This document shows positions 1-64,000 of a DNA stretch of 64,000 bases, piece by piece. The DNA comes from Solirubrobacter phytolaccae. Its GTDB lineage: Bacteria; Actinomycetota; Thermoleophilia; Solirubrobacterales; Solirubrobacteraceae. The notes under the pieces are model-generated. The model was given only the letters and a program-made list of their open reading frames with translations. It made no database searches and was not told the DNA's origin. Made by a program: the position numbers and the translations under genes. Within the stretch, counting starts at the first letter, position 1; the number at the start of each line of letters is the position of its first letter. Where the stretch lies: assembly GCF_027587195.1 (NCBI RefSeq), contig NZ_JAPDDP010000028.1, forward strand, positions 1 to 64,000, in the 5' to 3' direction.

Positions 1-168
1 ACGATCTTCGATGACCGTAACTTGACGGTAGGCCTGCACACCAACCCGACCGTGCCGCGCGGAGCCCGAGAGGCGCTGAGCCTGGGCGCGCGGTTGGCAC
101 CCGCGCTCCCTTCCCCCCTCGATGGCCGTTGTTCAGCGCCGCATGCCCCGAAGAACCAACTGAGCTAA
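1..168 (+). CDS. possible C-terminal end of a gene entering from the left edge
   Basis: Frame 1 is open from the first base to a TAA at 166-168 and would encode the last 55 residues of a protein that begins outside the window. The first half has mostly G or C at third codon positions, as real genes here do; the last 15 codons do not. I recognise no family. It would overlap the end of the convergent TetR gene by about 35 bases, which is common in this window. It could equally be noise in a short intergenic stretch. Confidence 0.25.
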   Translation, partial: TIFDDRNLTVGLHTNPTVPRGAREALSLGARLAPALPSPLDGRCSAPHAPKNQLS

Positions 169-678
169 GCGCCGAGCGCCACCAGGATCGAGCGCCCCCG
201 CCTCGCGCGTGGATTTGAAGACAAGCCGCAGATCCTCGTGCGAAGCATCCTCCCGCAACACCGGCCGAGCCCGCTCCACGAGGTCGCGCAACGCGCGAGT
301 CGCAGCCTCACGCGCCGCGGCCACGTCCGCGCGGCGCTCCGCGGCGTCATCCCAAGCCGACTGTGAGAGGAAATCCGTGGCTCCTTCCTCGGCGGTCTCA
401 TACGTCGCCCGCTCCAACGCGTCCCACGCGTCAGGCGAGTCCAACGCCGCCGTGAACCGCTCGACCAAGCGCGAAGCGCGGACGATCACCAGCGCCGCGA
501 TCACGTCCTCCTTCGCCCCCACCTGGCGGTAGATGCTCCCCACGCCCGCTCCGACGGCGGCGGCCAGGACGGGCATGGCCACGTCCAGCCCGTCGCGCGC
601 GAAGAGCGAGTCCGCGGCCGCCAACGTGCGCGCCACCTTCTCTTCGCCGCTCAACTCGGCCCACACCGGAATGGCCAT
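133..678 (-). CDS. TetR/AcrR family transcriptional regulator
   Basis: A 181-residue DNA-binding repressor of the TetR type. The N-terminal helix-turn-helix spans about residues 18-65, with the typical pattern of a hydrophobic first helix ([12 protein letters not shown]), then [18 protein letters not shown], where the recognition helix ends in the usual Y-R-x-x-G-x-K-E/D-x-V. The C-terminal ligand domain is not similar to anything I can name. It is divergent from ilvD with only 17 bases between start codons, so it may control ilvD or itself; nothing shows what it senses. The ATG at 676-678 fits the family's usual short N-terminal tail. Confidence 0.85.
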
Positions 679-695
679 TCCGCTACCTTACCGAC

Positions 696-2573
696 ATGCC
701 CGCGCTTCGTTCCCGCACCGTGACCCACGGCCGCAACATGGCCGGCGCCCGCGCGCTTCTGCGCGCCGCGGGTGTGGAGAAGGACGACCTCGGGCGCAAG
801 CCGATCATCGCGGTAGCCAACAGCTACACGCAGTTCGTGCCGGGGCACACGCACCTGAAGCCGGTGGGCGAGATCGTCGCGGAGGCGGTCATCGAGGCGG
901 GCGGGATCCCGCGCGAGTTCAACACGATCGCGGTGGACGACGGGATCGCGATGGGGCACGGCGGGATGCTGTACTCGCTGCCGTCGCGGGACCTGATCGC
1001 CGACAGCGTCGAGTACATGGTCAACGCGCACTGCGCGGACGCGCTGATCTGCATCTCCAACTGCGACAAGATCACGCCCGGGATGCTCAACGCGGCGCTG
1101 CGGCTGAACATCCCGACGGTGTTCGTGTCCGGCGGCCCGATGGAGGGCGGCACGGCCGTCCTGGTCGACGGCACGGTGCGCACGCGCGTGAACCTCATCA
1201 CCGCGATCTCCGACGCCGTGGCCGATCAGGTGTCCGACGAGGACATCGCGATCATCGAGGAGTCGGCGTGCCCGACGTGCGGCTCGTGCTCGGGAATGTT
1301 CACCGCGAACTCGATGAACTGCCTGACCGAGGCGCTCGGGCTCGCGCTGCCCGGGAACGGCTCGGTGCTGGCGACGCACACCGCGCGGGCCGACCTGTAC
1401 CGCGCCGCTGGCCGTGCGGTCGTCGACATCACGAACCGCTACTACGACGGCGACGACGTCTCCGTGCTCCCGCGCAACGTCGCCACGCGGGAGGCGTTCG
1501 AGAACGCGATGACGCTCGACGTCGCCATGGGCGGCTCGACCAACACCGTGCTGCACCTGCTGGCGGCCGCGCAGGAGGCCGAGCTCGAGTTCACGATGCA
1601 GGACATCGACGAGATCTCACGCCGCGTGCCGTGCCTGAGCAAGCTCGCGCCGAACGGCACCTACCTGATGGAGGACTGCCACCGCGCCGGCGGCATCCCC
1701 GCGATCCTCGGCGAGCTGCACCGGGCGAACCTGCTGCACACGAACGTCCACACGGTCCACTCGACGTTCGAGCGCTGGCTCGCCGAGTGGGACATCCGCG
1801 GCGGCACCGCGACCGCCGAGGCGATCGAGCTCTTCCACGCGGCGCCCGGCTGCAAGCGCAGCGCGCAGGCGTTCTCACAGTCCGAGCGCTGGGAGACGCT
1901 GGACACCGACGCGGCGGACGGCTGCATCCGCGACGTCGAGCACGCGCACTCAAAGGACGGCGGGCTCGCGATCCTCTACGGGAACATCGCGCTCGACGGG
2001 TGCGTCGTGAAGACCGCGGGCGTCGACGAGTCGATCCTGAAGTTCTCCGGCCCGGCGCGGGTCGTCGAGTCCCAGGACGCGGCGGTCGAGCTCATCCTCA
2101 GCGGCGGCGTGAACGCGGGCGACGTGATCGTGATCCGCTACGAAGGGCCGAAGGGCGGGCCGGGCATGCAGGAGATGCTCTACCCGACGTCCTACCTGAA
2201 GGGCCGTGGCCTCGGAAAGGAGTGCGCGCTGATCACCGACGGGCGGTTCTCCGGCGGGACTTCCGGCCTCTCGATCGGTCACGTCTCCCCCGAGGCGGCG
2301 GCCGGCGGCGCGATCGCGCTCGTCGAGGAGGGCGACACGATCGACATCGACATCCCGAACCGCACGATCGCGCTCGCCGTGACCGACGCCGAGCTGGCCG
2401 AGCGGCGCGAGGCGCTGGAGGCGACGACGGGCTACCTGCCGGTCGGACGTGAGCGCGTGGTCTCCCCCGCGCTGCGCGCCTACGCGGCGATGGCGACGTC
2501 CGCCGACCGCGGCGCCGTCCGCGACGTGGCGCTGATCGAAGAGCGCGCGCGGGTCAGCTCGCCAACGCCCTGA
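696..2573 (+). CDS. ilvD: dihydroxy-acid dehydratase
   Basis: Catalyses dehydration of 2,3-dihydroxy-isovalerate and 2,3-dihydroxy-3-methylvalerate to the 2-oxo acids, the third step of valine and isoleucine synthesis, in the cytoplasm. The 625-residue protein is close to the E. coli-type length (about 616). Iron-sulfur ligands are visible: Cys123 in [10 protein letters not shown], and the cluster [11 protein letters not shown] with Cys192, Cys195 and Cys198. The N-terminus [17 protein letters not shown] is typical for the family. No other branched-chain amino acid gene is in the window. The end overlaps the convergent MFS gene by 20 bases. Confidence 0.96.
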
Positions 2574-3750
2574 TGTCGGGCACGCTGAGCAGGCCGAGGA
2601 TCACGACGAGCGCGAGCCCGAAGGCCAGCCACAGCGCGGTGCCGACCCCGAGCAGACCGGCGATCGGTCCCCACAGGGCGACGCCGAACGACGAGAACAC
2701 GAGCGAGCCGAACCAGTCGTAGGAGCTCACGCGGGAGAGCGACTCGCGCGGGATTTGACGCTGGAGCGTGGACTGCCAGACCGAGGCGGCGACGGTCACC
2801 CCGATCGAGGACAGGAGGGCGCCGGCGGCGACCACCACGACCGACGGGCTCGCCGCCAGGCACGCGAGCGGCAACGCGAACAGCGCGTCCGCGATCGCGG
2901 CGAACAGCAGCGGGCGCCGCGGCTCGACCTGGGTCGCGATCAGGCTGCCGACGAGCGTCCCGATCCCCGCCGCCGCCAGGACCGTGCCCCAGGCGGCGGC
3001 GCCGCCGAGGTCGTCACGCGCGACGATCGGCCCGAGCACGAGCCACGCGCCCCAGAGCACGTTGCCGACCGCGAAGTAGGCGACGAAGGTCCACACCCAG
3101 CGGCGTGAGCGGAACGCGTCCCAACCCTCGCGCAGGTCGGTGAGGAAGGAGCTCGCCGCGACGGCGGCCACTCGCTTCGGCAGCCGCAGCAGCATGAGGC
3201 AGGCCGCGCTCACCGCGAACGTCGCCGCGTCCGCCGCCACCGCCCAGCCCGCGCCGGCCACGGCGATGAGCACGCCCGCCGCGACCGGCCCGAGGATCTC
3301 GCCGACGGACAGGACGGACGAGCGCAGCGCGTTGGCGGGCTGCAGCTCCTTCTCCGGCACGACTTCCGGGAGCAGGCCGGTCGACGCGGGGCTGAAGAAG
3401 CCGGTGGCCGCGCCGCTCACCGCGGCCAGGAGCGCGAGCATCCACACCTCGGCGACGCCGCCGATCAGCAGCGCCGCCATCGCCCCCTGGCTCGCGACCC
3501 GCACCAGGTCGGCGAGCACCATCACCGTCCGCCGCGAAGCGCGGTCGGCGACCACGCCGCCCACGAGCACGCAGCCGACCAGCGGGATCATCCCCGCGGC
3601 GAGCACGAGCCCGACGGCGGAGACCGAGCCGCCGATCTCCAGCACCGCGAAGGCCAGCGCCACGGCGACCATGCGGTCGCCCAGTCCGGACATCGCCTGG
3701 CCGCTCAGCAGCAGGGCGAACTCGCGCCTGCGCAGAACGGCGAGACTCAC
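2554..3750 (-). CDS. MFS transporter, probable drug or solute exporter
   Basis: A 398-residue membrane protein with about 12 predicted hydrophobic segments, of the DHA3-like branch of the major facilitator superfamily (the group containing MefA-like and enterobactin exporter-like proteins). The motif-A-like loop [14 protein letters not shown] lies between segments 2 and 3 near residue 65. Substrate cannot be told from sequence. The start lies 6 bases downstream of the flavoprotein stop at 3757, so the two minus-strand genes are probably cotranscribed. Its 3' end overlaps ilvD. Confidence 0.85.
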
Positions 3751-3756
3751 AAGGCG

Positions 3757-4920
3757 TCAGACCCTACCGAGGACCTCGATGGCGTCCGTGCCGGTGCCGA
3801 GCGGGACGTTGACGGGCGTGCCGGCCGGGCGACCGTCGGCGGCGTCGAGGCCTTCGACGTAGCCCGCGAGCTCACGGCCGGCGATCTTGGCCGGCGGCCA
3901 CCACAGCGCGCGGCCGGCGACCTCGCCGCTGCGCATGTACCGTGCCCAGCGCTCGGTCAGGAGCATCCCGCGCAGGACCGGCGTGAACGGCTCGGGCGTG
4001 ACGGGCGCTCCGGCGCGGGCGGCGATCTCGGCCGCGGCGGCGTCGGCCTGCTGGCAGGCGATCCCGCCCTGTTTGACCGGGTAGTCGGTCACGTCCCCGG
4101 CCGCGTAGACGTCGGGCGCGCCGAGCACGCGCGAGTGCGCGTCCGTGGGCAGGAAGCCGGCCGGGTCGGCCGGGAGGCCCGGGAGCTTGGGCCCTTCGAG
4201 CCGGGGCGCGGAGACGATCCGCTCGACGTCGAGCAGCGTCTCACCGGCGCGCACACGGCCCGGCGCCACGATCTCCGCCTCGACGCCGGCGTGCAGCATG
4301 ATCCCGGCCTGCGCGAGCAGGAACGACAGCTCGGTCGACGCGTCCTCGCCGAACAGATCGAGCGGCCCGGCCTCGGGCGTGACGAGGTGGATCTGGGCGT
4401 CCACGCCCATCTGGAACGCGCGCTCGGCGAGCATCAACGCCAGCTCGTACAGCGGCAGCGGCCACGTGGTGCCGGGCGGGACGACGAACGCGATCCGCTT
4501 CAGGTAGCCCTCCTCGATGTCCTGGACGATGCCGTGCAGGCGCTCCTGGGCGGTCTTGGAGCCGGTGAACGCGGTCGCGGCGGCGAACGGCTCGACCGGA
4601 CGCGCGCCCGACGCGATCAGCAACGCGTCGTAGCTCAGGCGCGAGCCCGCCACCGTCGTCACCTCGTGCGCGACGGGATCGACGCTCGCCAGCCGCCCGC
4701 GCAGGTGCGTGAAGCCGACGTCCGCGGCGATCCGGTCCAGCGAGTACGTGGTCGCGCCCCCGGCCGCGAACGGCGACAGCACGCTCAGCGGCCGGTACGT
4801 GAGGTCCGCCTCGGGCGCGAGGAGGGTCACCGCCACACGGTCGCCGGCGAGGCGGCCGAGGGCGAGTGCGGCTTCGACGGCGGCGGGGCCGCCGCCGGCG
4901 ATCAGGACGCTGGTGGGCAT
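3757..4920 (-). CDS. FAD/NAD(P)-dependent oxidoreductase, sulfide:quinone oxidoreductase-like fold
   Basis: A 387-residue flavoprotein of the pyridine nucleotide-disulfide reductase superfamily. The N-terminal dinucleotide-binding motif is VLIAGGGPAAVEAALALG (residues 5-22), and the second FAD motif is DVYAAGDVTDYPVKQGG near residue 280. It resembles NDH-2/SQR-type enzymes in layout. It has only one cysteine that I can see (in GGIACQQAD), so the catalytic cysteine pair of true sulfide:quinone oxidoreductases is absent. It is a clear paralogue of the protein at 34181-35338. It probably forms an operon with the MFS gene downstream. Electron acceptor and substrate are unknown. Confidence 0.8.
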   Translation of the reverse strand: MPTSVLIAGGGPAAVEAALALGRLAGDRVAVTLLAPEADLTYRPLSVLSPFAAGGATTYSLDRIAADVGFTHLRGRLASVDPVAHEVTTVAGSRLSYDALLIASGARPVEPFAAATAFTGSKTAQERLHGIVQDIEEGYLKRIAFVVPPGTTWPLPLYELALMLAERAFQMGVDAQIHLVTPEAGPLDLFGEDASTELSFLLAQAGIMLHAGVEAEIVAPGRVRAGETLLDVERIVSAPRLEGPKLPGLPADPAGFLPTDAHSRVLGAPDVYAAGDVTDYPVKQGGIACQQADAAAAEIAARAGAPVTPEPFTPVLRGMLLTERWARYMRSGEVAGRALWWPPAKIAGRELAGYVEGLDAADGRPAGTPVNVPLGTGTDAIEVLGRV

Positions 4921-5051
4921 GCGTCCAGGATCGACGCGATCGGGCGTCGCGCCGTCCGGGACAAGCGCGGTTCAGGCTGCGGAAAACCCGCAACGCTCGC
5001 ACGCTCGACGCCGGATGCCGACCGTTCGCGACGACCGTACGCTCGGGTGCA

Positions 5052-5546
5052 ATGGAGACCGTCCAACACGTCCTGGTCCGCGCGACACCGCAAGCGACCA
5101 CCGGCGCGGTCTGGTCCGCGGACCTCCTGAGCACCCCGCTCGCCCGAGCCCTGAGCGCGATGGCGTTGTGGCCGGATCGCCTGCGGGCCTGGGCGCGGCG
5201 CGCGCCCGCCCCGCCGCGGACCGCCCGGTCGGCCACGCTGCGCGACCTGCTGGCGCCCGGCAGCCCGTGGCGGTTGCTCGCCGAGCACCCCGTCGTGCTC
5301 GGCCTGCGCTGGCCGGCCGGAGACGCGGAGGTCCGGTGGACGATCGACGCCCAGCCGTTCGGCGCCGGGCACACACTGCTGGTCAGCCGGACGGAAGCGC
5401 GCGGCGGGCGCCGGTTCGCGCTTGCGTGGCCGCTGATCGCGCCGTTCGCCGCCCTGCTGCGCGGCCAGGTCCTACGCGCGGTGAAGGCCGAGGCGGAGCG
5501 GGCTCAGGCGCGGCCGTCGCGGAGCGCGGCGCTGCGCGAGTCGTAG
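5052..5546 (+). CDS. small protein, possibly SRPBCC-like
   Basis: A 164-residue cytoplasmic protein. The ATG at 5052 is chosen because the open frame upstream is Arg-rich and has no family character. From about residue 68 the pattern LRDLLAPGSPW, HPVVLGLRW, VRWTIDAQPF, TLLVSRTEARG, followed by a C-terminal amphipathic helix, is reminiscent of START/SRPBCC-fold proteins, which bind small hydrophobic ligands. This is a weak fold-level guess. It is divergent from the flavoprotein at 4920 and overlaps the convergent STAS gene by 43 bases. Confidence 0.6.
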   Translation: METVQHVLVRATPQATTGAVWSADLLSTPLARALSAMALWPDRLRAWARRAPAPPRTARSATLRDLLAPGSPWRLLAEHPVVLGLRWPAGDAEVRWTIDAQPFGAGHTLLVSRTEARGGRRFALAWPLIAPFAALLRGQVLRAVKAEAERAQARPSRSAALRES

Positions 5547-5854
5547 ACCGCGAGCGCCGAGCGGAGCCCTGACAGGGTCAGCAGCACCGCCGCCGCGGTG
5601 CCGCGCGGCGCGACGATCGCCAGCTGCCGCTGCTCGTGGCGGAGCTGACGGTTGGCCTCGATGATCGCGGCGAGCGCGGTCGAGTCGATGAACCCGACCT
5701 CGCTCAGGTCGATCACCACACGCGCGCCGTTCGTGCGCACCGCGACGCCGAGCGAGTCGCGGAACGCGTCCACGGTCGCGACGTCCAGCTCAGCGGGCGG
5801 CGAGATGATCGTCGGTTCGTGCACGGCGCGGGAGCTACCCGCGAACCCCGGCAT
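5504..5854 (-). CDS. STAS domain protein, anti-sigma factor antagonist type
   Basis: About 116 residues from an ATG at 5854, or 106 from a GTG at 5824. A longer open frame to 6046 exists but would run into the methyltransferase gene and adds only low-complexity residues. The STAS signature is visible: PPAELDVATVDAFRDSL, then VVIDLSEVGFIDSTALAAIIEA, with Ser in DST at the position phosphorylated in SpoIIAA/RsbV. Such proteins bind anti-sigma kinases in partner-switching control of SigB/SigF-type sigma factors. A SigF-like gene lies at 22266-23129, but no RsbW-like kinase is in the window. It sits 34 bases downstream of the methyltransferase gene. Confidence 0.85.
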   Translation of the reverse strand: MPGFAGSSRAVHEPTIISPPAELDVATVDAFRDSLGVAVRTNGARVVIDLSEVGFIDSTALAAIIEANRQLRHEQRQLAIVAPRGTAAAVLLTLSGLRSALAVYDSRSAALRDGRA

Positions 5855-5888
5855 CCGATGCGCAGGTGCCCGCGGGGTTGACGCCAAG

Positions 5889-6536
5889 CTACCACGGACT
5901 GGCCGGTCCACTACGCGCCGTGCCGAGCAGGTACGGGATCGTCGGCTCGATCGACGCGGCGCTGAACTCGATCCGCTCGCAGGCCTCGAGCGTGAACCCG
6001 GCGGCGGTGATCGCGGCGCCGGTGTCCCGCGCGGGGTGGCAGCCACCGGCGAGCGCGGGCCACGCGCCGGAGCGGTCGGCGAGCCGGATCAACGCGCGCT
6101 TGACCCCGCGCTTCGGGACGACGTGCTCGTAGAAGCGCAACTCCCCGCCGGGCTTGAGCACGCGCCGGATCTCGGCGAGTGCGCGAGTCTGGTCGGGGAC
6201 CGTGCACAGGACGAGGCTGACGACCGCCGCGTCGAGCTCGCCGTCGGCGAAGGGCAGCGCCTCCGCCACGCCCGGCCGGACCGCGACCCGCACCGGCGCG
6301 CGCACCGCCGCCTGCTCGGCGAGGGCGCGGAGGGTCGGCTCCGGCTCGAGCGCGACGACCTCCGTGACGGTGCCCGGGTAGTGCGCGAAGTTGGCGCCGT
6401 GCCCGGCCCCGATCTCGACGACGCGGCCGCTCAGGCCCGCGACGAGCCGTCGGCGGTGCTCAGCCGCGCCGCGGGCGTCGGCGCGGGCCGCGGCCCGTGG
6501 GTACAGGCGGGCGAAGCGCGGATGTGGACGGTCCAC
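5889..6536 (-). CDS. class I SAM-dependent methyltransferase
   Basis: A 215-residue Methyltransf_11-type enzyme. The SAM-binding motif I is VVEIGAGHGANF (about residues 39-50), the acidic end of strand 2 is VALEPEP, and motif III is VLKPGGELRFYEHV. The arrangement is like METTL7/UbiE-like small-molecule methyltransferases; the substrate is unknown. It begins 13 bases after the giant subtilase gene ends and is followed by the STAS gene, so these three may be on one transcript without a shared function. Confidence 0.85.
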   Translation of the reverse strand: MDRPHPRFARLYPRAAARADARGAAEHRRRLVAGLSGRVVEIGAGHGANFAHYPGTVTEVVALEPEPTLRALAEQAAVRAPVRVAVRPGVAEALPFADGELDAAVVSLVLCTVPDQTRALAEIRRVLKPGGELRFYEHVVPKRGVKRALIRLADRSGAWPALAGGCHPARDTGAAITAAGFTLEACERIEFSAASIEPTIPYLLGTARSGPASPW

Positions 6537-6549
6537 GCGCCGAAGGATG

Positions 6550-9500
6550 TCAGCGCGACTTCACCACGACCACGCGCACCTTGCCCGTCGTGCCGGCCGG
6601 GAGCTTCAGCGTCGCCTTCTTCTTCAGGGTCATCTTGGCGCTGCACGGCGCCGGGGTCGCGCCCGGGTCGTTGGACACCGGGCACGCCCAGGCCACGAGC
6701 TTGCCCTTGACCTTGCCGGGCCGGCGCAGCGCGACCTTCGGACCGGAGGCGGCCTTGGGCTTCGCGGCGGCGGCGCTCGCGCCACCCGACAGGCGGGCGA
6801 ACGCCAACGTGGAGCCGTCGGCGTTGCGCACCGGCGCCTCGCGCGTCGACAGCGTCAGCGAGCCGGACGAGCTCGAGACGACCGGGCCGACGTAGCGCGC
6901 CGACCACACGATCGTCGTGCCGCCCACGTTCGAGGCCGTCTCCCGCACGCGCAGGATCGCGCCGAGGTCGCCCGTGGCGATCGTGTAGGGAGAAGCGGTG
7001 CCGCGGGAGACGCAGACGTTGGTGCAGCGCATCAGCTCGGTGACGTCGGTGACGACCGGCGGGCCGCTCCAGGTGCCGGGGGTGATCGTCACGTCGTCGC
7101 CGACCTTGGGCGAGGCACCCGTGATCGTCGGGAGCGTCTTCCAGCGCGGGCCGGCGAGGGTCGTGGTGACCGTCTCGGCCGACCGGGCGCTGACCGTGCC
7201 GTCGACGTTCGCGGCCGTGCTGACCGCGACGATCTTGAAGCCGACGTCCGCGGCGACGAGCAGGTAGCGGTCACCGGTCGCGCCCGCGATCGGCGTGCAG
7301 CCGTTGCTGTCGCAGCGCTCCCACGAGAGGCTGTAGACCGTGTCCGACGTGGCGTCCCAGACGTAGCCGCCGACGCTGAGCGTCGCGCCCTGCTGGATGA
7401 TCGGGCTCGAGCTGGAGATCACCGGCACCTGCAGGTTCACGGGCGGCCCGGCGACCACGGCGGCGCTCTGGGCGGAGCGGGCCGTGCCCGTCCCCCACTG
7501 GTTGCGCGCGATGACTTCGACGGCGATCGTGGAGTCGATGTCGGCCGGGGTCAGCAGGTAGCGGTCGTTGATCGCGCTGGCGATCGGCGAGCAGTCCGCG
7601 CCCGAGCAGCGCAGCCACTGGTAGACGTAGCCGGTCGGGCTGTTGGACCACGTGCCCGGCGCGGCGGTGAGCGTCTGGCCGCGCTTGGTGACCCCGCTCA
7701 CGGCCGGCGGCGCGGACGCCACCGGCAGAGGCCGGGCGAGCACGGGCACCGGCGTGCTGCGGGCGGTCACGTACTGGGTGTTCCAGCCGGCGGTGACCAC
7801 GAGCACGATCGTCTGGCCGGCGTCGGCGGCGACCGCGCGGTAGCGGTTCTCACCGTCACCCACGGACACGCAGCCGGTCACGCCGTCGGCGGCGCAGCGC
7901 TGCCAGTCGAAGGTGACCTCGGAGTTCGGGAACGTGTAGCGGCCGGGATCGCCCGTCAGGACCTCCCCCACGTACGCGTTGCCGGTGACCGACGGCGCCA
8001 CGGTGTTGGCGAGCGCGAGCCCGCCGACCACGGACGACAGCGCGCCATCGGCGACAGTGTCCCCGGACGGGCTGGAGGCCGCGACCCGCACGCCGATGCG
8101 CTTGCCGACGTCGGAGAGGCCGAGCGGGTAGACCGAGCCGGAGGCGACGCGCTCGCAGCTGGCGTCGGTCAGGTCGGTCGCGGTGGCCGCGCAGCGGTAC
8201 CACGAGTAGGTGTAGGTCGCGCCGGGCGCGTTCCAGGTGCCCGGCTGGCCCGTGAGCGAGGAGCCCTCACGCGCGGTGCCGGTCGGGATCGGCGGCGCGA
8301 CGGTGTTCGCGGGCGGCGTGGGCACGACCGAGCCGGCGGCCGACACCGCGCTCACGCGCCCGTCGACGTTGGTCGCCGTGACCTTCAGGCGCACCTGCGT
8401 GCCGATGTCGGCGGTCTGCACGGTGTAGTTGACGCCCGTGGCGCCCGGGATGTCCACGCCGTCGCGCTGCCAGGCGTACTCGACGGCCGGCCCGCTCGGC
8501 ATCCAGTTGCCGCGTGACGCGGTCAGCTCGTAGCCGACCTTCATGATGCCGATGACGGTCGGGAGCGCGATGTTGAGCGGCGGCGAGGCGGTGACGACCG
8601 CGGTCGGGGCGGTGGCCGCGGCGGCGCTGCCGTCCGCGTTGGACGCCGTGATCACCAGTCGCACCTGCGCGCCGATGTCGGCCGAGTCGAGCTGGTAGGC
8701 GGTGCCGGTCGCGCCCGCGATGTTCGTCCACGGGTCCGACACGGTGGCGCGGCGCTGCCACTGGTACGCGTAGTCGTTCTCGATCCCGAGCCACTGGCCG
8801 GGCGTCGACGTCAGGGTGTAGGCGCGCTTCGGGGTGCCGGAGAGCGTCGGCGCGACCTGCGAGAGCGGCGGGCCGGCCAGCACGACGGCCGAGCCGATGC
8901 TGACGGCGGAGACGGTCGCGTCGGCGTTGCTGGCGGTCACGCGCACGCGGATCCGCGAGCCGACGTCCGCGACGGTCAGCGTGTAGGCCATGCCGGTCGC
9001 GCCCTGGATGTCGACGAAGCCGGTGCCCGGGTCGCGCTGCCACTGCATCGCGTAGTTGTTGCCGGTGCCCGTCCAGCTGCCGGTCGAGGCGCTCAGCGTG
9101 GTCGCGCGCACGGCGGCGCCGGTCGCGGTCGGGTTGACGACGTTCACGGGCGGCGAGGCGACGACGGTCGCGCTGGCGGCGCTCGCGCGGTTGGAGGAGC
9201 CGTCGGGGTTGGTGGCGGTGACGAGCACGCGCACGGTGAAGCCGACGTCGGCGCCCGCGAGCTCGTAGTCGGCGCGGTCGGCGCCGGCGATCGCGGTCCA
9301 CGTCACGCCGTCGCTCGAGCGCTGCCACTGGTAGGTGATCGCGTTGGTCGCGCCGCCCCACGTGCCGGCGGTCGCGGTGAGGACCGAGCCGCGGCGCGCG
9401 GTGCCGGAGATCGCCGGGGCGCTCGTGCTGACCGGGCCGTCACTGACCACGGTCGCGGTCGCGAGGCTCGTCTGGACCGCGCTGCCTTCGGGGTTGGTGA

Positions 9501-12500
9501 CGGTCACGAACAGCCGCAGGGTCGCGCCGACGTCGGCGGCGGACAGCGCGTAGGTCGCGCCGGTCGCGCCCAGGATGTCCTGCCACGAAGCGCCGGCGTC
9601 GGTCGAGCGCTGCCACTGGCGCTCGGTCACGTTGCCGATGCCCGTCCACGTGCCGGTGGCGCCGGTGAGCGTCTGGCCGCGCTTGGCCGTACCGGTGACC
9701 GTCGGGCGGACGGTGTTGGCCGGCGCCGCGCTCGGGACCGCGGCCGTCGCGACGCTCGCCGCGTTCGTCACGCCGTCCGGGTTGGAGGCGGTGATCAGCA
9801 GCCGCACCTGCATGCCGACGTCCGCGACGGTGAGGTCGTACGCCGGGCGGGTCGCGCCCTGGATCGCCGTCCAGGTCGTGCCGTCGCTCGAGCGCTGCCA
9901 CAGGTAGTCGTAGACGTTGTCGTTGCCGGTCCACGTGCCGAGCGTGCCGACCAGCGTCTGCGCGCGCTGGACCGTGCCGGTGACCACGGGGCGCGCGGTG
10001 TTCGTCGGCGGCGTGGCGACGACCTGCGCGGTCTGGACGCTCGAGGCGGTGGTCGCTCCCTCCGGGTTGGTCATGGTCACGAGCAGACGGATGTAGCGGC
10101 CGACGTCGCTCGTGGCGAGCACGCGCGAGGAGGCCGTCGCGCCCTGGATCGAGGTCCAGGTCACGCCGTCCAGCGACGACTGCCACTGGAAGCTCGGAAG
10201 GTTGCCGATGCCGGTCCAGCTGCCGGTGGTCCCGCTCAGCTGGGAGCCGCGGGACGCCGTACCGGTGACGACCGGGCGCGCGTTGTTGGCCGGCAGCGAG
10301 CTTGGGACCGCGATCGTGGGCGAGCTGGACGCGGTCGCGCTGCCCTCGGGGTTGGTGGCGGTCACGACCACGCGCAGCTGCTTGCCGACGTCGTCGACGG
10401 TCGGCGTGTAGGCCGTGGCGGTCGCGTCGAGGATGTTCACCCCGTCGCGCTGCCACTGGTACGTGTACGCGTTGCCGTTGCCGCTCCAGGTGCCGCGCGT
10501 GGCCGACAGCACGGAGGCGCGCTGCACGTTGCCGGTGATCGCGGGCGCGACGGTGTTGACGGCCGGCGCGCCGAGCACGCGCACGGTCGCGGTGCTGTAC
10601 GCGCGGCCCGTGCCGTCGGGGTTGGTGACCGTCACCTGCAGGCGCAGGTAGCGCCCGACGTCGCCGGCGACGATCCCGTAGGAGCTGGCGATCGCGCCGG
10701 GGATGTCGTTCCAGGTCGTGCCGTCGGCGGACGACTGCCAGCGGTAGGCGTACGCGTTGTTGGCGCCGCTCCAGGTGCCGGGCAGGCCCGTCAGCATCAG
10801 GCCGCGCTGCACGGTGCCCGTGACGGTCGGCGCCGCCTGGTTGAGCGGACCCGCGGCGAGCACCGGCGGCGTCGCCGCGCTGGCCTCGACGATCGTCCCG
10901 TCCGGGTTGCTGGCGGTGACGACCACGCGCACGAGCGCGTCGACGTCGGCGGCGACCAGCGTGTACGCCGCGCCGACGGCCCCGGCGATGTCGACGTAGC
11001 CCTCGCCGAAGTCGCGCTGCCACTGGTAGCTGTACATGTTGTCCGGCCCGGTCCACGCGCCGCGCGTGGCGCTCAGGGTCTTGCCGCGCTGCGGCGTGCC
11101 GCTGATCGTGGGCGCGCTCGTGTTCGCGGGCGGGAACGGGGACACGGGCAGCTCGGTGGGATCGCTCGCCTCGGAGGCGGTGCCGTCCGGGTTGGTGACC
11201 TTCACGAGCACGCGCACGCGCACGCCCTCGTCGTCCTGGGTGAGCCGGTAGGTGTTCAGCGTCGCGCCGGGGATCGGCGACCACGTGTTGCCGCCCGCGT
11301 CCTCACGCTGCCACTCGTACGCGTAGTCGTTGCTCGAGCCGTCCCAGCCGCCCGTCGTCGCGGTCAGCTCGAACGTGCGCCGGGTCGTGCCGGACAGGGT
11401 CGGCGCGGACGTGTTGACCGGCGGGTCGGAGACGATGACCGTCGTCGGGTCGCTCGTCGCCGGCGTCTGCCCGAAGGCGTTGATCGCGGTGGTCGTGACG
11501 CGCACGATCGTGTTGCGCTCGGCCGTGGTCAGCGTGTAGCTGGCGTTGCTCGTGCCGATCGGAATCCAGGTCACGCCGCCGTCGGCGGAGCGCTCCCACT
11601 GGTGCGCGTAGGTCGTGCCGCCCGGGCTCCAGCCCGCGCTGGTGGACAGCGTCTGGCCGCGACGCAACACGCCGGTGATCGTCGGGCGCACGATGTTGAC
11701 CGGCACGCCGGAGGTGATCGGGCCGACGGCCGCCGAGGTCGCGCTGGAGACGCCGAAGGGGTTGGTGGCCATCACGGTCACGCGCAGCGTCGCGCCGATG
11801 TCGGACTGGCCGGGGATGTAGGTGGAGGCGGTCGCGCCCGGGATCGACGTCCAGCTCGCGCCCGAGTCGTTGGAGCGCTGCCAGACGTAGCTGTAGGACG
11901 TGCCCGCCGGGTCCCAGTAGCCCGTGGAGGTGCTCAGCGTCGCGCCCTGGCGCGTGGTGCCGGAGATGATCGGCGGGGAGCCGTTCGCGGGCGCGCCGCC
12001 GAGGGTGCCGGCCAGCGCGCGGTCGGCGTTCACGCGGCCGCCGGTGACCGAGCGACCGGTCAGGTCGGCCTTCGCGTCGACGGAGCCCATGATCGCGCTC
12101 TTGATGTCGAGTGCGCTCAGGCCGGGCCGCGCCGACAGCACGAGCGCGGCGACGCCCGCCGTGTTCGGGCTCGCCATCGACGTGCCCTGCAGGTAGGAGT
12201 ACTCCGGCCCGATGTAGGTCGAGAGGATCGCGGTGCCGGGCGCGAACACGTCCACGCTCTGCGCGCCGTAGTTGGAGAACGACGCCTTGCGGTCGTCGAC
12301 GTCGGTCGCGCCGACGCAGAGGATGTTGGCTGCCGGCAGCGCGCACGGGCCGTACGGCGTGACGTCGTTGTTGATGTTGTCGTTGCCGGCCGCGATCACG
12401 TACAGCGTGTTCGGGTGCGCGTTGACCGCCGCGAGCTGCGTCTGGTCCAGGCCGGGCCCGCCGAGGCTGGCGTTGACGATGCGCACGCCCATCTTGCCCG

Positions 12501-13371
12501 CGTAGTCGAAGGCCTCCGCGATCGCGAGGCTCGACCCGCGGCCGGACGCGCCGAGCGCCCGCAGCGGCATGATCTTCGCGCCGTACGCGACGCCGGTGAT
12601 GCCCGCGTTGTTGTCGGCCTGCGCCGCGACGGTGCCGGCGACGTGCGTGCCGTGGCCGTGGTTGTCCTGCGGATCGTTGTCGGGGCCGGGCTCGGCGTCG
12701 CCCTCGGTGACCTGGAGCCCGGGGTTGGCGGTGACGAAGTCCCAGCCGCGCCAGTCGTCGACATAGCCGTTGCCGTCGTCGTCGACGCCGTTGATCGGGT
12801 CCGCCGGGTTGGTGATCAGCTGATTGGCGAGGTCCGGGTTGGTCGCGAGCACGCCCGTGTCGACGATGCCGACCGTGACACCCGCGCCGGTGGCCTTGCT
12901 CCACGCCTCCGGGACGTCCATGTCGGCGTCCGCGGTGCCGGACGGGTAGTAGGCGCCGCCGCCGTTGGGCACGTACATGCGCTGGCCGGTGTTCTCCAGG
13001 CCCCACAGCGACGTGAAGTACGGGTCGGCGGTCTGCGCGGTCATGACCGTCACTGGCTCCGCGTAGACCACGTCGGGGTCGCGGTTGAGCGCGGCGACGG
13101 CCTCGGCCAGCTCGCCCGGCTCGGCGGTGACGAGCTCGGTGTCGGTGATCGCGGTGCGGCGCTCGAGCTCCACGTCGGCGTCCGCGCGCACGTCGGCGCG
13201 CTGCGCGGCGCTGAGGCCGGGCTCGCGCCGCACGACGATCTCGGTCGCGCCCTGGCGGTCGAGCGCCTCCAGGCGCTGCGGGTCGATCGCCGCGTCCGCC
13301 GTGGCCGCCGGCACGCACGCCGCGACCAGGGCCGCCAGCCCCACCAGGAATCGACTCCGCGCACTCTTCAC
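6550..13371 (-). CDS. secreted S8 subtilisin-family serine peptidase with 18 Ig-like repeats
   Basis: About 2,273 residues. The GTG at 13371 is preferred over an ATG at 13416 because it puts a Sec signal peptide (KSARSRFLVGLAALVAACVPA) at the very N-terminus. An I9-like propeptide follows, then the catalytic domain with the full subtilase triad: Asp171 in GIVDTGV, His240 in HGHGTHVAGT, oxyanion Asn330 in AAGNDN and Ser398 in GTSMASPN. After the protease come 18 tandem Ig-like repeats of about 95 residues, then a Lys-rich C-terminal domain ending in a basic tail. It is probably an extracellular protease held at or near the cell surface by its long repeat stalk; no sortase motif is seen. Divergent from uppP. 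Confidence 0.93.
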   Translation of the reverse strand: MKSARSRFLVGLAALVAACVPAATADAAIDPQRLEALDRQGATEIVVRREPGLSAAQRADVRADADVELERRTAITDTELVTAEPGELAEAVAALNRDPDVVYAEPVTVMTAQTADPYFTSLWGLENTGQRMYVPNGGGAYYPSGTADADMDVPEAWSKATGAGVTVGIVDTGVLATNPDLANQLITNPADPINGVDDDGNGYVDDWRGWDFVTANPGLQVTEGDAEPGPDNDPQDNHGHGTHVAGTVAAQADNNAGITGVAYGAKIMPLRALGASGRGSSLAIAEAFDYAGKMGVRIVNASLGGPGLDQTQLAAVNAHPNTLYVIAAGNDNINNDVTPYGPCALPAANILCVGATDVDDRKASFSNYGAQSVDVFAPGTAILSTYIGPEYSYLQGTSMASPNTAGVAALVLSARPGLSALDIKSAIMGSVDAKADLTGRSVTGGRVNADRALAGTLGGAPANGSPPIISGTTRQGATLSTSTGYWDPAGTSYSYVWQRSNDSGASWTSIPGATASTYIPGQSDIGATLRVTVMATNPFGVSSATSAAVGPITSGVPVNIVRPTITGVLRRGQTLSTSAGWSPGGTTYAHQWERSADGGVTWIPIGTSNASYTLTTAERNTIVRVTTTAINAFGQTPATSDPTTVIVSDPPVNTSAPTLSGTTRRTFELTATTGGWDGSSNDYAYEWQREDAGGNTWSPIPGATLNTYRLTQDDEGVRVRVLVKVTNPDGTASEASDPTELPVSPFPPANTSAPTISGTPQRGKTLSATRGAWTGPDNMYSYQWQRDFGEGYVDIAGAVGAAYTLVAADVDALVRVVVTASNPDGTIVEASAATPPVLAAGPLNQAAPTVTGTVQRGLMLTGLPGTWSGANNAYAYRWQSSADGTTWNDIPGAIASSYGIVAGDVGRYLRLQVTVTNPDGTGRAYSTATVRVLGAPAVNTVAPAITGNVQRASVLSATRGTWSGNGNAYTYQWQRDGVNILDATATAYTPTVDDVGKQLRVVVTATNPEGSATASSSPTIAVPSSLPANNARPVVTGTASRGSQLSGTTGSWTGIGNLPSFQWQSSLDGVTWTSIQGATASSRVLATSDVGRYIRLLVTMTNPEGATTASSVQTAQVVATPPTNTARPVVTGTVQRAQTLVGTLGTWTGNDNVYDYLWQRSSDGTTWTAIQGATRPAYDLTVADVGMQVRLLITASNPDGVTNAASVATAAVPSAAPANTVRPTVTGTAKRGQTLTGATGTWTGIGNVTERQWQRSTDAGASWQDILGATGATYALSAADVGATLRLFVTVTNPEGSAVQTSLATATVVSDGPVSTSAPAISGTARRGSVLTATAGTWGGATNAITYQWQRSSDGVTWTAIAGADRADYELAGADVGFTVRVLVTATNPDGSSNRASAASATVVASPPVNVVNPTATGAAVRATTLSASTGSWTGTGNNYAMQWQRDPGTGFVDIQGATGMAYTLTVADVGSRIRVRVTASNADATVSAVSIGSAVVLAGPPLSQVAPTLSGTPKRAYTLTSTPGQWLGIENDYAYQWQRRATVSDPWTNIAGATGTAYQLDSADIGAQVRLVITASNADGSAAAATAPTAVVTASPPLNIALPTVIGIMKVGYELTASRGNWMPSGPAVEYAWQRDGVDIPGATGVNYTVQTADIGTQVRLKVTATNVDGRVSAVSAAGSVVPTPPANTVAPPIPTGTAREGSSLTGQPGTWNAPGATYTYSWYRCAATATDLTDASCERVASGSVYPLGLSDVGKRIGVRVAASSPSGDTVADGALSSVVGGLALANTVAPSVTGNAYVGEVLTGDPGRYTFPNSEVTFDWQRCAADGVTGCVSVGDGENRYRAVAADAGQTIVLVVTAGWNTQYVTARSTPVPVLARPLPVASAPPAVSGVTKRGQTLTAAPGTWSNSPTGYVYQWLRCSGADCSPIASAINDRYLLTPADIDSTIAVEVIARNQWGTGTARSAQSAAVVAGPPVNLQVPVISSSSPIIQQGATLSVGGYVWDATSDTVYSLSWERCDSNGCTPIAGATGDRYLLVAADVGFKIVAVSTAANVDGTVSARSAETVTTTLAGPRWKTLPTITGASPKVGDDVTITPGTWSGPPVVTDVTELMRCTNVCVSRGTASPYTIATGDLGAILRVRETASNVGGTTIVWSARYVGPVVSSSSGSLTLSTREAPVRNADGSTLAFARLSGGASAAAAKPKAASGPKVALRRPGKVKGKLVAWACPVSNDPGATPAPCSAKMTLKKKATLKLPAGTTGKVRVVVVKSR
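6880..11991 (-). repeat. 18 tandem Ig-like domain repeats inside the subtilase gene
   Basis: Protein-level repeats of about 95 residues (285 bases) with the consensus PxN..P.isG...RG..L....G.W, then YxYQWQRS.DG..W..I.GAT...Y, then DVG..lRv.VTATNPDGT. Repeats 1-13 lack the paired cysteines. Repeats 14-18, nearest the C-terminus, carry a Cys pair just after the Trp-Arg motif (for example WQRCAADGVTGC and WLRCSGADC), so there are two subfamilies. The DNA copies are diverged, so this is an old protein-domain expansion and not a recent DNA amplification. Confidence 0.9.
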
Positions 13372-13464
13372 CCCCTGGTCATCGACCGCGGCGCCCGAAC
13401 CACGGACTCGGGCCACGCCATCTCAGCGGGTGTCCGAGGCGCCCTTCTAGGATCGGGCCGCCCG

Positions 13465-14301
13465 ATGAACGTGCTCGAAGCCATCCTGCTCGGCGCCGTC
13501 GAAGGCCTGACCGAGTTCCTGCCGATCTCCAGCACCGGCCATCTGACCGTGCTCGAGAAGCTGCTCGGCCACCAGATCGACGACCCCGACATCACCGCCT
13601 TCACGGCGATCATCCAGAGCGGAGCCGTGCTGGCGACGCTGCTGTTCTTCCGCAAGGACCTGTGGCGGTTCCTGACCGCCCTGGTGCGCGGCGTGCTCAC
13701 CCCGGACCAGCGCGGCACGGCCGACTACCGCTTCGCCTGGGCGCTCGTGCTCGGCTCGATCCCGATCGGCATCGTCGGCCTGCTCTTCCAGGACACGATC
13801 GAGACGACGCTGCGCAACCTGTGGTTCGTCGGCAGCGCGCTGATCGGGTTCAGCTTCGTGATGCTGTTCGCCGACCGCACCGCCACGCAGGAGCGCTCCG
13901 AGGAGGACGTCACCTGGCGTGACACGCTGATCATCGGCGTCGCGCAGTGCCTCGCGGTGATCCCCGGCATCTCCCGCTCGGGCGCGACGATGTCGGCCGG
14001 CCTGCTGCGCGGGCTGGACCGCGTGGCCGCGACCAAGATGGCGTTCTTCCTGTCGATCCCGGCGCTGACCGGCGCGACGATCCTGCAGACCGTGACCAAG
14101 TTCGACGAGATCGCCAACGGCGTCGGCTGGACGGCGACGCTCGTCGCCACGCTGACCAGCTTCGTCGTCGCCTACGTCGCCGTGGCGTGGCTGCTGCGGT
14201 TCATCGCCCACCACACCTACACGGTGTTCGTCATCTACCGGATCGCGCTCGGCAGCCTCGTGCTGATCCTGCTCGCGACCGGCGCCGTCGCCTCCACCTG
14301 A
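13465..14301 (+). CDS. uppP: undecaprenyl-diphosphatase
   Basis: A 278-residue integral membrane enzyme (BacA/UppP family) that dephosphorylates undecaprenyl pyrophosphate to recycle the lipid carrier for cell-wall synthesis; its overproduction gives bacitracin resistance in other species. Both signature motifs are present: EGLTEFLPISSTGHL near the N-terminus and PGISRSGATMSAGLLRG near residue 170. Six to eight hydrophobic segments are visible. The ATG at 13465 gives the usual family length; the long open frame upstream is antisense to the subtilase. Divergent from the subtilase by 93 bases. Confidence 0.96.
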   Translation: MNVLEAILLGAVEGLTEFLPISSTGHLTVLEKLLGHQIDDPDITAFTAIIQSGAVLATLLFFRKDLWRFLTALVRGVLTPDQRGTADYRFAWALVLGSIPIGIVGLLFQDTIETTLRNLWFVGSALIGFSFVMLFADRTATQERSEEDVTWRDTLIIGVAQCLAVIPGISRSGATMSAGLLRGLDRVAATKMAFFLSIPALTGATILQTVTKFDEIANGVGWTATLVATLTSFVVAYVAVAWLLRFIAHHTYTVFVIYRIALGSLVLILLATGAVAST

Positions 14302-14333
14302 GCGGCGCACCTCTCGGCGGCTGTCCGACAGCT

Positions 14334-14378
14334 GCACACCGGATTCCGTCGTTTGTTCGATGCGAGCCGCCGGTGTGC
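14334..14378. repeat. inverted repeat between uppP and the M64 peptidase gene
   Basis: Nine-base arms GCACACCGG (14334-14342) and CCGGTGTGC (14370-14378) are separated by 27 bases that include a T-rich stretch. The spacing is too wide for a standard terminator. It lies 33 bases after the uppP stop and 48 before the M64 start, so it could be an operator or an mRNA structure. Chance occurrence is possible in such GC-rich DNA. Confidence 0.25.
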
Positions 14379-14426
14379 GCGGTTAGCGTCGCATGAGAGG
14401 GTGTCACCGAGGAAGAGGGGTTGGGA

Positions 14427-17348
14427 ATGAGCAGGTGCGTCGGGGTCGCGGTCGCGGCCGTAGCCATGCTGTTGGCGTTCGCGGGGGTCGCGAACGCGCA
14501 GGAACGGCTCCCGGAGCCGAAGGTCGTCCCGATCCAGGTGACCGGGCCGCCCACGGAGCGGTTGAACATCATCGTGATGGGCGACGGCTACCAGAAGGAC
14601 CAGCAGGAGATCTTCCGCCGCGACGTCGACCGCAACCTGTCGGTGATGTGGGCGACGGAGCCGTTCCGGTCCTACCGCAACTACATCAACATCTACGCGG
14701 TCGAGATCGCGTCGGTCGACTATGGCGTGCGCTGCGACCCCGACGGCCGCAAGCGGCACGCGGACGGCACGATCCGCGACACGGGCGAGCGTGAAGGCCC
14801 GATCAACACCAAGCAGACCGCGCTGAAGATGGTCTACGACGGCGGCTGCAGCGACCCGCTGGCGCGCGGCACCGTCTACGCGCGCGACCGCGCGCCGAAC
14901 TGCGCCAACTACGCGGCCTACTACCCCGAGGGCGTCAACCCGTGCGAGACGGGCGACGAGGCACACGCGCGGATCGTGACCAACTACGTCTCGCCGGTGC
15001 TCGGGATCCCGCGCACCGCGCAGAACCTGCAGACGCTCGCGATCTTCAACACCTTCACCTACGGCGGCATCGGCGGCGTCCAGGCGACGACGTCCGGCGG
15101 CTCGCCGCAGGGTCCGCTGATCTCGCTGCACGAGCTCGGCCACTCGCTCGGCACGATGGCCGACGAGTACCCGTACCAGTCGCGTGACGTGGTCCGCAAC
15201 TGCTACACCGGCAACGAGGTCGGCTCCTTCCACCACTCGATCTACAGCGCGGCCGAGCTGCTCACGCGCCAAGCCAAGTGGTGGCGCTGGATCGGCGAGG
15301 ACAGCCTCTCCGGCGGCAAGATCGGCGCCCACGAGGGTGGCGGCACGTACCCGTGCGGCCAGAAGCGCCCGTCCTCGCACTCGATCATGCGCTGGATCGG
15401 CTTCGACTGGGACCAGGTCGGCCTCGAGCACATGGTCGCCCGCATCACCGGCATGCGCAACTCGGGCCAGATGAACGTGCAGAACACCGCGGTCGGCGCG
15501 GTCGCCAAGGACCAGGTCCTGTGGGTCGAGCCGGGCAACCCGCGCTTCCACGACGTCAAGGTCACCTGGCGCACCGGCGGCGCGACCGGCCCGGTCGTCG
15601 GCACCGGCCGCAATCTGGACCTGGAGCCGCTGAACCTCCCCGCGGGCACGGTCGTGCACGCCGAGGTCCGTGACCCGATCGGCCCGGACGGCGAGGACTG
15701 GGTCCGCAACCCGTCGACGAACAACAGCTCGACCGACTCGGGCTTCAACGGCTCGCGCTTCGTGCAGACGCGCACGTGGACGGTCGGCGACACGACGGTC
15801 ACGCCGGGAGCGGCCGCGGCCGACATCGTCCGGCACTCCGTCAACACGCGTCCCGTCGCCCAGGACGAGGTCGTGTTCGTCAACACGAACCACCCGCTCG
15901 ACAAGGTCCTGCCGGTGACGTGGACGCTCAACGGCGCCGCGCTGCCGAACCCGGGCAACAGCCGCACGCTGGACCTCGGCACGCTGGACCTGCCGGTCGG
16001 CACGCACACGCTGGTGGCCACGGTCACCGACGGCGCCGCGTCGGACTCGGTCGAGTGGAAGATCGACAACGTCGACCCGACCGCCCACCGCACGCTGGCC
16101 ACTCCGCTCACGACCTCCACGACGGCCGCGGGCCAGGGCATCTACTTCGACGGCTGGGACATGCTCCTGGACCCGAAGGACGACACCACCGGCTACGAGG
16201 GCACGCCGGCCGTCGTCGGCCAGCTGCGCCTCGACGGCGACGGCTGGTTCAACTACTTCGGCTTCCCGGAGAAGCCGATGCCGCAGTCGCCGTACGAGTT
16301 CCGCCACTCCGGCCAGGTCGTGAAGGCGCTCACCTACGGCAACCTCGGCACCGGCGGCGTCTCCAAGGCCGGCTTCGAGCAGACCCTGCCCGACACGCAT
16401 CCGGGCGGCGGGTTCATCCCCGGCTTCGGCACGCACACGGTCGAGCACCGCGCGATCGACCCGGCCGGCAACTACTCGATCCCGGAGTCCTACAAGGCAA
16501 CGGCGCTTCCGGGCGCGGCGCTGACGTGCGGCACGACCGTGACGGGCACGCAGTCGGCGGTCAACGTGACCAGCGGCGTGACGTGCGTGAGCGGGGCCAC
16601 GGTCAGCGGCGCGGTGACGGTCGCGGCCGGCGCTTCGGTGCTGGTCCGGAACTCGACCGTCGGCTCGCTGAGCGCGACCGGTGCCGAGGCCGTCCAGGTC
16701 ATCGGCTCCACCGTGGGCGGCGCGGCCAAGGTCGAGAACTCGACCAAGGACGTCACGATCGCGGGCTCGACGTTCAACGGCGGCCTGACGCTGAGCGGCA
16801 ACACGCAGGTCACGGCCAACGAGCGCTACTCCCGCCTGGCGGGCGCGTACGGCCCGATCCTGGCCGGCAGCACGATCAAGGGCGCGCTGGTGTGCGCGGG
16901 CAACAGCGCCGCCGTGAAGGACTTCGGCGCGGCGAACAAGCTCGGCAGCAGCTACAGCGGCTGCGCGCTGGCGTCCTCGGTCGGCGGCGAGACCACGCCG
17001 TCGGGCACCGTTCCGGCGACGCTCTCGCTGTCGCTGGGCACGATCCCGTCGCTCGGCTCGTTCGTCCCGGGTGTGGCGCGCGAGTACACGGCGACCACCG
17101 AGGCGACGGTCATCTCCACCGCGGGTGACGCGACGCTCTCGCACAGCGATCCCGGCCACCTGGCCAACGGCGCGTTCACGCTCGCCGAGCCGCTCCGCAT
17201 CGAGCTGGCGAAGTCGTCGTGGACCGGCCCGACCTCCAACGAGAAGGTCGGCATCACGTTCAAGCAGCTCGTGAAGGCCAACGACCCGCTCCGCACGGGC
17301 TCGTACAGCAAGACGGTCACCTTCACGCTGTCGACGACGCAGCCGTAG
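14427..17348 (+). CDS. secreted M64-family metallopeptidase
   Basis: About 973 residues. The ATG at 14427 has a good ribosome site (GGAAGAGGGG, 14411-14420) and is followed by a Sec signal peptide of about 25 residues ending in VANAQ. The catalytic domain matches peptidase family M64 (IgA-peptidase-like): [11 protein letters not shown] near the start and the zinc motif [14 protein letters not shown] with His235, Glu236 and His239. The middle contains beta-rich segments of unknown family. The last 112 residues (from about 862) form a module also found at the end of the secreted protein at 59294-61003. A strong hairpin follows the stop codon. The native substrate is unknown. Confidence 0.88.
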
Positions 17349-17366
17349 GTCGCTCGACCTGATTTG

Positions 17367-17396
17367 CCCCGACGGCAAGTGCTCTTGCCGTCGGGG
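17367..17396 (+). terminator. strong hairpin after the M64 peptidase gene
   Basis: A perfect 13-base-pair stem, CCCCGACGGCAAG (17367-17379) and CTTGCCGTCGGGG (17384-17396), with loop TGCT. It starts 18 bases after the M64 stop codon. There is no T-run after it, as is common for hairpin terminators in high-GC actinobacteria. It ends 24 bases before the next start. Confidence 0.65.
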
Positions 17397-17420
17397 TGAG
17401 TCGGTGCCACGGTGGACGAC

Positions 17421-18023
17421 ATGGACAACGATGTCGCCGAGTGGGAAGCCCGGTACGCGAGCCAGGAGCACGGGCTCTTCAGCGGGAACGTGAACGGGCC
17501 GCTGCCGGTCGAGGTCTCGGGGCTCACGCCCGGCCGTGCGATCGACGTCGGCTGCGGTGAGGGCGCGGACGCGATCTGGCTGGCGCGGGCCGGCTGGGAG
17601 ACCACCGGGCTCGACGTGTCGACCGTGGCGCTGGCCCGCGCGGCCGAGGCGGCTCGCGCCGCGGGCGTCCAAGTCGACTGGATCGCCGCTGGTGTCGCGG
17701 ACGCGTCGGGCACGTTCGACCTGGTCGCCGCGCACTACCCGGCGATCAAGCGCTCCCCGGGCGAGCCGGAGCTCGCGGCGCTGCTGGGCCTCGTGGCCGT
17801 CGGCGGGACGCTGCTCGTGGTCGGTCACGGCCCGCCGAACCCGGAGTTCGCCCGCTCCCGCGGCTTCGACCCCGCCGACTACGTGCTGCCGGACACGGTC
17901 GCCGCCGCGCTCGACGACCGCTGGGAGGTCCTGGTGCACGAGCAGCGCCCGCGCGTGCGCCCGACGCCCGCCGGCTCGCCGTGGACGCACGACGACGTGC
18001 TCCGGGCCCGCCGCCGAACCTAA
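17421..18023 (+). CDS. class I SAM-dependent methyltransferase
   Basis: A 200-residue methyltransferase. The SAM motif is AIDVGCGEGADAIWLARAGWETTGLDVS, which here is split by family convention into motif I (DVGCGEGAD) and the acidic strand-2 end (GLDVS). A DLVAAHYP post-motif and a VGGTLLVVGHG strand follow. It resembles the tellurite-resistance/thiopurine methyltransferase-like group; the substrate is unknown. The ATG at 17421 is chosen; a GTG three codons upstream (17412) is possible. The stop codon lies inside a palindrome (18017-18043). Confidence 0.82.
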   Translation: MDNDVAEWEARYASQEHGLFSGNVNGPLPVEVSGLTPGRAIDVGCGEGADAIWLARAGWETTGLDVSTVALARAAEAARAAGVQVDWIAAGVADASGTFDLVAAHYPAIKRSPGEPELAALLGLVAVGGTLLVVGHGPPNPEFARSRGFDPADYVLPDTVAAALDDRWEVLVHEQRPRVRPTPAGSPWTHDDVLRARRRT

Positions 18024-18043
18024 AGTGCCTGGCACTTTAGGTT
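18017..18043. repeat. 27-base palindrome covering a stop codon
   Basis: AACCTAAAGTGCC (18017-18029) and GGCACTTTAGGTT (18031-18043) are perfect inverted repeats around a single T. The TAA stop of the methyltransferase gene (18021-18023) lies in the left arm. It is markedly richer in A/T than its surroundings. It could be a terminator or an operator for the universal stress gene that starts at 18096. Confidence 0.6.
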
Positions 18044-18095
18044 GGTGGTTACTCCCCATGGAGAGCGGATGCGTTGTCCGTGAGCATGGGGACGC

Positions 18096-18515
18096 ATGGA
18101 GAACGGACTGGTTCTGTGCGCGGTCGATCGCACCGAGACGGGCACGAAGGTGCTGGACGCGGCGAAGGCGACGGGTGCGCCCGTGCTGATGGCGCACGTC
18201 GCCAACAGCCTGCTGGACTCGACGATCCCGGCGTTCGTCGCCGACCCCGAGACCGAACGGGTGGTCGCGCACGGTCCAACCGGGCCCGGGCTGCTGGAGC
18301 TCGCCCGTAAGCGGAAAGCCTCGCTGATCGTGCTCGGCACGCGCGGGAAGCGGTGGCCCAGCGTCGCGCGCTACGTGACCAAGCGGGCGCCCTGCCCGGT
18401 GCTGGTGATCGGGCCGGCGGCGGACCCTGAAGCCGAGCCGGTCACGCGCTCCTCGTTCGACCGCGGGCTGCTGCGGCGCGCGGCCCAGCCCGTGCTCATC
18501 GCACCGAGCGGCTGA
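18096..18515 (+). CDS. universal stress protein, UspA family
   Basis: A 139-residue single-domain UspA-like protein. The N-terminal strand LVLCAVDRTETG and the C-terminal core SLIVLGTRGK with CPVLVIGPA fit the fold. The nucleotide-binding G-x2-G-x9-G-S/T motif is incomplete: GTRG is present but the later glycine-serine is not, so ATP binding is doubtful. It is 5 bases upstream of a cation:proton antiporter gene, so the two are surely cotranscribed; a USP domain regulating an adjacent antiporter is a common arrangement. Confidence 0.85.
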   Translation: MENGLVLCAVDRTETGTKVLDAAKATGAPVLMAHVANSLLDSTIPAFVADPETERVVAHGPTGPGLLELARKRKASLIVLGTRGKRWPSVARYVTKRAPCPVLVIGPAADPEAEPVTRSSFDRGLLRRAAQPVLIAPSG

Positions 18516-18520
18516 CGCGG

Positions 18521-20389
18521 ATGGACAACGAGCTCGCCGTCCTCGGCGGAGCGTTGATCGTCGCCGGGCTGTTCGCCCGCTTCGGTCGCCGCATCGGCCT
18601 GCCGACCATCCCGTTCTTCATCGTCGCGGGCATCATCTTCGGGCCGGAGACGCCCGGCGTCGTGCTGCTCGAAGATCCACACGAGCTCGAGCTGCTGGCG
18701 ACGCTCGGGCTCGTCCTGCTGCTGTTCCACCTCGGGATCGAGTTCTCGGTCGACCAGCTGCTGCAGGGCGGCCGCAAGCTGTTGTGGGCCGGCGGTTCGT
18801 ACATCGGCCTGCTGTTCGGCGCCGGCCTGATCTTCGGCTGGGCGGTCGGCTGGGGCACGCGCGAGATCTTCGTCCTGGCGGGCATGATCGGCACCTCCTC
18901 CACGGCCATCGTGACGAAGCTGATGGTCGACCTGCGCCGGATCAAGCGGCCGGAGTCGGGGATGATCCTCGGCATCATCGTCGTCGAGGACGTGTTCCTC
19001 GCGTTCTACCTCGCGCTGCTGCAGCCGATCCTCGGCGGCTCGGAGGGCGCGGGCGAGATCGTCGTCTCGGTGCTGATCGCGTTCTCGTTCCTGATCGGCC
19101 TGTTCTCCCTGGCGCGCTGGGGCGGGAAGCTGGTGCGCCCGTTCTTCAGTGCCGGTGACGCCGAGCTGTCGGTGATCCTCGCGATGGGCTTCGGCGTGTT
19201 CGTCGCCGGGTTCGCGCACTTCGCCGGCGCGTCGGACGCGGTCGGCGCGCTGCTCGCGGGCATGGTCGTCGCGGGAACCGGGCTCGGCCACCGGGTCGAG
19301 AAGCTGCTGGTGCCGATCCGCGACGTCTTCGCGGCGATCTTCTTCTTCTGGTTCGGCACGACGATCGCGCCGAGCGCGCTGGGTGAGATCGCCGGTGCCG
19401 TGGCCGCCGCGGTGGTGCTCACCTTGGCGATGAACATCGTCGCGGGCATCGTCGCCGCGCGCATCTACGGCTACGGGCGGCTCGCGGCGTCCAACACGGC
19501 GCTGATGCTCGTCAGCCGCGGCGAGTTCGAGCTGATCCTCGCCTCGCTCGCGATCGCCGCCGGGCTCAACAGCAAGGTCGCGGCGTTCGCGGCGCTGTTC
19601 GTGCTCGCGCTCTCGATCATCTCGCCGCTCGCCTCCGCCCGCTCCCACGTGCTGGCGAGCTGGCTCCCGCGGCGCTGGTTCGCTCCCGACTCGGACGAGC
19701 GCGACCACATGGAGGAGGCCGAAGAAGCGATCTCGATCATCGAGGTGGGCGCCATCCGCCGGCTCGGCGCGGACACCGTCGAGTACCCGGTCAAGCCGCA
19801 CTACGCGGTCGTCGGCGCGCTCGTGCGCGAGCTCGACCTCCCCCGCGACGCGCTGGTCACCGCGATCGTCCGCGGCGACGAGGTCGTCGCCCCGCGTGGC
19901 TCCACGCGCATCCGCTCGGGTGACCGGCTGCACATTCTCGCCCGGCAGGAGGTCGCGCGCGAAGTCGAGGCGCTCCAGGACCGCTGGCGCCACGGCCCGA
20001 TGCACGCGCCGCCCCGCCCCCGCCGCAAGCTGCGCGGCGGCGCGCCGATCTTCACCATCCGTCCGGGCGACGACGACGCCATGGACGGCGGGTTCGACGA
20101 CCCGACCGAGATCCTCGGCCAGGCGGTCGTCGCGAAGCTCCGCGCCCGCCGCGACCAGCCGGGTGCGCTGGTCGCGCTCGAGGACGGCCGCTACGCGGTG
20201 ACCGGCCCGCTGCTGATCGCGGGCTCACGCGACGACGTCACGGCCTACGCGCGCCGCCGGGTCGGCACGGGTGACCCTGACGAACGCGCGTGGCTGCAGA
20301 CGATCGTGGGCGCGCTGGCGGTGGACATCTTCGACGCCGCGCCGGCACTCACCGGCGCAGGCGATAGCGCTCGAAGAAGTCCCACATGA
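18521..20389 (+). CDS. CPA2-family cation:proton antiporter with TrkA-C domain
   Basis: A 622-residue membrane protein. Residues 1 to about 390 are a Na+/H+ exchanger domain with about 12 membrane segments, including LGLVLLLFHLGIEFSVDQLL and GMIGTSSTAIVTKLMVDL, typical of KefB/KefC-like transporters. Residues about 415-490 form a TrkA-C (RCK_C) regulatory domain (EYPVKPHYAVVGALVREL...GDRLHILAR). The remaining C-terminal 130 residues are a soluble extension of unknown function. The likely role is K+ or Na+ efflux in exchange for protons. The 3' end overlaps the convergent esterase gene by 41 bases. Confidence 0.9.
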   Translation: MDNELAVLGGALIVAGLFARFGRRIGLPTIPFFIVAGIIFGPETPGVVLLEDPHELELLATLGLVLLLFHLGIEFSVDQLLQGGRKLLWAGGSYIGLLFGAGLIFGWAVGWGTREIFVLAGMIGTSSTAIVTKLMVDLRRIKRPESGMILGIIVVEDVFLAFYLALLQPILGGSEGAGEIVVSVLIAFSFLIGLFSLARWGGKLVRPFFSAGDAELSVILAMGFGVFVAGFAHFAGASDAVGALLAGMVVAGTGLGHRVEKLLVPIRDVFAAIFFFWFGTTIAPSALGEIAGAVAAAVVLTLAMNIVAGIVAARIYGYGRLAASNTALMLVSRGEFELILASLAIAAGLNSKVAAFAALFVLALSIISPLASARSHVLASWLPRRWFAPDSDERDHMEEAEEAISIIEVGAIRRLGADTVEYPVKPHYAVVGALVRELDLPRDALVTAIVRGDEVVAPRGSTRIRSGDRLHILARQEVAREVEALQDRWRHGPMHAPPRPRRKLRGGAPIFTIRPGDDDAMDGGFDDPTEILGQAVVAKLRARRDQPGALVALEDGRYAVTGPLLIAGSRDDVTAYARRRVGTGDPDERAWLQTIVGALAVDIFDAAPALTGAGDSARRSPT

Positions 20390-21338
20390 TCCGCGAGGCG
20401 TCGATCTCGCGGGTGACGAGCCCGCCGCCGTGCGGCGGGCCGTTGGAGCCGGGCCATGTGTGCCCGCCGTTGGCGACCCGGTAGAGCTCGACGGACACGC
20501 CGTCACGGCACTGCGCGTAGGCGAGGCGGGTGACGTTGGCGCTGACCGGCGTGGCGTTGGGGCCGCGCCGGCAGCCGTCGAGCCGCGCCCACGTCTGCAG
20601 CGCGACTGGCACGGTGTAGCCCCAGCGCAGGTCGCCGTTGCCCGTGTACGGGTTCGTCGTGTCCTGCTGGCCGTGGAAGGTGAGGACGGGGAGCGGCCGC
20701 TCGGGCTCGCAGTCCTCGACCTCGGGCACCGTCGGGTCGTCGGGGTCCGGCCGGCCGGCGCGCAGACCGGCGTTCGGCGCGATCGCCGCGAGCTTGCCGG
20801 CGAGCCGGCAGCCCAGCGCCGACGTCATCCGCCCGCCGCCGGAGTGCCCGGTGGCGTAGACGCGCCGTGGGTCGCCGCACAGCCGCTGGTTGACGACGTC
20901 GATCACGCGGCTCAGGAAGGCGATGTCGTCCCGCGCGGTCGGCGGCGGCAGCTCACCGGCCGTGGTCGGGACACCGGGCACGTTCCACGCCCAGCTGCCG
21001 TTCGGGTCCGGCGGGTTCTGGGGCGCGAGCGGGAGCGCGCCGCTCGGCGCGGCCACGAGGAAGCCCTCGTCGTCGGCGACGGGCCGCAGGCCGCTGACCT
21101 CTATCTGCACGGGCCCGTTGGCCGAGCTGCCGTGGAGGTTGAGCACGAGCGGCAGCGGCGCGCCGCGCCGCGCGCCCTCGGGCACGTAGACCAGGACGGG
21201 GTAGCTCGTGCCGCCGAAGCGCACGTCCAGCGTCGTGTCCCCCGCCTCCCGCACGCAGCGGGTGTTCGCCGCCGCCGGGGCAGCGGACGCCAACGTCGCC
21301 GCGGCACACGCCGCGGCCGTGATCCAACGAGCTCGCAT
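20349..21338 (-). CDS. secreted esterase, PHB depolymerase / LpqC family
   Basis: A 329-residue alpha/beta hydrolase with a signal peptide (MRARWITAAACAAATLASAAPAAA). The family pattern is clear: PLVLNLHGSSANG (oxyanion region), nucleophile Ser166 in GHSGGGR, Asp226 in FHGQQDTTNPY and His293 in NGGHTWPGS, matching the polyhydroxybutyrate depolymerase/feruloyl esterase group. Six or more cysteines suggest disulfides, consistent with export. The substrate could be a short-chain polyester or a plant cell-wall ester. Confidence 0.88.
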   Translation of the reverse strand: MRARWITAAACAAATLASAAPAAANTRCVREAGDTTLDVRFGGTSYPVLVYVPEGARRGAPLPLVLNLHGSSANGPVQIEVSGLRPVADDEGFLVAAPSGALPLAPQNPPDPNGSWAWNVPGVPTTAGELPPPTARDDIAFLSRVIDVVNQRLCGDPRRVYATGHSGGGRMTSALGCRLAGKLAAIAPNAGLRAGRPDPDDPTVPEVEDCEPERPLPVLTFHGQQDTTNPYTGNGDLRWGYTVPVALQTWARLDGCRRGPNATPVSANVTRLAYAQCRDGVSVELYRVANGGHTWPGSNGPPHGGGLVTREIDASRIMWDFFERYRLRR

Positions 21339-21380
21339 CGGACGCTCTCCCTTCGTCGCTGAGGCGGTCCTACCCCGCGA

Positions 21381-22019
21381 CTAGTCCGACGAACGCCGCC
21401 GCGGCGGCTCGCGCGGCGCGTCGATCCCGTAGCGCACGCCGAACATCCGCACCGCGAAGCACAGCGCGGCGCCCAGGAGCGGGAACACCGGGCTGAGGCT
21501 GCCGGCCTCACGCCCGAGCACGGCGACCGCGGCGCCGACGGCCGCCGGGATGGCGTAGAGCTCCTGGCGGAGGACGGTCGGGATCTCGCGGAGCAGGACG
21601 TCGCGCAGCATGCCGCCACCGATGCCGGTGATCGCGCCGAGGATCACGGCCTGCGCGGGGCCGAGCCCGAAGTCCAGGGCCTTGCTCGCGCCGCTGACGC
21701 AGAACAGGCCGAGCCCGACCGCGTCGAAGACCTGCACGCCGCGCTGGAAGCGGTCCAGCGCCGGGCCGGCGAAGAAGCAGACCACGCCGGCCGCGCCGGC
21801 GGCCGCCAGGTAGCGCCAGTCGCGGAACGTCTCGGGCGGCACGCCGATCAGCAGGTCGCGGACGATGCCGCCCGCGAGGCCGACGACCGCGGACAGCACG
21901 ACCACGCCGAACACGTCGAGCTGGGCGCGGACGGCGGCGAGCCCGCCGCTGAGGCCGAACACGAACGTGCCGACGAGGTTCAGCCACAGCAGCAGGGTCG
22001 GGTCCAGGCCGGCGATCAC
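21381..22019 (-). CDS. TRIC-type cation channel family protein (YicG/UPF0126-like)
   Basis: A 212-residue integral membrane protein with a duplicated three-helix unit. Each half has the hallmark glycine-rich motif: VVLSAVVGLAGGIVRDLLIG in the first half and VILGAITGIGGGMLRDVLL in the second, each with the R-D-x-L signature. This is the prokaryotic TRIC (formerly UPF0126) family of monovalent cation channels. The C-terminal tail is Arg-rich and cytoplasmic. Confidence 0.9.
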   Translation of the reverse strand: MIAGLDPTLLLWLNLVGTFVFGLSGGLAAVRAQLDVFGVVVLSAVVGLAGGIVRDLLIGVPPETFRDWRYLAAAGAAGVVCFFAGPALDRFQRGVQVFDAVGLGLFCVSGASKALDFGLGPAQAVILGAITGIGGGMLRDVLLREIPTVLRQELYAIPAAVGAAVAVLGREAGSLSPVFPLLGAALCFAVRMFGVRYGIDAPREPPRRRSSD

Positions 22020-22041
22020 GGCCAGGACGCTAACGCGCGGT

Positions 22042-22191
22042 CACTCGAAGAGCTGGCCGCCCTCGTCGATCAGGGTGATGATGGAGAGCACGCCGACGCA
22101 GGCCGAGATGACGAGCAGCAGCACCAGCGGCTGGTCGAGCCCGATCAGCAGGATCGCGCAGCCGAGGATGAACTCGCCCGAGCGGGGCCTC
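22042..22191 (-). pseudogene. membrane-protein fragment with no visible start codon
   Basis: On the minus strand a frame opens just after a TAA (22192-22194 read in reverse) and reads for about 50 codons to a TGA. It encodes two hydrophobic stretches, FILGCAILLIGLDQPLVLLL and VISACVGVLSIITLI, followed by DEGGQLFE. There is no ATG, and the only GTG is internal. It looks like the end of a transporter or a decayed small membrane protein directly upstream of the TRIC gene. It may also be chance. Confidence 0.25.
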
Positions 22192-22265
22192 GGTGCTTAT
22201 ACCCCGTCCTGCCCTCCCGTCAAGTCGTCCAAAACCCGCTCAGCAGTGCTCGCCGCGCTCGAGGT

Positions 22266-23129
22266 CTACGGCTCCTCGCGCGCGGCGGTCGGCTCCCAGC
22301 TCGCGATGCTCGGTCTGATGGTGGTGTTCACGTGCATGGGCCTGTGGTTGTTGTCGTCGGGGTTCGCCGCCTGACCGTCGTCGGCGAGCGTCGTCAGCGC
22401 CTCGCGCAGCAGCCGGGACACGTGCATCTGGGAGAGGCCGACCTGCTCGGCGATCTCGCGCTGGGTGAGGTCGGCCTGGAAGCGCAGGCGCACGATCCGC
22501 TCCTCACGCTCGGGCAGGCGGGACAGCATCCGGTCGATGTCCGCGACGCGCTCGACGTGGGCGTAGCCGGGGTCGGAGCCGCCGAGGAGATCGCCGCGCG
22601 TCACGCCCTCTTCCTCGTCGGACCAGGGGCGGTCGAGCGAGTCGGCGCGGTGGGCGCTGACGGTCGCGCGCGCCTCGAGCACCTGCTCCACGCTCACGTC
22701 CAGGCGCTCGGCGACCTGCTGGGCGCTCGGGGTGTGCCCGGTCTGCGAGGCCAGCTCCTCCGTGGCGCGCTCGACCTTCGGGGCGAGCTCCTGCAGGGAC
22801 CGCGGCACCCGGACCGTCCAGCCCAGGTCGCGGAAGTAGCGCTTGACCTCGCCGAGGATCGTCGGCATCGCGAACGACGTGAACGCGAGCCCGCGTCCCG
22901 GGTCGAAGCGCTCGATCGCCTTCATCAGGCCGACCGCGGCGACCTGCTCGACGTCCTCACGCTCAGAGCCTGAGGAATAACGGCGCGCGAGATGGCGCGC
23001 CAAGGGAAGGAAACGCGCGACGAGCGCTTCCAGGGCCTCCGGATCACCGTCGGCCCGGTACCGCTCGAACAGCGGCGTGACATCTTCTGCCCGGCCGCGC
23101 TCGCGCGACAAGGTTGCAACTGGGGCCAT
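22266..23129 (-). CDS. RNA polymerase sigma factor, SigB/SigF/SigG family
   Basis: A 287-residue group-3 sigma factor. Region 2 is visible as EDVEQVAAVGLMKAIERFDPGRGLAF with SFAMPTILGEVKRYFRD after it. Region 3 includes PSAQQVAERLDVSVEQVLEA. Region 4 carries the helix-turn-helix LTQREIAEQVGLSQMHVSRLL. This matches the general stress/sporulation sigma factors of actinobacteria. The C-terminal 40 residues beyond region 4 are unusual, polar and of unknown function. Regulation is probably by an anti-sigma kinase plus a STAS antagonist (compare 5504-5854), though no kinase gene is nearby. It lies 49 bases downstream of the hemerythrin gene. Confidence 0.93.
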   Translation of the reverse strand: MAPVATLSRERGRAEDVTPLFERYRADGDPEALEALVARFLPLARHLARRYSSGSEREDVEQVAAVGLMKAIERFDPGRGLAFTSFAMPTILGEVKRYFRDLGWTVRVPRSLQELAPKVERATEELASQTGHTPSAQQVAERLDVSVEQVLEARATVSAHRADSLDRPWSDEEEGVTRGDLLGGSDPGYAHVERVADIDRMLSRLPEREERIVRLRFQADLTQREIAEQVGLSQMHVSRLLREALTTLADDGQAANPDDNNHRPMHVNTTIRPSIASWEPTAAREEP

Positions 23130-23178
23130 GCCTCACTCTGTCCAACGCGGTCCCGGACCACGCCTGCCCCGTTTGAGT

Positions 23179-23589
23179 TCAGACGGTGAGGGCCGATTGC
23201 AGGCGCTCGAGCTCCGCCTGGGCCAAGGTGACCTCGACGATCGGGAAGAGCTCGCGCTCCTCGAAGCGGACGTGGTCGTGCAGCGCGTCGCCGAGCGCGT
23301 GCGCGGCGGCGACGTCGGCCACGGTGGTCGCGCGTCCGCGGAGGTCGGCGTGCTCGGCGAGCATGCGCGCGACGGCCGGTTCCCAGCGCGGATCCCCGGC
23401 GCAGAGCCCCGGAGTGAACAGCCGCTCCTCGACCTCGAAGTGCTCCTCGCCGCGCGTGCGCAGGAAGGCGTGGAGCTGGTCGAGCACGTCCTCGAGGCTG
23501 TCGCGGTGCGCCCGGCGCAGGCGGCGGGCGACGTCGAGGGCGTGGTGGTGGTCGTGAGAGAGTCGGGTGAGCTCGGGCGCGCGTTTCAT
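23179..23589 (-). CDS. hemerythrin domain protein
   Basis: A 136-residue HHE-type four-helix-bundle protein expected to bind a di-iron centre and sense or carry O2 or NO. Iron-ligand candidates are His in SHDHHHALD (residues 11-18), HFEVEERLF, AEHADLRG and HDHVRFEERELFP, which gives the usual H...HxxxE...H...HxxxE pattern. It is immediately upstream of and codirectional with the SigF-like gene, so it may feed redox or gas signals into that regulon, an inference from position only. Confidence 0.88.
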   Translation of the reverse strand: MKRAPELTRLSHDHHHALDVARRLRRAHRDSLEDVLDQLHAFLRTRGEEHFEVEERLFTPGLCAGDPRWEPAVARMLAEHADLRGRATTVADVAAAHALGDALHDHVRFEERELFPIVEVTLAQAELERLQSALTV

Positions 23590-23642
23590 GTCAAGCGACG
23601 ATGACGGGCGCGCGCCCGGTGCTCATCCGTAGGACCTACTGA

Positions 23643-23808
23643 CTAGCACCGGTGAACGCAAGTACGTGCGATCGCTGGTGGCCGCCGGCGCCGGCTGGGA
23701 CCGCCCGGTGACCGGAAGTGTGCCGGGGCACATGACCGGTCGCTGGGTGGGTCCAGGCGGTGATCGGCGGCCGCCAGAATCGTGCGTACTTACGTGAGCC
23801 GGTGCTAG
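23643..23808. repeat. 166-base element with long imperfect terminal inverted repeats (MITE-like)
   Basis: The ends are inverted copies: CTAGCACCGG at 23643-23652 and its complement CCGGTGCTAG at 23799-23808. Allowing mismatches and one gap, the match extends about 45 bases inward from each end (for example AAGTACGTGCGAT against AAGTACGCACGAT). The centre holds a second hairpin, TGTGCCGGGGCACA. No open frame fits a transposase. The right end carries the TAG stop (23805-23807) of the M28 peptidase gene. It looks like a MITE or REP-type repeat. I cannot see target duplications or another copy in this window. Confidence 0.55.
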
Positions 23809-25496
23809 CGACCGACCCGGTGGTTGTGGCCGTGCCAGCGCGGGCCGCGACGCGGCCACTTGGGCGGCTTGTGGCCACCCGGCTTGGTGCCGAACGCGTC
23901 CTTGGAGGCGCCGAAGTAGTACACGGCGTAGGACGCGGCGGCGGACAGCTCCTTCAGGCTCTTGAGCGCCCCGCCGGACATCTTGCGACGCGCGGCGCGC
24001 TTGTCCGCGTCGCTGCCCTCGGGCGCGAGGCCCTCGGCGCTCAGCGGCATCACGCCGGTGAACACCGTGCTCAGGTTGTCGCAGATCTGGTGGTAGCACG
24101 GGTCGTACCACGAGCCCGCGGAACCGCCGAAGATCCGCTCCTCGTCGGGCGTCTTGACGCCCTCGGCGCCGGCGTAGATGCCGCCGGACGGGATGCCCCG
24201 TAGCGTGAAGCCGACGTAGTCCGAGCGCCCGTCGAACGGACCCTTGACGACCGGCTGGCCCTGCGAGCGGAACCAGTCCTCGAACACGGCCTCGACCTTG
24301 CCGGAGTCCGGGGACTCGGAGGCCTCGCTGCCGCCCTCGGTGTCGTCGCCGTCACCGTCGTAGACGCCGCGGATGTAGTTGGCGGACGCGAGCATGTCGT
24401 AGTCGAGCATCACGTCGATCTTGTCCGCCTCCTTCTGGCTGAGGGTGCGGGCGTAGTACGAGGAGCCGACCAGGCCGTTCTCCTCGGCGCCGAACCACAT
24501 GAAGCGGACCTTGTTGCGCAGGTCGTAGCGGCCGTTGGCGAGCTCCTGCGCCATCGCGAGCAGCGCCGACGTGCCGGAGCCGTCGTCGTTGATGCCCGGG
24601 CCCTCGGGCACCGAGTCCAGGTGCGCGCCCGCGACCACGACGTGGTTGGCGTCGCCGCCGCGCGTCTCGGCGATCACCTGCGGCAGGAAGCGGTCGGTGA
24701 ACGTGCCGTAGACCTTGAAGTCGACGGTCGGGTTCTGGCCGGCCTTGTAGGCCTGCAGCAGCTCGTTGCCGAGCGCGTAGCTGGAGATCACGGCCGCGAT
24801 CGTCGCCGGCGGGTCGGGCTGGTTGTCGACGAAGATCGGGTTCTGGCGCTCGGGCGTGTTGCCCTCGTTGTAGATGATCACGCCGGTCGCGCCCGCGGCC
24901 TGCGCGAGCTGCCACTTCTCGACGAACGCGCAGGTGCCGCGCTGGACGAGCGCGATCTTGCCGGAGACGCCGGTGTAGTCCGCGGCCGCGCAGCCGCTGA
25001 CCGAGCCGCCGGTGGGCGGATCGAGGATCCCGCCGACCGGGAACACGGGCGCGTTCGTCAGCACGGTCGTGGGCGAGTTGGCCATCGTGATGAAGTCCGA
25101 CGTCGGCAGGTCCGACTGCTCGGCGGTGCCGGGCCGGTACACCTTCGGCGTCGGCTTGACCTGGTTGAGCACGGCCGGCTGGCTCTCGCCCCAGGTCGGA
25201 TAGTTGAACTGCGTGACCTGCGGTCGGTAGCCCGCCTCACGCAGGGTGCTGACGACGTAGTCGAGCGACTCCTGGTAGCCGGGCGAGAACACCTCGCGCG
25301 TGTCGTCGTTGAGCGTCGCGATCCGCTGCAGCGCGGTCAGATGCTCCTTGATGTTCGGGACCGATACGCCTTCGACGAAGCGCTTCGCGCCGTAGTCGCG
25401 CGGGGTGATCCCCCCACCCGTCGCGGACGCGGTTGCAGGGACAAGGGCGAACGTGGCGGCGCAGGCGACCGCCAGAGCCAGACGACTCCGGGACAA
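23805..25496 (-). CDS. secreted M28-family zinc aminopeptidase with PA domain
   Basis: A 563-residue exported peptidase. The TTG at 25496 is chosen because it has a strong ribosome site (AGAGGGGG seven bases upstream) and opens a signal peptide (SRSRLALAVACAATFALVPATASA). Residues about 140-250 are a protease-associated domain (GKIALVQRGTCAFVEKW). The M28 catalytic core has all co-catalytic zinc ligands: AGAHLDSV, GINDDGSG, FGAEENG, LDYDML and CYHQICDN. The C-terminal tail is basic and His-rich. It likely releases N-terminal amino acids from peptides outside the cell. The stop codon falls inside the inverted-repeat element at 23643-23808. Confidence 0.92.
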   Translation of the reverse strand: MSRSRLALAVACAATFALVPATASATGGGITPRDYGAKRFVEGVSVPNIKEHLTALQRIATLNDDTREVFSPGYQESLDYVVSTLREAGYRPQVTQFNYPTWGESQPAVLNQVKPTPKVYRPGTAEQSDLPTSDFITMANSPTTVLTNAPVFPVGGILDPPTGGSVSGCAAADYTGVSGKIALVQRGTCAFVEKWQLAQAAGATGVIIYNEGNTPERQNPIFVDNQPDPPATIAAVISSYALGNELLQAYKAGQNPTVDFKVYGTFTDRFLPQVIAETRGGDANHVVVAGAHLDSVPEGPGINDDGSGTSALLAMAQELANGRYDLRNKVRFMWFGAEENGLVGSSYYARTLSQKEADKIDVMLDYDMLASANYIRGVYDGDGDDTEGGSEASESPDSGKVEAVFEDWFRSQGQPVVKGPFDGRSDYVGFTLRGIPSGGIYAGAEGVKTPDEERIFGGSAGSWYDPCYHQICDNLSTVFTGVMPLSAEGLAPEGSDADKRAARRKMSGGALKSLKELSAAASYAVYYFGASKDAFGTKPGGHKPPKWPRRGPRWHGHNHRVGR

Positions 25497-25533
25497 AGAA
25501 GTACCCCCTCTTCGTTGTGCGGCAATGGACCAG

Positions 25534-25546
25534 TGACGGTCCGTCA
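25534..25546. promoter_or_regulatory. 13-base palindrome upstream of the M28 peptidase gene
   Basis: TGACGG-T-CCGTCA is a perfect inverted repeat about 40 bases upstream of the M28 start codon, in the place where a repressor or activator site would be expected. A second, overlapping inverted repeat is GGACC/GGTCC. No matching regulator can be named. Confidence 0.3.
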
Positions 25547-25590
25547 GCAGGAGCCTACAGGGATCTACTAGCCCGCATAGTTGGTTGTTG

Positions 25591-26148
25591 TCAGCTTTCC
25601 GCGAAGGCCGTCTTGCAGTCGTCGGCGATGCCTTCGAGCGTGTCACGAAGGGTTGACAGCTGGGCGGTGAGCGAGCCGCCGTCGAGCAGCTCGCCGAGCG
25701 CCGCGAACGAGGCCTTCGCGCAGTCGGTGACGACGGCGCCCTTGGCTTTGGCGGCCTCCGCCTCGGCCCGCGCCTGGTCGGCCGTGGCCTGCGCCTGCTC
25801 GGTGGCGCCGTCGAGCCCCGCAGCGGCCTCCTTGGCCGTGTTCGCCTTCTCGACGGCGGCGTCGGCGGTGCGCTTGGCCGCCTCGACCGCGGCCATCGCG
25901 GCCTCGAGATCCTCGCCCTTGGTCCCCAGCCGCGTCGACAGCTCCTCGTAGGCGGCGTCGAGCGCGGCCTGCATCGTCGTGTCGGGCTCCTCCTCGGCCT
26001 CGAGCGTCGCCACCTGCGCGTTGGCCTGGTCGAGCTCGGCTTGGGTGTCGTCGAGGTCCGAGCGGACGCTCAGCGCCCACACCAGCAGCGCGACGACGGC
26101 GACGGCGAGCAGGGCGCTCGCCCACATCCACACGGGGCGACGGGTCAT
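25591..26148 (-). CDS. membrane-anchored coiled-coil protein of unknown function
   Basis: About 185 residues. After MTRRPVWMWA comes one membrane segment (SALLAVAVVALLVWALSV) and then about 110 residues of Ala/Glu-rich heptad pattern with no prolines, which is a long coiled coil. The C-terminal globular end has two cysteines (VTDCAKASF and IADDCKTAF) that could form a disulfide. The ATG at 26148 places the membrane segment at the N-terminus; a GTG at 26178 would add ten residues. The bulk is probably outside the membrane. I do not recognise a family. Confidence 0.7.
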   Translation of the reverse strand: MTRRPVWMWASALLAVAVVALLVWALSVRSDLDDTQAELDQANAQVATLEAEEEPDTTMQAALDAAYEELSTRLGTKGEDLEAAMAAVEAAKRTADAAVEKANTAKEAAAGLDGATEQAQATADQARAEAEAAKAKGAVVTDCAKASFAALGELLDGGSLTAQLSTLRDTLEGIADDCKTAFAES

Positions 26149-26228
26149 GGGCGCGACGGTAGGCGCGACCGTGCGCACGGCGCATCACCCGCCGCGGGTG
26201 ACTGTGTCGCGTACGATCGGGCGTCCGC

Positions 26229-26975
26229 ATGCACGAGCTGATCCAGCGCGGTCCCGCTGAGGCGCTCGCCGGGCTGCTCGGCGTGCCGATGCCGCGCGAG
26301 ACGCTCCCGTTGCTGTGGCACTGGCTCTACCTGCTCGACCGGCCCGCGCAGGCCGAGCTCGGCCCCGACGGGCATCCGGCGGAGGGTGTGGAGCCGGGGC
26401 GCCGGCGGATGTGGGCGGGCGGGCGCGTGCGCTCGGTCGCGCCGCTGCGCTTCGACGAGCCCGCGACGCGCCGGCGCCAGGTGCTCGACACCGTCGACAA
26501 GCAGGGTCGCAGCGGGCACCTGACGTTCGTGACGGTCGGCGTGCAGGTGTTCCAGCGCGGCGAGCTGGTCGTCGACGAGCGCCAGGACCTCGTGTACCGG
26601 GACCCGCCGAGCGAGCCGCTGGCGCGCGAGGAGGTCGAGGCCGTGCAGCCGCGTGACGGCGACTGGTCCATCGACGTCACCGCACCCCTGCTGTTCCGCT
26701 TCTCCGCGCTCACCTACAACGGCCACCGCATCCACTACGACCGCGACTACGCGCGCGAGGTGGAGGGCTATCCCGGCCTCGTCACGCACGGTCCGCTGCA
26801 GGCGCTCGCGATGGCCGAGGCCGCGCGCGCCCGCGACGTCGGCGGCCACGAGATCGAGTACCGGCTGCTCGCGCCGCTGTTCGAGCATCAGGGGCTCGTC
26901 GTGCGCGCCGACGCGAGCGGCTTCGCCGTCCACGACCGCGGCGGCCGCCAGACCGCGCGCGCCACGATCACATGA
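26229..26975 (+). CDS. MaoC/HTD2-like dehydratase, FAS1-type domain
   Basis: A 248-residue hotdog-fold enzyme of the group containing mesaconyl-C4-CoA hydratase, itaconyl-CoA hydratase and mitochondrial HTD2. Two hotdog halves are visible: the N-terminal half with MWAGGRVRS and VDKQGRSGHLTFVTV, and the catalytic half with FRFSALTYNGHRIHYDRDYAREVEGYPGLVTHGPL. The R-x2-ALTxNxHRIHYDxxYA signature carries the hydratase His. It overlaps the acyl-CoA dehydrogenase gene by 4 bases (ATGA), so the pair should act on the same CoA ester. The substrate is unknown. Confidence 0.87.
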   Translation: MHELIQRGPAEALAGLLGVPMPRETLPLLWHWLYLLDRPAQAELGPDGHPAEGVEPGRRRMWAGGRVRSVAPLRFDEPATRRRQVLDTVDKQGRSGHLTFVTVGVQVFQRGELVVDERQDLVYRDPPSEPLAREEVEAVQPRDGDWSIDVTAPLLFRFSALTYNGHRIHYDRDYAREVEGYPGLVTHGPLQALAMAEAARARDVGGHEIEYRLLAPLFEHQGLVVRADASGFAVHDRGGRQTARATIT

Positions 26976-28093
26976 CGGAGCTGCGCTTTCAGGTCCGCGA
27001 GCTGTGCGCGCGCTTCCCCGACGCGTACTGGCGTGAGCGCGACCAGGCGCGCGAGTACCCGCAGGCCTTCGTCGACGCCCTCACCGCCTCACGCCTGCTC
27101 GCCGCGCTCATCCCCACCGAGTACGGCGGCCTCGGGCTCGGCCTGACCGAGGCGAGCGTCGTGATGGAGGAGATCAACCGCTCCGGCGGGCACTCCGCCG
27201 CCTGCCACGCGCAGATGTACACGATGGGCGCGCTGCTGCGGCACGGCAGCGAGGAGCAGAAGCGCACGTACCTGCCCGCGATCGCGCGCGGCGAGCTCCG
27301 CCTGCAGGCGTTCTCGATCACCGAGGCCGAGGCCGGCTCGGACACGCGCGCGATCACCACGAGCGCCCGCCGCGAGGGTGACGCGTACGTCATCGACGGC
27401 CACAAGAACTGGACGAGCCGGATCGAGCAATCCGACCTGCTGCTCCTGCTCGCCCGTGCCGAGGAAGGCCTGAGCCTGTTCCTGATCGACCTACGGGCGG
27501 TGCGGGCCGAGCAGCCGGATGCGCTCGCGGTCACGCCCGTGCGCACGATGTTCAACTACGCCACCAACGCGGTGGAGTACCGGGGACTGCGCGTGCCGGC
27601 GAGCAGCCTGGTCGGCAACGCGGGCGAAGGGTTCCGCTACGTGCTCGACGGCTGGAACGCCGAGCGCATCCTGCTCGCCGCCGAGGCGATCGGCGACGGC
27701 TACTGGTTCACGGAGCGCGCGACCGCCTACGCCAACGCCCGTGAGGTCTTCGGCCGTCCGATCGGCGCCAACCAGGGCGTGCAGTTCCCGATCGCCCGCG
27801 CGTACATGGCCGTGCGCGCCGCCGACCTGATGCGCTACGAGGCCGCAAGGTTGTTCGACGCCGGCGAGCCGTGCGGCGCCGAGGCCAACATGGCCAAGCT
27901 GCTCAGCTCCGAGGCGAGCTGGGCGGCGGCCAACGCCTGCCTGGACACGCACGGCGGCAACGGCTTCGTCGACGCCTACGACGTCGAGCGCAAGTTCCGC
28001 GAGACCCGGCTCTACCAGGTCGCCCCGGTCAACAACAACCTCGTCACGAGCTTCGTCGCGACGAAGGTGCTGGGGCTCCCCCGCTCCTACTGA
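26972..28093 (+). CDS. acyl-CoA dehydrogenase family protein
   Basis: A 373-residue flavoprotein, full length for the family. Landmarks are PTEYGGLGLGL, the FAD/substrate motif FSITEAEAGSDTRA (about residues 110-123), AREVFGRPIGANQGVQFPIA and the C-terminal DTHGGNGFVDAYDVERKFRE. At the position of the medium-chain enzyme's catalytic Glu the sequence reads Asp-Ala-Tyr, so the base must be elsewhere, as it is in some other family members. It is translationally coupled to the dehydratase gene upstream. Together they suggest oxidation and hydration of a specialised acyl-CoA. Confidence 0.9.
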   Translation: MTELRFQVRELCARFPDAYWRERDQAREYPQAFVDALTASRLLAALIPTEYGGLGLGLTEASVVMEEINRSGGHSAACHAQMYTMGALLRHGSEEQKRTYLPAIARGELRLQAFSITEAEAGSDTRAITTSARREGDAYVIDGHKNWTSRIEQSDLLLLLARAEEGLSLFLIDLRAVRAEQPDALAVTPVRTMFNYATNAVEYRGLRVPASSLVGNAGEGFRYVLDGWNAERILLAAEAIGDGYWFTERATAYANAREVFGRPIGANQGVQFPIARAYMAVRAADLMRYEAARLFDAGEPCGAEANMAKLLSSEASWAAANACLDTHGGNGFVDAYDVERKFRETRLYQVAPVNNNLVTSFVATKVLGLPRSY

Positions 28094-28162
28094 GCAACTC
28101 GTCGTATCAATCGCGGCTGAGCGGTCCTCCACAGCTGAGAGGTCTCACGCCGAGGAGGAACG

Positions 28163-31100
28163 ATGAGGGGACAGCGTCTTGCGGTGTTGGTGGGTGTCGA
28201 CGAGTACCCGAAGCTCGCGCCGCACCAGCAGCTGCGGGGGTGCGTGAACGACGCGGAGCTGATGGCGGCGGTGCTGCGGGACGCGTTCGGGTTCACCGAG
28301 GAGGGGATCACGCTGTTGCGCGACGGCGAGGCGTCCCGCGACGGGATCCTGGCGGCCTGGAACGCGCTCGTGGAGCGCGCCGGGCCGGACGACGTGGTCG
28401 TGCTGCACTACAGCGGGCACGGCTCGCAGATGACCGACCGCGAGGGCGACGAGCCCGACGGTCTGGACGAGACGATCGTCCCGGCCGACTCCGGGCGCGG
28501 CTCCGAACCCAACCGCGACATCACCGACGACGAGGTCTACGAGCTGCTCACGCGGCTGACGGCCAAGACGCCGCTCGTCACGCTGATCTTCGACTGCTGC
28601 CACTCGGGCACGGTCACGCGGGACGTGACCGGCGCGGGCGTGCGCCGGCTGGAGCCTGACCGGCGGCCGGTCGAGGCGCTTCCGCCCTCCCCCGTCGGGG
28701 CGGTGGCGGGGACGCGCGGCGCGGGCCCGAGCGGCTGGCTCCCGCCGTCGCGCCGCTACACGCTGCTGGCCGGCTGCCGCGACGAGGAGCTCTCGCACGA
28801 GCACGTCGCCCCGCACGGGCGCACGCACGGCGCGCTCACGTGGTTCCTCACGCAGGCGCTCGCCCGCGCGCAGGCCGGCGCGACGTACCGCGACGTGTTC
28901 GACCACGCGGCGCTCGGCGTGACCGCCGCGTTCCCGAGCCAGCACCCGCAGCTCGAAGGCGCCGTGGACCGCGAGGTCTTCGGGATCCGCGACACCGAGC
29001 CCGCCCCGTCCGTGCTCGTCCTCTCCCGTGCGGGCGCGCAGGTGACGCTCAACGCGGGCGCCGCGCAGGGCGTCGCGATCGGGTCGCTGTGGAGCGCGTT
29101 CGCGGGCGCGCAGCCGGTCGGCCGGTTGCGGGTGAACGACGTCGGCGTCACGACGTCCACGGCGCTCGTCGTCGAGGAGGACCAGGGCGGGATGCTCGCT
29201 CCACCGGCGCGGGCGGTGCTCGAGCGCGTCGCCCCGGACGCGCCGCGGCTGCGGGTCGAGGTGCCGACGGAGCTGCCGGCGCTCGCCGGGCTCGTGGACG
29301 CGTCACCCGTGCTGGAGCGAGGCGGCGGGGACGCGCGCGTGCTCGTCGTCGGTCCGCGCACCACGGTCGCGGCGGACGATCCCGCGCCCCAGCTCGGTCC
29401 GCTCGTCGGTCGGCTGGTGGTGGTGCTCGGGCCGGACGGCCGGCTCCTGCTCCCGGCCCGACCGCCCGACACGCTCGCCACCGTGCTGAAGGACCTCGAG
29501 ACCGTCGCGCGCTACCGCCGGGCGCTCGCGATCGAGAACCTGGGCACGCAGCTCGACGGCGACGTCGACCTGACGCTGTTGCGTCGCGCGGCCGACGGCA
29601 CGTGGGTCGAGGCGACGCCCGAGGAGGCCGGCGGCGAGGTCGTGTTCGAGGTCGGTGAGCCGCTCGGCCTGCGGATCGCCAACCGCTCGACACGGTCGCT
29701 GTATCCGGCGGTGCTCGACCTCGGGCTCGCGTACGCGGTCAGCGTGCACGGGGTCTACGCCGGCAAGGAGGAGCTCGTCCCGGGTGCGGCGATCGAGGTC
29801 GGCACGCGGCCCGGCTCCGAGTTGCCGCTGCAGATGCCCGATGCCTTCCCGTTCGGCGGCGACGCGGACGCGTCCGAGGGCGGCATCGAGATCGTGAAGC
29901 TGTTCGTCACGACCTCCCCGGCCGACTACACGGAGCTGCTGCAGCCGAGCGTGCGGCCGGCCACGCGGGCGCTGCGCGACCTGCCCTTCGCCGCGGCGCC
30001 GCCCGAGCCGAGGGAGGACTGGACGACGGTCACCCGCGCGCTGAGGCTGCGGCCGCGGACGGCGGCGTCGCCGCTGCGGCCGGCGGGGACACCGGTCGAG
30101 GTCGCCGGGGTGTCGTTGGTCACGCCTGGGCTGCGCGGCGGCGCGCTCGCGGTCGGCACGGGCGGCGGCGGCCGGACGCGCGCCGTGGACCTCACGACCG
30201 ACGCGTTCGAGTCCGTCGTGCGGTCGGCGGGGCTGGAGGTGCAGGCCGCGATCGAGCTCAGCGACGTCGCACCCGCGGCTGCGCGGTCGCTCGACGCGGC
30301 GCCGCCCACGATCGCGCTGCGCCCGGCTGCTCCCGGCCCGGGCGAGAGGCAGCTGGTGCTCGCCAAGGACGAGGGCGGGATCCTCACCTGGCACTTCGCG
30401 GTGCCGTCGCGCGACGTTGACGATGCTCGCCGCGAGTACCGGATCGAGCGTCGCGTCGTCGTGGCGCCCGAGCCGGCCGAGGCGGCCACGCGCGGGCTCG
30501 CCGGCGCGGTCGCCTCCAAGCTCGTCAAGGTCCTCGTGTTCCCGCTCGTCGAGCCCGCGATCGGTCGCGTCGCCGACCACTTCGCGGGCAAGTGGGAGGC
30601 CGCCAAGCGCCCGTACCGGCTGCGGTTCAGCACGCCGGACGACTTCACGTCGCCGGGCGGCCGGGACGTGCGGGACGAGGACTGGCGCGAGCTTGCCGGC
30701 AAGCGGACGCTCCTGCTCGTCCACGGCACGTTCAGCCGCTCGCACTCGGGCTTCGGCCAGCTCTCACGCGCGACGTTCGAGGACCTGTACCGCAGCTACG
30801 GCGGGCGCGTGCTCGCGCTGGACCACTTCACGCTCTCGCACACGCCGCAGCAGAACGTGGAGTGGCTGCTGCGGCAGATCCCGGACGCGACCGACCTCGA
30901 GCTCGACATCGTCTGCCACTCGCGCGGCGGGCTCGTCTCGCGCACGCTCGCGGAGCGCCAGAGCGCGCTGTCGCTGGGCTCGCGCTCGCTGCGCGTGCGC
31001 CGCGTGATCTTCGTCGCCACCCCGAACGCAGGCACCGCGCTGGCCGACGGCGCCCACCTCGGCGACCTGCTCGACACGTACACGAACGTCCTGAACTTCG

Positions 31101-31525
31101 TGCCCGACAACGGCGTCACCGACGTGCTCGAGGGCATCGTGACCGTCGCCAAGATGGTCGCCGTCGGCGCGATGAAGGGGCTCGACGGGCTGCGCTCGAT
31201 GGTCCCCGACGGCGAGTTCCAGCGCTGGCTGAACGCCGGCCCCAAGCCCCAGGGCACGACCTACTGCGCGCTCGCGGCGGACTATGAGCCGACGTCCCCC
31301 GCGCTGCGCGGCTTCATCGCCGACGCGGTCATGGACACGATCTTCAAGCAGCTCGGCAACGACCTCGTCGTCCCGACCGACGGCGTCTACGCGGCCAACG
31401 GCGCGGCCTCGTTCCCCATCGCCGATCGGCACGTGTTCGCCAAGGACGCCGGCGTCGTGCACACGAACTTCTTCGCGAACCGCACGGCGCAGGACAAGCT
31501 GCTCACGTGGCTGGGTGCGCCGTGA
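28163..31525 (+). CDS. caspase-family peptidase fused to a C-terminal alpha/beta hydrolase
   Basis: A 1,120-residue protein with a strong ribosome site (GAGGAGGAA) before ATG 28163. Residues 1 to about 270 are a caspase/metacaspase (C14) domain: RLAVLVGVDEYP, catalytic His86 in HYSGHGSQ and Cys146 in DCCHSGT. Residues about 280-400 hold a beta-rich segment (VTLNAGAAQGVAIGSLW), and about 455-590 a DUF4384-like region (GEPLGLRIANRS...). Residues about 845-1120 are an alpha/beta hydrolase of the PGAP1/lipase-like type: LLLVHGTFS and the nucleophile elbow CHSRGG with Ser920. No signal peptide is seen, so it is probably cytoplasmic. No sensor or toxin partner is adjacent. It ends directly against the convergent gene with no gap. 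Function is unknown; a cell-death or defence effector is one possibility. Confidence 0.9.
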   Translation: MRGQRLAVLVGVDEYPKLAPHQQLRGCVNDAELMAAVLRDAFGFTEEGITLLRDGEASRDGILAAWNALVERAGPDDVVVLHYSGHGSQMTDREGDEPDGLDETIVPADSGRGSEPNRDITDDEVYELLTRLTAKTPLVTLIFDCCHSGTVTRDVTGAGVRRLEPDRRPVEALPPSPVGAVAGTRGAGPSGWLPPSRRYTLLAGCRDEELSHEHVAPHGRTHGALTWFLTQALARAQAGATYRDVFDHAALGVTAAFPSQHPQLEGAVDREVFGIRDTEPAPSVLVLSRAGAQVTLNAGAAQGVAIGSLWSAFAGAQPVGRLRVNDVGVTTSTALVVEEDQGGMLAPPARAVLERVAPDAPRLRVEVPTELPALAGLVDASPVLERGGGDARVLVVGPRTTVAADDPAPQLGPLVGRLVVVLGPDGRLLLPARPPDTLATVLKDLETVARYRRALAIENLGTQLDGDVDLTLLRRAADGTWVEATPEEAGGEVVFEVGEPLGLRIANRSTRSLYPAVLDLGLAYAVSVHGVYAGKEELVPGAAIEVGTRPGSELPLQMPDAFPFGGDADASEGGIEIVKLFVTTSPADYTELLQPSVRPATRALRDLPFAAAPPEPREDWTTVTRALRLRPRTAASPLRPAGTPVEVAGVSLVTPGLRGGALAVGTGGGGRTRAVDLTTDAFESVVRSAGLEVQAAIELSDVAPAAARSLDAAPPTIALRPAAPGPGERQLVLAKDEGGILTWHFAVPSRDVDDARREYRIERRVVVAPEPAEAATRGLAGAVASKLVKVLVFPLVEPAIGRVADHFAGKWEAAKRPYRLRFSTPDDFTSPGGRDVRDEDWRELAGKRTLLLVHGTFSRSHSGFGQLSRATFEDLYRSYGGRVLALDHFTLSHTPQQNVEWLLRQIPDATDLELDIVCHSRGGLVSRTLAERQSALSLGSRSLRVRRVIFVATPNAGTALADGAHLGDLLDTYTNVLNFVPDNGVTDVLEGIVTVAKMVAVGAMKGLDGLRSMVPDGEFQRWLNAGPKPQGTTYCALAADYEPTSPALRGFIADAVMDTIFKQLGNDLVVPTDGVYAANGAASFPIADRHVFAKDAGVVHTNFFANRTAQDKLLTWLGAP

Positions 31526-32845
31526 TCAGCCCAGCGAGGCCGTGGCGGCGAGCAGCTCCTCCCGGGTCAGGGGGCCGGTGATCGTCACGACGAGCTCGTC
31601 GGTGACCACGTAGACGTGCGGTTCCACGCGCGGGTCCAGGACGAGGTTGGCGGTCGCGCCGCGCAGGGCGCCGCCGTTGATGCGGACCCGTTCGGGTTCG
31701 ACGAGGTTGCCCTCGCCGGACGCGATCGGGTCGGCCCACGCGTCCGGGTCGGCGCCGGTGCGGCGCGTGCTGACGATGACGGTGTCGAGGCCGCGGCGGT
31801 AGGCCGTGCTGACGACGTCCCGCGACGGCGGGTTCAGCGCCTCGTTGCCGGTCGGTGAGGGCGTGGTCGTCGCGACCCGCGTGACGGAGCGGCCGAAGCC
31901 CGCGGGCAGCGCGCGGGGGGCGATCGGCGTGTAGCCGACGCGCGCCTGCGCGGCGCTGAACGGCACCGTGCGGAAGCCCTCGTCGACGACGGTCGCATCG
32001 GCGGGGTAGTCGGGCGCGAACGCCGAGGCGGGCAGCGACGGGTTCAGGCGTAGGTCGTCGAGCTCGAAGCCCTGGACGAGGCGGCCCTGGAGCGTCTCGC
32101 GGACGGAGAGCGGGAAGCCGGTCTGACGGTCGACGACGACCTCCAGCCGGTCGCCGCTGTAGCCGAGCTTGTTGACCGGGATGTCGGCGCGGAGCACGTA
32201 CGCGGCGCGGCCGTCCACGGTCTCCTCGCGCACGGTGCCGGTGCGGGCCGCGGCCAGCGCACGCGTGATCGCGGCGGCCTGCAGGCCGAGCCGGCGGTCG
32301 CCGATCAGGCCGTCCGGCGCACCCGGGGCGACGCCGCGGGTGACGAACGAGCCGGGCGCGTACGGCAGCTCGAGCTGGACCTCGCGCGCGTCGCGGGCGG
32401 AGTAGTAGAAGTCGCCGTCCTGGGCGCTGCCGAGCACGCGCAGGTCGCCGCGGTCGGTGAGCGCGACGCGCAGGCGGTCGGTCGTGAGCGGCTCCTGCTC
32501 GTTCAGGCGCTGACGGACCACGAGCGTGGCGCGGAGCGAGCGCACGCCGGCGAGCGCGGCGCGGGCGCGTTCGACGACCTGTGCCGCCTGCGCGGGCTCG
32601 TTGACGATGCCGCGGTCGACCCGGCCCGGGAGGAGCGCGAGGACGAGCACGATCGTCGCGGCGAGGGCGGTCGCGCCGGCCAGCGCAGGGACCAGCCGTG
32701 GGCGCCAGGCACGGCGCTTGGCGGTACGGCGGCTCGCGACCTCGTCCTCGAGGCGCGCTCGCAGCTCGGCGTGGAAGCCCTCGCGGTGCGGGGGTGCCGG
32801 CAGGTCGCGCAGCGCGCGGCCCAGCTCCTCGTCGCGGTCGGTCAT
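31526..32845 (-). CDS. membrane protein with LolA/MucB-like extracellular domain, probable anti-sigma factor
   Basis: A 439-residue protein. Residues 1-48 are cytoplasmic, charged and helical (DEELGRALRDLPAPPHREGF), like the anti-sigma part of ECF partners. One membrane segment follows (LVPALAGATALAATIVLVLALLPG). The outer part has the LolA/RseB-like beta pattern (SLRATLVVRQRL, GDFYYSARDAREVQLEL, LEVVVDRQTGFPLSV). It is 58 bases downstream of, and codirectional with, an ECF sigma factor gene, which supports the role. No zinc-binding HxxxCxxC motif is present, so it is not a ZAS-type anti-sigma factor. Confidence 0.72.
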   Translation of the reverse strand: MTDRDEELGRALRDLPAPPHREGFHAELRARLEDEVASRRTAKRRAWRPRLVPALAGATALAATIVLVLALLPGRVDRGIVNEPAQAAQVVERARAALAGVRSLRATLVVRQRLNEQEPLTTDRLRVALTDRGDLRVLGSAQDGDFYYSARDAREVQLELPYAPGSFVTRGVAPGAPDGLIGDRRLGLQAAAITRALAAARTGTVREETVDGRAAYVLRADIPVNKLGYSGDRLEVVVDRQTGFPLSVRETLQGRLVQGFELDDLRLNPSLPASAFAPDYPADATVVDEGFRTVPFSAAQARVGYTPIAPRALPAGFGRSVTRVATTTPSPTGNEALNPPSRDVVSTAYRRGLDTVIVSTRRTGADPDAWADPIASGEGNLVEPERVRINGGALRGATANLVLDPRVEPHVYVVTDELVVTITGPLTREELLAATASLG

Positions 32846-32903
32846 CGCGTCGCCTCCGTCCGGGTCCGCTGGGTGGGGCGCAGGCCGCCCCTCTCGCGCG
32901 AGG

Positions 32904-33482
32904 TCATGCGGCCTCCGATCGGGCTTCCAGGACGGGACGGAGTGCCGCGCGGGCGCGGCTCAGGCGTGAGGCGACGGTGCCGGGCGGGATGCCGACGACC
33001 TCCGCGACCTCGTCGTAGCTGTAGCCCTCGGCGTCGACCATCAGGACGACGATCCGCAGGTCCGCGGGCAGCCCGGCGAGCGCGTTGGCGAGGTCCATGC
33101 GGGTGTCGCTCGCCTCGCCGATGTCGGGGCTGGACGCGGCCGCGCGGCCTTCCAGCGCCTCGAGGTCGACCTCGCCGCGGCGCGCGATCCGGCGCAGCTC
33201 GTCGACCGCCGCGTTGGCGACGATCCGGTGCAACCAGGTGCCGAAGCTCGAGCGCCCGTCGAACTTGGGCAGCGCGCGGAACGCGCGGACGTACGCGGTC
33301 TGCAGCACGTCGTCCATCGTCGCCTCGTCGCCCAGCATCGAGTACGCGAGCCGGCGCATGGCGGGGCCGTTGGCCTCCAGCAGCTGCTCGAACGCTCCGA
33401 CGTCACCGCCCTGCGCGCGTTTGATCAGGCGCCGTTCGCCCCGCTGCGGCGGGGCGACGACGGCGATGAAGATGAGCAGCAT
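32904..33482 (-). CDS. ECF-type RNA polymerase sigma factor
   Basis: A 192-residue extracytoplasmic-function sigma factor. Region 2 is LIKRAQGGDVGAFEQLLEAN to AYVRAFRALPKFDGRSSFGTWLHRIVANAAVDELRR. Region 4 is ALAGLPADLRIVVLMVDAEGYSYDEVAEVVGIPPGTVASRLSRAR. The hydrophobic first 12 residues (MLLIFIAVVAPP) are odd for a sigma factor; a TTG codon at residue 19 may be the true start. The membrane partner gene follows. The divergent neighbour is an L,D-transpeptidase, with a 12-base-pair palindrome between them, so cell-envelope stress is a reasonable guess for the signal. Confidence 0.9.
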   Translation of the reverse strand: MLLIFIAVVAPPQRGERRLIKRAQGGDVGAFEQLLEANGPAMRRLAYSMLGDEATMDDVLQTAYVRAFRALPKFDGRSSFGTWLHRIVANAAVDELRRIARRGEVDLEALEGRAAASSPDIGEASDTRMDLANALAGLPADLRIVVLMVDAEGYSYDEVAEVVGIPPGTVASRLSRARAALRPVLEARSEAA

Positions 33483-33507
33483 CGACCCTTAGACCTACCA
33501 ACCCCGT

Positions 33508-33536
33508 GATTTCTTCACGGCGGTCGTGAAGAAATC
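33508..33536. promoter_or_regulatory. palindrome between divergent sigma factor and L,D-transpeptidase genes
   Basis: GATTTCTTCACG (33508-33519) and CGTGAAGAAATC (33525-33536) form a perfect 12-base inverted repeat with a 5-base spacer GCGGT. It is A/T-rich compared with its surroundings and sits 25 bases from both start codons. The position in a 78-base divergent intergenic region suits an operator; an mRNA hairpin in either leader is the alternative. Confidence 0.5.
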
Positions 33537-33560
33537 GCGCGCCCCGTTCGTCCAACGGTC

Positions 33561-34184
33561 ATGAAGGCACGTTTGATCCTGTTGGTCGCGGCGCTCGTCG
33601 CGATGTTCATCCTCCCCACCACCGCTGTCGCCGCCCCGCGCTGCGACGACAAGACCGCCGCCGTCCAGGAGCGGCTCTCCGAGTTGCACTTCCCCGGCGG
33701 CGTCGTCGACGGCTGCTCCGGGCCGTCCACCAAGGCCGCGCTGCAGGCGTTCCAGAAGGCGAATGGGCTCAGCGCCGACGGCGTTCTGGGCCCGAAGACC
33801 CGCGCGGCGCTGGATGCCCCGGCGACGTTGAAGCCGGTGAGCCGGAAGCCGGGACTCCACGTCGAGGTCGACCGCTCCCGCCAGCTGCTGCTCGTCGTCG
33901 AGGACGGCACCGTCGAGCGGATCTACTCCGTCTCGACCGGCAAGCAAGGCTACGAGACGCCGGCCGGGACGTTCAAGGTCGGCCGCAAGGAGCTGCGCTC
34001 GTGGTCGGTGCCCTACATGGTCTGGCTGCCCTACGCGAGCTACTTCAACGGCGGCGTCGCGTTCCACGCCGGCACCACCGACGTGGAACGCGCCAGCCAC
34101 GGCTGCGTGCGTGTCCCGGCCGCGTTCGCGCGCGAGCTCTATGACCTGCTCGAGCCGGGCACGACCGTGATCGTCACCCGCTAA
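33561..34184 (+). CDS. L,D-transpeptidase with peptidoglycan-binding domain
   Basis: A 207-residue exported enzyme that cross-links peptidoglycan (3-3 links) or anchors proteins to it. Signal peptide: KARLILLVAALVAMFILPTTAVAA. Residues about 27-86 are a PG_binding_1 domain (AAVQERLSELHFPGG...GPSTKAALQAFQKANGL). Residues about 98-206 are the YkuD catalytic domain, ending in SHGCVRVP with His180 and Cys182. Divergent from the ECF sigma gene, which may control it. The last 4 bases overlap the convergent flavoprotein gene. Confidence 0.92.
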   Translation: MKARLILLVAALVAMFILPTTAVAAPRCDDKTAAVQERLSELHFPGGVVDGCSGPSTKAALQAFQKANGLSADGVLGPKTRAALDAPATLKPVSRKPGLHVEVDRSRQLLLVVEDGTVERIYSVSTGKQGYETPAGTFKVGRKELRSWSVPYMVWLPYASYFNGGVAFHAGTTDVERASHGCVRVPAAFARELYDLLEPGTTVIVTR

Positions 34185-35338
34185 CGGCGCAGCGGCAGGT
34201 CCTCCATCGGCGCGCGCGAGAGCTGCGGCGGGCGCGCCGTCGCCAAGAGCGGCGCGAGGTAGCGCCCGGCGACCTTGCCGGGTGGCGACCACAGCGGCGT
34301 GTGCGAGACGGTCGGCTCGTCGGTCGGGATCGGCTCGCCCGCGCCGCTGACCGGCGCCCGCAGGTACAGCGGCGCGCCGCCGGTGAGCAGCAGGCCGCGG
34401 AGCAGCGGCTGAAACGGCTTCGGCGTGAGCGCGGCTCCGTGGTCGGCCGCGATCGCCTCGGCGGCCGCGTCGGCCTGCTGGGCCGCGAGCCCGCCCTGCT
34501 TGAGCGGGAACGTCGTGGCGTCGCCGGCGGCGTACACGTCTTCGGTGCCGGCCACGCGGCCGTGCCCGTCGACCGGGATGAACCCGGAGGCGTCGTGCGG
34601 CAGACCGGCAACCGCCGGCCCGACCAGGCGGGGCATGGCGATCACCCGCCCGGCAGGCACGGGCTTCCCGCCGGCGAGCTCCAGCCAGCCGTCGTGCACC
34701 TCGCCCAGCCGCGCACCGGTGCGCACCGCGATCCCGCGTGCGGCGAGCAGCTCCGCGACCGCCGCGCCGGCCTCGCGGCCGAACATCCACAGCGGCGCGG
34801 GCTCGGGCGTGACGATCGTGATCCGCGGCTCGCGACCCCGGCTGCGCAGCTCGGTCGCGGCCATCATCGCGAGCTCGTACAGCGGCAGCGCCCAGGTCGA
34901 GACGCTCGGCAGCACGAACGCGAGCGTCGCCGTCTCGCCGAGCGCGGCCTCGACCGCGCCGACGTCCTTTGGCCCCGTGAAGGTGATCGCTCCCGCGACG
35001 GCGGGCAACGGCCGCACCCCGAGCGCGACGAGCAGCGTGTCGTACCCCAGTGTCTCGCCACGGTCGTCGACGACCGTGTGCTCCTCCGGCACGACCCGCA
35101 CGAGCTTCGCCCGATGGTGATCGAAGCGCGCGTGATGCTGGATGACCGAGAACGGCACCGCGTTCGGCAGGCCGAACCCGAACGGCGCGGCGACCGAAGC
35201 GGCGGGTGCGCTCAGCGCGTCATTGGGCGCGAGCACGGTGATGCGCGGACGTGGGCCGGCGAAGGCCCGGAGCGCCGCAACCGCCTCGACAGCGGCGACG
35301 CCCCCGCCCGCGACGACGATGTGCGGCGGCAGGTTCAT
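34181..35338 (-). CDS. FAD/NAD(P)-dependent oxidoreductase, sulfide:quinone oxidoreductase-like fold
   Basis: A 385-residue flavoprotein paralogous along its length to the one at 3757-4920 (shared blocks include PLYELA, VTPEPAPLWMFG-like, EDVYAAGD and KQGGLAAQQADAAA). The FAD motif is IVVAGGGVAAVEAVAALRA. I see no cysteine at all, so a sulfide:quinone oxidoreductase or disulfide mechanism is ruled out. It may be an NADH:quinone-type or ferredoxin-reductase-like enzyme. It stands alone, convergent with the L,D-transpeptidase gene. Confidence 0.8.
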   Translation of the reverse strand: MNLPPHIVVAGGGVAAVEAVAALRAFAGPRPRITVLAPNDALSAPAASVAAPFGFGLPNAVPFSVIQHHARFDHHRAKLVRVVPEEHTVVDDRGETLGYDTLLVALGVRPLPAVAGAITFTGPKDVGAVEAALGETATLAFVLPSVSTWALPLYELAMMAATELRSRGREPRITIVTPEPAPLWMFGREAGAAVAELLAARGIAVRTGARLGEVHDGWLELAGGKPVPAGRVIAMPRLVGPAVAGLPHDASGFIPVDGHGRVAGTEDVYAAGDATTFPLKQGGLAAQQADAAAEAIAADHGAALTPKPFQPLLRGLLLTGGAPLYLRAPVSGAGEPIPTDEPTVSHTPLWSPPGKVAGRYLAPLLATARPPQLSRAPMEDLPLRR

Positions 35339-35422
35339 GCCACGACGGTACGGCGGGCGTCGCGCGTGGCCATCCGTAGTCCGCCGCGCCGCGCGTGCGG
35401 TCGACCACGGTCGCCTTTCGAG

Positions 35423-36490
35423 CTATCCGAGCGGTTTCGTCGACGCGGATCGATGGTGCGTGATGCGCTCGACGAGGCGCGCGCGAACGTCCTCCAGCTC
35501 TGCGAGTTCGTGCGGGTCGGGCGCCGACGCGTCGGTCTGCCAGGTCGAAACCGCGATCGGAGCGCTCACCCGATGGAGTGAGAGCTTCGCCACCGTGTCG
35601 TCGCGCCCGGCCGCGAGGATGATCCCGACGCTGTCACGGTCGTCCCCGACGCGCAACTGCTCGTCGACCGCGTTGAGATAGAAGTTCATCTTGCTCACGT
35701 GCTCAGGCTCAAAGCGCCCGACCTTCAGGTCGATCACGACAAACCGGCGCAGTGTGTGGTGATAGAAGAGCAGGTCGAGGAAGAACTCCTGCTCGCCAAC
35801 CAAAAGAGCCTTCTGACGCCCGTAGAACGCGAACCCGCTGCCGAGTTCGAGCAGGAACCGCTGGATGTCGTCGATGAGCGCCTGCTCGAGCTCTCGCTCC
35901 CGAGCGCTCTCGGCGAGGTCGAGGAAGTCGAAGACGTACGGGTCCTTGACCGTCTGCAACGCGCGATCTGCATCAGCCGGCGCAAGCGCATGCGCGAAGT
36001 TCGTCACCGCTGCACCTTGACGCTCGTGCAGACGCAGATGAATCTGTGCCTCGAGCTCGCGGCGTGACCACCGCTGCTCGCTGGCCTTCGCCGCGTACCA
36101 CGCGTAGACGTCGGGCTGATCCGTGAAGGCGTCCAACAGCAGCCGGTTGTGGGACCAGCCGATGTGTGCCACCACTGGTGGCACTTTCTCTGGATCGGGC
36201 CAGAGCGTAGCCAGCCGACGCATGTAGAAGAGGTTCCGCCGCGAGAACCCACGCGCGCCACCCATGTCGGCGGTCAGGTCCGCGCTGATCCGTCCAACGA
36301 CATCGTCTCCCCAACCGCTGACCTGTTGCTGCGTGAGAATCTCGCGACCGATCGACCAATACAGCATCACCAGCTGGCTGTTTACGGCCTGCGCCGCGCG
36401 CGCTTGAGCCGCCCGCACCCGTTGCTTGAGACGCTCGATTAGCGCTCGGTAGTCGTCGCTGACCGCGAACGAATCGACGGATTCACCCAT
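35423..36490 (-). CDS. DUF1016 / YhcG-family PDDEXK nuclease
   Basis: A 355-residue protein. Residues about 12-170 are the DUF1016 N-terminal domain (ALIERLKQRVRAAQARAAQAVNSQLVMLYW...). Residues about 185-330 are a PD-(D/E)XK nuclease domain: Asp239 in EFFLDLLFYH and Asp254-x-Lys256 in VVIDLKVGRF. Family members occur near restriction-modification and other defence genes and are predicted DNA nucleases. Base composition is visibly less G/C-rich than the neighbours, which suggests recent acquisition. A LexA-type box lies 31 bases upstream of the start. No methylase or toxin-antitoxin partner is adjacent. Confidence 0.9.
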   Translation of the reverse strand: MGESVDSFAVSDDYRALIERLKQRVRAAQARAAQAVNSQLVMLYWSIGREILTQQQVSGWGDDVVGRISADLTADMGGARGFSRRNLFYMRRLATLWPDPEKVPPVVAHIGWSHNRLLLDAFTDQPDVYAWYAAKASEQRWSRRELEAQIHLRLHERQGAAVTNFAHALAPADADRALQTVKDPYVFDFLDLAESARERELEQALIDDIQRFLLELGSGFAFYGRQKALLVGEQEFFLDLLFYHHTLRRFVVIDLKVGRFEPEHVSKMNFYLNAVDEQLRVGDDRDSVGIILAAGRDDTVAKLSLHRVSAPIAVSTWQTDASAPDPHELAELEDVRARLVERITHHRSASTKPLG

Positions 36491-36520
36491 CAGGATTCTC
36501 AGCTTTCACGTGACCACGCA

Positions 36521-36534
36521 CGAACGTATGTTCG
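36521..36534. promoter_or_regulatory. LexA (SOS) box
   Basis: CGAACGTATGTTCG matches the Gram-positive SOS box CGAAC-N4-GTTCG exactly, including the R-N-R-Y centre described for Bacillus. It ends 31 bases upstream of the DUF1016 nuclease start and lies 147 bases from the phosphoketolase start. The first is the likelier target. No LexA gene is in the window. Confidence 0.7.
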
Positions 36535-36681
36535 CACGCGCGTCGGCGGAAGACCCGTAGTTCGCACGTCGACCTCGCGGACGAGTCCGGACGCGCGGCC
36601 TCGGCGGCAATGCGAGCGTGCGCCGGGCTGGGACGCCGGACTGCGCGTCGCGGGACAACCGGGCACGATGAAGGGATGGCA

Positions 36682-39033
36682 ATGACAGAGACCCGTTCTC
36701 CGCTGTCGGTGGAGGAGGTCGCGCGGATCGACGCCTGGTGGCGCGCCGCCAACTACCTGTCCGTCGGGCAGATCTACCTGCTCGAGAACCCGCTGCTGCG
36801 CGAGCCGCTCAAGCCTGAGCACATCAAGCCGCGGCTGCTGGGCCATTGGGGCACGACCCCGGGGCTGAACCTGCTCTATGCGCACCTGAACCGGGTCATC
36901 CAGGCCCACGACCTCGACACGATCTACATCGCCGGACCTGGGCACGGTGGGCCGGGGCTCGTCGCGTCCACGTGGCTCGAGGGCAGCTACAGCGAGTTCT
37001 ATCCCAACCTCGAGCAGGACGAGGAGGGCATCCGCCGGCTGTTCCGGCAGTTCTCGTTCCCGGGTGGCATCCCGAGCCACGTGGCGCCGGAGACGCCCGG
37101 TTCGATCCATGAGGGCGGCGAGCTGGGCTACGCGCTCGCCCACGCGTACGGCGCGGCGCTGGACAACCCGGACCTGCTGGTCGCGTGCGTGATCGGCGAC
37201 GGCGAGGCCGAGACCGGTCCGCTCGCCGCGAGCTGGCACTCGAACAAGTTCCTGAACCCCGCGCGCGACGGGGCGGTGCTGCCGATCCTGCACCTGAACG
37301 GCTACAAGATCGCCAACCCGACCGTTCTCAGCCGCATCAGCCACGAAGAGCTCGAAGCGCTGATGCGCGGCTACGGGCACACGCCGCACTTCGTCGAGAC
37401 CGACGACCTCGAGACGGTGCACGAACAGCTTGCCGCCGCGCTCGACGAGATCGTCGCCCAGATCAAGACCATCCAGGACGACGCGCGCGGCGGCAAGACG
37501 GAGCGCCCGCGCTGGCCGATGCTCGTCCTGCGCACGCCGAAGGGCTGGACCGGCCCGAACCAGGGCACGCCCGCCTCGCACCAGGTCCCGCTGTCGGGGC
37601 TGAGCGGACACGAGGAGCGGGTCGAGCAGCTCGAGGCGTGGATGAAGTCCTACCGCCCCGAGGAGCTGTTCGACGACCAAGGGCGACCGTTCCCTGAGAC
37701 CGTCGCGCTCGCCCCGAAAGGCACGCGACGGATGGGCGCGAACCCGCACGCCAACGGCGGCCTGCTCCTGCACGACCTCAAGCTCCCGGACTTCCGCGAC
37801 TACGCGGTCGAGGTCGCCTCCCCCGCGACCACGACCAGCGAAGCGACCCGCGTCCTCGGCACCTGGCTCAAGGACGTGGCCACCGCCAACGACACGAGCT
37901 TCCGCATCTTCGGCCCGGACGAGACCGTGTCCAACCGGCTCGGCGCGGTCGTCGAGGCCACCGACCGCGCGTGGATGGCGGGGATCGACCCCGCCGACGA
38001 CCACATGGCCCCGAACGGCCGCGTGATGGAGGTCCTGAGCGAGCACCTGTGCCAGGGCTGGCTGGAGGGCTATCTCCTCACCGGCCGCCACGGCCTGTTC
38101 AACAGCTACGAGGCGTTCATCCACATCGTCGACTCGATGTTCAACCAGCACGCGAAGTGGCTGAAGACGACGCGCCACATCCCGTGGCGGCGGCCGGTCG
38201 CGTCACTGAACTACCTGCTCTCCTCGCACGTCTGGCGCCAGGACCACAACGGCTTCTCGCACCAGGACCCGGGCTTCATCGACCACGTGGTCAACAAGAA
38301 GGCCGAGGTCATCCGCGTCTACCTGCCGCCGGACGCGAACTGCCTGCTGTCGGTCGCCGACCACTGCCTGCGCAGCCGCCACTACGTGAACGTGATCGTC
38401 GCCGGCAAGCAGCCCGCGCTCGACTACCTGACGATGGACGAAGCGGTCGCGCACTGCACGCGCGGGATCGGCATCTGGGACTGGGCGTCCAGTGACGAGG
38501 GCGGCGAGCCGGACGTCGTGCTCGCGTGCGCCGGAGACATCCCGACGCTGGAGACCGTCGCCGCCGCGGCGCTCCTGCGCGAGCATCTGCCCGGCCTGAA
38601 GGTGCGCGTGATCAACGTCGTGGACCTGATGCGCCTGCAGGACGAGAGCGAGCACCCGCACGGCCTCAGCCACGGGCTCTACGACGCGCTCTTCACCACC
38701 GACAAGCCGACGATCTTCGCCTACCACGGCTACCCGTGGCTGATCCACCGGCTCACGTACCGGCGCGCGAACCACATGAACCTCCACGTGCGCGGCTACA
38801 AGGAGGAGGGCACCACCACGACGCCGTTCGACATGGTGATGCTCAACGACATGGACCGCTTCCACCTGGTCATCGACGTGATCGACCGCGTGCCCGGCCT
38901 CGGCCAGCGGGCCGCGCTCCTGCGCCAGGAGATGGTCGACGAGCGCCTGCGGGCGCGCGCCTACACGCGCGAGTTCGGCGACGACCCGGCCGCGCTGCGC
39001 GACTGGACGTGGCCTGCGGAGAACCCGCAATAG
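36682..39033 (+). CDS. xfp: phosphoketolase (xylulose-5-phosphate/fructose-6-phosphate)
   Basis: About 783 residues. The ATG at 36682 is chosen because GAAGGG lies six bases upstream; an ATG at 36676 is possible. The enzyme uses thiamine diphosphate to split xylulose 5-phosphate or fructose 6-phosphate with phosphate into acetyl phosphate plus a triose or tetrose phosphate. Family landmarks: [26 protein letters not shown], the TPP-binding [36 protein letters not shown] and [10 protein letters not shown]. The length equals that of the family. No acetate kinase or phosphotransacetylase is in the window. A universal stress gene follows. Confidence 0.95.
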
Positions 39034-39114
39034 GACGCGGAGTTCCCCGCTGATCGGGAGGCGCTCGCGGACCTAGGTTGGAGACACCAAAGAGCTCCGA
39101 CCGAAGGACCGATC

Positions 39115-39603
39115 ATGAGCGCCTCCCCAGTGATCCTCAGCTACGACGGCTCCGAAGACGCGGTGGTCGCGATCCAGCGCGCCGCGGCGCTGTTCGGGCC
39201 GCGCCCCGCGCTCGTCCTCGTCGTCTGGCCGCGCGCGCACGCCCAGCTCGCCTATGGCTGGCCCGGCATGGCCTATGCGCAGGACCTCGACGCGATCGAC
39301 AAGGCCGCGGCCGAAGGCGCAGCCGAACTGGCCGAGAAGGGCGCCGCGCTGGCCCGCGAAGCCGGCCTCGACGCCGAGCCGCTGACCATGCGCGCGAGCG
39401 GCCCGATCTGGCAGGCGATCCTCGACGTCGCCGAGGACCGCGACGCCGCCGCGATCGTGCTCGGCTCCCGCGGCCTGAGCGGCATCAAATCGCTCGTGCT
39501 CGGCAGTGTCTCCGGCGCGGTCGTCCACCACACCACGCGGCCGACCCTGGTCGTGCGCCACGGCTGCCCCGCGGAGGACGAGGATGTCGCCCGCGCCGCA
39601 TGA
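39115..39603 (+). CDS. universal stress protein, UspA family
   Basis: A 162-residue UspA protein with the complete nucleotide-binding motif G-x2-G-x9-G-S (GSRGLSGIKSLVLGSVS), preceded by AAAIVLGS and followed by TRPTLVV, so it probably binds ATP, unlike the protein at 18096. AAGGA precedes ATG 39115. It lies 81 bases after phosphoketolase and overlaps the next gene by 20 bases, so those two are coupled. Confidence 0.92.
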   Translation: MSASPVILSYDGSEDAVVAIQRAAALFGPRPALVLVVWPRAHAQLAYGWPGMAYAQDLDAIDKAAAEGAAELAEKGAALAREAGLDAEPLTMRASGPIWQAILDVAEDRDAAAIVLGSRGLSGIKSLVLGSVSGAVVHHTTRPTLVVRHGCPAEDEDVARAA

Positions 39604-40132
39604 CGTGATCCTCATCCACCAGTGCATCGGCTGTGGCGCGATCGAGACGCCGCAGCCGTGCCTGGGGGGCTGCCACGAGCACCGGCTGGACCTCGTCCCG
39701 GCCGAGGAGCACGAAGCCGCCGCCGCAACCGTCGACGCGCTCGAGCGCCTCCTGGCCGAGCGCGAGCGGCTGCTGCGCGACGTCGCGCACTCCACGCTGA
39801 GCGACGAGGAATGGGCCGCCCTGCGCACCCGCGCCCGCGCCGCGCTCCACACGCCACCCATCCCGGAACCGGCCGACACTGTCACGACCTGGAAGTGCGA
39901 CTGCGGCCACATCGAGGCGCCTCAGCCCTGCATCGGCGTCTGCGTGCGGCCTGAGCGCGCGATGGTCCCCGCGGACGAGTACACGCCGATCCTCGCCCGA
40001 GCCACCGAGCTCGCCGCCCACGCCGAGCGCCTCAGCCCCGCGCTACGCCTGCTGGCCTGGACCACGCCGCGCCCCGACCACCGCGAAGCCACGGCGACGG
40101 CGCTGCGCACCGCCGCCATGACCTGCGTGTGA
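39584..40132 (+). CDS. protein with two copies of a Cys-rich CxC/CxxC-IExPQPC motif, unknown function
   Basis: A 182-residue protein. The ATG at 39584 overlaps the universal stress gene end and has a purine-rich site (GAGGACGAGG). Two near-identical motifs are present: CIGCGAIETPQPCLGGC (about residues 13-29) and CDCGHIEAPQPCIGVC (about 105-120). Each has four cysteines that could bind zinc or an iron-sulfur cluster. Each is followed by a helical region (AEEHEAAAATVDALERLLAERERLL and ADEYTPILARATELAAHAERL), so the protein is an internal duplication. I do not recognise a named family. Coupling to the stress gene suggests a stress or redox role. Confidence 0.8.
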   Translation: MSPAPHDVILIHQCIGCGAIETPQPCLGGCHEHRLDLVPAEEHEAAAATVDALERLLAERERLLRDVAHSTLSDEEWAALRTRARAALHTPPIPEPADTVTTWKCDCGHIEAPQPCIGVCVRPERAMVPADEYTPILARATELAAHAERLSPALRLLAWTTPRPDHREATATALRTAAMTCV

Positions 40133-40135
40133 TGG

Positions 40136-40771
40136 CTAGAGCCGCGGGCCCGGCGGCTCGTAGGTGATCGCCAGCTGCGGCTTCCCGTTCAGGCTCCACG
40201 TGTCGATCGCCAACGCGAAGTCCTCGTTGTCGCTCTTGACGAGGAACCCGTTGTTGTCCTCGGCGCCGGAGACGATCTCGGCGACCGCGTCGGTGGCGTC
40301 GAGCACCGCGTTGCCGAACGAGTCGATCAACGTGATCGCGGTGCCGATGTCACCGCCCGCCGAGGTCCACGACTGCGTGGACGTGCGCTCCGTCCAGGTC
40401 ACGTAGGCGGGATCCCACGCGGACGCGATCGCGCCGCCCGTGATCGTGCAGAACACGCAGAACGGATCGCCGCCCGGATCCGGCGCGACGAAGCTGAGCG
40501 TCGCGTCGATGATCTCCGAGCCGCTGGGCACCTCCGCCGCGATGTCGAAGCCGAGCAGCGCCCGGTGCTCGACGCCGGGCGGGTCCCCGTCCGTGCCGAC
40601 CATCGCGCCCTCACACCCACCCGAGTCCGGGCTGTCGATCGTGCACCACTGGTCCGCCGTGATGCTCACCCACTCCGAGGCGCGCGCCTGCGTCGCCCCG
40701 CCAAGAAGAACTGCCGCCGCCGCCATTGCTGACGACAGGCGTACGACGAAACGAGCCGCTCCCGCGGTCAT
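40136..40771 (-). CDS. secreted DNRLRE-domain-like protein
   Basis: A 211-residue exported protein. Its signal peptide ends near GGATQARA, and GAGGGGG lies eight bases before the ATG. The mature part has the DNRLRE/CBM96-like pattern seen in cell-surface and carbohydrate-binding proteins: HRALLGFDIAAEVPSGSEIIDATLSF, then WTERTSTQSWTSAGGDI and an AVAEIVSGAEDNNGFLVKSD block. Four or more cysteines may form disulfides. No catalytic residues are apparent. A plausible promoter upstream reads TTGATT, 16 bases, TGTAGT on the minus strand. Its likely role is adhesion or binding. Confidence 0.75.
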   Translation of the reverse strand: MTAGAARFVVRLSSAMAAAAVLLGGATQARASEWVSITADQWCTIDSPDSGGCEGAMVGTDGDPPGVEHRALLGFDIAAEVPSGSEIIDATLSFVAPDPGGDPFCVFCTITGGAIASAWDPAYVTWTERTSTQSWTSAGGDIGTAITLIDSFGNAVLDATDAVAEIVSGAEDNNGFLVKSDNEDFALAIDTWSLNGKPQLAITYEPPGPRL

Positions 40772-40914
40772 CGCATCTACCCCCTCTTAGGAACCCCTCC
40801 GAGCAGTCCGGCCTCGGACTAGCGCGGCGGACACTACACCGATCGGGAGACCTCAATCAACCGAGTTCACATTGACTGTGTTCGCGCTGACCGAACGGGC
40901 AGCGTGACCGGATT

Positions 40915-42540
40915 TCAGCCGATCAGGAAGCGCCCGGAGAAGGCGAGCGACTCGACCGGTGGCGCGTCGACCGGCTCGCCGTCGAGCGTGACCGCGTAGG
41001 TCCGCGGGTCCACGCGGACCTCGCCCTGGCGGTCGTTGTGAAGCATGTCTGCGGCGGTGAGGTCGCGGCAGCCCTCGACGCGCGCGCGGCGGCGCACCGT
41101 GGGCAGCTCGGCGTCCATCGCGCTGCCGGCGAGGAACGCGAGCGAGTTGCGCGCGGCGGCGCCGCCGATGCCGCCCACCTGCGGGCGAACGCGCACGGGC
41201 TCGGCGAGCATCGTCGTGGCGTTGCCGTCACCCGAGGCGCCCCACGCGGCCATCCCGGCCTTGATCACGAGCTCCGGGCGCACGCCGACCAGCGACGGCT
41301 GCCAGAGCACGGCGTCGGCGAACCGGCCAGGCGTCAACGCGCCCACGTGGCCCGCCAGCCCGTGCGTCAAGGCCGGGTTGATCGTGACCTTGGCGATGTG
41401 GCGCAGGACGCGCGCGTTGTCGTGCGCGCCCTCGCCGCCGCGGACGGCCTTCATCCAGTCCGCGTTCTGCAGCGCGCGGCGCACGACCTCGCCCGCGCGG
41501 CCCATGCCCTGCGAGTCCGACGACATCATGTGGATCACGCCGAGGTCGTGGAGCACGCCCTCGGCGGCCATCGTGCGGGCCCGCACGCGCAGATCCAAGA
41601 TGGCGAGGTCGCCGCTGCGACGGCTCGGGTCCAGCAGGTGCACGGCCTCGACCATCGCGCGGCCCTCGGCCTCGGTCCCCGGGCCGAACGGGAGGCCCGG
41701 GTTGGTCGAGGAGGTCAGCACGCGCTCGCGCCCGGCCAACGCGAGCAGGTCGGGAGCGTGGCCGCCGCCGCAGCCCTCGATGTGGAAGGCGTGGATCGTC
41801 CGGCCGCCGAACGCGGCGAACGTCTCCTCGACCGAGATCGCCTCGTTCAGCCCGTCGGTGTGGATCGCGAGCTGGACGTCCTCGGCGTCGCAGATGTCGA
41901 GTGCCGTGCGGATCTGCTCGGGCCCGGCGGCGACGTCCTCGTGGATCTTCAGCCCGGCGCCACCCGCGCGCAGCGCGTGCAGGACGGGCTCCTGGCGCGC
42001 CGAGGAGCCGCGGACGAGCAGCGCGGCGTTCAAGGGGTAGGCATCCAGAGCCGCCCACGCGGTCTGGAGCAGCTCGGGCGGGTTGCAGCCGAGGTTCCAG
42101 ACCGGACCGGGGTCCTGGATGACCAGCGTCGTCAACCCACCCGCCAATGCCGCATCCGCGACCTGCGGCGACAGCCAGTGCACATGCGTGTCGATCCCAC
42201 CGGGCGTGACGATAAGCCCGGCGGCGTCGTGCACCGCGGTCGCCGTGTCCAGCACGACGTCGATCCCGTCCATCGTGTCCGGGTTGCCCGCCCGCCCGAC
42301 GCTGACGATCCGGCCGTCATTGATGCCGATCGAGGCGTAGCGCACGCCGAGCACGGGGTCGATCAGCAGCCCGCCGGTGATCGCGACCTCGACGCCGCCG
42401 CGCTCGGCGCGCACGCCGAGCCCGTCACGCATCGTGCCGCCCCAGCCGGGGACGATCGCGTCCGGCTCGCCCTCGGGCTCGAGCCACAGATCACTGTCGG
42501 CGAGGCGGACGCGGTCAGGCACCGCGGTACCCCCGCTCAC
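40915..42540 (-). CDS. urease alpha subunit-like metallohydrolase, divergent
   Basis: About 541 residues (535 if the GTG at 42522, which has GGGGG before it, is used). All nickel ligands of urease are kept: His119 and His121 in DTHVHW, Lys198 (carbamylated) in GLKIHED, His227 in AIHTD, His253 in AFHIEG, and Asp342 in SSDSQGMGR; His200 and His301 match the substrate-binding and general-acid histidines. The active-site flap cysteine is Val300. The loop that reads GGGTGPA...TTCTPGPW in true ureases is replaced by VIQDPGPVWNLGCNPPE. It is about 30 residues shorter than normal. Cotranscribed with fused gamma-beta and agmatine deiminase genes. No UreDEFG genes are nearby. The substrate may be a substituted urea. 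Confidence 0.85.
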   Translation of the reverse strand: MSGGTAVPDRVRLADSDLWLEPEGEPDAIVPGWGGTMRDGLGVRAERGGVEVAITGGLLIDPVLGVRYASIGINDGRIVSVGRAGNPDTMDGIDVVLDTATAVHDAAGLIVTPGGIDTHVHWLSPQVADAALAGGLTTLVIQDPGPVWNLGCNPPELLQTAWAALDAYPLNAALLVRGSSARQEPVLHALRAGGAGLKIHEDVAAGPEQIRTALDICDAEDVQLAIHTDGLNEAISVEETFAAFGGRTIHAFHIEGCGGGHAPDLLALAGRERVLTSSTNPGLPFGPGTEAEGRAMVEAVHLLDPSRRSGDLAILDLRVRARTMAAEGVLHDLGVIHMMSSDSQGMGRAGEVVRRALQNADWMKAVRGGEGAHDNARVLRHIAKVTINPALTHGLAGHVGALTPGRFADAVLWQPSLVGVRPELVIKAGMAAWGASGDGNATTMLAEPVRVRPQVGGIGGAAARNSLAFLAGSAMDAELPTVRRRARVEGCRDLTAADMLHNDRQGEVRVDPRTYAVTLDGEPVDAPPVESLAFSGRFLIG

Positions 42541-43174
42541 GGGCGAGCACCAGCGCGGCGTCGAGAGCGCCGACCTCGTCCAACGGTCCGTCGACGAGCC
42601 CGCCGTGACCGCGCACGACCCGCGCGCCCGCGATCGGCACCAGCCGCACGGTCACCGGCTCGCCCGGCACGAACACGACCTTCGCGCCCGGCGCGATCGC
42701 CAGTCGCAGCCCCCAGGCCGCGGCGCGGTCGAAGCGCAGCACGCGGTTGGTCTCGAAGAAGTGGAAGTGCGACGTCACGGCGACGGTGACCTCACCCTCG
42801 TTGACGACCTCCAGCGCGACGCCGTCCTCGACCCACTCGGGCGGCACGTCCACCGCTTCCGGCGGCCCGTCGCGCCGGATCGGGTCGTGGAGCACGACCA
42901 GCCGGTGCCCGTCGGTGAACAGCGGCTCGACCTCCACGCGCGGCACGGCGTCGGCGACGCCTTCGAGCACGTCGGCCTCACCCAGCACGCCGTAGCCGAA
43001 GGCCTGCACGTCGGCGTACGAGCGCCCGTCGCGCGCCGCCTCGCACACCTCGTCGGCGATCAGCGCGACCGCCTCGGCCTGCGTGAGCTTGAGCCCACGC
43101 GCGCGGCGCTTACGCGCGAGCTCGCCCGCCAGGAACAGCAGCAGCCGGTCTTCCTCGCTCGGGAGCAGCCGCAT
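42515..43174 (-). CDS. fused urease gamma-beta subunit-like protein
   Basis: A 219-residue fusion. Residues 1-98 are the gamma domain (LLPSEEDRLLLFLAGELARKRRARGLKLTQAEAVALIADE and DVQAFGYGVL...RVEVEPLFTDGHRLVVLHDPI). Residues about 115-219 are the beta domain (VTSHFHFFETNRVLRFDRAAAWGLRLAIAPGAKVVFVPGE). Such fusions exist in Helicobacter and some actinobacteria. The start ATG shares one base with the agmatine deiminase stop, and the end overlaps the alpha gene, so all three are translated together. It would form the structural part of the hydrolase with the alpha subunit. Confidence 0.9.
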   Translation of the reverse strand: MRLLPSEEDRLLLFLAGELARKRRARGLKLTQAEAVALIADEVCEAARDGRSYADVQAFGYGVLGEADVLEGVADAVPRVEVEPLFTDGHRLVVLHDPIRRDGPPEAVDVPPEWVEDGVALEVVNEGEVTVAVTSHFHFFETNRVLRFDRAAAWGLRLAIAPGAKVVFVPGEPVTVRLVPIAGARVVRGHGGLVDGPLDEVGALDAALVLARERGYRGA

Positions 43175-44178
43175 CAGACCGCCGGCTCCTGCTGGGTGAT
43201 GCAGTGGATGCCGCCGCCCCGCGCGAACAGCGGCCGCGCGTCCACGAGCTCCACGCGCCGCCCGGGGTACGCGTCGGCCATGATCGCCGCGGCCCGCGCG
43301 TCGGCCTCTTCCTCCCCGAACCCGCACAGGATCACGCCGCCGTTGACGAGCGTGTGGTTGATGTAGCTGTAGTCGACGGGGCCGTGCTCGTCGTGCGTGA
43401 GCCGCGGCGCCGGCACCTCGATCACCTCGAGCTGCTCGCCGCGCAACTGGTCGGCGATCGCGCGCGAGACCTCGTAGTCGGGGTGCCCCGGGTCGTCCTG
43501 GCGATGGACGAGCACGCGACCCGGCGCGCAGAACGTGGCGACGATGTCCACGTGCCCGCGCGTGCCGAACGCGTCGTAGTCGCGCGTGAGCCCGCGCTCG
43601 AGCCAGATCACGCGCTCGGCGCCGATCGTCCGCGCCAGCTCGGCCTCCACGCGCGCGGCGTCCCAGTCGGGGTTGCGCCCCGCGTCGAGCTGCACCGTGC
43701 GCGTGATCAGCGCCGTGCCCGCGCCGTCGACGTGGAGGCCGCCGCCCTCGTTCACCAACGGCGAGTCGAACACCGGCACGCCGGCCTGCGACGCCACGAA
43801 CCGGGCGACCCGCGCGTCGTGCTCCCACGACGCCCACTCCTGCGCGCCCCAGCCGTTGAAGATCCAGTTGATGGCCGCGAGCTCACCCGCCTCGTCGAGC
43901 ACGAACGTCGGCCCGATGTCCCGCATCCAGGCGTCGTCGAGCGGCGTGTGCACCACGTTCACGCGCGGGTCCAGATGGCGCGCGGCGTCCGCCACCGCGA
44001 CCGGGTCGACGACCATCGTCACCGGCTCGAAGGCGAGGATCGCGCTCGCGACCGCGGCCCACGTCGTCCGCGCCTCCTCGGGCTCGTCGCCGAGCGTGTA
44101 GCCGGACGACGGCCACGCCATCCACGTGCGGGCGTGCGGCGCCCACTCGGGCGGCATGTGGAATCCGGACTCGGGCAC
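43174..44178 (-). CDS. agmatine deiminase family protein
   Basis: A 334-residue guanidine-modifying enzyme (GTG start; an ATG seven codons later is possible). Agmatine deiminase converts agmatine to N-carbamoylputrescine plus ammonia. Active-site blocks are visible: EWAPHARTWMAWP, DDAWMRDIGPTFV, NEGGGLHVDGAGT, GHVDIVATF and the nucleophile Cys326 in GGGIHCITQQEP. A peptidyl-arginine-deiminase-like relative is the alternative. First gene of the operon with the urease-like subunits. Divergent from the PolX-like gene by about 20 bases. Confidence 0.9.
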   Translation of the reverse strand: MPESGFHMPPEWAPHARTWMAWPSSGYTLGDEPEEARTTWAAVASAILAFEPVTMVVDPVAVADAARHLDPRVNVVHTPLDDAWMRDIGPTFVLDEAGELAAINWIFNGWGAQEWASWEHDARVARFVASQAGVPVFDSPLVNEGGGLHVDGAGTALITRTVQLDAGRNPDWDAARVEAELARTIGAERVIWLERGLTRDYDAFGTRGHVDIVATFCAPGRVLVHRQDDPGHPDYEVSRAIADQLRGEQLEVIEVPAPRLTHDEHGPVDYSYINHTLVNGGVILCGFGEEEADARAAAIMADAYPGRRVELVDARPLFARGGGIHCITQQEPAV

Positions 44179-44198
44179 GGGCGCAGCCTACCTAGTGT

Positions 44199-45773
44199 GT
44201 GGTTGTGGACAACGCCGCCCTCGCCGACCAGCTCGACGCGTTCGCGGCGCTGCTCGAGCTCGCGGAGGCGAACGCCTACCAGGCGCGGGCGTACCGGCGC
44301 GCGGCGGAGCTGATCCGCGCCACGCCGGTCCCGGTCGAGGACCTCATCCGCAGCGGCCGTGTGCGGGAGCTGCGGGGGATCGGCGCGGGGATCGAGGGGC
44401 GGCTGCGGGAGCTGGTCGAGACCGGCTCGATCGCGGAGCTGCGCGAGCTCGAACGCGAGCTCTCCCCCGGGCTGATCGGCCTCGGCCGCTTCCTCGGGCT
44501 CACGACGAAGCGGTCGGTCGAGCTCGCGAAGGCCCTCCGGGTACGCACGCCGGACGAGTTCCGCGAGGCTGTCGCCGGCGGACGGCTGCGCGACGTGCCG
44601 GGCGTCGGCCCGAAGCTCGAGGCGCGCATCAAGGTGGCGCTCGAGCGCACCGATGCGCGCAGCGGCCCGACCGTGCTGCTCAACCGGGCGAAGACGCTCG
44701 TGGACGGGATCGCCGCCGCGCTCGACGGTGAGGCGGCCGGCGACACGCGTCGTTGGCACCACGCGCCGACGCGGCTGGCCGTGGTGAGCGCCGCCCCCGA
44801 TGCGCTCGCGCGCTTCGAGGCGCTCCCGCAGATCGTCGCCATGATCGAGGGCCACTGCGGGTTGACGGTCGAGGGCATCCCCGTCGAGCTCGTCGTCGCG
44901 CCACCCGAGCGCTTCGGCACCGCGTTGCTCCAAGCCACGGGATCGCCGGAGTACCTGGCCGCGCTCGGCCCGCTCCCCGACGCCCCGACCGAACGCAGCG
45001 TCTACGAGGCCCTGCGCCTCCCGTTCGTCCCGCCCGAGCTGCGCGAGGCGCCGTTCACCGGCGAGCCACCGCGTCTGCTCGAGCAGGCCGACATCCGCGG
45101 AGACCTGCACACCCACACGACCTGGTCCGACGGCCGCTTCAGCGTCGAGGAGATGGGTCGCGCGGCCCGCGACCGCGGCTACGACTACCTCGCGATCTGC
45201 GACCACACGCCCGCGGTCGGCGCCGTGAAAGGCCTCACCGGCGATGACGTCCGCCGCCAGGGCGAGGAGATCGCCGCGGCCAACGAGCGCCTGGCGCCGT
45301 TCCGCATCCTGAAGGGGATCGAGTGCGACATCCTGCCCGACGGCCGGCTCGACCTCCCCGACGACGTGCTGGCTGAGCTTGACTGGGTCCAGGCCAGCGT
45401 GCACGGCGGCCAGCGGATGCCGAAGGCCGAGATGACCAAGCGCGTCGCCGAGGCGTTGCAGCACCCGTCGGTCAGCTGCCTCAGCCACCCCAAGGGCCGG
45501 ATCATCGGCCGCCGGCCCGAGAACGCGCTGGACCTCGAGGCGATCTTCCCGATCGCGCGCGAGCACGACGTCGCGCTCGAGGTCAACGGCCTCGCGCCCC
45601 GGCTGGACCTCAGCGGCGAGCACGTCCGCGCGGCGCTGCAGGCGGGCGTGAGGATCGTCTGCTCCACCGACGCGCACTCGATCGACAGCCTCGCGACCAT
45701 GACGCTCGCCGTCCACACCGCCCGCCGCGGCGGCGCCACCGCCGCGGACGTCGTCAACACCCGCCCGCTCTGA
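44199..45773 (+). CDS. PolX-family protein with HhH and PHP domains but no polymerase catalytic motif
   Basis: A 524-residue protein, shorter than bacterial PolX (about 570). GTG 44199 or 44205 is the start. Residues 1-80 are the DNA-binding 8-kDa-like domain with helix-hairpin-helix (RELRGIGAGIEGRLREL), and a second HhH is RLRDVPGVGPKLEARI. The palm region aligns (LARFEALPQIVAMIEG, VELVVAPPERFGTALLQATGS), but the G-S-x-R-R...G-D-x-D motif holding two catalytic aspartates is missing: WHHAPTRLAVV stands in its place. The third Asp is Glu. The PHP domain from about 303 is complete: DLHTHTTWSDG, CDHT, GIECDI, ASVHGG, SHPKGR, EVNG, STDAHS. It is probably a nuclease or phosphoesterase and not a polymerase. 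Confidence 0.88.
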   Translation: MVVDNAALADQLDAFAALLELAEANAYQARAYRRAAELIRATPVPVEDLIRSGRVRELRGIGAGIEGRLRELVETGSIAELRELERELSPGLIGLGRFLGLTTKRSVELAKALRVRTPDEFREAVAGGRLRDVPGVGPKLEARIKVALERTDARSGPTVLLNRAKTLVDGIAAALDGEAAGDTRRWHHAPTRLAVVSAAPDALARFEALPQIVAMIEGHCGLTVEGIPVELVVAPPERFGTALLQATGSPEYLAALGPLPDAPTERSVYEALRLPFVPPELREAPFTGEPPRLLEQADIRGDLHTHTTWSDGRFSVEEMGRAARDRGYDYLAICDHTPAVGAVKGLTGDDVRRQGEEIAAANERLAPFRILKGIECDILPDGRLDLPDDVLAELDWVQASVHGGQRMPKAEMTKRVAEALQHPSVSCLSHPKGRIIGRRPENALDLEAIFPIAREHDVALEVNGLAPRLDLSGEHVRAALQAGVRIVCSTDAHSIDSLATMTLAVHTARRGGATAADVVNTRPL

Positions 45774-45774
45774 G

Positions 45775-46716
45775 TCAGCGCGTGCGGTCGAGCTCGTCGG
45801 CCACGGTGCGCATGTGCGTCTCCAGGCCGGCCAGCAGCTCGCGCACACCCGGGGTGAGCCGGGCGCCGGCCCGGGTGATGATCGCGAAGGTGTCGAACAG
45901 CGCGGGCTGGAAGGACGCGGTGCTCAGGCCGGCGGGGAAGTACGGCGCGTGGATGAACGCGCTCGGCAGGTAGGTGTCGCCGACGCCGGCGGCCACGAGT
46001 CGCAGCGCGATGTCCTTGAGCTCGACCTCGACCTTGGGCTCCAGGCGCAGCCCGAGGGCCTGGGCGCGCTCGGCGAGCTGGCGCCGGATCGGGTCGTTGT
46101 CGGCCGACTCGGCGTCGTAGAAGATCAGCGGCGTCGTGGCCAGGCGCTCGATCGTGGCGGGCTCACGGGTGCGCTCGGGGTCGGCGCTGACGTAGATGAC
46201 CTCGTCGCGGACGATCGGGCGCACGTCGAGCTTGTCGTCGTCGATCGGGAGCGCCACGAGCGCGGCCTCCAGCTCGCCGCGGCGGACGCGGTCGGCGATC
46301 ACCGACGAGTTGCGGCCGACCAGGCGCACGGACACGTTCGGGTGGCGCTGAAGGAAGCTGACGACGAGCTCGTCGAGCCGCCACGCCGACGGTCCCCCGA
46401 AGATCCCGAGCGCGACCGTGCCCGTGCGCAGCTCGGTGAGCTCCCCCACGCTGTCGGCCGCGTCCTCGACGGCGCGCAGGCTGCGCGTGGCGTGCTCGGC
46501 GAACGCGCGCCCCGCTTCCGTCGCCACCACGCCCCGGCCGGCGCGGACGAACAGGCTCGCGCCGAGGGTCTGCTCGAGCTTGCGGATCTGCTCGGCCACG
46601 GCGGGCTGGGACACGCGCAGGGTCTCGGCCGCGGCGGTGAACGAGCCGAGCTCGAACGCGGCGCAGAAGCAACGGAGCTGTTGCAGAGACAAAAGCTCAG
46701 CTTTGGATTGCGCCAA
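45775..46716 (-). CDS. LysR family transcriptional regulator
   Basis: A 313-residue LysR protein. The winged helix-turn-helix is LLSLQQLRCFCAAFELGSFTAAAETLRVSQPAVAEQIRKLEQTLGASLF-like, shown here as residues about 9-57, followed by the linker and periplasmic-binding-like effector domain (TGTVALGIFGG...). The TTG at 46716 is the furthest start; another TTG eight codons later is possible. Divergent from the amine oxidase operon with 38 bases between, so it very likely controls that operon in response to its substrate. Confidence 0.92.
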   Translation of the reverse strand: MAQSKAELLSLQQLRCFCAAFELGSFTAAAETLRVSQPAVAEQIRKLEQTLGASLFVRAGRGVVATEAGRAFAEHATRSLRAVEDAADSVGELTELRTGTVALGIFGGPSAWRLDELVVSFLQRHPNVSVRLVGRNSSVIADRVRRGELEAALVALPIDDDKLDVRPIVRDEVIYVSADPERTREPATIERLATTPLIFYDAESADNDPIRRQLAERAQALGLRLEPKVEVELKDIALRLVAAGVGDTYLPSAFIHAPYFPAGLSTASFQPALFDTFAIITRAGARLTPGVRELLAGLETHMRTVADELDRTR

Positions 46717-46754
46717 GCGATTGAGGCTACCTGTCCGGGCGCGCGTGCAGAACC

Positions 46755-48080
46755 ATGGTCGCCATGACTCGGGATGTGGTGATCGTCGGCGGTGGGATCG
46801 CCGGCCTGTCGGCGGCCTGGCGACTGCGCCACCGCGACGTGCTGCTGCTGGAGGCCGGCGATCGACTCGGCGGCCGGATGCGCTCGGACCCCTGCGGCGA
46901 CTACTGGCTCAACTACGGCGCGCACCTGTTCCCCGCGCCCGGCACGCTCGTGGACCGCATCACGCACGAGCTCGGGCTCGAGACCGTCCCCGTGACCGGC
47001 GGGATGATGGGGCTCGCCGTCGACGGCACGATCCTCGACGGCGGCCGCGTGGAGAGCTACCCGTTCCGGCTGCCGCTGTCGGTGCGTGAGCGGGTCGCGT
47101 TCGCGAAGGCCGGCGTGAAGGTCCAGCTCGCCGTCCGCCGTTACCACGCCGCGCCCAACCGCTACGAGTTCGAGAACGACCGCACGTTCGCCGACTTCCT
47201 CGGCCCGCTCCCGCCGAAGGTGCACGAGATCTTCGCCTGCGCCGCCCACCGCGCGACGGGCGAGCTGGACGAGCTGGCCGCGGGCGCCGGCATCGGGCTG
47301 TTCGCGCTGGTGTGGGCGGGCAAGGGCTCGCTGATCGCGCGCAACCTGCGCGGCGGCACCGGGATGCTCCCGGCCGCGATCGGGCGTGAGCTGGGCGAGC
47401 GCGCACGCGTGGACAGCCGGGTCGACGCGGTTCGGGAGGACGGCGACGTGCTGGTGGTCAGCGTCGGCGGCGAGGAGATCCGCGCGCGGCAGGTGATCAT
47501 GGCCGCGAACGCGCCCTACGCCGCGCCGCTCGTCGCGGCCGTCGCCGAGCAGGCCGCCGACGCGCTCTCCCGCCTCACCTACGGCGCGTTCCTCAGCGTC
47601 GCGATCGAGACGAACGAGACGACCGCGATGCCCTACGACGGCGTCTACGCGGTCGCCACGCCCGGCCGCGTGTTCGACATGTTCACCAACCAGGCGCACG
47701 CGCTGCGCGTCGGGCCGCGCCGCCCCGGCGGGAGCCTGATGCTGTTCGCCGGCGCGCAGCGGGCGGCGGCGCTGATGCGCGAGAGCGACGCGGTGATCGC
47801 CGAGCGCTTCCTCGCCGACCTGCACGCGATGTACCCGCAGACCCGCGGCGCGATCGCCAACGCCACCGTGCGCCGCTGGGAGCTGGGCAACGTCTATGCC
47901 AGCCCCGGCCGCGGCGCGCTCCAGCCCGCGCTGGAAGGCGCCCTCGGCGCCCACGAGAACCTGCACCTGGCCGGCGACTACTTCGCCGAGCTGGGGACGA
48001 TGGAGGCCGCCGCCCAGACCGGGCTCGCCGCGGCTGAGCGCGTCGAGTCCCGAATCCGAGAGGCCATTACGCATGTCTGA
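46755..48080 (+). CDS. FAD-dependent amine oxidase / protoporphyrinogen-oxidase-like protein
   Basis: About 441 residues (438 if ATG 46764 is used, which puts the FAD motif at the usual distance). The N-terminal Rossmann motif is VVIVGGGIAGLSAAWRL, then LLLEAGDRLGGRM, the second family signature. The C-terminal FAD contact is LHLAGDYFAELGTMEAAAQTG. It belongs to the flavin-containing amine oxidoreductase family, which includes monoamine and polyamine oxidases. First gene of a four-gene operon; it overlaps the DapA-like gene by 8 bases. Oxidation of an amine to an aldehyde for the downstream dehydrogenases is the simplest reading. Confidence 0.85.
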   Translation: MVAMTRDVVIVGGGIAGLSAAWRLRHRDVLLLEAGDRLGGRMRSDPCGDYWLNYGAHLFPAPGTLVDRITHELGLETVPVTGGMMGLAVDGTILDGGRVESYPFRLPLSVRERVAFAKAGVKVQLAVRRYHAAPNRYEFENDRTFADFLGPLPPKVHEIFACAAHRATGELDELAAGAGIGLFALVWAGKGSLIARNLRGGTGMLPAAIGRELGERARVDSRVDAVREDGDVLVVSVGGEEIRARQVIMAANAPYAAPLVAAVAEQAADALSRLTYGAFLSVAIETNETTAMPYDGVYAVATPGRVFDMFTNQAHALRVGPRRPGGSLMLFAGAQRAAALMRESDAVIAERFLADLHAMYPQTRGAIANATVRRWELGNVYASPGRGALQPALEGALGAHENLHLAGDYFAELGTMEAAAQTGLAAAERVESRIREAITHV

Positions 48081-48954
48081 TTTTCACGGCGTCCTGCCCG
48101 CGCTGATCACCCCGTTCACCGCGGACGGGAGCGCGATCGACACCGAGGCGCTCGAGGCCGTCGTCGAGCGCCTGATCGGCGCCGGCGTGGGCGGCCTCGT
48201 GCCCGGCGGCAGCACCGGCGAGTTCACGACGCTGAGCACCGCGGAGCGCCGGCAGCTGACCGAGGTGGTCGTCGAGGCCGCCGCCGGCCGCGTGCCCGTC
48301 GTCGCCGGGACGGGAGCGCTCTCGACCGCGGAGACCGTCGCGCTGAGCGTCCACGCCGAGCAGGCCGGCGCGGCCGCGGTGATGGTCGTGCCGCCGTTCT
48401 ACGACGCGCTGTCCTGGCGCGAGCTGCAGGCCCACTACGGCGCGGTCGCGGACGCCATCTCGATCCCGATCATGTACTACAACCTGCCGTCGGCGACCGG
48501 CGTGAACCTCACCGCCGAGCAGCTGCGCGCGCTGCCGATCGGGTGCCTGAAGGACACGGGCGGCGACGCGACCGCCGCGCAGGAGCTGATCCAGACCGAC
48601 GGCCCGACGCTGCTCAACGGCTGGGACACGCAGACCTTCGTCGCGCTCGCCTCGGGCGTGCAGGCCGTCGTCTGGGGCACGGCCTCGATCATCCCGGAGC
48701 AGTGCGTCGAGCTGCATCGCCTGCTGATCGACGACATCGACCTCCCCACGGCGCGTGAGCTGTGGGCGCGGATCTGGCCGCTGTGCCAGTTCCTCGAGAG
48801 CGTGAGCTACCCCGCCGCGATCAAGGCCGGCGCGACGATCACGGGCTTTACGACCGGTCCGGTCCGCGCGCCGCTGCTCCCGCTCGAAGCCGACGCGCAG
48901 CGCGAGCTGGCCGCCGCGATCGCGTTCGCGACCGCCGCGGAGACCGTGCGATGA
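48073..48954 (+). CDS. dihydrodipicolinate synthase / N-acetylneuraminate lyase family protein
   Basis: A 293-residue class I aldolase-type TIM barrel. The Schiff-base lysine is Lys160 in GCLKDTGGD and the catalytic tyrosine is Tyr136 in MYYNLPSATG. The glycine-rich motif GGLVPGGSTGEFTTLS replaces the GTTGE block of true DapA. Being in a catabolic operon, it is more likely a pyruvate-dependent lyase, aldolase or dehydratase than the lysine biosynthetic DapA. It overlaps both neighbours (8 bases before, 4 bases after). Confidence 0.87.
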   Translation: MSDFHGVLPALITPFTADGSAIDTEALEAVVERLIGAGVGGLVPGGSTGEFTTLSTAERRQLTEVVVEAAAGRVPVVAGTGALSTAETVALSVHAEQAGAAAVMVVPPFYDALSWRELQAHYGAVADAISIPIMYYNLPSATGVNLTAEQLRALPIGCLKDTGGDATAAQELIQTDGPTLLNGWDTQTFVALASGVQAVVWGTASIIPEQCVELHRLLIDDIDLPTARELWARIWPLCQFLESVSYPAAIKAGATITGFTTGPVRAPLLPLEADAQRELAAAIAFATAAETVR

Positions 48955-50396
48955 GCACCGCGACCACGATCGCCTTCCGCAACCTCGTCGGCGGCGAGCT
49001 GGTCGACGCGCTCGACGGCGGGATCCGCGACGTCGTCAACCCGGCGAGCGGCGAGGTGATCGGGCGCGTACCCGAGGGCACCCAGGCCGACGTCGAACGC
49101 GCGGTCGGCGCGGCGCGCGCGGCGCGGACCGGCTGGCGCGACACGACTCCCGGCCAGCGCCAGGAAGCGCTGCTCGCCCTCGCCGACGCCGTCGACCGGC
49201 ATGCCGACGAGCTCGCCGCGCTCGAGGTCGCCAACGTCGGCAAGCCGCGCTCGCTCGCGGCCGAGGAGCTGCCGATCTGCGCGGACGAGCTGCGCTTCTT
49301 CGCGGGCGCCGCGCGCACGCTGCACGCGCCCGCAGCGGGCGAGTACAGCCCCACGCACACGTCGTTCGTCCGCCGCGAGCCGGTCGGGATCGTCGGCCAG
49401 ATCGCGCCCTGGAACTACCCGCTGATGATGGCGATCTGGAAGCTCGCGCCCGCGCTGGCCACCGGCAACGTGGTCGTGCTCAAACCGTCCGAGCTGACGC
49501 CGCTGAGCACGCTGCGCCTCGCCGAGCTGGCCGCGGAGATCCTCCCGCCCGGCGTGCTCAACGTCATCACGGGCGAAGGTGATCCGGTCGGGCGCGGGAT
49601 CGTCACGCACCGTGACGTCGCGCTCGTCTCGCTGACGGGCAGCGTGCCCGCCGGCAAGTGGATCGCGCAGGCCGCGGCCGACACGCTCAAGCGCGTGCAC
49701 CTGGAGCTCGGCGGCAAGGCGCCGGTCGTCGTGCTGGATGACGCCGACCCGGCCAAGGTCGCCGCCGGGCTGCGCGTCGCGAGCTTCTGCAACTCGGGCC
49801 AGGACTGCACCGCGGCCACGCGCGTGCTGGCCACGCCGGGCGTCTACGACGCGCTGCTCGAGGAGCTGGTGCCGACCGTCGCCGCGCTGCGGGTCGGCGA
49901 CCCGGCCGAGGGCGACGCGATCGAGATGGGACCCGTCGTGTCGGAAACCCAGCAGGCGCGGATCCTCGGCTTCCTGGACCGCGCGGTCGACGGCGGCGCC
50001 AACCTCCTGCTCGGCGGCTCCACGGGCCGCGCGACGGGCGCGTTCGTCGAGCCGACGATCGTCACCGGCGTCGGGCAGGACGCCGAGATCGTCCAGCGCG
50101 AGGTGTTCGGGCCGGTCGTCACCGTCCAGCGCGTCGCGGACGCCGACGAGGCGATCCGCCTCGCCAACGACGTCCCCTATGGCCTCGCCGCTTCGATCTG
50201 GACCCGCGATGTCGGCCGCGCGATGAACGCCATCCGGGCGCTCGACTTCGGCTGCGTGTGGGTCAACGACCACCTGCCGTTCCTGTCGGAGATGCCGCAC
50301 GGCGGCTTCAAGGAATCGGGCTACGGCAAGGACCTGTCGACGTACGCGCTCGACGACTACACGCGCGTCAAGCACGCGATGATCAACCTGGACTGA
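48951..50396 (+). CDS. aldehyde dehydrogenase, aminobutyraldehyde-dehydrogenase-like
   Basis: A 481-residue NAD(P)-dependent aldehyde dehydrogenase. Catalytic Cys286 lies in NSGQDCTAATR; the general-base Glu is in HLELGGKAP. The C-terminal block MPHGGFKESGYGKDLSTYAL with DYTRVKHAM is characteristic of gamma-aminobutyraldehyde dehydrogenases (PatD/YdcW type), which make 4-aminobutyrate from the putrescine oxidation product. Its ATG overlaps the DapA-like stop (ATGA). Fits an amine to acid pathway with the amine oxidase. Confidence 0.88.
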   Translation: MSTATTIAFRNLVGGELVDALDGGIRDVVNPASGEVIGRVPEGTQADVERAVGAARAARTGWRDTTPGQRQEALLALADAVDRHADELAALEVANVGKPRSLAAEELPICADELRFFAGAARTLHAPAAGEYSPTHTSFVRREPVGIVGQIAPWNYPLMMAIWKLAPALATGNVVVLKPSELTPLSTLRLAELAAEILPPGVLNVITGEGDPVGRGIVTHRDVALVSLTGSVPAGKWIAQAAADTLKRVHLELGGKAPVVVLDDADPAKVAAGLRVASFCNSGQDCTAATRVLATPGVYDALLEELVPTVAALRVGDPAEGDAIEMGPVVSETQQARILGFLDRAVDGGANLLLGGSTGRATGAFVEPTIVTGVGQDAEIVQREVFGPVVTVQRVADADEAIRLANDVPYGLAASIWTRDVGRAMNAIRALDFGCVWVNDHLPFLSEMPHGGFKESGYGKDLSTYALDDYTRVKHAMINLD

Positions 50397-50402
50397 GGGC
50401 TG

Positions 50403-51839
50403 ATGCTCGAACTCGAAACCCGGCGGACCGCGCCGATCTACGACCCCGCGACGGGCCAGGTGCAGCGCGAGCTCGAGCTCGCCGACGCGGCCGACGTCGA
50501 CGCCGCGGTGCAGGCCGCGAAGGCCGCGTTCGGAGGCTGGGCGGACACGTCCGTCGTGCGCCGCGCCCGCGTGATGTTCAAGTTCCGCGAGCTGCTCGTG
50601 GAGCGCACCGACGAGCTCGCGCGGATCATCGCCTCCGAGCACGGCAAGACCGTCGAGGACGCGCGCGGTGAAGTCGTGCGCGGGATGGAGGTCGTCGAGT
50701 ACGCGTGCGGGATCGCGGAGCTCACCAAGGGCGAGTTCTCCGACCAGGTCTCGACCGGCGTGGACCTGCATTCGTTCCGCCAGCCGCTCGGCGTCTGCGT
50801 CGGGATCACGCCGTTCAACTTCCCGATCATGGTCCCGCTGTGGATGCACCCGATCGCGATCGCGACGGGCAACACGTTCGTGCTCAAGCCGTCCGAGCGG
50901 GACCCGTCCGTGAGCGACGTGATCGCCGAGCTGTACCGCGAGGCCGGACTGCCCGACGGCGTCTTCTCCGTCGTGCACGGGGACAAGGTCGCGGTCGACG
51001 CGCTGCTCGACCACCCGGACGTGGCGGCCGTGAGCTTCGTCGGCTCCACGCCGATCGCGAAGTACGTCCACGAGCGCGGCACGGCGGCCGGCAAGCGCGT
51101 GCAGGCCCTGGGCGGCGCGAAGAACCACGCGATCGTCATGCCGGACGCCGACCTGGACTTCGCCGCCGACCACCTGACCGCCGCGGGCTTCGGCTCCGCG
51201 GGCCAGCGCTGCATGGCGATCTCGATCGCCGTCGCGGTCGGCGACACGGCCGACGAGCTGGTCGAGAAGCTGCGTCTGAAGGCCACCGCGATCAAGGTCG
51301 GCCCGGGCCTCGATCCCGCGTCCGAGATGGGTCCGGTGATCACCGCGGACGCCCGCGATCGGATCGTCGGCTACATCGACCGCACCGACGCCGACGTGGT
51401 CGTCGACGGCCGCGGCCTCGACGGCGACGGCTTCTTCGTCGGCCCCACGCTGCTCGACAACGTGACCACCGAGATGGAGGTCTACACCGACGAGATCTTC
51501 GGGCCGGTGCTCGGCGTCGTGCGCGCGGACTCGCTCGAGGAGGCGATCGCGCTGATCAACCGCAACGCGTTCGCCAACGGCACCGCGATCTTCACCGGCT
51601 CCGGGCAGGCCGCGCGCACGTTCCAGCGCGACATCCAGGTCGGCATGATCGGCATCAACGTCCCGATCCCAGTCCCGATGAGCTTCTACAGCTTCGGCGG
51701 CTGGAAGCAGTCGCTGTTCGGCGACCACCACATCCACGGGCCCGAGGGCGTGCGGTTCTACACGCGCGGGAAGGTGGTCACGACCCGCTGGCCCGACGCC
51801 CCCGAGCAGGCGCACCTGAACTTCCCGACCGCGCGCTGA
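50403..51839 (+). CDS. mmsA: CoA-acylating (methyl)malonate-semialdehyde dehydrogenase
   Basis: A 478-residue aldehyde dehydrogenase of the MmsA/IolA branch, which turns malonate or methylmalonate semialdehyde plus CoA and NAD into acetyl-CoA or propionyl-CoA and CO2. Markers are the ITPFNFPIMVPLWMHPIAIATGN-type block near residue 138, Cys270 in SAGQRCMAIS, and the C-terminal PIPVPMSFYSFGGWK with GPEGVRFYTRGK. It starts 6 bases after the previous gene. Malonate semialdehyde would arise from beta-alanine, so a polyamine-derived C3 amine is a possible source. The 3' end overlaps a convergent LysR gene by 62 bases. Confidence 0.92.
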   Translation: MLELETRRTAPIYDPATGQVQRELELADAADVDAAVQAAKAAFGGWADTSVVRRARVMFKFRELLVERTDELARIIASEHGKTVEDARGEVVRGMEVVEYACGIAELTKGEFSDQVSTGVDLHSFRQPLGVCVGITPFNFPIMVPLWMHPIAIATGNTFVLKPSERDPSVSDVIAELYREAGLPDGVFSVVHGDKVAVDALLDHPDVAAVSFVGSTPIAKYVHERGTAAGKRVQALGGAKNHAIVMPDADLDFAADHLTAAGFGSAGQRCMAISIAVAVGDTADELVEKLRLKATAIKVGPGLDPASEMGPVITADARDRIVGYIDRTDADVVVDGRGLDGDGFFVGPTLLDNVTTEMEVYTDEIFGPVLGVVRADSLEEAIALINRNAFANGTAIFTGSGQAARTFQRDIQVGMIGINVPIPVPMSFYSFGGWKQSLFGDHHIHGPEGVRFYTRGKVVTTRWPDAPEQAHLNFPTAR

Positions 51840-52746
51840 CGTCGAACGGCGCCGCGAGCTCGCGCATGATGCTCGTGATCGCGGCGACCGTCGGGCGCTG
51901 CTGACCGCCGCGCCGGCCGATCGCCACGAGGTCGCGACGCACGTCGTCGGCGAGCTCGTGGCGCACGAGCCCGGGCGCGGGCAGCAGGGTCAGCATCATC
52001 GGCGTCGTCATCGTGAGGCCGAGCCCCTGGGCGGCGAGGGCGAGCGAGACGGCGGTGTCGTCGACCACGTGCGCGACGTCGGGCTCGAAGCCCGCGCGCC
52101 GGCAGGCGGCGAACATCGCGCGCCCGTAGTTGGTGTGCTCGGGCGGCAGGATCCACGGCTCGCCCGCGAGGTCGGCGAGCCGCACGCCTTCGCGGCCGCC
52201 GAGCGCGCGATCAGAGGCGGCGCCCACGCCGAAGCGCTCGGTGGCGATCCGCACCCGGTCGATGGTCGGCGCCTGCGGTACCGGCGCGCTGGGGTAGTCG
52301 AGCCCGAAGGCGACGTCGGCGTCGCCGTGCTCGACCGCGGCGGCCGCGTTGTCCGGATGCACCTCGAGCGTGCGGACGGACAGCCGTGGGTGGCGCGCGG
52401 TCGCGGTGTGGATCGACGGGGCGAGCAGCGAGGCGGCGAACGTCGCGAAGGTGGCGACGGTGAGCGCGCCCGCGACCTCCTCCCCCGCCGCCTCGAGCGC
52501 CGCGCGCGCCTCCTCCTCGGCGCGCAGGATGTGCCCGGCGTGCTCGACGAGCACGCGGCCCGCGTCGGTGAGCTGCACACGGCGGCCGACGCGCTCGAGC
52601 AACGGCCGGCCCGCGGCGCGTTCGAGCACGGCGAGCTGCTGGGAGACCGCGCCGGCGGTGTAGCCCTGCGCTTCGGCAGCGGCCGCGATCGTCCCGTGCC
52701 GGGCGATCTCGCGCAGCGATCGCAACCCTCCCCACGGCAAATCCAT
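51778..52746 (-). CDS. LysR family transcriptional regulator
   Basis: A 322-residue LysR protein. The DNA-binding part is GLRSLREIARHGTIAAAAEAQGYTAGAVSQQLAVLER-like (about residues 7-45). The effector domain follows (ALTVATFATFAASLLAPSI). It is divergent from the DAO-oxidase/HglS operon with 72 bases between starts, which makes that operon its likely target. The C-terminal about 20 residues overlap the end of mmsA and are Ser/Arg-rich. Confidence 0.9.
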   Translation of the reverse strand: MDLPWGGLRSLREIARHGTIAAAAEAQGYTAGAVSQQLAVLERAAGRPLLERVGRRVQLTDAGRVLVEHAGHILRAEEEARAALEAAGEEVAGALTVATFATFAASLLAPSIHTATARHPRLSVRTLEVHPDNAAAAVEHGDADVAFGLDYPSAPVPQAPTIDRVRIATERFGVGAASDRALGGREGVRLADLAGEPWILPPEHTNYGRAMFAACRRAGFEPDVAHVVDDTAVSLALAAQGLGLTMTTPMMLTLLPAPGLVRHELADDVRRDLVAIGRRGGQQRPTVAAITSIMRELAAPFDVSARSGSSGAPARGRRASGS

Positions 52747-52818
52747 ATAGCGATCCTATTGCTTTGAGCGCACCAACAATCGCTTGTGCCATCGCATCGG
52801 GAGCGGGAGGATGCCGGC
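52747..52818. promoter_or_regulatory. divergent promoter region of the LysR gene and the lysine/pipecolate operon
   Basis: Seventy-two bases, less G/C-rich than the coding DNA, hold dyads that could be LysR sites: AGCGAT (52749-52754) with ATCGCT (52779-52784), and the overlapping GCGATCCTATTGC. GGGAGG at 52805-52810 is the ribosome site for the oxidase gene. Exact promoters cannot be called. Confidence 0.35.
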
Positions 52819-53940
52819 ATGGAGGCAGAGATCGTCATCGTCGGCGGCGGCGCGCTCGGCACGAGCATCGCGTGCCAGCTGGCGCAGGCCGGCGTCACGG
52901 ACGTGGTCCTGCTCGACGCGGCCGAGCTGGGTGGCGGCTCGTCGGGCAAGCCGCTCGGCGGTCTGCGCGGCACGTTCTCGGACGCGCTGAACGTGGCGCT
53001 CGCCGCGCGCGGGCTCGAGCACTACCGCCGGCTCGGGCCGGAGCTCGCGTTCGACCAGGTCGGCTACCTGTTCCTGCTCAGCAGCGCCGAGCAGGTCGAG
53101 CGGTTGGAGCCGTCCGTCGCGCTGCAGAACGCGCTCGGCGTGCCCAACCGGATCATCAGCGCCGCCGAGGCGCACGCGCTGTCGCCGGTGATCGACCCGG
53201 ACCGCTACGTCGCCGCGACCTACTGCCCGAGCGACGGCCACGCGCGGCCGCGCGTCGCAATCGAGGCGTGGGCCACCGAGGCGCGGCGGCGCGGCGTGCG
53301 CGTGCTCGAGCGCTGCGAGGTGCGCGGGATCGACGTGCGCGGCGGCGAGATCGCGGGCGTGCACACGACGCACGGCACGATCGCCACCTCGACCGTCATC
53401 TGCGCCGCGGGCGCGTGGTCGGCGCGGATCGGGGCGATGGCCGGCGTGACGCTCGACGTGCGCCCGATCCGCCGTCAGATCGCCTTCAGCGGCGCGTGCG
53501 ACCACGGCCGCGTGCCGTTCACGATCGACCTGGAGACCAGCTTCTACTTCCACAACGCCGGCGACGGGATGCTGCTCGGCTACTCCGACGCCGCCCAGCC
53601 CGACGGGTTCGACCGCACGTACGACGAGCGCTGGCTCGACGCCCTGCGCGGCCACGCCCGTCGCTGCGCGCCCGCGCTCGCCGATCTCCCGCTCCCCGAC
53701 GGCTGGGCCGGCCTGTACGAGATGACGCCCGACGCGAACGCGCTGATCGGCGAGGCGCCGAACGTCAGCCGGTTCCTGTACGCGACCGGGTTCTCCGGCC
53801 ATGGCTTCAGCCAGGCGCCGGCCGCCGGCGAGGTCATCCGCGACCTCGTGCTCGGTCGCGAGCCGTTCGTCGACGTCACCCCCCTGCGCGCCGAGCGCTT
53901 CGCCGAGCGCGCGTCCATCCTCGAAGCCACGATCGTGTAG
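52819..53940 (+). CDS. DAO-family FAD oxidoreductase, sarcosine/pipecolate oxidase-like
   Basis: A 373-residue flavoprotein. ATG 52819 is chosen because GGGAGG precedes it and the FAD motif IVIVGGGALGTSIACQLAQAG then begins at residue 5. The second half has GFSGHGFSQAPAAGEVIRDLV, typical of glycine, sarcosine and pipecolate oxidases. In Pseudomonas putida a DAO-type enzyme (AmaA) oxidises L-pipecolate to piperideine-6-carboxylate, the substrate of AmaB; an AmaB-like gene is two genes downstream. That role is an inference from context; D-amino acid or other secondary-amine oxidation is possible. Confidence 0.83.
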   Translation: MEAEIVIVGGGALGTSIACQLAQAGVTDVVLLDAAELGGGSSGKPLGGLRGTFSDALNVALAARGLEHYRRLGPELAFDQVGYLFLLSSAEQVERLEPSVALQNALGVPNRIISAAEAHALSPVIDPDRYVAATYCPSDGHARPRVAIEAWATEARRRGVRVLERCEVRGIDVRGGEIAGVHTTHGTIATSTVICAAGAWSARIGAMAGVTLDVRPIRRQIAFSGACDHGRVPFTIDLETSFYFHNAGDGMLLGYSDAAQPDGFDRTYDERWLDALRGHARRCAPALADLPLPDGWAGLYEMTPDANALIGEAPNVSRFLYATGFSGHGFSQAPAAGEVIRDLVLGREPFVDVTPLRAERFAERASILEATIV

Positions 53941-53946
53941 GTACCG

Positions 53947-55272
53947 ATGTTCGTCGAACCCTGGAAGCTCCGGGCCCGCTTCGCGCGCTCGCTGTCCGAG
54001 ATGTACGGGAACGAGGTGCCGGCCTACCGGACGCTGGTCGAGGTCTCGCACGCCGTCAACGCGGACGTGGTGCGCAGGCACGGCGCGGACGCCGAGCGGC
54101 TCGGGTCGCTCGACCGCGTGACCGCCGAGCGCCACGGCGCGATCCGGCTCGGCACGCCGCGTGAGCTGGCCCAGGTGGCGCGGATCTTCGGCGCGATGGG
54201 CATGTTCCCGGTCGGCTACTACGACCTGCGCGACGCGGCGCCGACCCCGGTCCCGGTGGTCTCGACCGCGTTCCGCCCGGTCGACGAGGACGAGCTGGCC
54301 CGCAACCCGTTCCGCGTCTTCACCTCCGTGCTGGCGACCTCGGACCGGCGCTTCTTCGACGCGGCGCTGCAGGCGCGGCTGGAGGCCTTCCTGGACGCGC
54401 GCGAGCTGTTCGGCCCCGAGCTGCTGGCGCTGGCCGACCGCGCCGAGGCCGACGGCGGGCTGGACGCCGACGACGCCGACCGCTTCGTCGCGCTCGCCAC
54501 ACAGGCCTTCGAGCTCTCGCGCGCACCGGTCGACGGGCCGTGGTACCGCGAGCTGGAGGCGATCTCGAGCGTCGCGGCGGACATCGGCGGCGTCGCCTCC
54601 ACGCACGTGAACCACCTGACGCCGCGGGTGCTCGACATCGACGACCTCTACGCGCGCATGCAGACGCGCGGCATCAAGATGATCGACGCGATCCAGGGGC
54701 CGCCGCGCTGGAAGGGACCGGACGTGCTGCTGCGCCAGACCTCGTTCCGCGCTCTGGCCGAGCCGCGGGCGTTCCGCGACGCGGACGGCGTGGTGCGCGA
54801 CACCGCCCTGCGCGTGCGCTTCGGCGAGGTCGAGGCGCGCGGGATCGCGCTCACCCGCACGGGCCGCGCGCGCTACGACGAGCTGATCGGGCAGCCGGTC
54901 GAGGTCTGGAACGCGCGGCTCCCGCACACCGAGCACGGGCTCGCCGCCGCCGACCTCGCGTACTTCACCTTCCACGCCACGGACCGCCCTCGGGACGAGC
55001 AGACGCCGACCGAGCTCGCGGCGCTGCTCGCGGGCGGCTGGGTGACGGCCGAGCCGATCGTCTACGAGGACTTCCTGCCACGCTCGGCGGCAGGCATCTT
55101 CCAATCCAACCTCACGAGCGCCGGCCGCCATCAAACTGGGCAGCAGCACGCTGCCCTCGACGCCGACTGGATGGCGGGCGTGCTCGACCGCGAGCTCGCC
55201 GACCCCTTCGACCTCTACGACGCCCAGCGTGAGCGCTCGCTCGACGCGCTCGACGTCCTTGCCAGGAGCTGA
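53947..55272 (+). CDS. hglS: 2-oxoadipate dioxygenase/decarboxylase (HglS, DUF1338 family)
   Basis: A 441-residue iron-dependent enzyme of the DUF1338/YdcJ family. HglS converts 2-oxoadipate to D-2-hydroxyglutarate with loss of CO2, in lysine breakdown. Family blocks are MYGNEVPAYRTLVEVSHAVN, RHGAIRLGTPREL, GYYDLRDAA, STHVNHLTPRVLDID with metal-ligand His, and a VEARGIALT block with the metal-ligand Glu. It starts 6 bases after the oxidase gene and ends 6 before the aldehyde dehydrogenase gene, which fits a single pathway. Confidence 0.9.
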   Translation: MFVEPWKLRARFARSLSEMYGNEVPAYRTLVEVSHAVNADVVRRHGADAERLGSLDRVTAERHGAIRLGTPRELAQVARIFGAMGMFPVGYYDLRDAAPTPVPVVSTAFRPVDEDELARNPFRVFTSVLATSDRRFFDAALQARLEAFLDARELFGPELLALADRAEADGGLDADDADRFVALATQAFELSRAPVDGPWYRELEAISSVAADIGGVASTHVNHLTPRVLDIDDLYARMQTRGIKMIDAIQGPPRWKGPDVLLRQTSFRALAEPRAFRDADGVVRDTALRVRFGEVEARGIALTRTGRARYDELIGQPVEVWNARLPHTEHGLAAADLAYFTFHATDRPRDEQTPTELAALLAGGWVTAEPIVYEDFLPRSAAGIFQSNLTSAGRHQTGQQHAALDADWMAGVLDRELADPFDLYDAQRERSLDALDVLARS

Positions 55273-55278
55273 CCCTTC

Positions 55279-56787
55279 ATGACCGCCATCGCCTCGACCC
55301 TCACCACCACCGACGAGCTGCGCAACCGCGCTCGAGTCGCCCTCACCGCGTGCGGCGTCGGCGCGCTCGACGGTCCCGTCCAGGCGCGCTCGCCGATCAC
55401 CGGCGAGGCGCTGTTCGGTGTCCCGGGCGCGGATGCCGACGCCGTCCGCACCGCGATCGCCAACGCCAAGACCGCGTTCGAGACCTGGCGCACCGTGCCC
55501 GCCCCGGTACGCGGCGCGCTGGTCAAGCGGCTCGGCGAGCTGCTCACCGAGCACAAGGCCGACCTTGCGGAACTGGTGACGATCGAGGCGGGCAAGATCC
55601 CCTCCGAGGCGCTCGGCGAGGTGCAGGAGATGATCGACATCTGCGACTTCGCGGTCGGCCTCTCGCGCCAGCTCGACGGGCGCACGATGCCGTCCGAGCG
55701 GCCCGGGCATCGCCTGATGGAGACCTGGCACCCGCTCGGCGTCGTCGGCGTCATCTCGGCCTTCAACTTCCCGGTCGCGGTGTGGTCGTGGAACACGGCG
55801 ATCGCGCTCGTCTGCGGCGACACGGTCGTGTGGAAGCCGAGCGAGCTCACCTCGCTGACCGCTTTGGCGAGCGCGGCGCTGCTGGACCGAGCCGCCCGCG
55901 AGTGCGGTGCGCCGGAGCACCTGAACGCGGTGGTCGTGACCGACGCCGAGACCGCGCAGGTCCTGGTCGACTCGCCCGACGTCGCGCTGGTGAGCGCGAC
56001 CGGGTCCGAGCGCATGGGCGCGGCCGTCGCCCCGCGCGTGGCGGCCCGCTTCGGCCGTGCGCTGCTGGAGCTGGGCGGCAACAACGCCGCGGTCGTCGCG
56101 CCGAGCGCCGACCTGGAGCTGGCCGCCCGCGGCATCGTGTTCTCCGCCGCCGGCACCGCGGGCCAGCGCTGCACGACGATGCGGCGCCTGATCGTGCACG
56201 AGGACGTCGCGGACGCGCTCGTGGAGCGGCTCACCGGTATCTACGCCTCGCTGCGGATCGGCGACCCGTACGCGGACGACACGCTCGTCGGGCCGCTGAT
56301 CAACGAGGCCGGCGTCGAGGCGATGCAGCGGGCGCTCGCGCAGGCCGTCGAGGACGGTGGCGAGGTGCTCGTCGGCGGCGCGCGCCGCGAGGGTCTATAC
56401 GTCGAGCCCGCGATCGTGCGCATGCCGGCGCAGACCAAGATCGTCCAGACCGAGACGTTCGCGCCGATCCTCTACGTGCTCACCTACCGCGAGCTGGACG
56501 AGGCGGTGGCGCTGCACAACGACGTGCCGCAGGGGCTGTCGTCGAGCATCTTCACCACCGACCAGCGGGAGGCCGAGCGTTTCCTCGTCGCGTCCGACTG
56601 CGGCATCGTCAACGTCAACATCGGCACGTCCGGCGCGGAGATCGGCGGCGCGTTCGGCGGCGAGAAGACCACGGGCGGCGGCCGTGAGTCCGGCTCGGAC
56701 GCGTGGCGCGCGTACATGCGCCGCGCGACCAACACGATCAACTACTCCGACGAGCTGCCGCTCGCGCAGGGCGTGACCTTCACATGA
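55279..56787 (+). CDS. amaB: aldehyde dehydrogenase, aminoadipate-semialdehyde / piperideine-6-carboxylate type (ALDH7)
   Basis: A 502-residue enzyme of the antiquitin/AmaB branch. It oxidises L-2-aminoadipate 6-semialdehyde (in equilibrium with piperideine-6-carboxylate) to L-2-aminoadipate. Catalytic Cys298 is in GQRCTTMRRL and Glu264 in LELGGNNA. The ALDH7 features VVGVISAFNFPVAVWSWNTA and the end block GGAFGGEKTTGGGRESGSD are present. Its stop overlaps the next ATG by 4 bases. The neighbours supply the steps before and after. Confidence 0.9.
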   Translation: MTAIASTLTTTDELRNRARVALTACGVGALDGPVQARSPITGEALFGVPGADADAVRTAIANAKTAFETWRTVPAPVRGALVKRLGELLTEHKADLAELVTIEAGKIPSEALGEVQEMIDICDFAVGLSRQLDGRTMPSERPGHRLMETWHPLGVVGVISAFNFPVAVWSWNTAIALVCGDTVVWKPSELTSLTALASAALLDRAARECGAPEHLNAVVVTDAETAQVLVDSPDVALVSATGSERMGAAVAPRVAARFGRALLELGGNNAAVVAPSADLELAARGIVFSAAGTAGQRCTTMRRLIVHEDVADALVERLTGIYASLRIGDPYADDTLVGPLINEAGVEAMQRALAQAVEDGGEVLVGGARREGLYVEPAIVRMPAQTKIVQTETFAPILYVLTYRELDEAVALHNDVPQGLSSSIFTTDQREAERFLVASDCGIVNVNIGTSGAEIGGAFGGEKTTGGGRESGSDAWRAYMRRATNTINYSDELPLAQGVTFT

Positions 56788-57902
56788 GCCTCGAGCTGAT
56801 CGACGAGTGGGGCCCGGAGAAGATCGTCTGCGTCTCCGACGGGCGCACCGGCATGCGCGGCGTGCTCGTGATCGACAACACCGCGCGCGGCGTCGGCAAG
56901 GGCGGCACGCGCATGCAGCCCGACGTGACCGTCGAGGAGGTCGCCCGGCTCGCCCGCGTGATGACGTGGAAATGGGCCGCGGTCGACCTGTTCTTCGGCG
57001 GCGCGAAGGCCGGCATCCGCTTCGATCCGCACTCGCCGGACAAGGAACGCGCGCTGCGGGCGTTCGTGCGCGCGCTCTCGAACGAGGTGCCGAGCGAGTA
57101 CGTGTTCGGGCTCGACATGGGGCTGACCGAGGACGACGCGGCCGTCATCCAGGACGAGCTGGGTGACCGCGGCGCGTCGGTCGGCACGCCGCGCGAGCTG
57201 GGCGGCGTGCCCTACGACCAGTGGGGCGTGACGGGCTACGGCGTGGCCGAGGCCGCCGACGCGGCGCGTTCGCTCAACGGAGCGTCGGTCGTGATCCAGG
57301 GCTTCGGCGCGGTCGGTGCGGCCGCGGCGCAGCGGGTCGTGGCGCTCGGCGGGACCGTCGTCGCCGTGTCCAGCTCGCTCGGCGGCACGTACGACCCCGA
57401 CGGGCTCGACGTCGACGCGCTGCTCGCGGCGCGGGCGGAGCACGGCGACGCGGGTGTGGCGGGGACGTTGCGTCCCGGCGACGAGCTGGACGTGCAGGCC
57501 GACGTGCTCATCCCCGCCGCGACGCAGGACGTGATCGACGTGGCTCGTGCCGAGTCGTTGCGCTTCGCCACGATCGTCGAGGGCGCGAACCTGCCGATCC
57601 GGCCGGACGCGCTCGAGCGGCTGGCCGCGCGCGGCGTGACCGTCGTGCCGGACTTCATCGCCAACGCCGGGGGCGTGATCGCCGCCGCGTACGCGATGGA
57701 GGGCCGCCACTCGCCGTTCCCGATCGACCCGGACGCGATCTTCGCCGCCGTCTCGCAGAAGATGCGCGCGAACACCGCGACCGTGCTCGAGGCCGCCGAG
57801 ACCGACGGCGTCACCAGTCACGAAGCGGCCCGGACGCTCGCCGCCGACCGCGTCCGCACCGCGATGCGGCTCAAGGGCCGGATCCCGGAGTACGCGCTGT
57901 GA
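56784..57902 (+). CDS. Glu/Leu/Phe/Val dehydrogenase family protein, probable 2-aminoadipate dehydrogenase
   Basis: A 372-residue NAD(P)-dependent amino acid dehydrogenase. The substrate-binding block is GKGGTRMQPDVT; the catalytic lysine is in FFGGAKAGI; the Rossmann motif is VVIQGFGAVGAAAAQRV; GANLPIRPDA and NAGGVIAAAYAME close the fold. It resembles glutamate/leucine dehydrogenase. It sits between the enzymes that make 2-aminoadipate and use 2-oxoadipate, so I infer oxidative deamination of 2-aminoadipate, a step done by an aminotransferase in P. putida. A plain glutamate dehydrogenase is the alternative. Translationally coupled on both sides. Confidence 0.87.
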   Translation: MSLELIDEWGPEKIVCVSDGRTGMRGVLVIDNTARGVGKGGTRMQPDVTVEEVARLARVMTWKWAAVDLFFGGAKAGIRFDPHSPDKERALRAFVRALSNEVPSEYVFGLDMGLTEDDAAVIQDELGDRGASVGTPRELGGVPYDQWGVTGYGVAEAADAARSLNGASVVIQGFGAVGAAAAQRVVALGGTVVAVSSSLGGTYDPDGLDVDALLAARAEHGDAGVAGTLRPGDELDVQADVLIPAATQDVIDVARAESLRFATIVEGANLPIRPDALERLAARGVTVVPDFIANAGGVIAAAYAMEGRHSPFPIDPDAIFAAVSQKMRANTATVLEAAETDGVTSHEAARTLAADRVRTAMRLKGRIPEYAL

Positions 57903-59257
57903 GCCTGCTCGACGAGCTGCGCGCCGTCGTGGGCGACGCGCACGTGCTCACCGACCCCGACCTGCGCGCGCCGTTCGAGCGCGACTGGACCGGCCGCTTC
58001 GGCGCCGACGCGCTCGCCGTCGTGCGCCCGGCCGACACCGAGCAGGTCAGCGCGGTCGTGCGCGTGTGTGCGGCGCACGACGTCGCGCTCGTCCCCCAGG
58101 GCGGGAACACCGGTCTGGTCGGCGGCGGCGTGCCGCGCGGCGGTGAGGTCGTGCTCTCGCTCACGCGGTTGAACACGGTGGCGCCGGTCGATCCCGCGCT
58201 ACGTCACGTGCTGGTCGGCGCGGGCGCGACGCTCGCCCAGCTCCATGTCAGCGCCGCGGCGGCCGGGCTCGCCACGGGGCTGGACTTCCGCGCGCGGGAC
58301 TCCGCCACGCTCGGCGGCATCGTCGCCTGCAACGCCGGCGGCGCCCGCGCGCTCCGCTACGGCACCGCCCGCGCTCGCGTCGCGGGCCTGGAGGCCGTGC
58401 TCGCGGACGGGACGATCATCAGTCGCCTGTCCGGCCTGGCCAAGGACAACGCCGGCGTCGACCTCTCCCAGCTGCTGATCGGCTCCGAGGGCACGCTCGG
58501 GATCATCACCCGCGTCCTCTGGCAGCTCGTCCCGCGCTACCCGAGCCGCGTCGCGGCGCTCGTGCCGCTGCCGGACATCGAGTCGGCGTCCGGGCTCCTG
58601 GCCGCGCTCACCACCCACGCGCCGGCCCTCGAGGCGTGCGAGCTGCTCACCCACGACGCGCTCTCCCTGTCGTTGCAGCATCAGCGCCGCACGAACCCCG
58701 TCGAGGACGCGCCGTTCTACGTCTTCACCGAGCTCGCCGACCACGAGGACCCGACGCCGCAGCTCGTCGCCGCGTTCGAGCACGCGGGGATCGAGGACGC
58801 GGCCGTCGCCGACGACACCACCTCCCGCGAGCGCCTCTGGGACCTGCGCGAGGGCGTCGCCGAGGCCATCGCGAGCGTCGGCGTCCCGCACAAGCTGGAC
58901 GTCGGCGTCCCGCTCGCGCAGCTCGGCGCGTTCCTCACCGAGCTGCCGCTCGTCGTCCGCGCGGCCGCGAGCGACGCACGGCTCGTCGTCTTCGGCCACC
59001 TCGGCGACGGCAACCTGCACGTGAACGTCCTCGACGCGGGCGACCACACCGACACCACGGTCGACGACGCCGTCCTCGGCCTCGTGCTCGACCACGGCGG
59101 CACGATCAGCGCCGAGCACGGCATCGGCACCGCCAAGGCCCACTGGCTCGAGCGCGCCCGCCCCGAGTACGCGGTCCTGCAGGGTCTGAAGGCCTGGCTC
59201 GATCCGGCCGGCACGCTCAACCCCGGAAGCGTCTTGCTCCGGGCAACAACCACGTAA
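57899..59257 (+). CDS. FAD-binding oxidoreductase, D-2-hydroxyglutarate dehydrogenase-like
   Basis: A 452-residue flavoprotein (GTG overlapping the previous stop, GTGA). Residues about 35-170 are an FAD_binding_4 domain (LVPQGGNTGLVGGGVPRGG, LGGIVACNAGGARALRYG). The C-terminal FAD-oxidase domain has FGHLGDGNLHVNVL and the final block GGTISAEHGIGTAK, as in GlcD, D-lactate and D-2-hydroxyglutarate dehydrogenases. Following HglS in the operon, oxidation of D-2-hydroxyglutarate to 2-oxoglutarate is the logical role, feeding the citric acid cycle. Confidence 0.9.
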   Translation: MSLLDELRAVVGDAHVLTDPDLRAPFERDWTGRFGADALAVVRPADTEQVSAVVRVCAAHDVALVPQGGNTGLVGGGVPRGGEVVLSLTRLNTVAPVDPALRHVLVGAGATLAQLHVSAAAAGLATGLDFRARDSATLGGIVACNAGGARALRYGTARARVAGLEAVLADGTIISRLSGLAKDNAGVDLSQLLIGSEGTLGIITRVLWQLVPRYPSRVAALVPLPDIESASGLLAALTTHAPALEACELLTHDALSLSLQHQRRTNPVEDAPFYVFTELADHEDPTPQLVAAFEHAGIEDAAVADDTTSRERLWDLREGVAEAIASVGVPHKLDVGVPLAQLGAFLTELPLVVRAAASDARLVVFGHLGDGNLHVNVLDAGDHTDTTVDDAVLGLVLDHGGTISAEHGIGTAKAHWLERARPEYAVLQGLKAWLDPAGTLNPGSVLLRATTT

Positions 59258-59264
59258 CGGAACC

Positions 59265-59293
59265 GGGGCGCCGCGCGCTTAGCGTGCGGCCCC
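59265..59293 (+). terminator. hairpin at the end of the lysine/pipecolate operon
   Basis: GGGGC and CCGCGCGC-like left arm (59265-59278) pairs with GCGTGCGGCCCC (59282-59293) around loop TTA, with a two-base bulge and one G-U pair. It ends at the base before the GTG of the next gene, so it may terminate the operon, or hide the ribosome site of that gene, or both. Confidence 0.4.
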
Positions 59294-61003
59294 GTGATTC
59301 GCCAGATCGTGAGCGCGGCGTTCGTCGCCGCGCTGCTCGCGCCTGCCGTGGCGCAGGCGCAGGACCAGCCACTCGCGCGCGTTGAGCTGAACGCCGACCA
59401 TGCCGGCGAGGCCAAGCTCGCCCTGACCGCTTCCGCCCCCGGCGCCGACTGGCAGCTGGCGGGCAAGGAGTCCGCCTTCCTGGAGGTCCAGGTCGACGGG
59501 AAGCCCGTGACGAACGTCGTCACCTTCAACGGCCCCGGGCCGTTCACGTACGAGGTCGCGCTCGGTCGTGTGAGCGCCGGCAAGCACGACATCACGGTCA
59601 CGCTCGACGCGGCCAAGTCGCCGGTCGACGAGGCCGTGATCAGCAAGCTCGAGCCGTCGCTCGCGCCCGCCGACGACATCGTCGCCCGCTACGCGCCGAT
59701 CCTCTACGGCCGCAACCTGCCGGAGGTCCCGGGCGCGTTCGAGAACGTCAACACCGACGTGCCGATCCTCGCGTACCACACGTCCGCGGCCGACGCCCAG
59801 GGCAACCGGGTGATCGAGTACACGGTGATCTGGTCCAACGAGGACGGCGGCACCAACACGCCGTCGCTGATGGCGCGCTGGGGCCGCACGACCGACATCG
59901 AGTGGTTCTACCGCGTCACGGTCGACGCGCAGGGCAACCGCATCACCGACGCCTTCCAGGCGCTGAACCACGGCACCGAGGCGTTCAACGGCGTGCGCGA
60001 GGACGACCACCCGCTGATCCAAGTCGCCTCGTCCAACAACAACATGGTCGCGGTCACCGACGTGGCCACCTCCTCGGGCTACCGCTTCTTCCTGGAGACC
60101 GGCGACCGGCTCCCGGACAACCGCGCCCGTGAGGTGATGATGGACCAGAACCCGTGGACCTACGGGCTGATGGCCAAGGAGATGGTCCGCGAGGGCAAGG
60201 TCGAGACCGTCCCGGACCCGGACACGCAGACGATGTCCGACCAGCGCAACTACCTGTTCGCCGAGCTCAAGAAGGCCACGAGCTACGCCACGGCGCCGCC
60301 GGCGGGCAGCTGGGCGGGCGTCGCGCTCGCCGCCAAGGTCGGCGACCGCTGGTACACGTCCAACAAGGGCGTCGCCGGCTTGTCGATCGAGCGCGACCTG
60401 GCCGCCGCCACGACGATCGAGCTGCCGGTCGGCACGACCCCGGCCAACATCTCCGCGATCAAGGCGTTCGCGGTGCCGAACGGCACGCCCGGCGCGTACA
60501 GCATCGACGTCACGTCGATCAACCGCGGCTTCAAGCTCGGCGCCGACTTCATGCCGGGCGTCTCGTTCCTGAACTGGAAGGGCAAGGAGACCCTCACGCC
60601 GGCGCGCACCGAGGTGATCCTGTGGGAGAACGAGAACGTCGTCGAGGCGCCGGTCGGCGGCTCGGTGCCGGCCACGCTGTCGCTCACGCTCGGCGCGCCG
60701 GCCTCATTCGGCGCGTTCACGCCGGGCGTCGAGAAGACGTACACCGCCTCGACCTACGCCGACGTGGTGTCCACCGCCGGTGACGCGAGCCTCGCCGTCG
60801 GCGGGCTCGGCCACCTGACCAACGGCGCGTTCAGCCTGCCCGAGCCGCTCCAGGTCTCGCTCTCGAAGTCGTCCTGGGCGGCGCCCGTCAGCAACGACCG
60901 CGTCGCGATCGGCTTCAGCCAGAAGATCAACGCCAACGACGCGCTGCGCACCGGCAGCTACGCGAAGACGCTCACGTTCACCCTCTCGACCACCACGCCA
61001 TGA
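59294..61003 (+). CDS. secreted protein of unknown function with the shared C-terminal module
   Basis: A 569-residue protein with a signal peptide (IRQIVSAAFVAALLAPAVAQAQ). Residues about 25-125 look like a beta-sandwich (VELNADHAGEAKLALTAS). The middle block VARYAPILYGRNLPEV, with AYHTSAADAQGNRVIEYTVIWSNEDGGTNTP, is a domain I do not recognise. Residues about 459-569 are the same module as at the end of the M64 peptidase (VPATLSL...STAGDASL...GHLTNGAFSL...TFTLSTTTP). It starts 36 bases after the lysine operon; functional linkage is doubtful. Confidence 0.82.
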   Translation: MIRQIVSAAFVAALLAPAVAQAQDQPLARVELNADHAGEAKLALTASAPGADWQLAGKESAFLEVQVDGKPVTNVVTFNGPGPFTYEVALGRVSAGKHDITVTLDAAKSPVDEAVISKLEPSLAPADDIVARYAPILYGRNLPEVPGAFENVNTDVPILAYHTSAADAQGNRVIEYTVIWSNEDGGTNTPSLMARWGRTTDIEWFYRVTVDAQGNRITDAFQALNHGTEAFNGVREDDHPLIQVASSNNNMVAVTDVATSSGYRFFLETGDRLPDNRAREVMMDQNPWTYGLMAKEMVREGKVETVPDPDTQTMSDQRNYLFAELKKATSYATAPPAGSWAGVALAAKVGDRWYTSNKGVAGLSIERDLAAATTIELPVGTTPANISAIKAFAVPNGTPGAYSIDVTSINRGFKLGADFMPGVSFLNWKGKETLTPARTEVILWENENVVEAPVGGSVPATLSLTLGAPASFGAFTPGVEKTYTASTYADVVSTAGDASLAVGGLGHLTNGAFSLPEPLQVSLSKSSWAAPVSNDRVAIGFSQKINANDALRTGSYAKTLTFTLSTTTP

Positions 61004-61040
61004 GCTGACTCATCCACGACCAGTAGCGTCCCGCCCACAT

Positions 61041-61832
61041 ATGGACCTCCAGCTGCAGGATCAGGTATGCGTCGTCACCGGCGCGAGCAAGGGGATCGGA
61101 CGCGCGGTCGTGGACACGCTCGCCGCCGAGGGCGCCCGCGTGGTCGCGGGCGCCCGGAGCGTCGGCACGCTCGAAGGGCTCGACCGCGTGACGCCGTTCG
61201 CCGTCGACCTGTCGACGCCGGACGGGCCGGGCGACCTGATCGCGCATGCGGTCGCGACGCACGGTCGCGTGGACGTGCTCGTCAACAACGTCGGCGCCGC
61301 GCACATCCGGCTCGGCGGCTTCCTCTCGCTCACGGACGAGGAGTTCGCGGCGTCGATGGAGCTGAACTTCTACGCCGCGCTGCGCGCGACCCGCGCCGCC
61401 GTGGCCGACATGCTCGGCCGCGAGGCGCCGGGCGCGATCGTCAACGTCGGGTCGGTCAACGCGTTCTTCCAGCCCGACGGCGGCGTGATCGACTACGGCG
61501 CGGCCAAGGCGGCACTGCAGAACGTCGCCAAGGCGCTCTCGCAGGAGCTCGCGCCCAAGGGCATCCGCATCAACAGCGTTTCCCCCGGTCCGGTCGCCAC
61601 GGACCTGTGGCTGGGTGAGCACGGCGTCGCGGCGACGATCGCCGCCGCCAGTGGCGGCAAGCCCGAGGACGTCCACGCGCAGATGATCGCCGGCGGGATG
61701 CCGACCGGCCGCTTCTCGACGCCCGAGGAGGTCGCGACGCTGGTCGCCCTCCTGGCCTCGCCGCGCACGGCCAACGTGACCGGCTCGGACTACCTGATCG
61801 ACGGCGGCCTGGTCAAGACCGTCACGCCTTGA
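61041..61832 (+). CDS. short-chain dehydrogenase/reductase (SDR)
   Basis: A 263-residue classical SDR, NAD(P)-dependent. The cofactor motif is VVTGASKGIGRAVVDTL (TGxxxGxG); the NNVG strand-4 motif is VNNVGAAH; catalytic Ser139, Tyr152 and Lys156 lie in VGSVNAF and DYGAAKAAL. The C-terminal part GSDYLIDGGLVKTV is typical of the FabG-like group. The substrate is unknown. It overlaps the convergent methyltransferase gene by 11 bases. Confidence 0.92.
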   Translation: MDLQLQDQVCVVTGASKGIGRAVVDTLAAEGARVVAGARSVGTLEGLDRVTPFAVDLSTPDGPGDLIAHAVATHGRVDVLVNNVGAAHIRLGGFLSLTDEEFAASMELNFYAALRATRAAVADMLGREAPGAIVNVGSVNAFFQPDGGVIDYGAAKAALQNVAKALSQELAPKGIRINSVSPGPVATDLWLGEHGVAATIAAASGGKPEDVHAQMIAGGMPTGRFSTPEEVATLVALLASPRTANVTGSDYLIDGGLVKTVTP

Positions 61833-63213
61833 GCTGGGCCTGGCAGAGCTCGAGGTTGCGCACCGTGGCGGGGTCGGGTCCGTGCTGCTCGAGCGAGCGC
61901 TCGAAGTACGCGACCGCGCCCTCGTAGTCCTCGAGCTCGGCCAGCAGCAGGGCGATCGTGAACGGCAGGTCCTCCTCGCCCGCGAGCGGGAAGTGGCGGG
62001 CGTAGATCTCGTGCAGCGCTTCGCGCAGGTCCTCCTGCGCGGACGGGTCGGCCTCCGCGGCCTGCTCGCGCAGCGTGCCCGCCACACCCAGCAGCGCGAA
62101 CGCGTCCCAGCCGCTCAGGCGCAGCAGCGCGACGAGCTCCGCGACCCCGAGCTTCTCCGCGGCGCGCTCGACGCCCTCGGTCAGGAAGGAGTGGTCCTGC
62201 GGGCTGAAGCGATCGATCCCGTCCGCGTAGGCCAGCCGCGTCTCGGCGAACCCGCCCGGCGGGTCCCCGAAGGCCAGCGCGGCGACGTCGACCGCCACGT
62301 GCCGGTCGCCGCCGGTCAGCGCCTCGCCGCCGTGCCGGCGCGCGTACCAGCCGAGCGCGTGCGTGTTGACCATGACCGAGAAGCTGCCGCCGTGGCGGTC
62401 GAGCTCGGGCGGGCCGCGGTGGGCCAGCGATGCCTCGGTGCTGTGCGCCTTGTCGCCCACGAGGACGAGCAGGCGGTCGCCCGACAGCGCACCTAGGCGG
62501 CGCAGGCACTCGATCCCGGCGCGCGGGACCGTGATCACGGTGTCGCGAAAGGCGTCCTTGTAGTGCTCGAGCAGCGCGTCTAGATCCGGGTCGCCGTAGG
62601 GCGTGGCGGCGCGGCGCGACCAGGTCAGGTCCATCGACGGCACGTCGTCGCCCGCCACGGCCAGGAGCAGCTCCTCCAGCTCGCCGTCGCCGACCGCGAA
62701 CGCGTCGAACGGAACGCTGTCGAACACGTAGTTCGCGATCACCACGAGCGGGTTCGCGAGCCGGTCGAGCTCGACGCCGCGCCGGCGGAGCGCGAGCGTG
62801 GCGTCCGCCGACACGTCGAAGCGCGCGAAGTCCAGCCGTTCGTCATCGAGCGCCGGGTTGGCGGCCCACTCGTCGAGCGTGCCGTCGCCGAGGTCGGTCA
62901 TCACGTACACGATCGGGGGCAGCGCGAGCGGCAGCGCGTCCGTCCACGCCGCGAGCTCGCGCACGAACCCGTGCGCGAACCGCCCCGCCCCGGCGCCGAG
63001 CTCGACCACGTACAGCGGCTCGGTCAGGTCCAACGCCCCGCGCGCGCAGTCGCGCAGGAACCCGACGACCACCCGCGCGTAGGCCGCCGCGACGAACGGG
63101 TTGTCGACGGCCTGGTGTGGCACGTCCGCGAACGCCTCGCTGGTCACGCCGTCGTAGAAGGCGCGCTGCAGGTCCCAGACCCGCGCTTCGGACACCGGCT
63201 TGGGCTCGCTCAC
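61822..63213 (-). CDS. SAM-dependent methyltransferase-like protein with C-terminal TPR-like region
   Basis: A 463-residue protein. The motif VVELGAGAGRFAHGFVREL (about residues 69-87) and a following NYVFDSVPFDAFAVGDGELEE block resemble the MidA/NDUFAF7-like SAM-dependent methyltransferases. The last 80 residues (FTIALLLAELEDYEGAVAYFERSLEQHGPDPATVRNLELCQ) have tetratricopeptide-repeat spacing and could bind a partner protein. The substrate is unknown. Confidence 0.78.
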   Translation of the reverse strand: MSEPKPVSEARVWDLQRAFYDGVTSEAFADVPHQAVDNPFVAAAYARVVVGFLRDCARGALDLTEPLYVVELGAGAGRFAHGFVRELAAWTDALPLALPPIVYVMTDLGDGTLDEWAANPALDDERLDFARFDVSADATLALRRRGVELDRLANPLVVIANYVFDSVPFDAFAVGDGELEELLLAVAGDDVPSMDLTWSRRAATPYGDPDLDALLEHYKDAFRDTVITVPRAGIECLRRLGALSGDRLLVLVGDKAHSTEASLAHRGPPELDRHGGSFSVMVNTHALGWYARRHGGEALTGGDRHVAVDVAALAFGDPPGGFAETRLAYADGIDRFSPQDHSFLTEGVERAAEKLGVAELVALLRLSGWDAFALLGVAGTLREQAAEADPSAQEDLREALHEIYARHFPLAGEEDLPFTIALLLAELEDYEGAVAYFERSLEQHGPDPATVRNLELCQAQLKA

Positions 63214-63238
63214 GCCCGCAGCCTAACCTTCGTCCCCG

Positions 63239-64000
63239 ATGGCCTGGCGGCTCGCTTCACGGACATTGGCCGAGGGCGTCGAGCGCCGGCGCGCTCGCGT
63301 GGCCGAGAACCCGTCATGGACCGGCTACGAGCTGCTCGCGCGCGGGCTGCGGTGGATCGACGAGGTCGACGAGTCGCAGCGGCTCTTCCACGCCGCGGCC
63401 GTCGACCTGATCGAGCGGATGGAGCGACTCGGCCGCGGCGACGGCGCGATGTGGGCACGCGCCACCGGGTTCTTCCGGATGGCCGGCGAGCCCGAGTCGG
63501 CGCGCGAGTGGGCGCGACGGGCGATCGACGGCCTCGACGCCCCGACCGCCGTCGACACGCTGTTCGCCGGCGGGGACGTCGACGCGGCCCTGGCGCTCGC
63601 TCAGCGCGAGGGCATCCGGACACTCGCGGTCGAGCTCGTGGAGGCGGCGCGCGACGGCGACCTCGCGCGGCTGGACGCGGTGGCCGCCAAGCCCGTGCGC
63701 GAGATCGTCGGCGGCCGCTTCGCCCCGTTCGAGGCCGGCGGCGTGTACCCGCTCGACTCGTGGGACTGGCTCGAGCTCGCCCACCTCGCCCGGGCGCGCC
63801 TCGCCGGCGAGCCCGCGCCGACGCACACCGAGATGCTGAGCCGCAGCGGGCTGCTCGGGCCTGAGCGGCGGCGGCCGCGCGCCGTGCGCCACCGGCCCGG
63901 CGGCACCGACCGGATCACCGTGCCCGGCCGGGACGGTGCGCCGCTCGAAGCCCTCGTCGACCGCGAGTCGCCCGACTACGTGGAGCTCCGGCTGGACCCC
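63239..64000 (+). CDS. protein of unknown function, cut by the right edge
   Basis: An open frame from ATG 63239 runs to the end of the window without a stop (254 codons, N-terminal part only). The start is MAWRLASRTLAEGVERRRARV. The first 230 residues are helix-rich with Trp/Arg/Ala content (GYELLARGLRWIDEVDESQRLF, REWARRAIDGLDAPTAVDTLFAGGDVDAAL), which looks like a TPR-like alpha solenoid but has no clear repeat consensus. Divergent from the methyltransferase-like gene at 63213 by 25 bases. No family recognised. Confidence 0.75.
   Translation, partial: MAWRLASRTLAEGVERRRARVAENPSWTGYELLARGLRWIDEVDESQRLFHAAAVDLIERMERLGRGDGAMWARATGFFRMAGEPESAREWARRAIDGLDAPTAVDTLFAGGDVDAALALAQREGIRTLAVELVEAARDGDLARLDAVAAKPVREIVGGRFAPFEAGGVYPLDSWDWLELAHLARARLAGEPAPTHTEMLSRSGLLGPERRRPRAVRHRPGGTDRITVPGRDGAPLEALVDRESPDYVELRLDP

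What the first reader, a model, noticed from the sequence alone, without database searches (positions are those of the whole stretch)
17008..17345. The same 110-residue C-terminal module ends two unrelated secreted proteins
The last about 112 residues of the M64 peptidase and the last about 111 residues of the secreted protein at 59294-61003 (DNA 60664-61000) share VPATLSL-LG, PGV--YTA-T, STAGDA-L, GHL-NGAF-L-EPL, SSW--P-SN, AND-LRTG-Y-KT and TFTLSTT-P. The module is all-beta, always C-terminal and preceded by a Gly/Ser linker. It may be a surface-retention or secretion signal.
Basis: seen in the sequence. Interest (0 to 1): 0.57.

Follow-up and report, generated by a model that had tools for sequence, protein, structure and literature searches.

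The report
Shared tail module on exported enzymes
A soil bacterium of the genus Solirubrobacter ends some 145 different exported proteins with the same roughly 112-residue tail domain, and relatives of that domain are encoded beside proteins related to those that bind the WxL cell-wall domain of other Gram-positive bacteria, so the tail is probably a docking tag that holds enzymes at the cell surface.

Summary
Confirmed, and much larger than reported. The module ends not two but at least 145 predicted proteins of this Solirubrobacter genome. All 145 examined stop exactly at its last residue, always Pro. Cargo is diverse (peptidases, glycosidases, amidases, phosphatases); 130 of 139 ORFs have a signal-peptide-like start. 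Each of 7 genus genomes holds 69-150 matches; 8 of 139 other family genomes hold 1-3. No Pfam or NCBIfam model covers it. AlphaFold2 gives a confident all-beta domain (pLDDT 95.5) closest to chaperone-usher pilins, behind a disordered linker.

A likely partner was found: a secreted two-Ig-domain protein homologous to WxLIP, the WxL-interacting protein. Its profile matches 15 of 15 module-bearing family genomes and 4 of 131 others. It lies within 1.75 kb of a module gene in 8 of 8 non-genus genomes, and on both sides of a stand-alone module gene in all 7 genus genomes. Small relatives keep a W-x-L motif. The module itself has no significant WxL profile match.

Best reading: a W-less relative or analogue of WxL, used genome-wide as a C-terminal surface-docking tag, perhaps by strand donation. 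Binding, anchoring and strand donation are inferred, not shown. New variant of a known kind.

The parts
14421..17348 (+). ORF of the M64-type peptidase that ends in the module (975 aa from a TTG; start codon not verified)
   Evidence: ORF; PF09471 E 4.9e-22
14421..14498 (+). Signal-peptide-like N-terminus of the M64 protein (boundary judged by eye)
   Evidence: sequence; this ORF is among the 130 of 139 that pass the heuristic (it is not in the list of failures)
16890..16997 (+). Stretch upstream of the module, predicted disordered
   Evidence: AlphaFold2 pLDDT 53-67, no strands
16998..17009 (+). Local form (PSGT) of the conserved VGG[TS] motif that opens the module
   Evidence: upstream column counts; alignment
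17010..17345 (+). C-terminal module, 112 aa, short form; ends at the last codon before the stop
   Evidence: structure model
59294..61003 (+). ORF of a second exported protein (569 aa, no Pfam or NCBIfam family) that ends in the module
60653..60664 (+). VGGS motif in front of the second module
   Evidence: sequence
60665..61000 (+). C-terminal module of the second protein, 112 aa
   Evidence: 59% identity to the first over 101 residues; own-genome search

Best explanation
The module is a C-terminal docking tag for exported proteins. Shown: a Solirubrobacter-wide, amplified, always-terminal domain, predicted Ig-like, on diverse exported enzymes, and its linkage and co-occurrence with secreted two-Ig-domain proteins of the WxLIP family. 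Inferred: after Sec/Tat export the tag is captured at the cell surface by the WxLIP/PapD-like partner, some copies of which carry a C-terminal transmembrane segment, and so keeps the enzyme at the wall, as WxL domains are thought to do. More speculative: capture works by strand donation, the partner supplying a strand that completes the module's Ig sandwich, which would explain why the final strand is never extended by even one residue.
For: Family and position: 145 own-genome ORFs, all with tail 0 and final Pro; 40 of 40 and 25 of 25 elsewhere in the genus. Exported cargo: signal-peptide-like start in 130 of 139 against 89 of 761 control ORFs. Diverse cargo: 61, 51 and 59 Pfam families in the three thirds of the set (families overlap between thirds). 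Fold: pLDDT 95.5; best matches are chaperone-usher pilins, Foldseek best E 7e-3, VIA Z 8.6 to Csu pilin 7zl4_B, 105 aligned, rmsd 2.3. The linker is disordered and adds no strand. Partner: the A6 profile hits 19 of 146 family genomes, including all 15 that have the module and 4 of 131 others (Fisher 4e-17, or 2e-10 without the genus; relatedness ignored). It is near a module gene in 8 of 8 non-genus genomes (coordinates). A PapD-like / stand-alone module / PapD-like gene order is found in 7 of 7 genus genomes. Partner homology to WxLIP: hhalign 96.7% (E 4e-10, 213 columns; 100 shuffles at most 26 against 78.7) and 99.7% for the TM-bearing type (E 4e-27); the WxLIP reference proteins pass the PF06030 cut-off (5 of 5 loci). 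Relatives with W-x-L. The published AlphaFold2 model of WxL-WxLIP has a WxLIP strand filling a gap in WxL (PMC10599100, section 4 read).
Against: No binding, localisation or anchoring data. The genus genomes have only 3-4 A6 partners for 69-150 matches, and most module genes have no partner next door. The TM-bearing w218 type is missing from 2 of 7 genus genomes. The soluble partners adjacent to stand-alone modules show no transmembrane segment by a simple hydropathy scan, so how they would anchor anything is open. The module matches neither PF13731 nor actinobacterial WxL profiles. Fold scores are modest and an Ig-like sandwich is common. No coordinates were available to show an open groove.
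Confidence: 0.55

Rival explanations
1. Glycan-binding module: the domain is a carbohydrate- or wall-polymer-binding domain (CBM-like) that keeps enzymes near substrate or wall without a protein partner.
For: Many cargoes are glycoside-active or carry CBM6, CBM35, rhamnosidase or GH10 domains. WxL itself is described as peptidoglycan-binding (PMC10599100 abstract).
Against: Also on M14, M1, S15, M6 and M36 peptidases, amidases and phosphatases. Strict C-terminality with no tail is unusual for a CBM (general knowledge). Recurrent linkage to WxLIP homologues. No CBM family matched.
Confidence: 0.2
2. Secretion-system signal: the module is recognised by a dedicated export or sorting machine and possibly processed, like the CTD of the type IX secretion system.
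For: Scale, diversity of cargo and strict C-terminal position.
Against: N-terminal signal-peptide-like starts already explain export, although T9SS cargo has these too (recalled). These bacteria are regarded as monoderm (recalled). T9SS genes were not searched for.
Confidence: 0.12
3. Polymerising pilin-like domain: module proteins assemble with the stand-alone module protein and PapD-like chaperones into surface fibres that carry enzymes.
For: Pilin-type fold as best match; soluble PapD-like proteins flank a stand-alone module gene in 7 of 7 genus genomes.
Against: No N-terminal donor strand: the 40 preceding residues are predicted disordered. No usher or sorting component was identified; none was searched for.
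Confidence: 0.1

Closest known systems
WxL domain (PF13731) with WxLIP (PF06030/PF11797) of Bacilli
   Same: Always C-terminal on exported proteins; small stand-alone and large versions; encoded beside a WxLIP-family two-Ig protein; terminal beta strand of similar pattern; six of the nine actinobacterial WxL or WxL-like ORFs used here also end abruptly in Pro.
   Different: No Trp in either W-x-L position of the module (DATL and FTL instead); no PF13731 match in 70 of 70 modules; hhalign probability about 2%; about 145 copies per genome on enzymes, not a few adhesin clusters.
Chaperone-usher pilins (CsuA/B, CfaB, FimA)
   Same: Best fold matches (VIA Z 8.6 to Csu pilin); Ig-like domain; PapD-like two-Ig partner proteins in the neighbourhood.
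   Different: C-terminal tag on enzymes; no N-terminal donor strand predicted; no usher identified; Z near the level that common arrangements reach; partner-type proteins lack a PapD Pfam match.
C-terminal domain of type IX secretion substrates (Bacteroidota; recalled)
   Same: One C-terminal beta-sandwich tag shared by very many diverse exported enzymes.
   Different: Different phylum and envelope; partner found here belongs to the WxLIP family; no sequence comparison was made.

Membership tests
WxL domain (PF13731) | Match to the Pfam model above its cut-off | tested here: not met
   PF13731 is not among the families matched by any of 70 modules at E<=10
WxL domain (PF13731) | Two W-x-L motifs | tested here: not met
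   The modules read DATL and FTL at the two places. A small relative, L262, has NWTL and TWDL; other relatives have SWTL, LWTL or AWTL at the first place
WxL domain (PF13731) | Significant profile-profile similarity to WxL | tested here: not met
   hhalign against 9 actinobacterial WxL or WxL-like sequences: probability 1.5-2.4%, score 18-20 against shuffle maxima of 15.9 and 16.7
WxL domain (PF13731) | C-terminal position on exported proteins | tested here: met
   145 of 145 tail 0; signal-peptide-like starts 130 of 139
WxL domain (PF13731) | Encoded beside a WxLIP-family protein | tested here: met
   8 of 8 non-genus genomes; core locus in 7 of 7 genus genomes; partner homologous to WxLIP, hhalign 96.7 and 99.7%. 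Most of the 145 own-genome genes have no such neighbour
WxL domain (PF13731) | Same three-dimensional fold as WxL | tested here: inconclusive
   No WxL structure appeared among the PDB matches listed; the published WxL models could not be compared
Chaperone-usher pilin | Incomplete Ig fold completed by a donor strand | tested here: inconclusive
   Pilins are the best fold matches; no coordinates to inspect a groove; the upstream linker gives no strand
Chaperone-usher pilin | Usher and PapD chaperone genes | not tested
   Ushers were not searched for; 16 partner-type proteins scanned gave no PapD family (2, 6, 8)
LPXTG sortase substrates | LPXTG, hydrophobic stretch and basic tail at the C-terminus | tested here: not met
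   All 139 ORFs end in the module itself, mostly LSTTxP, with no hydrophobic tail
Type IX secretion CTD | T9SS machinery in the genome | not tested
   No search made

The most novel reading that the evidence does not exclude
Solirubrobacter uses a genome-wide plug-and-socket system: about 145 enzymes carry an incomplete, pilin-like Ig domain as C-terminal plug, and a handful of WxLIP/PapD-family proteins at the membrane or wall complete it by donating a strand. This would join WxL-WxLIP and chaperone-pilin pairing into one theme and make surface display by strand donation a main organising principle of a monoderm exoproteome.
Probability: 0.3. Interest if true: 0.87.

Novelty: new variant of a known kind. 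Interest (0 to 1): 0.72.

Why it matters
If right, some 145 exported proteins of a soil genus share one docking rule, and their unknown members can be recognised from sequence alone. It would extend WxL-type surface display far beyond gut Firmicutes and adhesins, to bulk extracellular enzymes. The question how a monoderm actinobacterium keeps its degradative enzymes at the cell would become testable with one small domain and one or two partner genes.

Tried and rejected
Plasmids: no match to the module at E<=1; the small WxL-like protein gave one chance-level hit. Viral contigs: a WxL-end DNA pattern found nothing. PDB by sequence: nothing for A1; two chance-level rows for the small WxL-like protein. 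Direct WxL membership: rejected by sequence. A larger profile with distant relatives did not rescue it, nor did the W-bearing small relatives (score 19.7 against a maximum of 15.7 in 60 shuffles, probability 1.8%). A WxL structure was not among the fold matches; this is no evidence of difference. Four small relatives or stand-alone modules matched no Pfam family at E<=10.

Module swapping: in 29 cargo pairs from loci chosen by similarity to the window module, the module was on average closer to a non-orthologous own module (75%) than to the ortholog's (71%), but that sample is biased by how it was found. In a sample of another genus genome, chosen from its best profile matches, 22 reciprocal-best cargo pairs had 80% module and 84% cargo identity; a non-orthologous module was closer in 6 of 22 and the length form differed in 2 of 22. 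So the module is mostly inherited with its cargo, with occasional replacement. I dropped pairs below 200 bits (33 of 40 had any match, 29 kept) and pairs that were not reciprocal best (25 modules, 22 kept).

Papers: six searches. Listings only were seen, except PMC10599100 (abstract, sections 4 and 10) and PMC9772566 (abstract, section 9 part 1 of 2). None of the titles or abstract starts listed describes this module; that is a statement about these searches only.

Full report
What is there. The last 112 residues of the M64 peptidase ORF (14421-17348, +) and of the ORF 59294-61003 (+) are 59% identical over 101 aligned residues, E 3e-43. Four preceding residues, VGG[TS], belong to the conserved block (Gly at -2 in 130 of 139).

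Scale. A protein search of the window's genome gave 173 matches and a profile of 70 modules (A1) gave 148, fragments included, with 150 of 231 candidates scored, so counts are lower bounds. I fetched the neighbourhoods of the 150 listed matches and of further ones. In the 105 stretches, 139 ORFs carry exactly one module each; in all 139 the module ends at the stop codon with no tail and the last residue is Pro in 139 of 139. Six further own-genome ORFs behave alike (the other two rows of that list repeat earlier loci), giving at least 145. The same holds for 40 of 40 modules in 33 loci of named Solirubrobacter species and for 25 of 25 in 20 stretches of genome G398. Two length forms exist: 88 of 139 are 111-117 residues (64 of them 112), 50 are 123-141 with an insert before the WTGP-like motif, and one is 97.

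Where it occurs. All loci found by the genome-contig scan are Solirubrobacter (close relatives only). Within the genus, 7 of 7 genomes have 69-150 matches, 150 being a scoring cap. In the family, 15 of 146 genomes have it; the 8 outside the genus have 1-3 copies. In a draw of 396 genomes of the phylum, 4 have it, all of this family. The amplification is thus a trait of the genus.

Cargo. 130 of 139 ORFs have a signal-peptide-like start by a simple heuristic, against 89 of 761 control ORFs, most of which are not genes; three of the nine failures are ORFs cut at the locus edge. Pfam scans of the parts in front of the module found many unrelated families in each third: M14, M1, S15, M6, M36 and S8 peptidases, amidases, rhamnosidases, GH10, ThuA, sugar dehydrogenases, metallophosphatases, with PKD and CBM6 domains. 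BLAST groups the cargo into 70 clusters among 139. No Pfam model stands out for the module (70 members, at most 2 of 70 share a family, best E 0.0016) and no NCBIfam model (at most 2 of 70, best E 0.011).

Fold. AlphaFold2 on 38 sequences gives pLDDT 95.5, pTM 0.83, strands only. Foldseek against PDB has no match at E<=0.001; the top rows are chaperone-usher pilins, E 7e-3. VIA-align on Foldseek's list gives Z 8.6 to Csu pilin 7zl4_B, 105 aligned, rmsd 2.3, followed by other pilins and a PapD-like ASH domain at Z 7.8. This is modest: Z of 7 to 8 can be a common arrangement. With 40 more upstream residues, these stay at pLDDT 53-67 without strands, so the protein's own linker is not predicted to complete the fold.

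The partner. Weak PF06030 hits in the own genome led to a TM-bearing protein (w218, L218:2549-3478, -) directly downstream of a metallophosphatase-module gene in C95. Its relatives occur in 5 of 7 genus genomes, and a module gene lies beside it in all 5 (L226-L231). A relative also follows a metallophosphatase-module gene in another genus (G410, L162). The few modules outside the genus include stand-alone signal-peptide-plus-module proteins next to soluble secreted two-Ig proteins. A profile of four of these (A6) finds 19 of 146 family genomes: all 15 with the module and 4 of the 131 without. Fisher's test gives 4e-17, or 2e-10 leaving out the genus, but ignores relatedness. Of those 4, three have W-bearing or similar small relatives of the module beside the partner (G450, G411, G509) and one a WxL gene above the Pfam cut-off beside a WxLIP (G381). 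By coordinates a partner is within 1.75 kb of a module gene in 8 of 8 non-genus genomes. In the genus the order PapD-like / stand-alone module / PapD-like recurs in 7 of 7 genomes; for G399 the upstream gene is known from its coordinates only. Genus genomes have 3-4 such partners.

Kinship of the partner. Profile comparison with actinobacterial WxLIP proteins gives 96.7% (E 4e-10, 213 columns, score 78.7 against a maximum of 26.0 in 100 shuffles) for 19 partner sequences, mostly of the soluble type, and 99.7% (E 4e-27) for the w218 type. The reference alignment held six rows from five loci (one row repeats a protein); the five proteins pass the PF06030 cut-off. The w218 and w217 proteins themselves are below it.

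Is the module a WxL domain? By sequence, not shown: none of 70 matches PF13731 and hhalign gives about 2%, slightly above shuffles. But a family of small secreted proteins, significantly related to the module (hhalign 98.3%, E 2e-14; the reverse search returns modules at E 3e-16), carries W-x-L at the first motif place: six of the nine small sequences inspected read SWTL (three), NWTL, LWTL or AWTL, the others SSTL, GWQV and SWGM; one, L262, also has TWDL near its end. In seven genomes these small genes lie just upstream of the partner (G612, G509, G404, G272, G450, G411, G121). I therefore read the module as a W-less relative or analogue of WxL with a homologous partner; descent from WxL is plausible but unproved.

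Mechanism. Literature (sections read): WxL is always C-terminal; WxLIP is a two-Ig protein with a C-terminal helix; AlphaFold2 models of the pair have a WxLIP strand that fills a gap in WxL to complete its sandwich. The authors doubt that the helix enters the bacterial membrane. Transfer to this module is inference. It fits the pilin-like fold, the absence of any tail and the linked partners. It leaves open how soluble partners anchor anything, and why 2 of 7 genus genomes lack the w218 type.

Verdict. The finding is real, under-stated and worth following: a lineage-specific C-terminal docking tag on about 145 exported proteins with a candidate receptor family. New variant of a known kind.

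Noticed in passing
L217 (G000:C136:92000-101000), 3064-4756, -: A small WxL-like protein (PF13731 E 2e-4, below cut-off) and a TM-bearing WxLIP-like protein stand side by side, next to a GH10-plus-module gene: a second, more classical WxL-type pair in the same genome.
   Followed up: partly
L290, L291, L262 (G404, G272, G450): The W-bearing small protein and its PapD/WxLIP-like partner lie next to an SmpB-like gene in three genomes of different genera (motif match only).
   Followed up: partly
L228 (G400:C18:32667-33485): The w218-type partner of this genus genome has an in-frame TAG, so it may be a pseudogene or an assembly error.
   Followed up: no
L224:1602-3110 and L176:11-1378: A 450-500-residue exported protein with a 'WACHG' N-terminus and no Pfam family at the cut-off precedes the partner/module genes in two genera; probably part of the same locus.
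   Followed up: no
window:59294-60652: The 450-residue part in front of the second module matches no Pfam or NCBIfam family at E<=1.
   Followed up: no

What the first reader, a model, noticed from the sequence alone, without database searches (positions are those of the whole stretch)
44199..45773. PolX protein that has lost the polymerase active site but kept HhH and PHP domains
The palm region aligns with bacterial PolX on both sides, yet the GSxRRG...GDxD strand that supplies two catalytic aspartates is replaced by WHHAPTRLAVV, and the third aspartate is glutamate (VELVV). All PHP metal-binding motifs are intact. This looks like a DNA-binding phosphoesterase or nuclease descended from a polymerase.
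Basis: partly seen in the sequence, partly recalled or inferred. Interest (0 to 1): 0.7.

Follow-up and report, generated by a model that had tools for sequence, protein, structure and literature searches.

The report
Polymerase-dead PolX nuclease in Solirubrobacter-like bacteria
This gene encodes a former DNA repair polymerase that has lost its DNA-copying active site but kept its DNA-trimming (nuclease) site; this kind of protein was described in 2022, and the new part is that this soil-bacterial lineage seems to have lost copying on its own while keeping a second, intact copy.

Summary
ORF 44199-45773 (+) encodes a 524-aa bacterial PolX with 8-kDa/HhH, palm, truncated fingers and PHP domains. 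The palm triad Asp198/Asp200/third Asp (Thermus numbering) is Arg192/Ala194/Glu230, and the dNTP site and fingers are degraded. All nine PHP metal ligands are intact.

It is not new in kind. Prostova et al. 2022 (PMC9226535) described 'noncanonical PolX' (27.5% of their set), with no polymerase activity and Mn-dependent 3'-5' exonuclease shown for Deinococcus proteins.

What I add: (i) 35 orthologues in Thermoleophilia, never DDD, all with 39-aa fingers and PHP HHHEHHEDH; 47 of 299 class genomes carry one, and 34 of 36 checked also hold a second PolX (the window's own is canonical). (ii) With palm and fingers removed, the tree joins this clade to Thermoleophilia's canonical PolX, apart from the Deinococcus/alphaproteobacterial noncanonical clade; a common clade is rejected (AU p 0.024; 0.006 without long branches), favouring independent loss. 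(iii) The PHP aromatic equivalent to B. subtilis Phe440 is Gln in 35/35; the 8-kDa lyase-type Lys is Arg in 33/35.

Best reading: a stand-alone 3'-end-processing nuclease on a polymerase-derived DNA-binding scaffold. No activity was tested.

The parts
44199..45773 (+). Noncanonical PolX gene, 524 aa, stop codon included
   Evidence: ORF; PolX homology; 35 orthologues
44208..44648 (+). 8-kDa and helix-hairpin-helix DNA-binding region (about aa 4-150); Lys72-type lyase position is Arg68
   Evidence: Pfam HHH_8 aa 4-77 and HHH_5 aa 104-149; Arg in 33/35 orthologues
44673..44927 (+). Palm (aa 159-243), triad R192/A194/E230, GSxRR changed to GDTRR
   Evidence: Alignments; predicted to keep the Pol lambda palm fold
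44928..45047 (+). Shortened fingers (about aa 244-283): steric gate and dNTP-binding Asn replaced, 39 aa against 58-60
45093..45770 (+). PHP phosphoesterase domain (aa 299-524) with nine intact metal ligands; Phe440-equivalent is Gln405
   Evidence: Pfam PHP; ligands; Q405 in 35/35 orthologues

Best explanation
It is a noncanonical PolX. It most likely arose when a PolX gene of the Thermoleophilia lineage duplicated and one copy lost polymerase function (triad, dNTP site, part of the fingers) while the intact copy stayed in the genome. The protein most likely binds gapped, nicked or broken DNA through its 8-kDa/HhH domains and the folded but catalytically dead palm, and trims or cleans the 3' end with the Mn-dependent PHP site, as a 3'-5' exonuclease and 3'-phosphatase/phosphodiesterase. 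Gap filling would be left to the second PolX, LigD or another polymerase. Shown here: sequence changes, their conservation, the paralogue, tree placement, fold prediction. Inferred: nuclease activity, substrate, role in repair. The fixed Phe440-to-Gln change suggests weak AP-endonuclease activity and a shifted substrate choice.
For: D200-equivalent never acidic in 35 orthologues, fingers 39 aa in all, PHP ligands invariant. Ser of GSxRR is Asp/Glu in 34/35 and the dNTP Asn is hydrophobic. Basic DNA track of the PHP domain kept. Palm folded in the model: aa 155-284 on Pol lambda, Z 13.5, rmsd 2.1 over 130. Purifying selection, dN/dS 0.24 in PHP and 0.39 in palm. Intact paralogue in the same genome. 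Same changes abolish polymerase but not exonuclease in Deinococcus proteins (PMC9226535). Tree: with Thermoleophilia canonicals at 100/100, other noncanonicals at 100/98 elsewhere; common clade rejected, p 0.024 and 0.006.
Against: No activity measured. Phe440-to-Gln could weaken the exonuclease too: F440A cut it 32-fold in B. subtilis. The full-length data set does not reject one shared loss (p 0.415). No repair gene is a conserved neighbour.
Confidence: 0.82

Rival explanations
1. The clade shares one polymerase-loss event with the main noncanonical cluster (Deinococcus, Bacteroidetes, Alphaproteobacteria) and reached Thermoleophilia by horizontal transfer. The function would be the same.
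For: Shared GS-to-GD change and third-position Glu with D. radiodurans; full-length AU test p 0.415.
Against: Trees without the palm and fingers put canonical sequences between the two groups, and a common clade is rejected (p 0.024, 0.006 and, PHP alone, 0.025). Triads and deletions differ in detail.
Confidence: 0.18
2. The PHP site no longer acts on DNA ends and serves another phosphoester, for example a small-molecule or RNA 3' phosphate; the rest is a leftover scaffold.
For: Phe440 position is Gln in 35/35, and the PHP domain resembles YcdX (Z 26.5).
Against: All basic DNA-track residues and the HhH region are kept under purifying selection, and the domain scores highest on PolX models.
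Confidence: 0.1
3. It keeps a weak or unusual polymerase or terminal transferase activity through Glu230 and an unconventional metal site.
For: Glu at the third triad position is kept in 33/35; an earlier report of D. radiodurans PolX synthesis is cited in PMC9226535.
Against: No acid at the D200 position in any orthologue, Asp in the triphosphate pocket, fingers shortened; D. radiodurans AEE and D. gobiensis ARE proteins were inactive when re-tested.
Confidence: 0.03
4. It is a decaying pseudogene or a sequencing artefact.
For: The catalytic triad and fingers are degraded.
Against: Open and full length across the class, dN/dS 0.24-0.41 against L026, PHP ligands invariant in 35/35.
Confidence: 0.01

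Closest known systems
Noncanonical prokaryotic PolX, e.g. D. radiodurans PolX (PDB 2w9m, triad AEE) and Mesorhizobium/Bradyrhizobium PolX (Prostova et al. 2022, PMC9226535)
   Same: Altered triad, shortened palm, degraded dNTP site, GS changed to GD, intact HHHEHHEDH PHP site; same domain order
   Different: Separate clade that sits with Thermoleophilia canonical PolX; fingers deletion of fixed size; Gln at the Phe440 position, where the four noncanonicals compared have Phe; second PolX in nearly all its genomes
Canonical bacterial PolX: T. thermophilus 3au2, B. subtilis PolX, and the C103 paralogue in this genome
   Same: Homologous from end to end; PHP ligands and basic DNA track
   Different: They keep the acidic triad, full fingers, dNTP-binding Asn and usually the Lys72-type residue
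PolX-like proteins of Actinobacteria, e.g. M. tuberculosis P96221 (PMC12926913)
   Same: PolX-type PHP domain without polymerase function, in Actinomycetota
   Different: They lack the whole polymerase region and part of the 8-kDa domain; here both remain. They have Leu at the Phe440 position. Not sisters in the PHP tree (AU p 0.049)

Membership tests
Noncanonical PolX (PMC9226535) | Substituted catalytic triad in the palm | tested here: met
   R192/A194/E230; never DDD in 35 orthologues
Noncanonical PolX (PMC9226535) | Deletions in the palm domain | tested here: met
   82 aa against 96 in canonicals by the same boundaries
Noncanonical PolX (PMC9226535) | Substitutions in the dNTP-binding site | tested here: met
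   GS to GD, steric gate to Gln245, Asn279 position to Leu253
Noncanonical PolX (PMC9226535) | Deletion in the fingers (frequent, not universal) | tested here: met
   39 aa against 58-60
Noncanonical PolX (PMC9226535) | Intact PHP active site HHHEHHEDH | tested here: met
   All nine ligands, 35/35 orthologues
Noncanonical PolX (PMC9226535) | No polymerase activity, Mn-dependent 3'-5' exonuclease | not testable with these tools
   Shown for Deinococcus proteins only
Main monophyletic noncanonical cluster (Deinococcus, Bacteroidetes, Alphaproteobacteria) | Common descent with that cluster | tested here: inconclusive
   Rejected without palm/fingers (p 0.024, 0.006), not rejected with full length (p 0.415); no Bacteroidetes sequence in the tree
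Canonical PolX polymerase | Three acidic palm residues | tested here: not met
   Only the third position is acidic
PolX-like (PMC12926913) | Polymerase region absent | tested here: not met
   Palm present and predicted folded

The most novel reading that the evidence does not exclude
An undescribed, separately evolved subfamily: an in-lineage PolX duplicate in Thermoleophilia that lost polymerase (and probably lyase and AP-endonuclease) function in parallel with the Deinococcus-type proteins, with a re-tuned PHP site (Phe440 to Gln, 'SVHxGQR'), and works beside its intact sister as a dedicated 3'-end nuclease with a different substrate from other PolX.
Probability: 0.45. Interest if true: 0.5.

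Novelty: new member of a known kind. Interest (0 to 1): 0.33.

Why it matters
It adds what looks like another independent case of a repair polymerase turned into a nuclease, and one in which live and dead paralogues of one lineage sit in the same genome; Prostova et al. thought most of their PolX pairs were acquired separately by transfer. The pair gives a clean comparison for asking what the PolX nuclease does without the polymerase, and the fixed Gln at the Phe440 position gives one residue to test for substrate choice.

Tried and rejected
Hidden or displaced aspartates: none conserved at the site. Operon or conserved partner: flanking ORFs of ten altered loci show no neighbour shared across the clade. 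Link to PolX-like proteins: the PHP tree does not make them sisters; AU only just under 0.05. Compensation for a LigD without nuclease: the genome has a Ku-adjacent NHEJ-type ligase with a phosphoesterase domain, so that scenario from PMC9226535 does not apply simply. Ku association: Ku in 44/47 altered versus 153/252 other class genomes (Fisher p 3e-6), but neither kinship nor genome size and completeness was controlled, so it is only a hint. A literature search for Solirubrobacter with PolX found nothing; the supplementary tables of PMC9226535 could not be read, so some of these sequences may be listed there.

Full report
What is there. Window 44199-45773 (+) is a 524-aa ORF in a Solirubrobacter-like genome of 7.74 Mb (class Thermoleophilia; named relative S. 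taibaiensis 73% identical, same-genus genome 83%). Pfam finds HHH_8 and PHP, with the polymerase parts weak or missing. It scores 315 bits on the PolX equivalog model, below the 426 cut-off. The second PolX in the same genome, on contig C103, scores 494 and has GSARRWGDSVKDIDII and KVDLKVV, so it is canonical.

The active sites. Aligned with Thermus and Deinococcus PolX and with about 100 PolX proteins, the triad is R192/A194/E230. The first half of the dNTP motif survives as GDTRR. Across 35 Thermoleophilia orthologues the triads are RAE 14, DAE 4, EAE 3 and twelve rarer forms; position 2 is never acidic; the fingers are exactly 39 residues in all 35 (58-60 in nearly all canonicals); the palm is mostly 7 residues short, 14 in the window protein; the nine PHP ligands are invariant. 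The Ser of GSxRR is Asp/Glu in 34/35, the change also seen in the Deinococcus and three alphaproteobacterial noncanonical PolX compared. The steric gate is Arg/Gln/Val and the N279 position is Val, Leu or Ala in all 35.

Other changes. The position of the Pol beta Lys72-type lyase residue (my knowledge of Pol beta) is Arg in 33/35, against Lys in 70/79 canonicals. The PHP motif III aromatic, B. subtilis Phe440, is Gln in 35/35, Phe in 66/79 canonicals and Leu in PolX-like proteins. F440A in B. subtilis lowers AP-endonuclease 480-fold and exonuclease 32-fold (PMC6616362). The basic DNA track of that paper is kept. These point to a nuclease still built for DNA, but with an altered active-site rim.

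Fold and selection. The AlphaFold model (mean pLDDT 92) matches Thermus and Deinococcus PolX overall; residues 155-284 superpose on the Pol lambda palm/fingers (Z 13.5, 2.1 A over 130) and the PHP part on YcdX (Z 26.5, 1.8 A). Against L026, dN/dS is 0.24 in PHP, 0.25 in 8-kDa/HhH, 0.39 in palm and 0.41 in the fingers-plus-linker stretch. Palm diverges relative to PHP somewhat more than in canonicals (ratio 1.51 against 1.24 and 0.85). So the palm is relaxed but kept: a scaffold rather than a relic (inference).

Distribution. 47 of 299 sampled class genomes encode it. All four genomes of the window's genus in the family sample carry both kinds, while most other genera of the family have only the roughly 40% identical kind. 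34 of 36 altered genomes checked hold a second PolX match; the triads of those second copies were read only for the loci fetched. No neighbouring gene is conserved across the clade.

Origin. With palm and fingers removed, the altered clade sits with canonical Thermoleophilia PolX at 100/100, apart from Deinococcus plus alphaproteobacterial noncanonical PolX at 100/98. Forcing the altered groups together is rejected (p 0.024; p 0.006 without long branches; PHP alone p 0.025). The full-length set does not reject it (p 0.415), but there the converging site itself is included. Independent loss is favoured, not proven. That the closest canonical sister is the L023 type is weakly supported (93/52).

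Known or new. Prostova et al. 2022 define this kind, with 302 triad variants and exonuclease shown for Deinococcus, and say that several smaller groups arose separately; Actinobacteria had only three altered genomes in their non-redundant sample. The NAR 2026 survey confirms it and adds PolX-like proteins (PMC12926913). This case meets every sequence criterion, so it is a new member of a known kind with its own features. Mechanism beyond that is inference from the Deinococcus and Bacillus enzymes.

Noticed in passing
window 44742-44744; loci L126, L127, L129 and PDB 2w9m: The Ser of the triphosphate-binding GSxRR motif became Asp both here and in the separately placed Deinococcus/alphaproteobacterial noncanonical PolX, which looks like parallel change that would repel dNTP.
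   Followed up: partly
window 40915-44178 and 45775-50396: The PolX gene sits between genes that look metabolic: by my reading urease subunits and an agmatine deiminase (below model cut-off) on one side, a LysR regulator, an amine oxidase-like protein, a DapA-like protein and an aldehyde dehydrogenase on the other; possibly an agmatine/putrescine catabolism cluster.
   Followed up: no
G000 contigs C165 and C44 (L004, L005, L006, L159): The genome has three Ku genes, one beside an NHEJ-type ligase with a 3'-phosphoesterase domain; two adjacent Ku genes lie together on C44.
   Followed up: no
L100 and unfetched matches in G348, G393, G319: Proteins of about 345-380 aa match nearly the whole PolX-like model at 224-251 bits, around its cut-off of 250, in another actinobacterial family; L100 has a very long branch in the PHP tree, so PolX-like may be more diverse than described.
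   Followed up: no
L156, L158: Two Thermoleophilia PolX with otherwise canonical sites have Glu at the third triad position, and L158 has Ala in the YFTGS motif; possible early steps of active-site drift, or simply DDE polymerases.
   Followed up: no
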